Part shown: positions 1-35,178 of the stretch, in pieces
Layout of the letters: every line of letters begins with the position of its first letter
Position numbering within the stretch: the first letter of the stretch is position 1
From: Chitinophagales bacterium
GTDB taxonomy: Bacteria; Bacteroidota; Bacteroidia; Chitinophagales; UBA2359
NCBI GenBank assembly: GCA_016787295.1
Contig: JAEUUX010000237.1
Coordinates: 1 to 35,178, forward strand
Direction of reading: 5' to 3'
Length of the DNA stretch: 35,178 bases
The notes under the pieces: model-generated
The model's input: the letters and a program-made list of their open reading frames with translations, nothing else
Told to the model about the DNA's origin: nothing
The model's database searches: none
Made by a program: the position numbers and the translations under genes

Positions 1-203
1 TGAGGCAATTTATCATTCTTTGTCTGTTTTTTCGTGACTTCGGTGCCTCAACGACCGAAACAGCACTATTTCGGGTGACGAAAATAGTCTAAGCAGATGT
101 GCGTTTTTTGTGACCGCAATTATTTGTCTCAAACACTGTCAGCATTTTACAAAATCCGAAGACTGTATTCAATTTAGTATAATTGTTATCCTAAACACTA
201 TTT
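1..203. other. Structured non-coding stretch upstream of the methyltransferase
   Basis: No convincing gene is seen here. The first bases contain nested inverted repeats: TGAGGC (1-6) with GCCTCA (45-50), TTTTCGT (29-35) with ACGAAAA (78-84), and TTCGGT (39-44) with ACCGAA (54-59). GCCTCA lies in the loop of the last hairpin, so the 1-6/45-50 pairing would form a pseudoknot with it. The stretch may be the end of an upstream gene plus a leader or terminator structure. No clear TAnnTTTG promoter was found in front of the methyltransferase gene. Confidence 0.35.
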
Positions 204-2195
204 ATGACTTTATTGCTTGCCAATACCCTCTCCAAAGAAGACAATTTACTAAAGCGTTTCTCCGAAATACATCACCATATTTATGCCAATGATGGGCTTT
301 CGACTCAGCAAGCCTTAGAAGAGTTTGTTAAGGTTTTGTTTCTCAAAATCTATTGCGAAAATACTCATTCCACTTATTTCCAGATTAATAATGATGAATG
401 GAACGCTTTGAAACAAACAGGTTCTCTGCCTATTTTTACAGACCGCATTAGTGTTTTATTTGAACAAACCCAAACAAATTATCCCGAAATTTTTGAGGTA
501 GATGATAAAATTCGTTTATCACCCATTGCTTTGGGTTTTGCAGTCCATAAGCTTCAAAACATCTCTTTGTTGACCTCTTCCCAAGATGCCAAAGGCTTGG
601 CTTTTCAAAAATTTTTGGCACATGCCGAAAAAGATGGTCGTGGTCAATTTTTTACACCCGAACCAATTATCGATTTTTGTGTGCAGATGCTGCGCCCCCA
701 ACCACACGAAACCGTTGCTGACCCAGCCTGTGGTAGTGGTGGTTTTTTGGTGGCTACCTTGCATTTTTTGCAAAAAAGTATGCCCCAACAACTCAATAAT
801 TCTCTAATACCACAACTTTTTGGCTTCGATATCAATAAAAGTATTGCTCGTCTTGCCAAAATGAAACTAATTTTGGAAAATAATACGTCAAGTAATATCC
901 GATGTACCAATTCTTTAGACAATTTTACTCAACTTATATTGCCGCTCCAAACCGAACAAATTTTTGAGGGTTTTGATGTTATTCTCACTAATCCACCTTT
1001 TGGAACAATAGGTAAAATCACTAACCAAAGCCAATTATCGCAATATGATTTGGGATACAAATGGGTAAAAAGTGGCAATAGTTTTGTCAAAACGAACCAT
1101 CTCGCAAATGGTCAAACAGTAGAAATTTTGTTTATAGAACGTTGTATACAATTGCTCAAAGAAGGCGGAAGAATGGCAATGGTGCTTCCTAATGGTATTT
1201 TTGAAAATCCGTCTTTGGAGTACTTGCGCTACTATATTAAGTTAAAAACCAAAATTCTATCTATTATCAATTTACCTCAAGAAACCTTTATTCCATTTGG
1301 TACAGGGGTAAAAACATCTTTGCTTTTTGTGCAAAAAAATACACCAAACAAGCCCACAGTGTATCCAGTTTTTTTTGGAAAAATCAAAAAACTGGGTTAT
1401 CAAGGCAATAAAAATGGCACTCCTTTATATCAAAAAAATGACGTAGGGCATGCTATCTATAATGCCAATGGCGAACCAATGTTAGATGAAGATTTTAGCA
1501 CAACAGTTCAAGAATACCATCAGTTTTTAGCAGGACAATCTATTAATACTGACAATTGCTTTGCTTTAAATTACGATGAACTAAATGGTAGATTTGATTA
1601 TGATTTTTATGCCCCCGAAAATCGCCAGTTGCGCAATAATTTAGTTGACAAAAAAGCTGTTCGTTTGGGCGACGTAGTAGAAATTGTCAAAACCAAAAGC
1701 AAAAAATTAACGCAAAAAGAAACCATAGTAGAATATGTTGAATTGTCCGACATTAATACTTATGCTTTCGAAATCATTAATTCAACCCAATACGCTGTTC
1801 ATGAATTACCAAGTCGGGCTAGCTATGATCTCCAAAATGAGGACATTATTACGGCTATTGCAGGCAATTCAGTGGGAACACGCAAACATGCTACAGCACT
1901 TGTTACCAAAGATTTTGAAGGCTGTATTTGTACCAATGGTTTTCGGGTATTAAGAAATCCCAAAATCGACCTTTATTTTTTACTTTTTTATCTTAAATCT
2001 GATTTGTTTTTACAACAAATGATGATGTTCCGCACAGGGGCTGCCATTCCAAATGTATCAGATAACGACTTATCAAATATCTTAATTTATCTACCCGATG
2101 ACGAAAAAATACAGGAAATTAGCCAAAAAGTAAGACACGCTTTTGAACTTCGCACCGCCTCCAAAACTGTTTTGGAAGGAATTACGCTACATTAG
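204..2195 (+). CDS. Type I-like N-6 adenine DNA methyltransferase fused to a half specificity (S) domain
   Basis: The protein should methylate adenine using SAM at a site chosen by its own target-recognition domain. Residues about 20-130 resemble the HsdM N-terminal helical domain. SAM motif I, DPACGSGGF, is at 173-181, and catalytic motif IV, NPPF, is at 263-266. From about residue 490 the sequence changes to an HsdS-like module: a VRLGDVVEI entry, a single TRD, and a closing stretch around GAAIPNVSDNDLSNI followed by a conserved-helix-like segment. A normal HsdS has two TRDs, so a fused single TRD implies a dimer reading a symmetric or bipartite site. No R subunit lies downstream, where the next gene is a ComF-type protein. 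One could lie left of the window, or the enzyme is an orphan. The 663-aa length fits M-S fusions. The ATG start is the first in frame before the conserved region. Confidence 0.88.
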   Translation: MTLLLANTLSKEDNLLKRFSEIHHHIYANDGLSTQQALEEFVKVLFLKIYCENTHSTYFQINNDEWNALKQTGSLPIFTDRISVLFEQTQTNYPEIFEVDDKIRLSPIALGFAVHKLQNISLLTSSQDAKGLAFQKFLAHAEKDGRGQFFTPEPIIDFCVQMLRPQPHETVADPACGSGGFLVATLHFLQKSMPQQLNNSLIPQLFGFDINKSIARLAKMKLILENNTSSNIRCTNSLDNFTQLILPLQTEQIFEGFDVILTNPPFGTIGKITNQSQLSQYDLGYKWVKSGNSFVKTNHLANGQTVEILFIERCIQLLKEGGRMAMVLPNGIFENPSLEYLRYYIKLKTKILSIINLPQETFIPFGTGVKTSLLFVQKNTPNKPTVYPVFFGKIKKLGYQGNKNGTPLYQKNDVGHAIYNANGEPMLDEDFSTTVQEYHQFLAGQSINTDNCFALNYDELNGRFDYDFYAPENRQLRNNLVDKKAVRLGDVVEIVKTKSKKLTQKETIVEYVELSDINTYAFEIINSTQYAVHELPSRASYDLQNEDIITAIAGNSVGTRKHATALVTKDFEGCICTNGFRVLRNPKIDLYFLLFYLKSDLFLQQMMMFRTGAAIPNVSDNDLSNILIYLPDDEKIQEISQKVRHAFELRTASKTVLEGITLH

Positions 2196-2258
2196 CAAAA
2201 TCAAAGTAGGTAATATCTTTCAATTTCCCATTATTCTTCTCATAAAAAAAATAAGCCC

Positions 2259-2966
2259 ATGTCTATTTTAACCGCCTTAAGACCCTTAGCACAACTTTTT
2301 TTTCCACCTATTTGTTTGAGTTGTCAGCGTCAACTAAGCCCTTCGGAGCCGATGATTTGCATTATTTGTCATGCCAAATTAGACACAACCCAATTTCATG
2401 AACATTCGCACGACAATACCTTAGTGCGACGTTTTTGGGGGCGGCTGCACTTAGAACATGCTATGGCTTATTGGTTTTATAGAAAAAAATCGCCTGTTCG
2501 TCCCATCATTCACGCTTTTAAGTATCACAGTCGCCCACAAGTTGCCACCCATTTTACCAAAGAATATGCCGAACGCTACCTGAATAAAAGTAAAATGATG
2601 GCAGATATTGATTGCATTGTGCCAATTCCTATTCATAGTAGCCGACAACGAAAAAGAGGCTATAACCAAAGCGCTGTTATTGCCGAAGCACTATCACAAC
2701 ATTTTCAAATTCCTTGGAGCGACAACTGGGTAAAAAGAACAGTCGCTACAGATACACAAACTAAAAAATCTTCATCTTTTGAGCGATGGGATAATGTGCA
2801 AACAATTTTCGAAATCCCTAAACCAGAACTGCTCAACAACAAACACATTTTGTTGGTCGACGATGTAATAACGACAGGCTCTACCATCGAAAGTTGTGGT
2901 GTGAGCATTCGCGAAGCCACCAAAGGTACGCGTTTTAGCATTTTGGGCTTGGCATGTCGGCTATAG
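2259..2966 (+). CDS. ComF/ComFC family phosphoribosyltransferase-like protein
   Basis: The protein belongs to the ComF family, linked to DNA uptake and recombination in competent bacteria; its exact biochemical role is unsettled. Near the N terminus are two Cys pairs, CLSC at about residues 19-22 and CIIC at about 33-36, as in the family's zinc ribbon. The core has the family's IVPIPIHSSRQRKRGYNQS motif. The PRPP-binding loop LVDDVITTGST is at 199-209, with the two acidic residues and the TTGST turn intact. The length of 235 aa is normal. It starts 63 bases after the methyltransferase stop, on the same strand. In Bacteroidota this gene usually stands alone among housekeeping genes, so no functional link to the methyltransferase is claimed. 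Confidence 0.93.
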   Translation: MSILTALRPLAQLFFPPICLSCQRQLSPSEPMICIICHAKLDTTQFHEHSHDNTLVRRFWGRLHLEHAMAYWFYRKKSPVRPIIHAFKYHSRPQVATHFTKEYAERYLNKSKMMADIDCIVPIPIHSSRQRKRGYNQSAVIAEALSQHFQIPWSDNWVKRTVATDTQTKKSSSFERWDNVQTIFEIPKPELLNNKHILLVDDVITTGSTIESCGVSIREATKGTRFSILGLACRL

Positions 2967-3013
2967 ACAGACAACACACAAGCATAACACAAAATATTTT
3001 TTAATCCAAATTA

Positions 3014-4300
3014 ATGAATAACTGTTTTTCATCAGCCGACGAAGCTGTAAAAATTGTCGATAGCGGAAACCGAGTCTTTGTGCAGGGTAGCGCGGCTACA
3101 CCAAGCACCTTGTTACAAGCACTTTTTAGACGAAAAAACGAATTAACCAATGTAGAGTTGGTAAGCATATCTACTATCGGTGCCGACATTTTTAAACCTG
3201 CAAACATCGGAGGTAGTTTTTTTGTCAATTCATTGTTCGTTTCCCAAAATGTGCGCGACATTGTCAATTCGGAGTTTGGCGAATACATTCCTGTTTTTTT
3301 GAGCGAGATTCCTTCGTTGTTTCGCAACAATATTTTGCCCATAGATGTGGCATTGATACATGTTTCGCCGCCCGACAAGCATGGTTATTGTTCTTTGGGA
3401 ACATCAGTAGACATTGTGCGAGCAGCTATTAGCAACGCCAAACATGTTATTGCACAAGTCAACCGCCAGATGCCGCGCACGCATGGCGACGGACTCATTC
3501 GGATGGAAAACATATCTGCTATTGTGGAAATTGACGAACCACTGCCGGAGGTGAGCTATGGTCAAAAAGTGGACAGCAAATCGATGGCTATAGGTAGATA
3601 TTGTGCCGAATTGATAGAAGATGGCGCTACTTTGCAGATGGGCATTGGAGCTATCCCCGATGCAGTGTTGTCGTGTTTGGGCAATCACAAAGACTTGGGA
3701 GTGCATACCGAAATGTTTTCAGATGGTGTCATTCCGTTGGTAAAAAATGGTGTTATTACCAACAAATATAAAGACAGGCACAAAGGCAAAATTGTCACAG
3801 GTTTTGTTATTGGCACAAAAAAACTGTATGATTTTGTAGATGACAATCCTGAAGTGGTGTTTTTGGATATAGATTATGTTAACGACACCGAAGTCATTCG
3901 CAAAAATCCCAAAGTGGTGGCTATCAATTCTGCTATCGAAATAGACATTACAGGACAGGTTTGCTCCGATTCTATTGGCATATATCAATACTCTGGCGTG
4001 GGCGGACAGATGGATTTTATGCGTGGAGCGGCTTTGTCACAAGGCGGAAAGCCCATCATTGCCCTCAAATCAAGTACCAAAGAAGGCTATTCCAAAATTG
4101 TTCCTTTTTTGCAGCAAGGAGCGGGTGTTGTCACAACGCGCGCCCACGTACATTATGTAGTGACCGAATATGGAGTGGCATATCTGTTTGGAAAAAACCT
4201 ACAACAACGCGCCAATGCTCTGCTCAACATTGCACACCCCGATAATCGCGAGGCATTGGACAAAGCCATTTTTGAGCGTTTTGGTCGTTCTCTGTTTTAA
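3014..4300 (+). CDS. Acetyl-CoA hydrolase/transferase family protein (4-hydroxybutyrate CoA-transferase-like)
   Basis: This is a family I-type CoA transferase that moves CoA between acyl-CoA and a free carboxylate such as acetate, butyrate or 4-hydroxybutyrate. The N-terminal half carries a FVQGSAATPSTLL loop and the DVALIHVSPPDKHGYCSLG segment. The C-terminal half has the catalytic glutamate at E233 in VHTEMFSDG and the glycine-rich CoA-binding loop SGVGGQMDFMRGA at about 327-339. The length of 428 aa matches the family. The substrate cannot be read from sequence; close relatives are often annotated as 4-hydroxybutyrate CoA-transferase. It stands 47 bases after the ComF-like gene and 22 bases before the small secreted protein, so co-transcription is possible. 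Confidence 0.93.
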   Translation: MNNCFSSADEAVKIVDSGNRVFVQGSAATPSTLLQALFRRKNELTNVELVSISTIGADIFKPANIGGSFFVNSLFVSQNVRDIVNSEFGEYIPVFLSEIPSLFRNNILPIDVALIHVSPPDKHGYCSLGTSVDIVRAAISNAKHVIAQVNRQMPRTHGDGLIRMENISAIVEIDEPLPEVSYGQKVDSKSMAIGRYCAELIEDGATLQMGIGAIPDAVLSCLGNHKDLGVHTEMFSDGVIPLVKNGVITNKYKDRHKGKIVTGFVIGTKKLYDFVDDNPEVVFLDIDYVNDTEVIRKNPKVVAINSAIEIDITGQVCSDSIGIYQYSGVGGQMDFMRGAALSQGGKPIIALKSSTKEGYSKIVPFLQQGAGVVTTRAHVHYVVTEYGVAYLFGKNLQQRANALLNIAHPDNREALDKAIFERFGRSLF

Positions 4301-4322
4301 AACATAACAACAAAAGCAATTT

Positions 4323-4754
4323 ATGAATCTATTACCACAATCGTATCGATTCGTAAAAATACTGTCAACAATCTATGTGTTGTTGACAATTACACCTATT
4401 TTTGGACAAACTACTGCCTGCGATACCATTCATAACAGTCCTCATAAAATGCCCATGTATGACAATGATATGATAGGACTTCTTCAGTATTTGTCCAACG
4501 AACTAATGCCTTTTATTGCCGAATGTAGGCAACAAGATTCGATAATGATAAGCTATCTTGTAATTGTTTTGACAATTGACGATAAAGGCAATGTTATTGA
4601 TGCCACTTTTCCCAAACCTGATTTGCCTCCTACTTGCACTGCCCGCCTAAAACAAAAACTGCTGACCATGCAAGGCTGGACAGCAGGTGAATATAATGGT
4701 ATGTTGGTCTGTAGTAAGTATAAATGGCGCGTTAGTTGTATTCGATGGCAATGA
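4323..4754 (+). CDS. Small secreted protein with a TonB C-terminal-like domain
   Basis: Residues 1-28 form a signal peptide with a hydrophobic core (ILSTIYVLLTITPIFG) and a likely cleavage before QTT. The mature part of about 115 residues follows the plan of the Bacteroidota energy-transducer TonB C-terminal domain: a helix around LLQYLSNELMPF, a strand with VLTIDDKGNVIDATF, a helix with LKQKLLTMQGWTAGEYNG, and a closing strand with KYKWRV. It lacks the transmembrane anchor and Pro-rich linker of a full TonB, so it is a free periplasmic or exported version of the fold. Two mature cysteines flank the middle region and a third is near the end. The assignment rests on pattern similarity only. 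It begins 22 bases after the CoA-transferase. Confidence 0.7.
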   Translation: MNLLPQSYRFVKILSTIYVLLTITPIFGQTTACDTIHNSPHKMPMYDNDMIGLLQYLSNELMPFIAECRQQDSIMISYLVIVLTIDDKGNVIDATFPKPDLPPTCTARLKQKLLTMQGWTAGEYNGMLVCSKYKWRVSCIRWQ

Positions 4755-4865
4755 TGTGGTGCGCGCGGTGTAATTCACATGTTAGACAATCCTATGTATC
4801 AAAATGTGTACTACAGAAGCAATTGCGAAATAAAAATTCTTATATCTTAATCCATCACTTTTTTA

Positions 4866-5468
4866 ATGAATATGGTAAGATTTATTTTCACTCTTATAAT
4901 CAACTGTTTGTTAAGTTATTTTGTTTATCAAACAAAATTTTATACTTTTCTTTTTGAGGAATATATTTGGATAGGCATTATTTTGCTTGGGATACTAATT
5001 TTTATATCCAATTTAATTGAGGATACTACATTATATCAACAGCAATGGCAGCCTATTAGTTATTTAATAACAGCAATGAACGTCAGTTTTATTTTTTTTA
5101 TAGTGGTGTTAAAACTAACAATAATCATCAATTTTAATAAGCCATCTTTGTTAAAAGTATTCTATGACGGAGATTTCAATGGTACTGCTATCGATTTTAA
5201 GGTTGATAAAACATATATTTTGGACAATGCGGCTATCGGAATAAGTAATTATTTTTATGGCACCTACCACATTCAAGGACACAAAATAACGATGGATAAA
5301 GACACTATTGATAATTTGGACAACTTAAAACACTTAGAGCTAAGAGAAATAGAAAATGATAATGGCATAAAAAAATGGTATTTGATGCAGGTCGATAACA
5401 ATGGTATCATCAACGAAGAATCGGATAATAGTTTTAGAGTAATTATCAACAACCGAAATAAGCAATAA
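4866..5468 (+). CDS. Membrane protein of unknown function
   Basis: The gene is not recognised. Three hydrophobic segments lie at about residues 4-20, 34-51 and 67-88, followed by a polar C-terminal domain of about 110 residues. That domain begins with FYDGDFNGTAIDFKVDKTYIL and contains short beta-type segments ending in a Trp-rich WYLMQVDNNG. The arrangement suggests a three-pass anchor with a soluble beta-rich domain; a lipocalin-like shape is conceivable but unproven. The base composition is very AT-rich compared with the CoA-transferase upstream. The gene converges with the minus-strand gene ending at 5532. Confidence 0.75.
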   Translation: MNMVRFIFTLIINCLLSYFVYQTKFYTFLFEEYIWIGIILLGILIFISNLIEDTTLYQQQWQPISYLITAMNVSFIFFIVVLKLTIIINFNKPSLLKVFYDGDFNGTAIDFKVDKTYILDNAAIGISNYFYGTYHIQGHKITMDKDTIDNLDNLKHLELREIENDNGIKKWYLMQVDNNGIINEESDNSFRVIINNRNKQ

Positions 5469-5531
5469 AATTATCGGCATAGCATGGATTTGAAGCATAT
5501 CTGTCATATTATTAGGTTTTTGTTTTATGTT

Positions 5532-6905
5532 TTAAGTACCACACCCACCACAGCTACTACAAGAACTGCCACACGAACCACCACTACTATCAATAAAAGT
5601 GCCGCAAGATCCGCCGTTATTTTCGCGTTTATGGTTGTCGTAACGAAAAGAAAGAAGGGGTATTAAGGTAGGCAACAAACTTGCTGTTCCCATCAAAAAA
5701 TACTTCCATCGCCAGTTATTGGTTATTTGTAAATCGGTCAATTGGTTTTTATAATAATTGGGAATGATAACCCTACTTAGTTGTGTTGTAAGGCGATAAA
5801 GGAAGAAAATACTGATTATCAACCCTATAATAGTTGCAAAAGTGATGATAGCAACTGGTTTTTGGCGAACTATACCTATGGCTATTCTGGTTGATGAAAG
5901 CAGCAATAACAGTGCTAAAATAGCAAAGTTGGTATAAAACAAACGCCCAAATACGCGAGAATTTACCATGTATTTGTTTAATTGCTCCATACTGTTAGCG
6001 ATGTTTGCAAAAATAGGACTGGATTCTAATTTTTTTACCAAATCAACATAAAGTATAGTACCTGTTTTTTTCATACTATGAACTACTTGCCAATGCTCTT
6101 TGTTGCTTGCCTTGTTCAGCAAAGTAAGTTCTAAGGAGTTATTGGGTTTTATCTTGATGCCTCCATTGTCAATTAGTTCATTTATCGTTCCGGCAATGAC
6201 TTTGGATAGTTGTGTACTTGTTAGATACACTAACTCGAAAGGCTGTAGGGTATATACAAAAGATGTAGGGGCAAATTGTGTTAATATTTGCTGTAATTTT
6301 GTCGTATTGTACCACTCCAATAGTATCAATACAAAAAAGTATACAGCAGCCAAACCATTGACAAAATCGGGATTGTTTATGTTTGAGTAAATAGGTAGCA
6401 ACAAAAAATAGGCTGGAGTAGCCAGACAAGCAGTTATTACAATACCAAGTAGTAGGAAAATAGGTACCGAAATAGTTGCTTTGGGCAAATTAAGGCTATC
6501 AAACATATCGGCATAATACCAAATATTTGCGGGTTGTTTCCCAAATATTTCTTCATATAATTCTTTTGTCTGTTCCTTGGCTCGACTAAATTGTTCAAAT
6601 TCTTTTTTGCTACGAGTCGAGGGAATATGATGAATGTATTTGCCCAATAAATGACAAAACTCTTGGTACGATTCTGTGAAAAGTAGGTGCAGATGCCAAA
6701 CCTTGTCCACAACCTCCGAAGGCGAAACCATAGTATTAACCGTAGCCGCCAAATACATAAATTTTTTGTATTCGAGAATAGCTTGTTCCGTGAATGCAGA
6801 TGTCCAAAAATTTTCATTCGCTAATCTTGTCGAAAACCCATAGTTTGCAGATGGATCATCTAACTCAAATGATACTATTTTGTGCCAAAGTTCTTGGTGC
6901 ATCAT
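5532..6905 (-). CDS. Membrane protein with N-terminal DUF1399/GRDP-like domain and Cys/Gly-rich tail (TIGR04222-like)
   Basis: The N-terminal about 100 residues contain VDKVWHLHLLFTESYQEFC, with the WHLH at 70-73. This is the signature of the DUF1399 domain of plant glycine-rich-domain proteins. Two hydrophobic stretches follow at about 143-175 and 185-200, then a soluble middle domain, then three more hydrophobic stretches between about 322 and 425. The last 29 residues are a GGSCG...SSCSSCGGCGT tail with five cysteines. This whole layout matches the TIGR04222 family, which ends in a Cys/Gly-rich motif; its function is not known to me. A strong Bacteroidota-type promoter lies upstream at 6973-7004. 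Adjacent ATG codons at 6905 and 6902 are both possible starts. Confidence 0.85.
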   Translation of the reverse strand: MMHQELWHKIVSFELDDPSANYGFSTRLANENFWTSAFTEQAILEYKKFMYLAATVNTMVSPSEVVDKVWHLHLLFTESYQEFCHLLGKYIHHIPSTRSKKEFEQFSRAKEQTKELYEEIFGKQPANIWYYADMFDSLNLPKATISVPIFLLLGIVITACLATPAYFLLLPIYSNINNPDFVNGLAAVYFFVLILLEWYNTTKLQQILTQFAPTSFVYTLQPFELVYLTSTQLSKVIAGTINELIDNGGIKIKPNNSLELTLLNKASNKEHWQVVHSMKKTGTILYVDLVKKLESSPIFANIANSMEQLNKYMVNSRVFGRLFYTNFAILALLLLLSSTRIAIGIVRQKPVAIITFATIIGLIISIFFLYRLTTQLSRVIIPNYYKNQLTDLQITNNWRWKYFLMGTASLLPTLIPLLSFRYDNHKRENNGGSCGTFIDSSGGSCGSSCSSCGGCGT

Positions 6906-6972
6906 ATTAGAAGATTTATTGGAATGATGTTTTATCTTAAAAAAACTGATTAAGTTATTGATTTTTCTGCTG

Positions 6973-7004
6973 CAAAAATACCCTATTTTTAGGAAACCCC
7001 CAAA
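6973..7004 (-). promoter_or_regulatory. Bacteroidota-type sigma promoter for the DUF1399/TIGR04222-like gene
   Basis: On the minus strand, TTTG (7004-7001) is followed after exactly 20 bases by TATTTTTG (6980-6973). This is a full match to the TTTG-N19-21-TAnnTTTG pattern described for the primary sigma factor of Bacteroides and Flavobacterium. Transcription would begin around 6965, giving a leader of about 60 bases. Confidence 0.75.
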
Positions 7005-7074
7005 TTTGAATTGCTTGAGCGACTAACACATTTGGTATTATTTCATTAGTCTGTACTACTCTGTACAGGCTTTT

Positions 7075-7896
7075 TTAGTTTAATATTGGTTCGGCTATTA
7101 TCATAATTACATGCGTAACTATATGAGCCAAAAAAGCACTTTCTAATCCCTTCTTCCAATAAAGCCAACCAAATACTAACCCGCCAACCGTGTTTCCGAT
7201 TAGTACATAAGCCAATAGTATTGCCGAAGGATTCCCAACAGTTTGATAGGCAATTGGAAAGTGTCCAAGTCCAAAAACTATCGATGCTATTACAATCCCA
7301 CTCCAATAGGCAATTGGCTTTGTGTTATTAAGTACGGTAGCCACAATCCAAACTATCAAAGTCATTAGCCCAAATCGCATCATAATTTCTTCTGTTATTC
7401 CTCCATATAAAAATCTTGCCGCTAAAGTTGGTTTTAGCGATTTGCCTAACTCCAAAAATTCTGCTGGCAGCATTGGAGTAAATATGAAACCCACAAGACT
7501 CAATAAAACGCCGGATAAAATACCTCCCAAAATACCAAATTTCAATATATCAGCAGTACTGAAGTTGTGATTTTCGTTGCCCACCATTTTTTCAATTAGC
7601 GGTACATGTAAATTAACTTTTTGATAGAACGCTGTTCCTATAACCACCGCTATTAACAATAATATTGTGGGATTGATTAACAACAATATTTTTATTTGTT
7701 GCGCTGTAAATCGTTCTTTTAACACTTCTTCTATTTCTGGTGTTAAAGGAATCTCCATAGTAAGCATTGATAATACTCCGATTATTCCTAACCCAAATAA
7801 AATCAACCCAATTAATACTGTATCTTTTTTCATTTGTACAAATTTTATTGTTGTCTTTTTGCTGTTTGTGTATGACATTAAGTTGGCAATCATCAT
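7075..7896 (-). CDS. CPBP family (CAAX/Rce1-like) intramembrane metalloprotease
   Basis: This is a polytopic membrane protein of the CPBP family (Abi/Rce1), glutamate-type intramembrane proteases. The three family motifs are present: EEIMMR at 169-174 (paired Glu and Arg), FGLGH at 208-212, and HIVTH at 258-262. At least six hydrophobic segments surround them. The ATG at 7896 lies directly beside the stop of the 74-aa gene, but the residues before M22 (ATG at 7833) look unlike the family, whose members usually start with a short MKK-type leader, so 7833 may be the true start. It is the last gene of a three-gene operon with a small protein and a lipoprotein. Bacterial CPBP proteins are often linked to peptide maturation or self-immunity; the substrate is unknown here. 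Confidence 0.9.
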   Translation of the reverse strand: MMIANLMSYTNSKKTTIKFVQMKKDTVLIGLILFGLGIIGVLSMLTMEIPLTPEIEEVLKERFTAQQIKILLLINPTILLLIAVVIGTAFYQKVNLHVPLIEKMVGNENHNFSTADILKFGILGGILSGVLLSLVGFIFTPMLPAEFLELGKSLKPTLAARFLYGGITEEIMMRFGLMTLIVWIVATVLNNTKPIAYWSGIVIASIVFGLGHFPIAYQTVGNPSAILLAYVLIGNTVGGLVFGWLYWKKGLESAFLAHIVTHVIMIIAEPILN

Positions 7897-8121
7897 TTAA
7901 ATAGTTATATATCTATAGTTAAATCCAAATTCAAATGTTTGTAGTCTATTTTTCCAAAATCCATAAATTGCATAATAAGCCCACTCTTTATGATTTTTTG
8001 AAATTTCTGTCTTATTATTTCGAGCGTTTTCTATTCTGTAATAAAGTTCGATAAAATCTTTCGTACTGTCAACTACTGCATAACAATTTCCAAGTAAGCG
8101 GGTAAGTTCTTCTTGTGTCAT
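7897..8121 (-). CDS. Small protein of unknown function (74 aa)
   Basis: The family is not recognised. The protein is helix-rich and aromatic, with four Tyr or Trp residues clustered in KEWAYYAIYGFWKN. It has no signal peptide or membrane segment. Its main support is context: its ATG overlaps the stop of the upstream lipoprotein gene in an ATGA (8118-8121), and its stop adjoins the CPBP protease start. That arrangement points to translational coupling in a single operon. A small soluble protein encoded beside a CPBP protease could be a partner or substrate, but this is only a guess. Confidence 0.5.
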   Translation of the reverse strand: MTQEELTRLLGNCYAVVDSTKDFIELYYRIENARNNKTEISKNHKEWAYYAIYGFWKNRLQTFEFGFNYRYITI

Positions 8122-8588
8122 GCCAAGTTTGTTCCTTTTTCCGTTTCAAATGTGCCAAAGTTTAGTTGTTTGTAGTGGTGGTTTATTGTGTCGGAATAAG
8201 TGACTTTAATTACAACAATTTGGCTTTTACCATCTTCTTGATGTGGTGTCAATGTGAGTGTTTCATTATTTGTTTTTGAATAAAAATGATATTTCTCCTC
8301 TTTACCAACAATATTGTTTGCTACTATAACTGTGTTTACATTTGCTGCATCACTTAATGTTATTCCACATAAAGAAGTATCTGGCTTCGAAAAAACGCAA
8401 TTAGTTTTTTTTAGTTTTTGCATCGCCTCGAATAATAATCTATAATGTCTGTCTGGTTCAGGCACTAATTCGGTTCTGCCATTTTCTCTATTAGTTCTCG
8501 TTTGCGAATTATTGCAATTTATCAAAAAAATAGTACCCAATATGAGTAAAAAAACACTTGTTATTATTCGGTTATTGGTATTTAACAT
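8118..8588 (-). CDS. Putative lipoprotein of unknown function
   Basis: The N terminus has a charged start, a hydrophobic core (VFLLILGTIFL) and then INC at about residues 23-25, followed by NNS. This fits a signal peptidase II lipobox, although Asn at -1 is not canonical. The mature domain of about 130 residues looks beta-rich in its second half (NTVIVANNIVG, IVVIKVTYSD). No family is recognised. It is the first gene of a three-gene operon, overlapping the 74-aa gene by four bases, with the CPBP protease third. No TAnnTTTG promoter was found in front of it. The 196 bases upstream hold the terminator of the preceding gene and otherwise only AT-rich sequence. Confidence 0.68.
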   Translation of the reverse strand: MLNTNNRIITSVFLLILGTIFLINCNNSQTRTNRENGRTELVPEPDRHYRLLFEAMQKLKKTNCVFSKPDTSLCGITLSDAANVNTVIVANNIVGKEEKYHFYSKTNNETLTLTPHQEDGKSQIVVIKVTYSDTINHHYKQLNFGTFETEKGTNLA

Positions 8589-8666
8589 TGTAAAGTTTAT
8601 TATTTATACAAATAATTTATTTTTATTTTTTTATGATATTTCTGCATACAGTACAGATTTATGCGC

Positions 8667-8710
8667 AAAAATACGGCAAATTTTGTATTTTTTCTACAAA
8701 ATTTGCCGTA
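8667..8710 (-). terminator. Rho-independent terminator with perfect 16-bp stem
   Basis: TACGGCAAATTTTGTA (8672-8687) and TACAAAATTTGCCGTA (8695-8710) are perfect inverted repeats around a 7-base loop. Read on the minus strand, the hairpin is followed by TTTTT (8671-8667). It lies 75 bases after the stop of the minus-strand gene ending at 8785, so it most likely ends that transcript and insulates the lipoprotein/CPBP operon. Confidence 0.8.
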
Positions 8711-8784
8711 AATGAACCAATTTAGTCACTATTTAAAATTATATACTTCTACTAAAACATTGAAGCACCAGAACACATAGCAAA

Positions 8785-9195
8785 CTATTCTGCGTATAAC
8801 CATGCAGTCGTTAAATCGAGAAGTAGTTTTGCATCGGTACTTGGATTATGCACCAAGCCAACAAATTTGACGACATGGTTTGAGGAAAAATTAATAATCC
8901 TAAGACGTATTTTATTTTGAAAAACAGACATAAAAAGGTCATCATTGCCATTATCAGAACTTAAAATACTTTTAATTTGTTGCTCAAGTTCATACTCTGT
9001 TTTCGCGGCAAGTTTGATGGGTGCTGTAATTGTCATTAAAACAATTCTTTTCTCTGGCGACACTTCTTCGACTAAAGTTCTAAGGTTGCCCAATAGCCTC
9101 ACAACAACTTTGTCAAAGCGTAAACCCAGTTTTTTCACAGTCAGACCATTTTTTAGGGCTATTTTAGTAGCTATTTCTTTTTCTACATTTATCAT
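8785..9195 (-). CDS. Hypothetical protein (136 aa)
   Basis: The protein is not recognised. It has no signal peptide and no membrane segment. The sequence alternates amphipathic helices (KEIATKIALKNGL, ELEQQIKSIL) with strands (KRIVLMTITAPI, KIRLRIINF, HVVKFVGLVHN). The ITAPIKLAAKTEYELEQQI part reads like a compact alpha/beta domain. It is flanked by a 51-base gap to the lipoprotein gene upstream and by a strong terminator downstream, so it may be the last gene of a two-gene unit. Confidence 0.65.
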   Translation of the reverse strand: MINVEKEIATKIALKNGLTVKKLGLRFDKVVVRLLGNLRTLVEEVSPEKRIVLMTITAPIKLAAKTEYELEQQIKSILSSDNGNDDLFMSVFQNKIRLRIINFSSNHVVKFVGLVHNPSTDAKLLLDLTTAWLYAE

Positions 9196-9246
9196 ATTTT
9201 AAAATTTACACTTTGCTTTAAAATAGAAAACATCAGATGGAAACAC

Positions 9247-10269
9247 TTATTTTTTATAATTTGTTCTTTTCAATATCCTATTAGTTTGGGTATCAAACAT
9301 AACAAAACAATGTTCGCATTCGTCTTTATGATGTATATCAAACCCCATAGTAGAACAATATTCCACTTCAAAAAAAACTATATCGCCCTGAACAGCTAAA
9401 GGCTTTAGATTTGTTTGATTAAAATTGGCTCGTTCAAATTCCAAATGTTTGAGAACTTTACCTGTGCTAATGTCGATAAAATCAAACCCTAAATGATTAG
9501 GTTTTTGGTAATCGTAATAACAAATTTGGTTATTAAGCAGTTTAATGCGGTTTGTGCCGTCACCCTGAAAATCTTTTTGAAGCGAATAAGTCCATAAAAC
9601 TTTGCCATTCTCAGGATTGAGCAAAGAAATGCTTTTTTTATAGTCATAACGAACCAAATACTTCAAATACTCTATTTCAAATCTGCCTCCTTCCATACCT
9701 TCCATATAAAGGACTTTTCCCGTATTTTTGTCAATAATATTATAACAATTGTCCAAATTAGTGTTATATGTTTTCTTAAAAACGATTAAATGGTCGTTCA
9801 GCAACATTGGTTCGCTAATACGCATGGTATTGGTATCGATGGGAAACGTGCAAGATGCAGCATCAGTAAATGGAATGTTCCATTTAAGTTGTTTGGTTTT
9901 GATGTCAAAAGCAGAAACTCCGCGATAAGGTTTACGTTTTTGAGCCTCTGCTGGGTCAGATTTCTCCAAATCTGCTTGATAATCCATTGTTACATATATA
10001 TATTGCTCATCTTGGGCTGTATAAAAAAAATGATGTTGGTCAAAAAAAGAGAAAGGCAATATATCGGTTTTTCGGATAGCATCTTTTGTTTCTTCGCGTG
10101 TATCATTGGGAAGGGTAAGTGTTTCTTTTGGTATATCAAATTCCTCAATAGGTGCATCGTTTGCAAATCGTTTTGATTCAGATGGAATAGATTTGCCACA
10201 AGAAAACAGCAAAAAAACTATACTTAAGAGCAATAATGCGCTTAATCCAATGAATAATAATTTTGGCAT
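9247..10269 (-). CDS. Lipoprotein with PQQ-like beta-propeller repeats
   Basis: Residues 1-24 are a lipoprotein signal with a long hydrophobic core ending in LLFSC, so the protein is probably attached to a membrane through Cys24. The mature part contains recurring D-x-x-T/N-G-K-V-L-type turns: DIKTKQLKWNIPF, DKNTGKVLYMEG, NPENGKVLWTYSL, DISTGKVLKHLEF and DTQTNRILKR. These are typical of PQQ-like beta-propeller blades, as in BamB and quinoprotein-like proteins. With about five visible blades, the propeller is shorter than that of BamB or loses recognisable repeats at its start. A CECEHC-like cluster, DECEHC, sits near the C terminus. The ligand or partner is unknown. The neighbours are two hypothetical proteins. 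Confidence 0.85.
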   Translation of the reverse strand: MPKLLFIGLSALLLLSIVFLLFSCGKSIPSESKRFANDAPIEEFDIPKETLTLPNDTREETKDAIRKTDILPFSFFDQHHFFYTAQDEQYIYVTMDYQADLEKSDPAEAQKRKPYRGVSAFDIKTKQLKWNIPFTDAASCTFPIDTNTMRISEPMLLNDHLIVFKKTYNTNLDNCYNIIDKNTGKVLYMEGMEGGRFEIEYLKYLVRYDYKKSISLLNPENGKVLWTYSLQKDFQGDGTNRIKLLNNQICYYDYQKPNHLGFDFIDISTGKVLKHLEFERANFNQTNLKPLAVQGDIVFFEVEYCSTMGFDIHHKDECEHCFVMFDTQTNRILKRTNYKK

Positions 10270-10426
10270 TGTTATTATAAAATTTGACGATTACACTAAA
10301 AAAAACAACTAAATTTCTGAAATTATGTAGTGGTTTGTTCTTTATTTTTGATAGTCTTTCAAAAATGAAATAGTTTTTTCGATATAGTTAAAAAGATTAG
10401 GTAATTATGGATAAATACCCTTCTTA

Positions 10427-11005
10427 TTAGTCATATTTTTCTGTCAATCTTAAATATTTAGTCCCATGATGCATCTCGAAATCTTGAATATTTTCATAAA
10501 ATTTTAAACCAACCAATCCCGTCCCAGATGGAGCGAGCGATATTTCGGTGATAATATATCCATTTTCAAGTTCAAAAAATCCAACAGATTCGTATTCTTC
10601 AATCATCAAAAAGTCTGTGATTTTTTGATTTTTTATATTTTTTAGTTTATTTTTTCTATATTCGATTTTGTATATTTGGCAATATTTAGTAATTCCCAAA
10701 AATTTTCTGATTTGCTCCCAAAATGAATTACTTTTCTTTTTATTTGTATCTAACACCTCTTTGATCGACTTATTCTTTTCATTGACGTAATAAATTGGAA
10801 TATCACCCAAATCATAAAATATACTTTTAGAATCTTTTTGGGGTTGTTGTTCAATGTTCATCGTCTCAAAATTCCAAGGAATTCCAATTATTTTATTATT
10901 ATCTAAGCTAATGGACACCTCTGCTTCATCAAGTCCACCAACTTCCATTTTAGACCAAACCAAAATATCGATTATTGTTCGTCCTATAATTTCTTTTATA
11001 TTCAT
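10427..11005 (-). CDS. Hypothetical cytoplasmic protein (192 aa)
   Basis: No family is recognised with confidence. The N-terminal part, with VSISLDNNKIIGIPW, reads as paired strands. The middle is Lys-rich and helical. The C-terminal part, EYESVGFFELENGYIITEISLAPSGTGLVGLKFYENIQDF, reads as another beta sheet. This is the kind of small alpha/beta protein often annotated as an immunity-type or DUF protein, but there is no toxin gene beside it. The gene is AT-rich (many AAA and ATT codons), unlike ribBA next door. A well-matched promoter lies at 11242-11274, which would give a leader of about 230 bases. Confidence 0.7.
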   Translation of the reverse strand: MNIKEIIGRTIIDILVWSKMEVGGLDEAEVSISLDNNKIIGIPWNFETMNIEQQPQKDSKSIFYDLGDIPIYYVNEKNKSIKEVLDTNKKKSNSFWEQIRKFLGITKYCQIYKIEYRKNKLKNIKNQKITDFLMIEEYESVGFFELENGYIITEISLAPSGTGLVGLKFYENIQDFEMHHGTKYLRLTEKYD

Positions 11006-11241
11006 TAGATTTATGACAATTTTTGTACTTTTTTATGTTCAGTCGAGTCTATCTTTTAAGTGTTTTTTAGGTATTGGGTTAGAACAAAAATGGTGTTTTC
11101 CGAAATGATTTTTATATAAATACCAATGTGATGTGCCACTTGGTTGTTTTTTGTCAGCAATAACTCACAAGCAACAAATTGCATCTGTAAAAAGCATGTT
11201 TGTCATCTTCTTGACACTAAGCAGAGTAGCTATTTTAGACG

Positions 11242-11274
11242 CAAAGATACGCATTATTTTTTCGCACTGTCAAG
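11242..11274 (-). promoter_or_regulatory. Bacteroidota-type promoter upstream of the 192-aa gene
   Basis: On the minus strand, CTTG (11274-11271) is followed after 21 bases by TATCTTTG (11249-11242), a full TAnnTTTG match. The next minus-strand gene is the 192-aa protein starting at 11005, so the leader would be about 230 bases long, or an unannotated short transcript lies in between. Confidence 0.6.
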
Positions 11275-11395
11275 TCTTGAGAGATTTTTCTGGAGTTTCA
11301 TTTTCTTTAATCTGTTGACAAAGTCATTTATTTTTATCGGTTTTCACAAAATTTTCGTTAAAATCTAACCACCTCAAAATATATACAATAAGCTC

Positions 11396-11430
11396 AAAAA
11401 GGGCATTGCCATACAGCAACACCCTTTTTT
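11396..11430 (-). terminator. Rho-independent terminator after ribBA
   Basis: On the minus strand, AAAAAGGGTGTTGC pairs with GCAATGCCCTTTTT through 14 pairs including two G-T wobbles, around a short TGTATG-type loop. The stem ends in the T-run. It begins 32 bases after the ribBA stop. The A-run on the other side makes it potentially bidirectional. Confidence 0.8.
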
Positions 11431-11461
11431 GCACTTATTTAACGGCAAAAGTTGCCAAAAA

Positions 11462-12700
11462 TTAAAGATTTAACAAAATATCATGTCCCAATTTATCGCG
11501 TTTGGTCGAAAGATATTTTTCGTTGTGTGGATTGGGATCAGATTCTATTGGCACATTTTCTACGATTTCTAAGCCATATCCCATCAAACCGACGCGTTTT
11601 TTGGGATTGTTCGTCATCAGTTTGATTTTGCGAATGCCCAAATCGCGCAATATCTGCGCCCCAATACCATAGTCACGTTGGTCGGGTTTGAAACCAAGCG
11701 AGATATTTGCTTCCACCGTATCTTGCCCTTCTTCTTGCAATTTGTATGCCCGCAGTTTGTTGAGCAAGCCAATGCCTCTGCCCTCTTGGTTCATATAAAG
11801 TACAACACCTTTGCCCGCCTCTTCTACTTGCTGCAAAGCGGCATGAAGTTGTTCGCCGCAGTCGCATCGGAACGACCCCAACACATCGCCCGTCACACAA
11901 GACGAATGCACCCGCACCAACACTGCCTCGTCAGCTTGCCAACTGCCTTTGCACAATGCCAGATGGGTATTGTTGTTCATCAATTCGGTGTAGGCAATAA
12001 GCGTGAAATTGCCATATTGCGTTGGCATATTCACACTCACTTCGCGCCGTATAAGGCGTTCTTTCGCTAAACGATAACTAATCAAGTCTTGGATAGAGAT
12101 GATGGGCATCTGAAAATGCTCGGCAATGGTGAGCAGTTGCGGCAGACGCGCCATGGTGCCATCTTCGTTCAGTATTTCGACCAACACACCCGCAGGTTCA
12201 AAGCCCGCCAACCGTGCCAAGTCGGTAGCCGCTTCGGTGTGTCCCGCTCGACGCAACACACCGCCTTTTTTGGCACGCAACGGAAAAGTATGCCCCGGCT
12301 TGCCGAGGTCTTCGGGGCGTGTATGTGGATTGATGAGTGCCTGAACCGTCTTAGAGCGGTCTTGTGCCGATATTCCTGTTGTACAACCATGTCCAATGAG
12401 GTCGACAGGAATGGTAAAAGGGGTTTCAAAGGTAGCTGTATTGTGATTAACCATCAACGACAAGCCCAATTCATCGCAACGGTCTTCTATGAGAGGTGTA
12501 CATATCAAGCCTCTGCCGTATTTAGACATAAAATTGATGATTTCGGGGGTGGCATTGCGGGCGGCAGTAATGAAGTCGCCTTCGTTTTCGCGGTCTTCGT
12601 CGTCCACCACAATAACTAATTTGCCCAGACGAATGGCTTCTATAGCCTCTTCAACCGTACTAAGACGCATTGATGTGGCGTTGTGTGGGTCTCCAGACAT
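11462..12700 (-). CDS. ribBA: Bifunctional 3,4-dihydroxy-2-butanone-4-phosphate synthase / GTP cyclohydrolase II
   Basis: This enzyme carries out the two entry reactions of riboflavin synthesis: ribulose-5-phosphate to DHBP, and GTP to the pyrimidine precursor. The DHBP synthase domain (about 12-210) has the acidic loop [11 protein letters not shown] at 33-43 and GHTEAA at 153-158. The GTP cyclohydrolase II domain (about 212-405) has the zinc ligands C268, C279 and C281 in [19 protein letters not shown], and NQEGRGIGL at 304-312. The length of 412 aa is normal. The ATG at 12700 overlaps the glycosyltransferase gene by 41 bases. A second ATG at 12670 ([10 protein letters not shown]), which better matches homologues, overlaps it by only 11. 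No FMN riboswitch is visible, and the overlap leaves no room for one directly upstream. Confidence 0.97.
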
Positions 12701-13862
12701 TGGTTTGTATTCCTTTTAAATAGTTAAAAAATCCGATAAAGAGTGCAATGTTCATCATGTAGAAATAGCGCAAATAACGAGTCGGAGCAAAATGTATTCC
12801 GATTTTGGATAAAAAATAATCACCCAAGGCAAGAAAAACAGAAAACATTTGCAAATACAACAAATATGTATAAATAACATTATAATTTTGCAATAAATAA
12901 GCAATCGCCAATAATATTATCAGAAAAAAAGGTGTTAACCATCGCAACACTTTATGCGACCAGAAACAAAAAGCAAGTCCTTTGGGTTGTGGGTTAAATA
13001 ATAGGGGCAAAAAACGGCTTAGATTTTGAAAATTGCCAGCCGAAATTCTTTTTTTGCGCCGAAATTCTTCCATCAAATTATCCGACACATCTTCATAACA
13101 AATAGCCCTTGGCTCTTGTATAACCCAATAACGTTGCTCCAAAATGGTCATAGTCAAAAAGAAATCATCGACAATATAATTGGGTGGAATAGGTGCAAAC
13201 AACTTGGCTCGCATCGCAAAACAACCGCCAAAAGTACCTATAACTGTTCCAAATATTACTCCTTCTAAGTATTTAATGTTGTTTTCGCGCTGAATATAGT
13301 ATTGTTCTTGTTGCGAAATACCTTTTTGTTGGTGCAAAATATTCAAAATATTCGCGCCAACCATGCCCACTTTGGGATTGGCAAAATGCTGGGCTAAAGC
13401 GGTCAAGGTTTCACGCACAAAAAAAACATTGGCATCGGTCATCACCAACAAACTATCAGCAAGAGTAGTGGCTGGCAGTAGCGTAGCCAACTGATTGATG
13501 ATATTCGGCTTGCCATTTCTGCCACCAAAACAGTGCAGTTGTATATTGGCATATTGTTCGGCATAGCGTTGCACAATGACATTAGTGGCATCAGAAGAAC
13601 CATCAGACCCAACAAGTAGTGTCCATTTTTCAGCAGGATAGGCTGTTTGCAATATGCTCAATAGTTTTTGTTCGATAACTTTTTCTTCATTATATGCCGC
13701 CATGAGAATATATATATGTGGCAGTTGTTCATTGTTTTGCCACAAAAGGACATTGTTTTTTCGGTGTCGAGCCAGCCGCTTCAACACCATTCCATAAAAA
13801 ATATAAGTATGTCCTATGGCAGCAACTAAGCCCCAATATAAAATTTGTAGAAAAAAAATCAT
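12660..13862 (-). CDS. Membrane-bound family 2 glycosyltransferase
   Basis: This is a GT-A fold processive-type glycosyltransferase of the cellulose synthase/PgaC branch. An N-terminal membrane helix (1-25) is followed by the catalytic domain: MAAYNEE at 54-60, SDGSSD at 86-91, TDAN at 142-145 (the DxD-like site), the catalytic-base region VDDFF at 231-235, and RRKKRISAG at 268-276 in place of the QxxRW motif. Three C-terminal hydrophobic segments lie between about 308 and 385. It probably uses a UDP- or GDP-sugar at the inner membrane to build a polysaccharide or glycolipid; the sugar is unknown. It shares an operon with ribBA by overlap, although the two have no evident metabolic link. A promoter lies at 13877-13908. 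Confidence 0.93.
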
Positions 13863-13876
13863 GGTTTATTGGCACA

Positions 13877-13908
13877 CAAAATTACAAAAACCTTTCAAAA
13901 TGGCACAA
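13877..13908 (-). promoter_or_regulatory. Promoter of the glycosyltransferase-ribBA operon
   Basis: On the minus strand, TTG (13908-13906) is followed after 21 bases by TAATTTTG (13884-13877), matching TAnnTTTG. The position leaves only a very short leader before the ATG at 13862. Confidence 0.6.
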
Positions 13909-13953
13909 TTTTGGCTACTTATAAAAAATAAATAGACAAAAAACATAGAAAAC

Positions 13954-13984
13954 TTGTTTTTTTTACAATAATACACTATTTTTG
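13954..13984 (+). promoter_or_regulatory. Promoter of the marR-ybeY unit
   Basis: TTG (13954-13956) is followed after 20 bases by TATTTTTG (13977-13984), matching the Bacteroidota TAnnTTTG pattern. Transcription would start near 13990, which excludes the upstream in-frame ATG at 13982 as the regulator's start and supports the ATG at 14021. It is divergent from the promoter at 13877-13908. Confidence 0.72.
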
Positions 13985-14020
13985 TACCTATTTGGAGTAC
14001 AATTTAAAAATTTACCAGTT

Positions 14021-14473
14021 ATGAGACTAGAAGAAGCCATTAAACAAAAAACACCTTTTCGGTCGCAAGAGGAAAAATTGGTTGTTAACATTCTTTTTAC
14101 CTGTAGTTGGATGCAGGAACAAATGCGACTTTTTTTAGCACCCTTTAGTATTACCATGCAACAATATAATGTACTGCGGATTTTGCGTGGTCAACATCCA
14201 AGAGCCATAGCTTTGAATGACATTCGGGAGCGCCTTCTAGATAAAATGTCCGATGTCTCACGTTTGGCAGATCGTTTAGTAAAGACAGGTTGGGCAGAAA
14301 AAATAAAAGATAAACATGACAAACGTTTAGTTTTAATTGGTATCACAGCCAAAGGTTTGGCATTATTAAGTGGCATTGATGAAGACTTGCCCAATTTAGA
14401 CCATGTTATGCAACAACTTTCGGGAAACGAACTTTTTATTACTAATCAATTATTAGACAAATTGCGTGGCTAA
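14021..14473 (+). CDS. MarR family transcriptional regulator
   Basis: This is a 150-aa winged-helix protein of the MarR/SlyA family, which binds DNA as a dimer and often responds to small phenolic or oxidative signals. FSITMQQYNVLRILRG leads into the helix-turn-helix, RERLLDKMSDVSRLADRLVKTGWAEK. The wing is KDKHDKRLVLIGITAKG, with the D-x-R pattern of the family. The terminal helices, which form the dimer interface, contain VMQQLSGNELFITNQLLDKL. I chose the start at 14021 because the promoter element ends at 13984. It diverges from the glycosyltransferase-ribBA operon, so it might regulate that operon, itself, or neither. ybeY follows 52 bases later. Confidence 0.9.
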   Translation: MRLEEAIKQKTPFRSQEEKLVVNILFTCSWMQEQMRLFLAPFSITMQQYNVLRILRGQHPRAIALNDIRERLLDKMSDVSRLADRLVKTGWAEKIKDKHDKRLVLIGITAKGLALLSGIDEDLPNLDHVMQQLSGNELFITNQLLDKLRG

Positions 14474-14525
14474 GAAACATTACAAATAACTTACTTTTAA
14501 CCTCAAAACATAATTCTTAATTTCT

Positions 14526-14981
14526 GTGGCTATACATTTTCATACTGAACTTCCATTGGTGTTCACTCTCCGACACAAAAATCTCATTCGCAATTGGTTG
14601 CGACAAGTGGTTGCTGCGGAGGGTTTAACGGCTGTGCATATCCAAGACCTAAACTATATTTTTTGCACTGATGACTACCTACATACCCTCAATGTACAAT
14701 ACCTCCAACATGATACACTAACCGACGTGATTACGTTCGACAATAGCGAGACAGATGGTAAGATAGTAGGAGATATTTTTATTAGTGTGGAACGCACCAA
14801 CGACAATGCGCAAACATACCAAGTTAGTTCTGCATACGAACTACATCGTGTAATGGTGCATGGTTTGTTGCATCTATTGGGTTATAAGGATAAATCAGAG
14901 GCAGAAAGTCAGCTTATGCGTCAAAAAGAAGACAATTATTTGCGTTTGTTAACAATTTTGCTGCAAAAATCAGAACATTAA
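14526..14981 (+). CDS. ybeY: Endoribonuclease YbeY (rRNA maturation factor)
   Basis: YbeY is a zinc-dependent single-strand endoribonuclease needed for 16S rRNA 3' end maturation and ribosome quality control. The family core is seen in DTLTDVITFDNS and in the metal site HGLLHLLGYKDKSE. His112 and His116 fit the first two zinc ligands. The third ligand, His in E. coli, is replaced by Asp122, which I recall as the usual form in Bacteroidota homologues. The start is GTG at 14526; no ATG exists in frame close upstream. The length of 151 aa is normal. It follows the MarR gene by 52 bases and is followed by a strong terminator. Confidence 0.95.
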   Translation: MAIHFHTELPLVFTLRHKNLIRNWLRQVVAAEGLTAVHIQDLNYIFCTDDYLHTLNVQYLQHDTLTDVITFDNSETDGKIVGDIFISVERTNDNAQTYQVSSAYELHRVMVHGLLHLLGYKDKSEAESQLMRQKEDNYLRLLTILLQKSEH

Positions 14982-14998
14982 CCAAGGTGTAAAACCAC

Positions 14999-15048
14999 AA
15001 ACCCGCCCTATTGGTGCCAATGGTCACTAATAGGGCGGGTTTATTTTG
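14999..15048. terminator. Rho-independent terminator between ybeY and the convergent acyl-CoA dehydrogenase gene
   Basis: AAACCCGCCCTATT (14999-15012) pairs perfectly with AATAGGGCGGGTTT (15029-15042), a 14-bp GC-rich stem followed by TATTTTG on the plus strand. It lies 18 bases after the ybeY stop and 31 bases beyond the stop of the minus-strand gene, so it can serve both. Confidence 0.85.
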
Positions 15049-15079
15049 ATAGAAGCTACATCCCTATAAGTGTAGCATT

Positions 15080-16261
15080 TTATCCTCGTGCTGCCACAAA
15101 TTGGCGTTGGTGGCGCACATCGTCTACAATCAATTTGCTAATAATTTCGTGCATAACTTCGGTGGTGCCTGCTCCAACGGTCATTAGGCGAGCATCGCGC
15201 CACGCCCGCGCCACGCCATAGTCTTCCATATATCCCCAACCACCATGTATTTGCAAAGCATCGTCAATCACCTCTTGCACCTGTTCACACACAAAAGCCT
15301 TTGCCATACTAATAATTTTAATAGCAGCAGGTCCTTGTTCTAAATATTCATGCACAGCACGATATGCCATCGATTTACAAGCCTCTGTTTTGATAGCCAT
15401 TTGTGCCAATTTGTGGCGAATGACTTGGAACTTGCCAATAGCTCTTCCAAAAGCCTCACGTTCTTTGGCATATTGCATAGCTTTATAGACAGCCCATTCG
15501 GCAGAAGCCCAGCCCATGACACAAGCAATGAGGCGCTCCTCCTGAATGTTGTTCATAATATAGTAGAATCCGTTGCCTTGATAACCCAACAATGCCGATT
15601 TGGGTACTTTGCAGTCTTCAAGAAAAATTTGCGCCGTGTCGGAGGTGTGCATTCCCAATTTGTTTTTAACAGGAATAGCCCTAAAGCCCGGAAGTGATGT
15701 ATCAATAATAAGTACAGACATATCATAACCTTCACCGGTTCGCACCACCGTCACCACAAAATCTGCCATCGTGCCGTTGGTAATAAACATTTTTGAGCCA
15801 TTGACCAAATAGTAATCACCCATATCTTTGGCAGTAGTTTTGATACCACCCACATCGGAGCCTGCGCCCGGCTCGGTAATGGCTAATGCGGCTACTTTTT
15901 CGCCTCGCAAAGCAGGTGCCATATAGGTCATTTTTTGCTCGGTAGTACCCACTGCGTTGATGAGTGGCAAGGGCAGATAGGTGTGTGCATACAGCGACAT
16001 TGACAAGCCACCTACATTGGCATGTGCCAATTCTTCGGCAATAACCACCGCCGACCAAAGGTCTAAACCACTACCACCAAATTCTTCGGGATAAGTGACA
16101 CCCAAAAAGCCGCTTTCGCCCATTTTGCGAAATACTTCGCGGTCACAATGTTTGTCTGCTTCCCATTGTTCGATGTAGGGAGCAATTTCGTGCTTCACAA
16201 ATTCGCGAAAGCTATGTCTTAGTAATTCGTGGTCTTCATTAAAAGGATGAAATGGATTCAT
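15080..16261 (-). CDS. Acyl-CoA dehydrogenase (long-chain/isovaleryl-type active site)
   Basis: This FAD enzyme oxidises acyl-CoA to trans-2-enoyl-CoA in fatty acid or branched-chain amino acid breakdown. Signatures present are AITEPGAGSDVGG at 127-139, MFITNGTMADF at 158-168, REAFGRAIGKFQ at 268-279 and QIHGGWGYMEDYGVARAWRDAR at 337-358 (FAD binding and dimer contacts). The usual catalytic Glu of the IYEGTxEI motif is Ala364 here. Instead Glu242 in QEERLIA aligns with the helix-G base of long-chain and isovaleryl-CoA dehydrogenases (LCAD PQERL). It should therefore be active on long or branched acyl chains. The length of 393 aa is normal. It is a single-gene unit with a terminator behind it. 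Confidence 0.96.
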   Translation of the reverse strand: MNPFHPFNEDHELLRHSFREFVKHEIAPYIEQWEADKHCDREVFRKMGESGFLGVTYPEEFGGSGLDLWSAVVIAEELAHANVGGLSMSLYAHTYLPLPLINAVGTTEQKMTYMAPALRGEKVAALAITEPGAGSDVGGIKTTAKDMGDYYLVNGSKMFITNGTMADFVVTVVRTGEGYDMSVLIIDTSLPGFRAIPVKNKLGMHTSDTAQIFLEDCKVPKSALLGYQGNGFYYIMNNIQEERLIACVMGWASAEWAVYKAMQYAKEREAFGRAIGKFQVIRHKLAQMAIKTEACKSMAYRAVHEYLEQGPAAIKIISMAKAFVCEQVQEVIDDALQIHGGWGYMEDYGVARAWRDARLMTVGAGTTEVMHEIISKLIVDDVRHQRQFVAARG

Positions 16262-16397
16262 ACGCGTTGTAAGATTTTTTTGAGGAATAAAATGCTTTAT
16301 CGAGCCGTAAAGTTATGGCGCTGTTTTCAAATTACCAAGAGTTTGTGCTTATTTTTTTCAGAACTTTCAGAAAATTTTGAAAATTGCGTTTTTCGGC

Positions 16398-17636
16398 TTA
16401 AGATTTAGCTTTTTTCCGACTAACTTTAGCAGGTTTTGGCGGTGTGCTATTGGCTAATTGTTTGACTCGAAGCGAAAAATCGGTCAAGATGTTCATATAG
16501 TTAATAAACGCATCGTAGGGAGTGTCGTAGGGGTTGAAGTATTTGTGTACATCACCGTCGGCAAAGAATTTGGTACACATATAATAAAAATGGTCGCTGG
16601 TTTGGAGATATTTCCAATCGAGTTGTATTTGTGGGTCATTGATATTGTTGACCAGATGTTCCAAATTGTATAGGTTGTCAAAAGCATCGTCCTGTAGGTT
16701 GTTGCCAAGCCAAGCGGTGAGGTCGCGTGCTTCGTCTGCCCACGAAATAGGGAAAGGAGCGTGCATAACCGACACGGGCTGTAGCGCATCGGCAACTTCG
16801 GAAGGAGTAGAAAATTGGAAATCTGAATGGCTAAACACGCGAGCAGGCAAGGCTTTTAGGAACTCAAAAATACCACTATCTGCCCATTGATGTTCGCCAA
16901 AAGTTTCGTAATCCATAAACAAATTAACTACTTCTTCGTTTTGTGGCACTTCGTTGAGCCAACCCACAAATTTATCGACTGTTAAAGGGTGTTCCGACCA
17001 ATTTCGGTCTGAAAAACGAAACGCAATATCGTCACTCAAACGGAAATTTTTGAGCAACAATTTCAATTTGGGTTGTATGGCATTACAGTAGAGAAAATTA
17101 GGACTTTTCCAACCTAAAATGTGTTTTGCTCCTTCGGTTAGCATTGCCTTAAAGCCCATATCTGCCACCATATTACCGATTTGGTCGGAGTAAATCAACT
17201 CGGTATTTCGGAAAACAGTAGGCGTTATGCCAAACAACTCTTGTATGCGTTGACGGTGAGCTGCCACCTGATTTTCAAATTCTTCGGGGCTTTTCAAAGC
17301 AGCTAAAGCATGAGAATAGGTTTCGGACAAAATTTCGACACAGCCAGTCTGCACCAAAGCCCTAAAACTATCCAAAACTTCGGGGGCATATTGCTCAAAT
17401 TGGTCGAGACAAGTACCCGAAATAGAATAGCTGATTCGCACCTTGCCCGGAAATTGGCGGATAAGGTCTAAAAAAACTTGATTGGTAGGCAAATAACATC
17501 GGTCGGCAACTTTTCGCATGATGGTGCGATTGGCATAGTCGTCGAAATAATGATGGTCATCACCAATATCAAAAAAACGATAAGGTTTGAGACGATAGGG
17601 TTGGTGTACTTGGAAATAAAAGCAAAGGTGTCGCAT
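16398..17636 (-). CDS. Glycoside hydrolase family 57 protein (alpha-amylase/4-alpha-glucanotransferase-like)
   Basis: This is a cytoplasmic (no signal peptide) GH57 enzyme acting on alpha-glucans such as glycogen or maltodextrins. The conserved regions are HQP at 11-13, GCVEILSETYSHAL at 98-111, RNTELIYSD at 143-151 with the probable nucleophile Glu146, and MDYETFGEHQW at 241-251 with the probable acid/base Asp242. The C terminus ends in a Lys-rich tail. The length of 412 aa fits the shorter GH57 amylase group found in Bacteroidota. It starts 17 bases after the stop of the secreted sorting-domain gene, so it may be the last gene of a long operon. The exact specificity (amylase, branching or glucanotransferase) cannot be read from the motifs. 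Confidence 0.93.
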   Translation of the reverse strand: MRHLCFYFQVHQPYRLKPYRFFDIGDDHHYFDDYANRTIMRKVADRCYLPTNQVFLDLIRQFPGKVRISYSISGTCLDQFEQYAPEVLDSFRALVQTGCVEILSETYSHALAALKSPEEFENQVAAHRQRIQELFGITPTVFRNTELIYSDQIGNMVADMGFKAMLTEGAKHILGWKSPNFLYCNAIQPKLKLLLKNFRLSDDIAFRFSDRNWSEHPLTVDKFVGWLNEVPQNEEVVNLFMDYETFGEHQWADSGIFEFLKALPARVFSHSDFQFSTPSEVADALQPVSVMHAPFPISWADEARDLTAWLGNNLQDDAFDNLYNLEHLVNNINDPQIQLDWKYLQTSDHFYYMCTKFFADGDVHKYFNPYDTPYDAFINYMNILTDFSLRVKQLANSTPPKPAKVSRKKAKS

Positions 17637-17653
17637 GGGTCGTAGATATTTTT

Positions 17654-19615
17654 TTAACGAATTAAAGTAATGTTTCCTTTCTCATGAAAATTCTCATAAT
17701 CGGTTTTCACATCTAAAGTCCACACATAAACTCCCACAGGAGATATACGATTATTATATAGTCCATTCCAACCTTTATTAATACTATTTGATGAAAACAC
17801 TAGCATCCCCCATCTATCATATATACGAAAATCAAAATAATTTATATCTTTACAATCAGACAGAACCTTTATCTCCTCGTTTATTTCGTCATTATTTGGA
17901 GAAAAAGCATTAGGGACAATCACTTTACAGCAATTTTCGATACTTACTTTAAGCGAATCTGTTAAACTAAAACAATTATTATACACCTCAACCACATATA
18001 ACCCTTCGTCTTCAATTGTATAAATAGGTAGCATAGTATTATCCTGCCATAAATAACTGGCTATATTGTCTTGTGTTACATCTAAATTTATTGTATCACC
18101 AGCACAAATGGTTTGATCATTTCCTAAATCAAGCTTTAATCCAATAGTATCAACAGCAACAGCTATAGTATCTATTATGACACCACAATCATTAGATATA
18201 CTTACTGTATACATCCCTGCTTGTTCAACTGTATACAAAGGACTGGTACTTCCATCTTGCCAAACATAAGAATTGGCATTTTCTACAGTAGCATCTAAAG
18301 TCACTGTAGTATTTTTACAAATAATTGTATCATTACCTAAATGTATGCTGGGCATAATGTCTAAACTATTAACAAAAATACTATCTCGTCTAATACAATT
18401 TTGATCATTCACCTCTAACCAATATACACCCTCAGTATTTGCCATAAGAGTGTTATTGGTAGAACCATCTGTCCATAAATATGAAGCTCCAATTATTTCT
18501 AATTGATTACTTAATAACACTGAATCACCTGAACAAATACTAATATCGGCACCTAAATCAACAAGAGGAACTTCTACAACCGCTATTGTTTGTGTATTAC
18601 TTACAGTCTCATAAGGACTATATACGGTAAGAGTAATGGTATAAGTGCCAGCCAAGTCGAAACAAATATCTCTACTAATACCTGTAGTAATTTGGGGCAC
18701 TAAATTATCTATTTTCCATGAATAGGTGAAATCTGTACAAGTATTACTTATAACTTCATCAGCAGTAAGAGTTAGGCATTCTCCAACACATATAGAATTA
18801 GGAATAGTAAAATTGGCAAAAACTTCGTTATAATTAGTTCTTATATGAAAATCATGAGCTAAATCATCAACGCATAAAGCTAAACGAAAGTTATTTAACC
18901 ATGGAGTTTGATCAAAAACAATATGGGTATTAGTAGGTAGCACACATTGATTATTAATTTGAAAGGAACGAACAATTAAATTATTATTTAACGTATCAAA
19001 AATTACTTTTGCATTGTACCAGTTTCCAAATTCAGCAAAATCCATACTTTCGTTGACAATATAATAGGATGCCTCTGTATTAGTATATTGATTTAGTATT
19101 AGTGCTATAGTAGGCGTACCTCCAACACGAATACCTTCTTGTGGTACCAAATTCCCATCTAAGTAGTAAGATGACCCACAAAAAGTTTCATAGTTAGCAT
19201 CTCCTATCCAAAAATAACCCTCATTATAAAGTCCCTCACTAGAAAAAGAAAAAAAATTACTTTCTAATAAGATGGGAAAATCACTTTGAGAGAATACTTG
19301 TTTCGTATAAAGCGGAATGGCGCAATTTCCTTTGCCATTTATATCGGGTGAATCGCCTCCAAAAAAAACATTTTGTACACCAGTAGCTTGACTGTGAATG
19401 GTAGAACCATCTAACACACACATAGAATTACTAGCATAAGTTTCAGCAATCAAAGGTTTATCAGTAACATTATAGTTAACAGGAGGATCTATTCCAATAC
19501 CCGAAGGAATTGGAGAAATATATATATTTCCATCATCTAATGTATAGTTATATGATGTTTGAGCTAAAATAACTATTGATAGAGTATTAAAAAGCAAAAA
19601 CATTAAGAGTTTCAT
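17654..19615 (-). CDS. Secreted surface protein with PKD and three Ig-like repeats and a gliding-motility-associated C-terminal (T9SS type B) sorting domain
   Basis: A signal peptide (1-18, cleavage after ILA) leads to a lectin-like N-terminal region (about 20-270), then a PKD domain (about 270-348, with CVGECLTLTAD and FDLAGTYTITLTV). Three related repeats of about 65 residues start at LVDLGADISICSGD (351), IHLGNDTIICKN (424) and LDLGNDQTICAGD (495). The C-terminal domain has PNAFSPNND at 568-576, DRWG at 600-603, GWNG at 615-618, PVGVYVW at 626-632 and the closing GNITLIR. That is the hallmark of type B cargo of the type IX secretion system, so the protein is exported across the outer membrane. 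Its start overlaps the stop of the 207-aa gene by four bases (ATGA). An adhesin role is likely but not shown. Confidence 0.9.
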   Translation of the reverse strand: MKLLMFLLFNTLSIVILAQTSYNYTLDDGNIYISPIPSGIGIDPPVNYNVTDKPLIAETYASNSMCVLDGSTIHSQATGVQNVFFGGDSPDINGKGNCAIPLYTKQVFSQSDFPILLESNFFSFSSEGLYNEGYFWIGDANYETFCGSSYYLDGNLVPQEGIRVGGTPTIALILNQYTNTEASYYIVNESMDFAEFGNWYNAKVIFDTLNNNLIVRSFQINNQCVLPTNTHIVFDQTPWLNNFRLALCVDDLAHDFHIRTNYNEVFANFTIPNSICVGECLTLTADEVISNTCTDFTYSWKIDNLVPQITTGISRDICFDLAGTYTITLTVYSPYETVSNTQTIAVVEVPLVDLGADISICSGDSVLLSNQLEIIGASYLWTDGSTNNTLMANTEGVYWLEVNDQNCIRRDSIFVNSLDIMPSIHLGNDTIICKNTTVTLDATVENANSYVWQDGSTSPLYTVEQAGMYTVSISNDCGVIIDTIAVAVDTIGLKLDLGNDQTICAGDTINLDVTQDNIASYLWQDNTMLPIYTIEDEGLYVVEVYNNCFSLTDSLKVSIENCCKVIVPNAFSPNNDEINEEIKVLSDCKDINYFDFRIYDRWGMLVFSSNSINKGWNGLYNNRISPVGVYVWTLDVKTDYENFHEKGNITLIR

Positions 19616-20235
19616 TTGTTAGAGATGTCGTTAAAATAATCGTCCCAAAAGTTCTCTGTCATTTGATTTTCGGCAGCATAGTCCCATAATTTTTGTATGG
19701 GGGTGTATTCTCCTAATTCTTTAATAAGATACTCAATAGAAGTTCTATCTGCTGATATATGATAAGTGCCTTGTATTGTTATCTCTTCGCCCGGTAACAT
19801 ACCATGAACTAATGAGTTGATATTTTGTGTAAAAAGAATAAATAGTTCATCTTCAAGCTGTTGTTTGCTTGTTTTTAAGGTAGCATGTTCATCAATCTCA
19901 ACACTTCGTTGTAGTAGTATTCTGCTATTTTCACCTAAAATAGGTTTATAAATACTAACACCAATAGGTGTATCATCAATAAAACTCCATAAATGTGAAT
20001 CGCTACCTTGGTTGTAAGGAAAAAAAGTAGTTGTTAAAACAAATAGATTATTATGATTTTTAGTTAATAGTTCTATATGCTCATAACAATCTTTTAGGAA
20101 ACATACTTCTGTAGATAATAATTGTTCTTGTGTATTTTTTTGAGAAATAGTTGGAACATGTATAATGTCATATCCATTTTGTCTCAAAGCATCAATATAT
20201 TTTTCTACGTTATTGCCCACAAAACCTATTTTCAT
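19612..20235 (-). CDS. Probable degenerate formyltransferase-fold protein
   Basis: The 207-aa protein starts MKIGFVGNN, like the Rossmann start of methionyl-tRNA formyltransferase and sugar formyltransferases. Later it carries the family's middle pattern: FFPYNQGSDSHLWSFIDDTPIGVSIYK, then a SRILLQRSVEI strand and a long helix. The catalytic Asn-x-His-Pro-Ser motif is replaced by TTTFFPYNQG, and the Asp of the LDxGDIL loop by the GENSRIL sequence. If the homology is right, it has probably lost formyl transfer and may be a binding or scaffold protein. It overlaps the secreted protein gene by four bases and follows the GNAT gene by eight. The assignment is my reading of weak similarity; a simple hypothetical protein remains possible. 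Confidence 0.7.
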   Translation of the reverse strand: MKIGFVGNNVEKYIDALRQNGYDIIHVPTISQKNTQEQLLSTEVCFLKDCYEHIELLTKNHNNLFVLTTTFFPYNQGSDSHLWSFIDDTPIGVSIYKPILGENSRILLQRSVEIDEHATLKTSKQQLEDELFILFTQNINSLVHGMLPGEEITIQGTYHISADRTSIEYLIKELGEYTPIQKLWDYAAENQMTENFWDDYFNDISNK

Positions 20236-20243
20236 GCAATAAA

Positions 20244-20780
20244 TTATTTAAAGTATTTGGGATTAAAACAACCTACAAGTATTCTGTCTTGTGGTTGTCC
20301 ATCAACTAAATAATGCCCTTTTAATTTGCCTTCAATAACCCACCCTGCTCGGGTATACGCTTTTATTGAAGAGGTATTTGATTCATACATACCACCAAAT
20401 AATTTTCTAAGATCATACTCGTCAAAAGCTATTTGGTTGCCTAGTTTAATTGCTTCGATAGCCAAACCCTTGCCATGATAAGCCGTATCGCCTATCAAGA
20501 CCACAAGATCTGAAATTTTGTGATGCAAATTAATTGGACCAATCTTTATGGTACCTATCAACTTAGCATTTTCTTTAAAAAATATACCATATGTAAATAA
20601 CGTGCCACTATTAGCCCCTTCAATGATACTATTTTTTATTGATTCTATTGTAATTACCTTCTTAGAGTTCGTGTAATACCTCATCAATTCATTATCTGCG
20701 AACCACAAAGACATTTCGGCAGTAACATCTTCTGGATTTAATTTTCGCATAAATAATCGTTCTGAATAAAATGTTTTCAT
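20244..20780 (-). CDS. GNAT family N-acetyltransferase (RimJ/RimL or PseH/FlmH-like)
   Basis: This is an acetyl-CoA-dependent N-acetyltransferase. The start SERLFMRKLNPEDV is typical of the RimJ/RimL group. The acetyl-CoA site is DTAYHGKGLAIEAIKLG at about 112-128. The C-terminal part, YESNTSSIKAYTRAGWVIEGKLKGHYLVDG, follows the N-x-x-x-I-x-x-Y-x-x-x-G-F pattern and also resembles PseH/FlmH, which acetylate amino sugars for flagellin or LPS. The substrate may be a ribosomal protein N terminus or a nucleotide amino sugar. It begins 11 bases after upp and is followed within eight bases by the formyltransferase-fold gene, which makes a sugar-modification role worth considering. Confidence 0.92.
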   Translation of the reverse strand: MKTFYSERLFMRKLNPEDVTAEMSLWFADNELMRYYTNSKKVITIESIKNSIIEGANSGTLFTYGIFFKENAKLIGTIKIGPINLHHKISDLVVLIGDTAYHGKGLAIEAIKLGNQIAFDEYDLRKLFGGMYESNTSSIKAYTRAGWVIEGKLKGHYLVDGQPQDRILVGCFNPKYFK

Positions 20781-20791
20781 ACTATAATTTT

Positions 20792-21442
20792 TTAATTCTG
20801 CATTTTTTCTCCGAAAGCCAAATCTCCCGCATCGCCTAAACCGGGAACAATATAGCCTTTGGCAGTTAGTTCGTCGTCTATATCACCGCACCAGATATTG
20901 ATATCCGGGAAATTTTGTTGGATTTTCCTAATACCATCTGTACAAGCAATAGCCGCTACAAGGTGTATGCTTTTGGGAGTACCTTGTCGCAATAGTTCTT
21001 CGAGTGTAACAAGGATAGATGCACCTGTGGCAAGCATAGGGTCGGCAAGAATAAGTATGCGGTCGTTGAGGTCGGGACAGGACAGGTATTCGAGCAGAAT
21101 AGTAAACTTGCCATTCTTGTGGTGCTTTCTATAGGCAGAGACAAAGGCATTGTCCGCAGAGTCAAAATAGTTCAATAAACCTTGATGCAAAGGCAAACCT
21201 GCACGAAGAATAGTACCAAGAATAGGTTGTTCTGCCAACACTTGGGCGGTGGCGGTGCCGAGCGGAGTAGTAATATCGACAGTTTTGACGGGCAAATGAC
21301 GAGCGATTTCGCAGGCAGCAATTTCGCCTATGCGTTCCAAATTGCGGCGAAAACGCATACGGTCAGCTTGCAAATTGATGTTGCGTAGCTCGGCAATAAA
21401 TTGCGCCATCAGGGGATTGTTCTGACTTAAATTATGAGTCAT
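20792..21442 (-). CDS. upp: Uracil phosphoribosyltransferase
   Basis: The enzyme converts uracil and PRPP to UMP in pyrimidine salvage in the cytoplasm. The PRPP loop DRILILADPMLATGAS is at about 126-141, and the uracil-binding segment GYIVPGLGDAGDLAFG is near the C terminus at about 195-210. ILRAGLPLHQGLL in the middle is also typical. The length of 216 aa is normal for the Bacteroidota form. It lies 40 bases after the LysM gene and 11 bases before the GNAT gene, so it is probably read through as part of a longer minus-strand unit, although its own promoter could lie inside the LysM gene. Confidence 0.96.
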   Translation of the reverse strand: MTHNLSQNNPLMAQFIAELRNINLQADRMRFRRNLERIGEIAACEIARHLPVKTVDITTPLGTATAQVLAEQPILGTILRAGLPLHQGLLNYFDSADNAFVSAYRKHHKNGKFTILLEYLSCPDLNDRILILADPMLATGASILVTLEELLRQGTPKSIHLVAAIACTDGIRKIQQNFPDINIWCGDIDDELTAKGYIVPGLGDAGDLAFGEKMQN

Positions 21443-21482
21443 TGTTGTTTATATTGGTAAGGTGGTTTGGTAGAAAATTGTT

Positions 21483-24137
21483 TTAGGATTTTTGATTACT
21501 CAAGTCGTTGTTTTCCAATACACTTCGAACGCGCTTTTGTACCAACAAATCACCTTGTTGAATCATTTGTCGCAAAACGGCATTTTCGTCTATAGTACAC
21601 AATTTCTCGAAGGTATTGAGTTGATTGAGGTAGGCTATTTTTCCTATGGCAGTCTCAAAAAGGTCGCGCGTGGCAACAGTCCAGCGATTGACCGTAAGGT
21701 CGATAAGTACTGTCAGAGCTTTTTCGGAGCGCATTATTTGGGTCATCAATTTGTTGCCGCAAGGCACAATACTGTCTCCTATTTTAAGGTGTTTTGAAAA
21801 GCGAATATTGAGCGCTGCGGTCACATATTTGCGAGCGGCACTAGCAATTTGTCCGCGCTGTATGTCGGGATGATAGGCTGCTCGCACAAAAATAGTGGTC
21901 AAAAGTTTATCATTTTTAAGCAGATTCTCGGCAGCCGCGCGACGTACCCAACGTTTAACGCGCAAATCAAATACGGCTATTTGCGCCGATTCGATGTCTC
22001 CATCTTTCATACTATATTCCACGTCAATGCCATATTGTTGGAAACGTTGTTTGAAAGCATTGGGATAGCTGTGTTTTATCATTGCCAACATAGGCGCTAA
22101 ACCGCGTCCGCCTCCCGCAAACTGTATAAAACCGTATGAAAAAATGGCGCGGTCATAGCTATTAATCGCATCAAAATTACCTTCGTGTTCCGAAACATAT
22201 TGTAATGCTTTGGCTTGTGTACGATTCAGACCAAAATTTTCGTATTCTTTGAGTGACAGACTTGTGGGCAAAACGTTACCAATAATGCTCACCCCACCCA
22301 AATCAACCGTATAAGGCGTGCGTTGTAAGTTCCGAAATTTACACGTTTGAGGTGCGCTGCCAACCATAAAATTAGCCGTATATTCTGCCATCGCCTTCAA
22401 AATATTATAGGTCAAATCGGTTTCGTTCATGCCAACAAGCCCATCAATATAGGTAGTACTACCTGTCACATCACGATTGCCACGCCAATAATCGACACGC
22501 GAGTCTTGGAACTGTCGAATAGCTGCAATAGTCTGGGGCAACCGCAAGGGGTCGATAGGCAATTGTTCGGTCGGAGCAGGTGTTTCGTTATTGCTGATAC
22601 TATAGCCCCACAGACGCAAAGCTTGTTGCACTTTTCGCACATCAGCTACTTTGTTGCCAAAATTGGTATTGCCCACAGATCCCGTCAAACCTTCACTGAA
22701 AATAATTTGCGCACTTTTCTCTTCCACAATAAGCGTGCTACGGGCGGCAGCAACGGTGTCCGATTGTGGCATTTCGGCAACAGTATTGAGATACATCAGA
22801 GAATGACTGTTAGGCAAAATAATAGCGATATTAGTATCTATATCCGCAACAATTTGGTTAAAATTGGTAATCGCAGCAATGGTATGTACTATTTGTTGAG
22901 CAGAGATGGGAGAACTATTATCGGCGGATAATTCCTGCTGGTGGTCTTCGGGCGAAAGAAAACCGCTTCGAAGCAAAGCATTTTGGATAATTCGCACATC
23001 ATTGCTCCTATTTATGCCACCTTGCCCTACCGAATAACTAATCTGGGCGCGGTCAAAAGCAAAAACCAAAGCAGGCATTGTCAATGGTTGAGCAGTAGTA
23101 GGTGGTGGTACGGTAGGAGCAGGCGAAGGAGTAGTGGTATTATTGTTAGTAGTATTTTTTTGATAACCAACAATCAATTTTTGCCCAATTAACAAACCAA
23201 CTTGCGCATTTTTGAGTTTGTTCCAACGCACCAAATCATCAACGCTCACGCCTTTTTTCTTTGCCACTAAACCCAAACTGTCACCCGATACAACCATATA
23301 ATAGATGGGAGTTTGTGTTGCAGGAGGTGGTGTTGGTGGTGTACTTGTGGTAGTATTAGTGGTATTTTTTTGATAACCAACAATCAATTTTTGCCCAATT
23401 AACAAGCCAACTTGCGCATTTTTGAGTTTGTTCCAACGCACCAAATCATCAACGCTTACGCCTTTTTTCTTTGCCACCAAACCCAAACTGTCACCCGATA
23501 CAACCATATAATAGATGGGAGTTTGCTGAACAGAAGTGGTAGTGTTAGATGGTGTTGGTGGTGCAGCAGGAACGGTGGTGGTAGCTGGAATTTTCAAGAT
23601 TTGCCCCACATGAATAACATTGCTATCGAGTTTATTGATGCGTTTAATGGCATCAACCGTCACATTGAATTTATTAGCAATTTTAGACAAACTATCACCC
23701 GACCGAACAGTATAATAGGTAGCACCTCCACCGCTTCTTTCGCTGATATGCCGCTCTTCCCAAACATTGACTTCGGGCAACTCGACTCCCGTTTCCACCG
23801 CAATAGGATACATCTCGTTGGCTTCGGGTTCATAAATAGGGATATTTTCGTCTACATTATACACTTCTATGCTTCTCTCGTCAATGCAATCCGCTATTTC
23901 AGGCACATTTTCTTCGCTAACAGTAGACAAAACAAGTTCCTGTCCTACACGAAGCGTATAGGAAGCGAGGTGGTTATCAAACATAATTTGCTGATAAGTA
24001 ATGCCAAATTTTTGTGCAATACTATTGAGAGAATCATAAGGAAGGACGGTATATAGCCGCATATTGTCGTAGATTAGTGGATAGGAGAAGCGGGGAATTA
24101 TTGAGGGAATAGGTGGAGGTGATGGGTTGTTGACCAT
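21483..24137 (-). CDS. LysM / peptidoglycan-binding-like / lysozyme-fold protein
   Basis: This 884-aa modular protein has four LysM domains: about 27-70 (degenerate), 141-183, 209-254 and 279-324. They are joined by Thr/Pro/Asn-rich linkers. Two peptidoglycan-binding-like helices follow (RSNDVRIIQNALLRSGFL at 377-394, ADVRKVQQALRLWGY at 498-512). The domain at about 640-780 resembles lysozyme-superfamily cores: VSEHEGNFDAINSYD with a candidate catalytic Glu650 or Glu652, then FSYGFIQFAGG at 666-676. The last 100 residues are helical. No signal peptide is visible from either ATG (24137 or 24062), which is odd for a wall-acting enzyme. The start at 24062 (MRLYTVLPYDSL) removes the 40-base overlap with the DUF4435 gene and begins directly at the first LysM. 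A T6SS/phage-tail-like or lysis-dependent release is possible. Confidence 0.88.
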   Translation of the reverse strand: MVNNPSPPPIPSIIPRFSYPLIYDNMRLYTVLPYDSLNSIAQKFGITYQQIMFDNHLASYTLRVGQELVLSTVSEENVPEIADCIDERSIEVYNVDENIPIYEPEANEMYPIAVETGVELPEVNVWEERHISERSGGGATYYTVRSGDSLSKIANKFNVTVDAIKRINKLDSNVIHVGQILKIPATTTVPAAPPTPSNTTTSVQQTPIYYMVVSGDSLGLVAKKKGVSVDDLVRWNKLKNAQVGLLIGQKLIVGYQKNTTNTTTSTPPTPPPATQTPIYYMVVSGDSLGLVAKKKGVSVDDLVRWNKLKNAQVGLLIGQKLIVGYQKNTTNNNTTTPSPAPTVPPPTTAQPLTMPALVFAFDRAQISYSVGQGGINRSNDVRIIQNALLRSGFLSPEDHQQELSADNSSPISAQQIVHTIAAITNFNQIVADIDTNIAIILPNSHSLMYLNTVAEMPQSDTVAAARSTLIVEEKSAQIIFSEGLTGSVGNTNFGNKVADVRKVQQALRLWGYSISNNETPAPTEQLPIDPLRLPQTIAAIRQFQDSRVDYWRGNRDVTGSTTYIDGLVGMNETDLTYNILKAMAEYTANFMVGSAPQTCKFRNLQRTPYTVDLGGVSIIGNVLPTSLSLKEYENFGLNRTQAKALQYVSEHEGNFDAINSYDRAIFSYGFIQFAGGGRGLAPMLAMIKHSYPNAFKQRFQQYGIDVEYSMKDGDIESAQIAVFDLRVKRWVRRAAAENLLKNDKLLTTIFVRAAYHPDIQRGQIASAARKYVTAALNIRFSKHLKIGDSIVPCGNKLMTQIMRSEKALTVLIDLTVNRWTVATRDLFETAIGKIAYLNQLNTFEKLCTIDENAVLRQMIQQGDLLVQKRVRSVLENNDLSNQKS
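23145..23315 (-). repeat. LysM-encoding tandem duplication, second copy
   Basis: This 171-base segment encodes residues 275-331 of the LysM protein. It is identical in protein sequence to the segment 210 bases away, with only three silent base differences seen by eye (near 23191, 23250 and 23268). Confidence 0.85.
23355..23525 (-). repeat. LysM-encoding tandem duplication, first copy
   Basis: This is the partner of the segment at 23145-23315. It encodes residues 205-261. The Thr/Pro linkers between the copies differ, so the repeated unit is the LysM domain plus a short flank. The near-identity suggests a recent duplication or gene conversion. Confidence 0.85.
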
Positions 24138-24991
24138 TCACACAATTGTTGGTAAAGGCGAGTCGTCTGAAAATCGCTAAAGTGGTAGGCGGTTCTAAAA
24201 TGTCTGCTTAATGTTTGGTCTGTAATGGCTTTTTTAGCAACTTCTTTGCTAATACAACTTGCAAGTATTTTCATAAAATCATGCCCATTACACAATTGCC
24301 AAAGGTCATGTTCAGGGTCGATTATTTGGTAAATGGCTATCAACAAATCAGATAACTCAGTTGGAGCAGCATTGGGAGATTGTTGCATGATTTTTTCCAA
24401 TAAGCTATCACGTGGAATTTCGTATCGTTGATGATGAAATAGTTGCCGCAAATCTATATGGTCAAATGATAGTGACAAATTATTTTGCTCATTATACCAA
24501 CGTATATAACCCAAAAAAGTAATAGCACGCAAGGTTTTATAGCGGATATCAAACATTTCGCTATCTGTTTTTTGCCAAAAATACTCACAAAACACATTGC
24601 GAAAACTAGAATCATTGAAAGCAATTAACAGCTCTATATCATGCACATCGGTCAAAAATAAATGCGGTAAAGGACTGTTTCTTTGCTCCAAATGAATAAA
24701 ATCCGCATCACAAACACCTATTGCATGAACAAAATCGATATCGCGAAGTGCCTTTTCTACGTTATTTTTGCCATTCATAAAGTCTATTTTGACCCCTTCA
24801 GAAGTAAAAAACTTTCTGTATAGGCGTGCATCATCTTCACCTTCCACCAAAACCAATGTTTTGCCTTCATTTTGCTCCGTATTGAATGCCAACTGCAAGG
24901 CTGTTATTCTCTGCCGATAAGTGCTACTTATTTCCAATGTTTTGCGTATTTTTTTTCTGTAAACGATACAAATCAACCACCAAATCACCAT
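24098..24991 (-). CDS. DUF4435 / TOPRIM-like protein, AriB-like component of a PARIS-type defence system
   Basis: The protein is related to the TOPRIM/OLD-nuclease group. The metal-site motifs are visible: LVLVEGEDDARLYRKFF at 46-62 with Glu50, VCDADF at 93-98 with Asp95 and Asp97, and TDVHDIE at 114-120. The rest is helical. In PARIS systems the DUF4435 protein AriB is the toxic effector, a TOPRIM nuclease reported to cut tRNA, and is held by the ATPase AriA until a phage protein triggers release. Here the gene directly follows and overlaps an AAA/ABC ATPase gene, the defining PARIS layout. The ATG at 24991 overlaps that gene by 68 bases. A TTG at 24937 would shorten the overlap to 14 bases and remove an odd hydrophobic N terminus. 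It also overlaps the LysM gene by 40 bases if that gene starts at 24137. Confidence 0.85.
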   Translation of the reverse strand: MVIWWLICIVYRKKIRKTLEISSTYRQRITALQLAFNTEQNEGKTLVLVEGEDDARLYRKFFTSEGVKIDFMNGKNNVEKALRDIDFVHAIGVCDADFIHLEQRNSPLPHLFLTDVHDIELLIAFNDSSFRNVFCEYFWQKTDSEMFDIRYKTLRAITFLGYIRWYNEQNNLSLSFDHIDLRQLFHHQRYEIPRDSLLEKIMQQSPNAAPTELSDLLIAIYQIIDPEHDLWQLCNGHDFMKILASCISKEVAKKAITDQTLSRHFRTAYHFSDFQTTRLYQQLCEWSTTHHLHLFPQ

Positions 24992-26030
24992 GTAAATTAA
25001 TAATTTGTGGCGAATGTGTCGCTACAATGGCTTGTATTTGGTTGGGATAAAGTTGCATAATACGAAGCAAATCATCTAAAAAAGTCTCCTGCCAAACCAC
25101 ATGTAAAGAAGTTTCGGGTTCGTCGATCAACAGCAAAGTATCTGTTGCGGGAAGCGTAAAAATGAGGCGATATAACAAAATAAGTTCTTGTTGTTCGCCG
25201 CTCGATAGATACGCCAACTCCACTTCTTTGCCCATTGGTGTTGCGAAATAAAACCCTTTTTCTCGGTCTATCTTGAGCGTTTTATTGGCAAATTTTCTTT
25301 TGTTAATAATGTCTACAAACAAATTAAGTTTTTCTAACAAAGGATCAAAAACAGCCAATTTTTTCTCGGTATCTGCCAAATAAACAGAAAGTAGGCGCCC
25401 ACTTTCGGGGTCAAAAGAACTTGGAATGGCTTGTTCTACATCATAAATACCATACAAACACAACAAATCTTGTTTATTTTTGACCTGCAAAAAACGGCGA
25501 TTAAATTCTGTTTCTAACAAAGCAACACTTTCAGACAAAACCCGCAATGGAAAACTGCTGTCCAATTGTCGAGCAATTTGGTCTGATTGACTCAAGTATT
25601 GTTGTATGGTAGTAGCCAATTGTTGAGCGAATTCTGTAATGGATAAAGTGACATTGTATAATTTGCTCTTGTCAGCATTTTTTAATGATAGTATTCGTTG
25701 GTCTTGCAGCCGATAAACACTAATAGGTGTACGCATATAAGTAGATAATCCGTCCATAGTAAATGGTGTGTTTTCAGTTCTATCCAACTTCATCACTTTT
25801 CCGTCAGAAAAAGTGATATTTATTGTTTTAAAGGGTATATTTTGTAATTTGCTTAATATATTGTTATAAATTATGCGTTCTCCCAAAATCGCCCCCAAAA
25901 TCCTCAAAATAGTAGTTTTTCCATAGCCATTTGGACCAGTAAGCACTACCAATCCCGCTTCGTTAGCTAAGGGAATTTCGTAGTCAAACTGGTCAAAAAG
26001 GCGACTGATACTTATGTGTTGTATTTTCAT
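24924..26030 (-). CDS. ABC/AAA (AAA_15/AAA_21-type) ATPase, AriA-like component of a PARIS-type defence system
   Basis: This is a RecF/OLD-like ABC ATPase. Counting from the ATG at 26030, Walker A GPNGYGKTT is at 32-40. A long helical middle follows (about 130-250). The ABC signature LSSGEQQE is at 275-282, Walker B LLLIDEPETSLH at about 299-310, and the switch ATHSPQII at 337-344. An upstream in-frame ATG at 26075 would add 15 residues (MSLKLYVFSF...) that do not fit the family, whose members begin with a strand such as MKIQHISISRLF. The 68-base overlap with the DUF4435 gene implies coupled translation. In PARIS the ATPase forms an assembly that holds the nuclease and senses anti-restriction proteins such as phage T7 Ocr. 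The trigger here is unknown. The gene lies 154 bases downstream of infC. Confidence 0.88.
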   Translation of the reverse strand: MKIQHISISRLFDQFDYEIPLANEAGLVVLTGPNGYGKTTILRILGAILGERIIYNNILSKLQNIPFKTINITFSDGKVMKLDRTENTPFTMDGLSTYMRTPISVYRLQDQRILSLKNADKSKLYNVTLSITEFAQQLATTIQQYLSQSDQIARQLDSSFPLRVLSESVALLETEFNRRFLQVKNKQDLLCLYGIYDVEQAIPSSFDPESGRLLSVYLADTEKKLAVFDPLLEKLNLFVDIINKRKFANKTLKIDREKGFYFATPMGKEVELAYLSSGEQQELILLYRLIFTLPATDTLLLIDEPETSLHVVWQETFLDDLLRIMQLYPNQIQAIVATHSPQIINLHGDLVVDLYRLQKKNTQNIGNK

Positions 26031-26117
26031 ATTAAAAAAATAGATAAAGCTAAAAACATACAATTTTAGGCTCAAAATGAGGCATTAACACCATTTTTTC
26101 AATCAAAAAAAGCGCAA

Positions 26118-26165
26118 AAAACCACAACACATAATTTTTTATGGTTGCTCACTACCGTTGTAGTG
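26118..26165 (-). terminator. Possible weak terminator after infC
   Basis: On the minus strand, CACTAC/GTAGTG (26165-26150) forms a 6-bp hairpin with a 4-base loop. It is followed by a second weak stem, AACCA/TGGTT, that runs into TTTTTT near 26118. Either could end infC transcription before the defence pair, but neither is strong, so read-through is likely. Confidence 0.35.
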
Positions 26166-26184
26166 TTACTTGAACGAACAAGAT

Positions 26185-26922
26185 TTATTTTTTCTTCTTA
26201 GGCGTAATAAAAATGAACATACGTTTGCCCTCCAATTTGGGTAACTGTTCCAGCGAACCATGTTCTTTTAGTTTGTCTGCAAATTTGAGCAACAGCAATT
26301 CGCCGCGATCTTTAAACAAAATACCGCGCCCCTTGAAACTCACATAAGCCTTCACCTTAGCGCCTTCTTCCAAAAAACGTTCGGCATGTTTGGTCTTAAA
26401 CTCAATATCGTGGTCATCGGTTTCGGGTGTAAAACGAATTTCCTTAATAATAGTTTTTTGAGCTTTTTGCTTAATTTCTTTGTCGCGGCGTTTTTTGTCG
26501 TACAAAAATTTGGTGTAATCGATAATACGACAAACAGGCGGAGTGGCATTGCGAGCAATTTCCACCAAATCTAACCCTCGCTCTTCTGCCATTTCCAGCG
26601 CGATATTAAAAGAATAGATACCTTCTTCGGGAACGTTGTCACCAATAAGGCGCACCTCTTTCACTCCCCGAATTTCGTCATTAATTCGGTAGTTATCCTT
26701 TTCGCTGGGTGGCGGCTGAAAGCGATTGTATGGCAATTGACGTTGTTGCTGTTGTAGTGGCGGTGGTGGTGTATCACGCTTCACTTCTTCGCGCGGTTTA
26801 CTTTCGTCACGAACAGGTCTCGTAATAATTTTTCGGGGTGGTGTAGTACTACCATCACCCGTTTTTGGCACAGGAGGTTTATTGTTACTATCCTGTGGAT
26901 TGTTGTGTTTTGGTCCTTGCAA
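26185..26922 (-). CDS. infC: Translation initiation factor IF-3
   Basis: IF-3 binds the 30S subunit and checks start codon selection. The N domain begins around residue 75 ([21 protein letters not shown], ending near [21 protein letters not shown]). The C domain starts near residue 156 ([29 protein letters not shown]) and ends in FITPKKKK. A normal IF-3 has about 180 residues; this frame has a Pro/Gln-rich extension of about 75. No ATG is available: the frame opens after a TAA at 26940-26938, and the candidates are ATT at 26928, TTG at 26922 and a TTG at codon 63 (26736). AUU is the classical infC start that allows autoregulation. The usual partners rpmI, rplT and thrS are absent; the neighbours are a DinB-fold gene and the defence pair. 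Confidence 0.96.
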
Positions 26923-26981
26923 ACGAATAAAATTTAGTTAGGAAATATAAATACAATAATAGGTATGAGTTAGTTTGGCAG

Positions 26982-27012
26982 CAAAGTTCCATTTTTTACG
27001 CCAAAAAACCAA
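26982..27012 (-). promoter_or_regulatory. Possible infC promoter
   Basis: On the minus strand, TTG (27012-27010) is followed after 20 bases by GAACTTTG (26989-26982), one mismatch from TAnnTTTG. Transcription would begin near 26975, leaving a leader of about 50 bases before the proposed start codon. Confidence 0.45.
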
Positions 27013-27106
27013 GAATAAATAGAAAAAAATGTCTTAGCCGTTAAAAAATGTTTATAAGTGCGTTCTAAATGACAAAATTTGTAACAAAATGAACAACAAT
27101 GGCAAT

Positions 27107-27670
27107 TTATAGTGATAACAATGGATAATAGCGATCTTTAACAACAGCCAAATGGTGCATCAAATGTCCAACAATGATAAAACCCAAAGCAACCACCGAC
27201 ATTTCATGGTTTGAGCAAATACCGGTGCGCAACATAGTAGTTTCGTCAAATTGTCGAAACATAATCCAAGTAGACTCTCGCACATAGCCCAATTCTTCAA
27301 ACAAATCATCTATGCTACGATGTTGTGTTGGGGCGACATTGGCATAGCTATCCTCGTCAAAACCCGGCAAAGGTGTTTTGTCGTTCCGTGCCAAACGCAA
27401 GGCGCGATAAGCAAAAATGCGTTCGGCATCAATAATATGCTGCAAAATAGCACGCACAGTCCACTTGTCGGGAGCATACACATGGTCACCCAACGCCACA
27501 AGTTGCGAACGTTCAGACAACAGCATCGCCACACCCGTTTCCTGCAAAGCCGTCAGAAGGTCTTGGTCAGGTGCTTGTTCGATGTAGCGTTGATAATAGG
27601 AAGGCACCACAGCAATTTGACTCTTATTCATGTTTTCAATCATTTTTTTAAGATAAAAACACCATTCCAT
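27107..27670 (-). CDS. DinB family protein (YfiT/DinB-like metal-binding four-helix bundle)
   Basis: The protein belongs to the DinB/YfiT superfamily of four-helix bundles with a three-His metal site, which includes bacillithiol- or mycothiol-dependent transferases and damage-inducible proteins of unknown activity. The site is His78 in RAILQHIIDAERIFAYR, then His169 and His173 in GHLMHHLAVVKDRY. DKWTVRAILQH is typical of the family's first half. The length fits. In-frame ATGs at 27670, 27643 and 27631 are all possible; the last (MNKSQIAVVPSYY) looks most natural. It is upstream of infC on the same strand. Its promoter region runs into the GC-rich repeat. Confidence 0.9.
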   Translation of the reverse strand: MEWCFYLKKMIENMNKSQIAVVPSYYQRYIEQAPDQDLLTALQETGVAMLLSERSQLVALGDHVYAPDKWTVRAILQHIIDAERIFAYRALRLARNDKTPLPGFDEDSYANVAPTQHRSIDDLFEELGYVRESTWIMFRQFDETTMLRTGICSNHEMSVVALGFIIVGHLMHHLAVVKDRYYPLLSL

Positions 27671-27715
27671 CGATGAATTGGTTATTTTTTAAAAAAAATG
27701 TGGTTATTATTTTTT

Positions 27716-27830
27716 GGGCGTTTCCCTTACGGGTCGGGCTTTACGGGGCTTCGCTAACGCTTCGGTGCAAGCACCAGCCTAACGGCTGCCCCTACAATCC
27801 CTAACGCGCTTCGCCCCGCAAACTTGTGTC
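27716..27830. repeat. GC-rich branched palindromic intergenic element
   Basis: This is a sharply GC-rich block in AT-rich surroundings. It folds as nested stems: GCGTT (27718-27722) with AACGC (27803-27807), and GGGGC (27745-27749) with GCCCC (27788-27792). Inside these are two hairpins, GGTGC-AA-GCACC (27764-27775) and AGCC-TAAC-GGCT (27776-27787). GCTTCG occurs three times in direct orientation. The opening GGGCGTTTCCC...GGGTCGGGC and the CCCTAACGC near the right end resemble a REP-like element I recall from many Bacteroidota intergenic regions. Confidence 0.6.
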
Positions 27831-27843
27831 CATAGTATTTTTT

Positions 27844-27865
27844 AATGGCGGCTACGCCGACCATT
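27844..27865. terminator. Hairpin downstream of the SBBP protein gene
   Basis: AATGGCGGC and GCCGACCATT form a 9-bp stem with one bulged A and a TAC loop. On the minus strand it lies 48 bases after the SBBP gene stop and is followed by AAAAAATAC rather than a T-run, so it may be part of the repeat element instead of a true terminator. Confidence 0.4.
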
Positions 27866-27912
27866 TCACCTATATTCAGTATGTACACAACCCTGCTAAT
27901 ATGCCCTTTTAT

Positions 27913-30900
27913 TTACGGATTAGTTTGAGTAATACTCACCGTTCCTACTGTTCCTGATGACCATTGAACAGTAATGCTCGCTCCTGTGTTACTCCCTATG
28001 ATTGTACCACCACTACTCACCGTCCAAAGGTAGGTATTACCTGCCACTGGCGTAACGCTGTAGGTATATGTATAAGGCGCTCCAGTACAAACTGCCGTAG
28101 CTCCTGTAATAGCAGGCGTTGGGCTGGCATCCACCACCACAGGCACGTTGATAGTCGCACTACAACTACCACTATTCCATTGCAATGTATAGTTTTTCGT
28201 ACCAACAGTAGTAGGAGTCACCGTTACAGTAGTATCGGTTGCCAAAACAGTATTGCCGTCTTTCCAGCGGAATGTTCCCAAAGTAGCTCCCGAAACACTC
28301 AACACCAACGGATTGTTGGCACAAACACTCGGATTAGCAGGACTTATCACCAAACTTGGCACGGTTTCGGTGCATTTACGAACGGTGGCATCGGCTTGTG
28401 TCGCAGTTGTCACAAAACCAGCCGTATAGATATGGTTAGTATTGCTGGCACTAAAAACAGCTATGTCCTCGCCGCTGTCATCAAACAAATTTAGATTCAA
28501 AGCATCATAGCTATCACTCCAAAGAATGGCTCCATCTTTGCCTTTGAGTTTCATAACAAGGTAATTATCATTGCCTGCATTGGGTTCGGAGCGCCCTGTT
28601 ATCCACACATTACCCGCACAATCTACTCCAATAGCATTGGCTTGGTCAAAGCCTGTGCCAGAATCATAAATACGTTGCCATTGTTGCACACCTGCGCCGT
28701 TGTATTTAATCACCAACACATTGTCATCAACACCATCGTTGTTTTGTCCTGCCACATACACCATTCCCAAACTGTCAATAGCTATGTCATAAATGCGGTC
28801 GTTGCCTGTGTTGCTATAGACCTGCGCCCACTGTTGTGTACCTGTCGCATTGTAGCGAATTGTTACAGCATCATCTATCCCGTTGGCACTGGTACGTCCG
28901 CCTACTACTACTATACCGTTCAACACAGCAATAGCATCGCCACGGTCATCACCGGTCGTTGTGCCATAGTTGGCTGTCCAGGCTTGAGTACCTGTTAGGC
29001 TATATTTGAGCGTCAAAATATTTTCGGTTGCACCCACCACACTTCGTCCTGTGATATAGACACCATTAGCATCGCCGGTCATTGCCTCGGGACGGTCACT
29101 GCCATTAGCGGCTCCATTGTAGATTTGCGCCCATTGTTGTATGCCAGAACTATTGTATTTGGCAGTCACTATATTGTAGTTGCTATTGGACGAGGCATCA
29201 ACGTCGGTGCGTCCTGTCACATATACACCTCCTGCGGCATCAATATATAGCGCTATGGCTTCGTCAAATTCATCAGCTGCATTATTATACGTCTGAATCC
29301 ATTGGAAAACACCCGCGGCATTGTATTTGAGCAAAGCAAAATTTTCGTCGGTTGTACCCGCCACATAAACATTACCTGTTGCATCAACCCCCACATCGTT
29401 GGCTTCGTCCATTGGGTTGTCGTTAGGTATACTATTATAAGTATTAGTCCAAGCTAAAGTACCATTGGCATTATATTTGGTAATTAACATATCGCGCGCT
29501 TGGTCAGTATTGAACGAATAACCTACAGCATATACGTTGCCTTGTGCATCGGTAATAATACGGCGATATTTGTCGGTATTGTCCCCTTGTCCGTTGTAGC
29601 GTGCAAACCATTGTTGTGTGCCACTATTGTTGTATTTGATAACCAACAAATCGTTTTGGGTGGTACTATAGCCAAAACCTGTAGTATAAACGTTGCCAGA
29701 GGCATCAATCACAATGTTGCGTCCTTCGTCGTTGTCATTGCCAACTTCGGCATAGATTTGCGCCCAAGCGGTTGTACCTGTAGCACTAATTTTAAAGGTC
29801 AATACATCACCAATGGAATCGGTGGGTGTGTATGTAACCGTTTTGCCTGCCAAGTAGCAATTACCATTAGCATCAATAGCCATATCGTAAGGACGGTCTT
29901 CCTTGCCTGCATTGTCATAGCTATGCAACCATTGTTGTGTGCCTGCGCTGTTGTATTTGATAGTCACTACATTATAAATAGCTGTTGCTGCCGACTCCGA
30001 CCTGCCCGATACAAACACATTACCCGAAGCATCGACTTTGATTTCAGATGCTCGGTCGTCTTGCAGACCATTGTATAGTTTTGACCACACTACAGTGCCT
30101 GCCAAATCGTATTTAATGGTAACATAATCGTCGTCGGAGGTTGTTGAGGCATATTCACCGCACAAATAAAAATTATTGCCCACTACTTCAATATGGTAAG
30201 CAATGTCTTGTCCATTGCCACTGTCAATTCGTTTATTGAATTGTACAACACCACTCGAATTATATTTGACCGTCAAAATATCTTCGTCTCCATTAGTTCC
30301 AAAGCTACTACCTGTGACATAGATATTTCCAGAGGCATCAACCCCTAAATCGTTCACCAAATCCTCAGCATTACCTGTGCCGTTGTAGGTTTGTGACCAA
30401 AGCAAAGTACCCGAAGTATTGTATTTAGCAATAGCATAATCATAGTTGGTGACTGTGGAAGCGTCGCTGTCCGATTTTCCGCCGATGATGATGTTGCCTG
30501 ATGGGTCTATGACGATACTGTTGGCTTCGTCAAAACCGTTGGCAGCGCCATTCCATTGGCGTGACCAAAGCGTGTCACCCGCTGGCGATAATTTAAGCAA
30601 CAACATATTGCGGTCGCCAAGCCCTGCAACAAACACGTTACCGTTGGCATCTAAGGCAATGGCTTTACCTTCATCAGTATTGTCGCTACCTGTGTTGAAA
30701 GTTCGTTGCCACGACACTGAGCCTGTTGGCGTATATTTGACCGCTACTATATCGCGCCCATTATCGGCGCGGAAGCTATAGCCTGTCGTATACAAATTAC
30801 CTGTTGCATCAAGAACGGCTGCATTGCCGCGGTCTTCATTTTCGGTAGTACCATTATAGGTATCTGTCCATGCAACAGTTTGTGCAAAAAGGGAATGGGA

Positions 30901-30960
30901 AAGAAAAATGCAAGATAATGATAGGGAAAGCAAAAAAATGGTTCTGCTTTTCATTAACAA
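27913..30960 (-). CDS. Secreted SBBP-repeat beta-propeller protein with C-terminal Ig/PKD-like domains, no sorting domain
   Basis: The signal peptide covers about residues 1-26 (core IFLLSLSLSCIFLSHSLFA). Residues about 28-850 contain some 15 SBBP repeats of 50-60 residues, recognised by D-x-x-G-N-V-Y-V-A/T-G turns (GVDASGNIYVTG, AIDANGNCYLAG, GVDATGNVYVAG) alternating with KYN-x-x-G-x-Q-Q-W strands. Two Ig/PKD-like domains follow: ISPANPSVCANNPLVLSVSG and PAITGATAVCTGAPYTYTYS. The frame then stops right after SGTVGTVSITQTNP. In related proteins this is normally followed by more domains and a T9SS sorting domain, so the 3' end looks cut. No continuation appears in the other frames. A GC-rich repeat lies just beyond. 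It may still be exported to the periplasm by Sec. Confidence 0.88.
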   Translation of the reverse strand: MLMKSRTIFLLSLSLSCIFLSHSLFAQTVAWTDTYNGTTENEDRGNAAVLDATGNLYTTGYSFRADNGRDIVAVKYTPTGSVSWQRTFNTGSDNTDEGKAIALDANGNVFVAGLGDRNMLLLKLSPAGDTLWSRQWNGAANGFDEANSIVIDPSGNIIIGGKSDSDASTVTNYDYAIAKYNTSGTLLWSQTYNGTGNAEDLVNDLGVDASGNIYVTGSSFGTNGDEDILTVKYNSSGVVQFNKRIDSGNGQDIAYHIEVVGNNFYLCGEYASTTSDDDYVTIKYDLAGTVVWSKLYNGLQDDRASEIKVDASGNVFVSGRSESAATAIYNVVTIKYNSAGTQQWLHSYDNAGKEDRPYDMAIDANGNCYLAGKTVTYTPTDSIGDVLTFKISATGTTAWAQIYAEVGNDNDEGRNIVIDASGNVYTTGFGYSTTQNDLLVIKYNNSGTQQWFARYNGQGDNTDKYRRIITDAQGNVYAVGYSFNTDQARDMLITKYNANGTLAWTNTYNSIPNDNPMDEANDVGVDATGNVYVAGTTDENFALLKYNAAGVFQWIQTYNNAADEFDEAIALYIDAAGGVYVTGRTDVDASSNSNYNIVTAKYNSSGIQQWAQIYNGAANGSDRPEAMTGDANGVYITGRSVVGATENILTLKYSLTGTQAWTANYGTTTGDDRGDAIAVLNGIVVVGGRTSANGIDDAVTIRYNATGTQQWAQVYSNTGNDRIYDIAIDSLGMVYVAGQNNDGVDDNVLVIKYNGAGVQQWQRIYDSGTGFDQANAIGVDCAGNVWITGRSEPNAGNDNYLVMKLKGKDGAILWSDSYDALNLNLFDDSGEDIAVFSASNTNHIYTAGFVTTATQADATVRKCTETVPSLVISPANPSVCANNPLVLSVSGATLGTFRWKDGNTVLATDTTVTVTPTTVGTKNYTLQWNSGSCSATINVPVVVDASPTPAITGATAVCTGAPYTYTYSVTPVAGNTYLWTVSSGGTIIGSNTGASITVQWSSGTVGTVSITQTNP

Positions 30961-31018
30961 TAAGATGTGGATTATAAAATTTAATTGATAGAAAAATGCA
31001 AACTATAGAAAATTCCTA

Positions 31019-31026
31019 CAAAGGTA
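31019..31026 (-). promoter_or_regulatory. Possible -7 promoter element of the SBBP gene
   Basis: On the minus strand, TACCTTTG (31026-31019) matches TAnnTTTG, 59 bases before the ATG. No TTG stands at the right distance upstream, so only half of the promoter pattern is present. Confidence 0.4.
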
Positions 31027-31150
31027 CGTTTTTATGAGCAAAAAACCTAATCGATAGGCAAAAAAAGGCAAAATTGGTGTATAATCATAATTAAATTTTG
31101 CCAAAATAAAAAAGGTTTAATCACAACAACATTTTTTTGAAAAAAAACAC

Positions 31151-31158
31151 TACTTTTG
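31151..31158 (+). promoter_or_regulatory. -7 promoter element of the sigma factor gene
   Basis: TACTTTTG matches TAnnTTTG, 31 bases before the ATG at 31189. A TTTG at 31136-31139 is too close to serve as the -33 element. The position rules out the upstream ATG at 31156 as the start of translation. Confidence 0.5.
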
Positions 31159-31188
31159 CGTAACGTTTCCACGCTCAAAGGAATAAAC

Positions 31189-31899
31189 ATGACAGACAAC
31201 AACAATAACCGTGCAACATTATCCGTTGCAGAACAAGAACGCAATGCCAAGATAATACAAGGCTTTATTAATAATGATTGGACAGTTATCCAAGAGTGTC
31301 ATAAAGTGGTATTTGAAATGGTACACAAATTGGTCAAAAACAATTCGGGTGATATGGACAATGCCCGTGATTTGGTCTTAGACTGTTTTAAGGTTTTTAG
31401 AAAACAGTGCGACAAACCAGATTTTGTATTGACCGTTAAATTCACAACCTATATATATAGTGTTGCCTATAAATTATGGCTTAAACAGTTGCGCCGCCGA
31501 CGGGGCGATGCACTAAACTATACCGTAGATTTAGGTGGTGGTGGTAGCTCTTCCGATGAAGAAGACAATGACAACCAAGAACGCCTCGCCAATTTAGCAA
31601 TGGTACATGACACTACCGAAGAGGCAATGAGCATACAGCAATTGTATCAAATCGTGATGGGTTTGATTAATGGCTTAGGGCAAATGTGCAAACAAGTACT
31701 CCTACTCTATGCCGACGACAAATCACACAAAGAAATTGCTACGATTTTGGATATCAACGAAAACACATCACGAAAACGCATTTTTGACTGCAAAGAATCA
31801 TTAGCAAACAACATCAGAAAAAGTCAATACTTTAAGGAACTGATGTCACATCCTAATATTCAACAGTTTTTGAGCAAGTATCTCAAAAACAAAAAGTAA
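31189..31899 (+). CDS. RNA polymerase sigma-70 family (ECF-like) factor
   Basis: This alternative sigma factor directs RNA polymerase to a particular set of promoters. Sigma region 2 is at about residues 50-110 (ARDLVLDCFKVFRKQC, then VKFTTYIYSVAYKLWLKQLRRRRGD). An acidic, Gly/Ser linker follows (LGGGGSSSDEEDNDNQ). Region 4 is at about 155-215 (IVMGLINGLGQMCKQVLLLY, then SHKEIATILDINENTSRKRIFDCKESL). A C-terminal extension of about 25 residues ends in KYLKNKK. The total of 236 residues is longer than most ECF factors because of the linker and tail. The start at 31189 follows the promoter element at 31151. A likely anti-sigma gene follows 114 bases later. Confidence 0.88.
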   Translation: MTDNNNNRATLSVAEQERNAKIIQGFINNDWTVIQECHKVVFEMVHKLVKNNSGDMDNARDLVLDCFKVFRKQCDKPDFVLTVKFTTYIYSVAYKLWLKQLRRRRGDALNYTVDLGGGGSSSDEEDNDNQERLANLAMVHDTTEEAMSIQQLYQIVMGLINGLGQMCKQVLLLYADDKSHKEIATILDINENTSRKRIFDCKESLANNIRKSQYFKELMSHPNIQQFLSKYLKNKK

Positions 31900-32013
31900 T
31901 ACACTACAATAATTTTTGCTACTTTAATTTTAATTAACACGCCTTCTTTCGTTACTTTTTCACACCTAATTAGTCTAAACTATAGTGTTAACCACTTCAA
32001 ACATATTGAACGT

Positions 32014-32688
32014 ATGAATACCTTGACCCAAGAACAACAAATATTGATAGAACAATACTTGTTACAGGAATTAACAGTTGAACAGCAAGCCATTTTTGAC
32101 GAATTGGTACGCAGCAATGCTCAATTTGCCGAAGTTGTCTTATTGGAAGACTTGATGCTTACTGCTTTGCAAGAAACTGCCTTAGAGGAAAGTTTGGAAA
32201 GCGTGACAAATGGCTCTGAGTATAGCGATTTTTGTGAATTGCTATTAGATATTGATGATAATTTCGCTATGCAGCAAAATATCGAATCTATGTTGGCAAG
32301 TGACCATATTGCGCCGCAAGCCTCTGGCTTTTCTACGCACGAAGCCCAATCCTTTCGAGTAGTAGAAGAATATGCCAAAGCCCTATCTGCCACACAGCGC
32401 TCCGATTCTGCTACTATAGAGGAAATAGCAGTTTTTTTGCCGCCCAACGGCATTCGTTGCAAAAATTTTCAATTATCGTTTCGTATTCAACCCACCGACA
32501 CTCCTTTGAAACTGCGGATAGAAAACAACCGAAAACAAACTATCTTGCGCTTAGATATTGCTGACAATACCACCGATTTTGTGGTGCAATTGCCCCAAGA
32601 CCGCTGCCCCAATGGTCGTTACTATTGGAAGTTGTATGACAGAGAAAGCATGATTATTCGCGAGTTTTTCATCTGGGAAAACCAATGA
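32014..32688 (+). CDS. Probable soluble anti-sigma-like protein
   Basis: The N-terminal about 50 residues (EQQILIEQYLLQELTVEQQAIFDELVRSNAQF) match the short helical start of many Bacteroidota anti-sigma factors. There, an I/L-E-x-Y-L-x-x-x-L-x-x-E-E pattern precedes the sigma-binding helices. Unlike most, it has no transmembrane segment and no zinc-binding HxxxCxxC. The middle is acidic and helical. The C-terminal about 90 residues (FQLSFRIQPTD, KLRIENNRKQTILRLDIAD, NGRYYWKLYD) look like an Ig-like beta sandwich. Its place directly after the sigma gene supports a regulatory pair acting in the cytoplasm. No direct motif proves sigma binding. A terminator follows at once. Confidence 0.68.
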   Translation: MNTLTQEQQILIEQYLLQELTVEQQAIFDELVRSNAQFAEVVLLEDLMLTALQETALEESLESVTNGSEYSDFCELLLDIDDNFAMQQNIESMLASDHIAPQASGFSTHEAQSFRVVEEYAKALSATQRSDSATIEEIAVFLPPNGIRCKNFQLSFRIQPTDTPLKLRIENNRKQTILRLDIADNTTDFVVQLPQDRCPNGRYYWKLYDRESMIIREFFIWENQ

Positions 32689-32700
32689 AGTGTTACTACT

Positions 32701-32738
32701 AACGGCTGACTCCTATTATCTGGGAATCAGCCGTTTTT
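32701..32738 (+). terminator. Rho-independent terminator after the sigma/anti-sigma pair
   Basis: AACGGCTGA (32701-32709) pairs with TCAGCCGTT (32727-32735), extended inward by TCC/GGGA, and ends in TTTTT (32734-32738). It lies 12 bases beyond the stop codon. Confidence 0.85.
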
Positions 32739-32883
32739 GGTGTTTTTATGTAAAAAAAGCAAAGTGCTTATCCGGAGCTTTGGCAGTTTTAACTAAACTT
32801 TGCAGATAACAATACCCAAAACAAAAAATGTGCAAACCCTTTGATTTCACAAATATTTCATCATTCCTTACAATGTATTTGAT

Positions 32884-33726
32884 ATGCAAAGACGTACTTT
32901 TATAAAAAAATCACTTCTTGGAACTATTGGAGCAGGTTTGATGACAGGTCTATACACTTGGCAAATAGAGCCATTTTGGGTAGACTTTGTCAAACGAAAG
33001 ATGCCAATCCACAACCTTCCTGAACAATTGGTAGGCAAAACATTGATGCAAATTAGCGACATTCATGTAGGCAATCGATTTGACTACAATTTTATTATCA
33101 AATCATTCCAAAAAGCACAAACTTTCGCTCCCGATTTTGTAGTCTATACGGGTGATTATGTAAATTATGAAAACAAACAACAATTTGAGCAGTTGGAAAT
33201 AGTTTTGCAACATACAGTTAAGGGGAAATTGGGAACAGTCGGCATTTTAGGCAACCATGATTATGGCAGAAATTGGGCAGAACAAAAAGTGGCAAATAAA
33301 ATTTCCAAATTACTCAAAAATGCAACTATCCAACTTTTAAAGAACCAACAAACAAACATTAGTGGGTTAAATTTCATTGGATTTGACGATTATTGGGCAT
33401 TAAATTTTGCACCCGAAAAAGTAATGACCCAATATGATGCGACCAAAGCAAACATCGTTCTTTGCCACAATCCTGATGTTTGCGATTTGAATGTTTGGAA
33501 TGGATACAAAGGCTGGATCTTGGCAGGTCATACACACGGAGGTCAATGTAAACCACCATTTTTGCAACCTCCAATGCTTCCTGTGAAAAATAAAAAATAC
33601 TCCGCAGGCGAAATTGATTTACAAGATGGCAGAAAATTGTATATTAATCGAGCCTTGGGACATTTGTGGCAAATACGGTTCAATGTTCGCCCTGAAATAA
33701 CAATATTCACCCTCGAAAAAGCATAA
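32884..33726 (+). CDS. Metallophosphoesterase (YkuE-like) with a Tat-type signal
   Basis: This is a calcineurin-like phosphoesterase with a two-metal site. The metal motifs are DIH at 59-61, GDY at 90-92, GNHD at 123-126, CHNPD at 194-198 and GHTHGGQ at 215-221; all ligand positions are present. The N terminus, QRRTFIKKSLLGTIGAGLMTG, has the twin-arginine pattern RRxFIK followed by a moderate hydrophobic stretch. It is therefore probably exported folded by the Tat system or anchored in the membrane, as is YkuE of Bacillus. The YkuE-like branch includes lipid- or UDP-sugar pyrophosphatases, so the substrate may be a membrane lipid intermediate. The length of 280 aa is normal. It is a single gene with no close partner. 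Confidence 0.94.
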   Translation: MQRRTFIKKSLLGTIGAGLMTGLYTWQIEPFWVDFVKRKMPIHNLPEQLVGKTLMQISDIHVGNRFDYNFIIKSFQKAQTFAPDFVVYTGDYVNYENKQQFEQLEIVLQHTVKGKLGTVGILGNHDYGRNWAEQKVANKISKLLKNATIQLLKNQQTNISGLNFIGFDDYWALNFAPEKVMTQYDATKANIVLCHNPDVCDLNVWNGYKGWILAGHTHGGQCKPPFLQPPMLPVKNKKYSAGEIDLQDGRKLYINRALGHLWQIRFNVRPEITIFTLEKA

Positions 33727-34407
33727 AAATTACTATCGCCATGAGTCTCTACACTACATACCTCCTTATTTTTCTTCTGAAAAAATTAAGAGATATGAAT
33801 GGTGCTACCCTCTCGATATACTACCTTTTTTATGAACACACTGCTGATTAGTAGTTCTAATTCCTATATCATCCCTACTACCTGATTACTTCACTAAATA
33901 TATAATAGTTCATGAAAATCCAGTAGTGTTTTCTCAAATTTTATTTTCTTTTTGAGGACATAATAACAAACAAAATACTGCATATCACCAAAAATTCAAA
34001 CAAGACCATTCAGTAATTGGACAAATTAGACAGCACCTTCAAACCGATAGTCTTGCTGTATCAGAACTATCTTGGTTGATTATGCAACTAAACGAACTAG
34101 AAACTAAGCAAAAAAACACCATAAAAAACTAAACCATATTCCTCAAAATTGAATAGGCAAGTGTCACCAAATCCAACATATTACAAATAAACATCAATTA
34201 CAACTCCCAAAAATTGTACGCCAAATTTCGTCTCAAACACCTTAACTTTGCACTCAATTTCTTGCAATTTTACGGTGATTATTAAATAGTCAGATTTCCC
34301 TTCTTTTGAGACACACCAAGATTCCCATTTTCCTTATCTCTTGAAAGTTCCTTTTATAGCTTATTCCTTAATATATCTATTATTTCCTAATGTTTCATTC
34401 CCTTTTT
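33727..34407. other. 681-base intergenic region, mostly without coding character
   Basis: This AT-rich stretch lies between the phosphoesterase and the repeat protein. It holds one open segment with codon-like character (33956-34132, listed separately). It also has a TAnnTTTG match, TAACTTTG, at 34243-34250 on the plus strand, about 158 bases before the next start codon and without a well-placed -33 element. Nothing else is recognised. Confidence 0.4.
33956..34132 (+). pseudogene. Possible gene remnant or short ORF without an early start codon
   Basis: The frame between a TGA at 33953 and the TAA at 34130 is open for 58 codons and reads like a natural helical protein end: DHSVIGQIRQHL, then DSLAVSELSWLIMQLNELE, then KQKNTIKN. 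No ATG occurs before the middle of the segment, so it may be the C-terminal remnant of a lost gene, or start from a non-ATG codon. No family is recognised. Confidence 0.25.
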
Positions 34408-35178
34408 ATGAGAAGAAAATTATTATTAACCTTAGTTTTGCTTTGTTCCATCGGTACAACGGTTTGGGCAGGCAATAACAAAGATGGTACAAGGGAAAAC
34501 AATTCATCGGAAACGTCTTTATTAGGCGGTGCAACAAAACATGCACTATCTATAAATGGCAATCCCACATTGATAGGACTACCCGCACCTATAGGTACGG
34601 TAGCCTTAGATATTGGAACCGATAATTCCTTGTACATGAAAGTAGGGGTAGGAGACAAAGACTGGACACAAATCCCTGTCTTAGAGCTTTCTAACACCTT
34701 TACTAACGACGGACTACTCCTAGCAGCAACTACGCCGGCAGGCGGTGGTGGTGGCTCAACTGCTGTAACCGGCGGTGGCGGAGCAACTGGCTCAACAGCT
34801 TCTACAGCAGCAACAGGCGGTGGCGGAGCAACTGGCTCAACAGCTTCTACAGCAGCAACAGGCGGTGGCGGTACTGGCTCAACAGCTTCTACAGCAGCAA
34901 CAGGCGGTGGCGGTACTGGCTCAACAGCATCTACAGCAGCAACAGGCGGTGGCGGTACTGGCTCAACGGCTTCTACTGGTGCAACCGGCGGTAGCGGTGG
35001 CGGTACTGGCTCAACGGCTTCTACTGGTGCAACCGGCGGTAGCGGTGGCGGTACAACAGCTTCTACTGGCTCAACAGGCGGTAGCGGTGGCGGTACTGGC
35101 TCAACGGCTTCTACTGGTGCAACCGGCGGTAGCGGTGGCGGTACTGGCTCAACAGCTTCTACTGGCTCAACAGGCGGT
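34408..35178 (+). CDS. Secreted Gly/Ser/Thr/Ala-repeat protein, 3' end outside the window
   Basis: Translation from the ATG at 34408 stays open to the window edge (257 codons). MRRKLLLTLVLLCSIGTTVWA is a clear signal peptide, cleaved before GNNKDG. Residues about 40-110 form a short non-repetitive domain (LSINGNPTLIGLPAPIGTVA, YMKVGVGDKDWTQIPVLELS). From residue 112 it becomes a low-complexity repeat of GGGGTGSTASTAAT-type units of 14 residues, turning into 16-residue units (GGSGGGTGSTASTGAT) near the edge. The domain before the repeat resembles the start of Bacteroidota collagen-like or tail-fibre-like surface proteins, but that is a guess. The repeat probably forms a flexible stalk, and a sorting or adhesive domain may lie beyond the edge. 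Confidence 0.72.
   Translation, partial: MRRKLLLTLVLLCSIGTTVWAGNNKDGTRENNSSETSLLGGATKHALSINGNPTLIGLPAPIGTVALDIGTDNSLYMKVGVGDKDWTQIPVLELSNTFTNDGLLLAATTPAGGGGGSTAVTGGGGATGSTASTAATGGGGATGSTASTAATGGGGTGSTASTAATGGGGTGSTASTAATGGGGTGSTASTGATGGSGGGTGSTASTGATGGSGGGTTASTGSTGGSGGGTGSTASTGATGGSGGGTGSTASTGSTGG
34741..35178 (+). repeat. In-frame tandem repeats of 42 and 48 bases
   Basis: Units of 42 bases (14 codons: GGC GGT GGC GGT ACT GGC TCA, then ACA GCT TCT ACA GCA GCA ACA) give way to units of about 48 bases in which AGC GGT is inserted and the end becomes ACT GGT GCA ACC. The copies are almost identical, and the array runs beyond the window. It is prone to slippage and to assembly collapse. Confidence 0.9.

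Follow-up and report, generated by a model that had tools for sequence, protein, structure and literature searches.

The window, meaning the whole stretch of 35,178 nucleotides that was analyzed, is the entire contig C180 of a 5.42-Mb draft genome in 296 contigs from a Chitinophagales bacterium. Two of its minus-strand genes, one encoding an SBBP/Ig_7/PKD_6 protein (27913 to 30960) and one of the DinB_2 family (27107 to 27670), enclose a GC-rich structured element on the same strand, with the SBBP gene upstream (5′) and the DinB_2 gene downstream (3′). The first-pass annotation had described a nested multi-stem block and a separate bulged hairpin, sitting exactly where a large gene appeared to be cut. 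The SBBP/PKD open reading frame (ORF) ends ~98 bp from the core of the element, and the last PKD_6 match in it spans positions 5 to 70 of the 82 in the profile, stopping at residue 1014 of 1015. Such a profile end would fit a truncated ORF but is no proof of one, and the suspected cutting of the gene was not demonstrated.

Structure of the element

The core is a nested, branched figure of ~100 nt on the minus strand at 27716 to 27815. From 27815 to 27716, the element strand reads GGCGAAGC-GCGTT-A-GGG-ATTGTA-GGGGC-(three hairpins)-GCCCC-GTAAA-G-CCC-GA-CCC-GTAA-GGG-A-AACGC-CC, followed at 27715 to 27710 by an A-run that is present in most sampled copies. When the core (27815 to 27713) was folded alone as single-stranded DNA, the GGCGAAGC leader was followed by P1, the outer stem, which covaries within the family (GCGTT at 27803 to 27807 with AACGC at 27718 to 27722), P2 (GGG/CCC), P3 (GGGGC/GCCCC), and the P7 hairpin CCC-GTAA-GGG (27724 to 27733). 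P3 encloses the hairpins AGCC-GTTA-GGCT, GGTG-CTTG-CACC, and GC-GTTA-GC to form the apex (27745 to 27792), in which three pairs showed both-sided changes in an alignment of 30 copies from the same genome. An intrinsic terminator was considered, and on inspection the element strand was seen to carry A residues, not T, in the run that follows the core.

A linker containing an A-run (27816 to 27843) separates the core from accessory hairpin B (27844 to 27865), which reads AATGGTCGGCGTAGCCGCCATT along the element strand. This is the separate bulged hairpin noted earlier, and it proved to be a recurrent part of the element, as 18 of the 79 sampled copies have a hairpin of the B type and an A-run upstream of the core. 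The window copy is a type I core with accessory hairpin B.

As RNA, the minus strand of 27700 to 27880 gave a fold that beat 200 of 200 shuffles (z = −3.51), and the plus strand of the region was no better than shuffles (z = 0.02). The DNA folds were unremarkable (z = −0.37 for the plus strand, −1.36 for the minus strand, and −0.58 for the core alone), and the minimum-energy RNA fold of the core used pairs that partly differ from the nested single-stranded DNA figure. Folding energy alone was therefore insufficient, and the case for a structured element is carried by repetition and covariation. Mismatches over the 79 sampled copies comprised 101 G-T and 23 A-C cells, although 79 of the G-T cells belong to one invariant, dubious model pair, without which the counts are 22 versus 23. 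Taken with the single-stranded DNA fold, the repetition and covariation bear out the GC-rich nested block as real and as a feature of the minus strand.

Copy number and genomic placement

BLAST of the element against its own genome produced a match for all 40 of the sequences scored (best 40 of 265 candidates), and a model built from 30 own-genome copies (R1) returned at least 150 matches. The search with R2 found 79 copies in 1,217,329 bases, corresponding to an estimated 352 (about 350) per genome; this value may run high, since the sampled stretches were long contigs, many of them already known to carry copies, and may also run low, since some copies lie at contig ends. The exact scaffold pattern was matched 204 times in the whole genome and its reversed control not at all. 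The copies fall into two main types with a common scaffold and branched topology, whose stem letters differ yet still pair. Copies or pieces of the MITE described below lie at, or within ~20 bases of, the ends of contigs C9, C162, C40, C225, C263, and C264, and the repeat therefore probably breaks the genome assembly.

According to our own gene calls, 76 of the 79 copies are intergenic in DNA that is 85% coding. For the 75 copies with both neighbors, the spacers were convergent in 28 cases, tandem sense in 24, tandem antisense in 16, and divergent in 7. Convergent spacers were over-used (P = 2e-4) and divergent spacers under-used (P = 1e-3), and within tandem spacers the preference for sense or antisense was not significant (P = 0.27). 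Among 45 distinct copies from other genomes, for which the gene calls were rough, 10 lay within ORFs and 2 of the 34 placeable ones were in divergent spacers.

Relationship to Flavo-1 and covariation of P1

Of 296 genomes from the phylum of the window, inferred to be Bacteroidota, 39 contained a pattern for the scaffold, AGGGAT..AGCCCGACCC, with a second-highest count of 26 (G173). The reversed control gave one match in one of the 296 genomes among the matches listed. The ends of P1 in these relatives include GCGTT/AACGC, GCGTG/CACGC, GCATG/CATGC, GCATT/AATGC, GCGTA/TACGC, GCAAT/ATTGC, and GGCTT/AAGCC, and the apices vary widely. P1 was measured in 29 relatives, of which 25 were retained as alignment A3; the others were dropped for a partner lacking the usual CC (L078), only four of five pairs (L097), or no good partner (L100 and L101). 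In A3, 98.6% of the cells are paired, and both-sided changes, including those in P1, were counted in six pairs and 30 cells. This count is favorable because the partners of P1 had been selected for complementarity and 4 of the 29 loci were dropped. None of 500 shuffles reached any of the five measures, and sliding by one to three columns reduced pairing to 24 to 50%.

The covariance model R3 was built from the 25 A3 elements, which come from other genomes of the phylum, with no sequence of the own genome. In a 421-kb own-genome sample it recovered 26 of 26 R1 copies at E ≤ 5e-4, with one extra match at E = 0.89. The window copy scored 61.8 bits (27713 to 27811), part of which is built in because the R3 seeds were obtained via a pattern from own-genome copies. 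R3 matched in 46 of the 296 genomes, with at most the best 13 candidates taken per genome. Within the family of the host, R1 matched in just 2 of 19 other genomes, once in each, and the copy expansion therefore looks local. The REP-like repeat of the first-pass annotation is clearly neither single-copy nor unconserved: it is multicopy, intergenic, and conserved elsewhere.

At gathering thresholds, Rfam assigned no family to the window copy. The scaffold resembles the Flavo-1 RNA motif (RF01705), which Weinberg et al. (2010) list as a Bacteroidetes RNA of no known function (PMC2864571); the passages on Flavo-1 in PMC2864571, PMC9029176, and PMC9723704 state no function or mobility. Among the publications listed in a literature search, none named the window element, and no paper containing “Flavo-1 RNA” was found. 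The window copy did not reach the RF01705 gathering cutoff of 42 bits. In its genome, the 13 weak RF01705 matches at E ≤ 10 all stayed under the cutoff, and locus L001 had no match at E ≤ 1. A permissive search of 12 loci placed four over the cutoff (L103, L086, L094, and L089) and three below it (L085, L074, and L097), and five were without a match (L001, L054, L099, L100, and L101), including both own-genome loci, L001 and L054. The remaining four Rfam rows for these loci, all under the cutoff, were rliE twice, MIR4240, and REN-SRE.

A common scaffold is nonetheless evident, as the model that gives the window copy its R3 score was built from relatives that include the four loci passing RF01705. 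The window element shares with Flavo-1 the outer scaffold AGGGAT/AGCCC, P1, and P7. Unlike Flavo-1, its type has a four-stem branched apex and the GGCGAAGC leader, receives no score from RF01705, and exists as hundreds of near-identical copies within one genome. Judged by its scaffold, it is best described as a branched, high-copy sister of Flavo-1, and by the Rfam cutoff it is not a member.

The same gene pairs in relatives

For one gene pair in genus g30, convergent according to the stop codons, both flanks were available at 17 loci; three loci with one flank (L315, L317, and L318) were not counted. An R3 element was present in seven (G161, G237, G321, G331, G328, G335, and G315; L305 to L308, L313, L322, and L323) and absent from ten, and in 7 of the 10 empty loci the two genes are at most 15 bp apart. 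The apices read in the filled loci differ in type, and the orientation is identical in 7 of 7. At a second gene pair, G040 and G318 carry elements with the same position, orientation, and scaffold but different apices, and G319 has no element. These sites are compatible with insertion, loss, and apex exchange alike. The constant orientation favors either oriented insertion or an inherited element that changed its apex and was lost in places.

Occurrence outside the phylum

In the named genome collection, the type I pattern matched one record, a Treponema metagenome-assembled genome (MAG) with P1 GCGTT/AACGC; this case needs confirming because a MAG may include foreign contigs. BLAST matched two Microcystis aeruginosa plasmids (75% identity, 76% query coverage), in which P1 is GCGCG/CGCGC and a segment of the apex is similar, and a search from these matches reached a Hymenobacter plasmid. 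The R3 scores were 37.0 bits for Treponema, 26.9 for Microcystis, and 23.7 for Hymenobacter. Viral contigs held at least 120 pattern stretches, a pattern estimated to be expected by chance in a collection that large; when 80 such stretches were searched with R3, 28 of them contained matches at E ≤ 1e-3 (33 in total). No relative of the carrier transposase described below was found in the viral contigs, and the window element had no match in phage records.

A MITE and an IS701-like carrier

Upstream of the core, the 79 copies carry hairpin B (18), both arms of a MITE (22), one arm (5), or neither hairpin B nor an arm (34); hairpin B and MITE arms never occur together. The MITE is a unit of ~226 bp that was found at 90 to 97% identity in at least 39 further places (best 40 of 293 candidates), most of which end near two common points. 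Exact 4-bp direct repeats flanked 5 of 14 copies checked (shuffle P = 0.023) and exact repeats of 2, 3, 5, 6, or 8 bp none of the 14; the 14 include two copies (C246 26268 and C246 84828) whose left end was misplaced by the end-finder and which were counted as misses. By eye, CTCG is present on both sides of C246 26268. A larger, interrupted MITE was observed at L155 11587 to 13154 (minus strand), consisting of a left arm with half a core, a complete MITE copy, ~1 kb without a long ORF, and a right arm.

On contig C252 (L346), a 1,776-bp carrier consists of the MITE left arm with a type II core (R3, 39.5 bits), a 499-amino-acid transposase ORF, and a final 34 nt that match the MITE right end exactly. 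Between the end of the core and the ATG of the transposase lie 24 nt. The transposase matched DDE_Tnp_1 and DDE_5, and its best NCBIfam row was an IS701 model, at 84.9 bits versus a cutoff of 170. This transposon had no exact 4-bp direct repeat, and arms were not found at the other two DDE_5 loci of the genome. The IS701-like DDE transposon is apparently the parent of the MITE, and as judged by the shared arms and ends, one class of copies spreads with it. Like MITEs of DDE insertion sequences (IS701/IS4 group), these 22 of 79 copies share their ends with a transposase element and the unit shows 4-bp direct repeats; unlike such MITEs, the structured core is a cargo that also exists without arms, as in the window. 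At the window copy, neither MITE arms nor inverted or direct repeats were recognized, and it thus lacks the terminal inverted repeats and target duplication of a MITE member; no surrounding inverted repeats were seen for its class, class B.

The sequence TTTG-N15..21-TAnnTTTG, which we take to be a Bacteroidota-type promoter consensus, occurs just upstream in 5 of 22 MITE copies, 1 of 5 one-armed copies, 0 of 18 class B copies, and 1 of 34 others. Within the carrier transposon, the element may have a leader role.

Y1 transposases

The first-pass annotation had suggested mobilization by a RAYT and a search for its gene. The own genome, 98% complete, gave no PF01797 (Y1_Tnp) match at E ≤ 0.01, and control genomes did match. 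Y1 genes were found in 202 of the 296 phylum genomes, in 36 of 46 R3-positive genomes versus 166 of 250 others (Fisher P = 0.12). In G068, a gene for a 148-amino-acid Y1 transposase lies ~200 bp away from the single element that R3 matched in that genome (L079 867 to 1313 and 1493 to 1633), the sole case of a Y1 gene beside an element noticed among the matches listed. REPs associated with RAYTs are described in PMC3733652 as palindromes of 20 to 40 nt with a GTAG or CGTC end. As in those REP and BIME elements, the window family combines high intergenic copy number, proximity to gene 3′ ends, and stems with compensatory changes (PMC3733652). Unlike them, its core is ~100 nt, inspection of the ends of 79 copies by eye revealed no GTAG- or CGTC-ended palindrome of 20 to 40 nt, and its host has no Y1 transposase. 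The proposed RAYT did not hold up; a DDE transposon carries one class instead.

Discussion

The element is present in hundreds of copies, its P1 covaries across genomes, it is intergenic with a bias to convergent gene ends, it is present or absent at the same gene pair, and one class resides in an IS701-like transposon and a MITE. We consider it most probable (about 60%) that this is a dispersed, noncoding, structured REP-like repeat of a Flavo-1 superfamily, with constant P1, P2, and P7 and a variable apex, which travels as a nonautonomous passenger and insulates transcription units. It would multiply in this genome through capture in DDE transposons, and free-standing copies such as that of the window may have spread by a second route or by gene conversion. 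Between genes it would be tolerated or kept because its fold, on the DNA or in read-through transcripts from either side, insulates neighboring transcription units; the element would thus act at the level of DNA or of transcript ends. It is probably no independent small RNA, and within its own genome it does not appear to be moved by a RAYT. Some observations count against this reading. The identical orientation at the g30 pair is also compatible with an element inherited from long ago that was lost in places and changed its apex, in place of repeated insertion; an RNA fold predicted on the minus strand only leans toward a strand-specific RNA; and the window copy has no recognized inverted or direct repeats that would indicate movement of this particular copy.

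That the element is instead a structured RNA, regulatory or small, that works in trans or serves as the leader of a neighboring gene, seems unlikely. Rfam files Flavo-1 as an sRNA gene, the stems covary, and the RNA fold is strand specific, all in keeping with such an RNA, as are the position of the transposon core before the transposase ATG and the promoter-like site upstream of some MITE copies. That site is, however, nearly absent from the other classes (0 of 18 class B and 1 of 34 other copies), and the copies have no clear strand preference relative to their neighbors, few being in divergent spacers. In the F. psychrophilum transcriptome, as far as it is described for Flavo-1 in PMC9723704, matches appear to lie in sense or antisense to transcribed regions without distinction, many of them outside. 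Although the strand-specific RNA fold points the opposite way, the placement and these data make a small RNA less likely than mere tolerance or a role at the DNA level or at transcript ends in both directions.

It is rather improbable that the element is simply part of a DDE transposon family, serving as leader in the IS701-like element and in the MITE, with all other copies as decayed remnants. The complete carrier on C252 and the at least 39 further MITE-like places at 90 to 97% identity fit this explanation, but both arms are missing from 52 of the 79 sampled copies (hairpin B is present in 18 of these and absent from 34), the stretches read around Flavo-1-like copies of other genomes contain no arms, and the complete carrier was seen once, the other two DDE_5 loci being armless. 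A REP or REPIN moved by an IS200/IS605-like Y1 transposase (RAYT) would suit the copy number, the placement, the G068 gene, and the commonness of Y1 in the phylum sample (202/296) but is very improbable with Y1_Tnp matches at E ≤ 0.01 in control genomes and none in the own genome, 10 of 46 element genomes without a Y1 match, no significant association, and no adjoining Y1 besides G068 among the matches listed.

As a REP-like dispersed repeat, the element allows Flavo-1, listed without a function since 2010, to be recast as part of a superfamily with a covarying scaffold, whose copies in this genome are missed by the Rfam model and for which the DDE transposon and MITE provide a concrete carrier. 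Annotating such copies as small-RNA genes would mislead, and, given the transposase-leader position, a function can be tested by experiment. More speculatively, and only tentatively, Flavo-1 and the branched window element may be one ancient, modular, selfish element with a fixed scaffold and exchangeable apices, which crosses phyla (Bacteroidota, the Treponema MAG, and cyanobacterial plasmids) and multiplies through capture in DDE transposase leaders, where its folded transcript might tune transposase output.

Two further repeats were observed in the window. A tandem array of 42- to 48-bp GC-rich units (ACTGGCTCAACAGCTTCTACTGG..GGCGGTGGCGGT) at 34786 to 35178 runs off the contig end, and at 23100 to 23525, within a long ORF, a 210-bp unit is repeated head to tail about twice with 89% ungapped identity.
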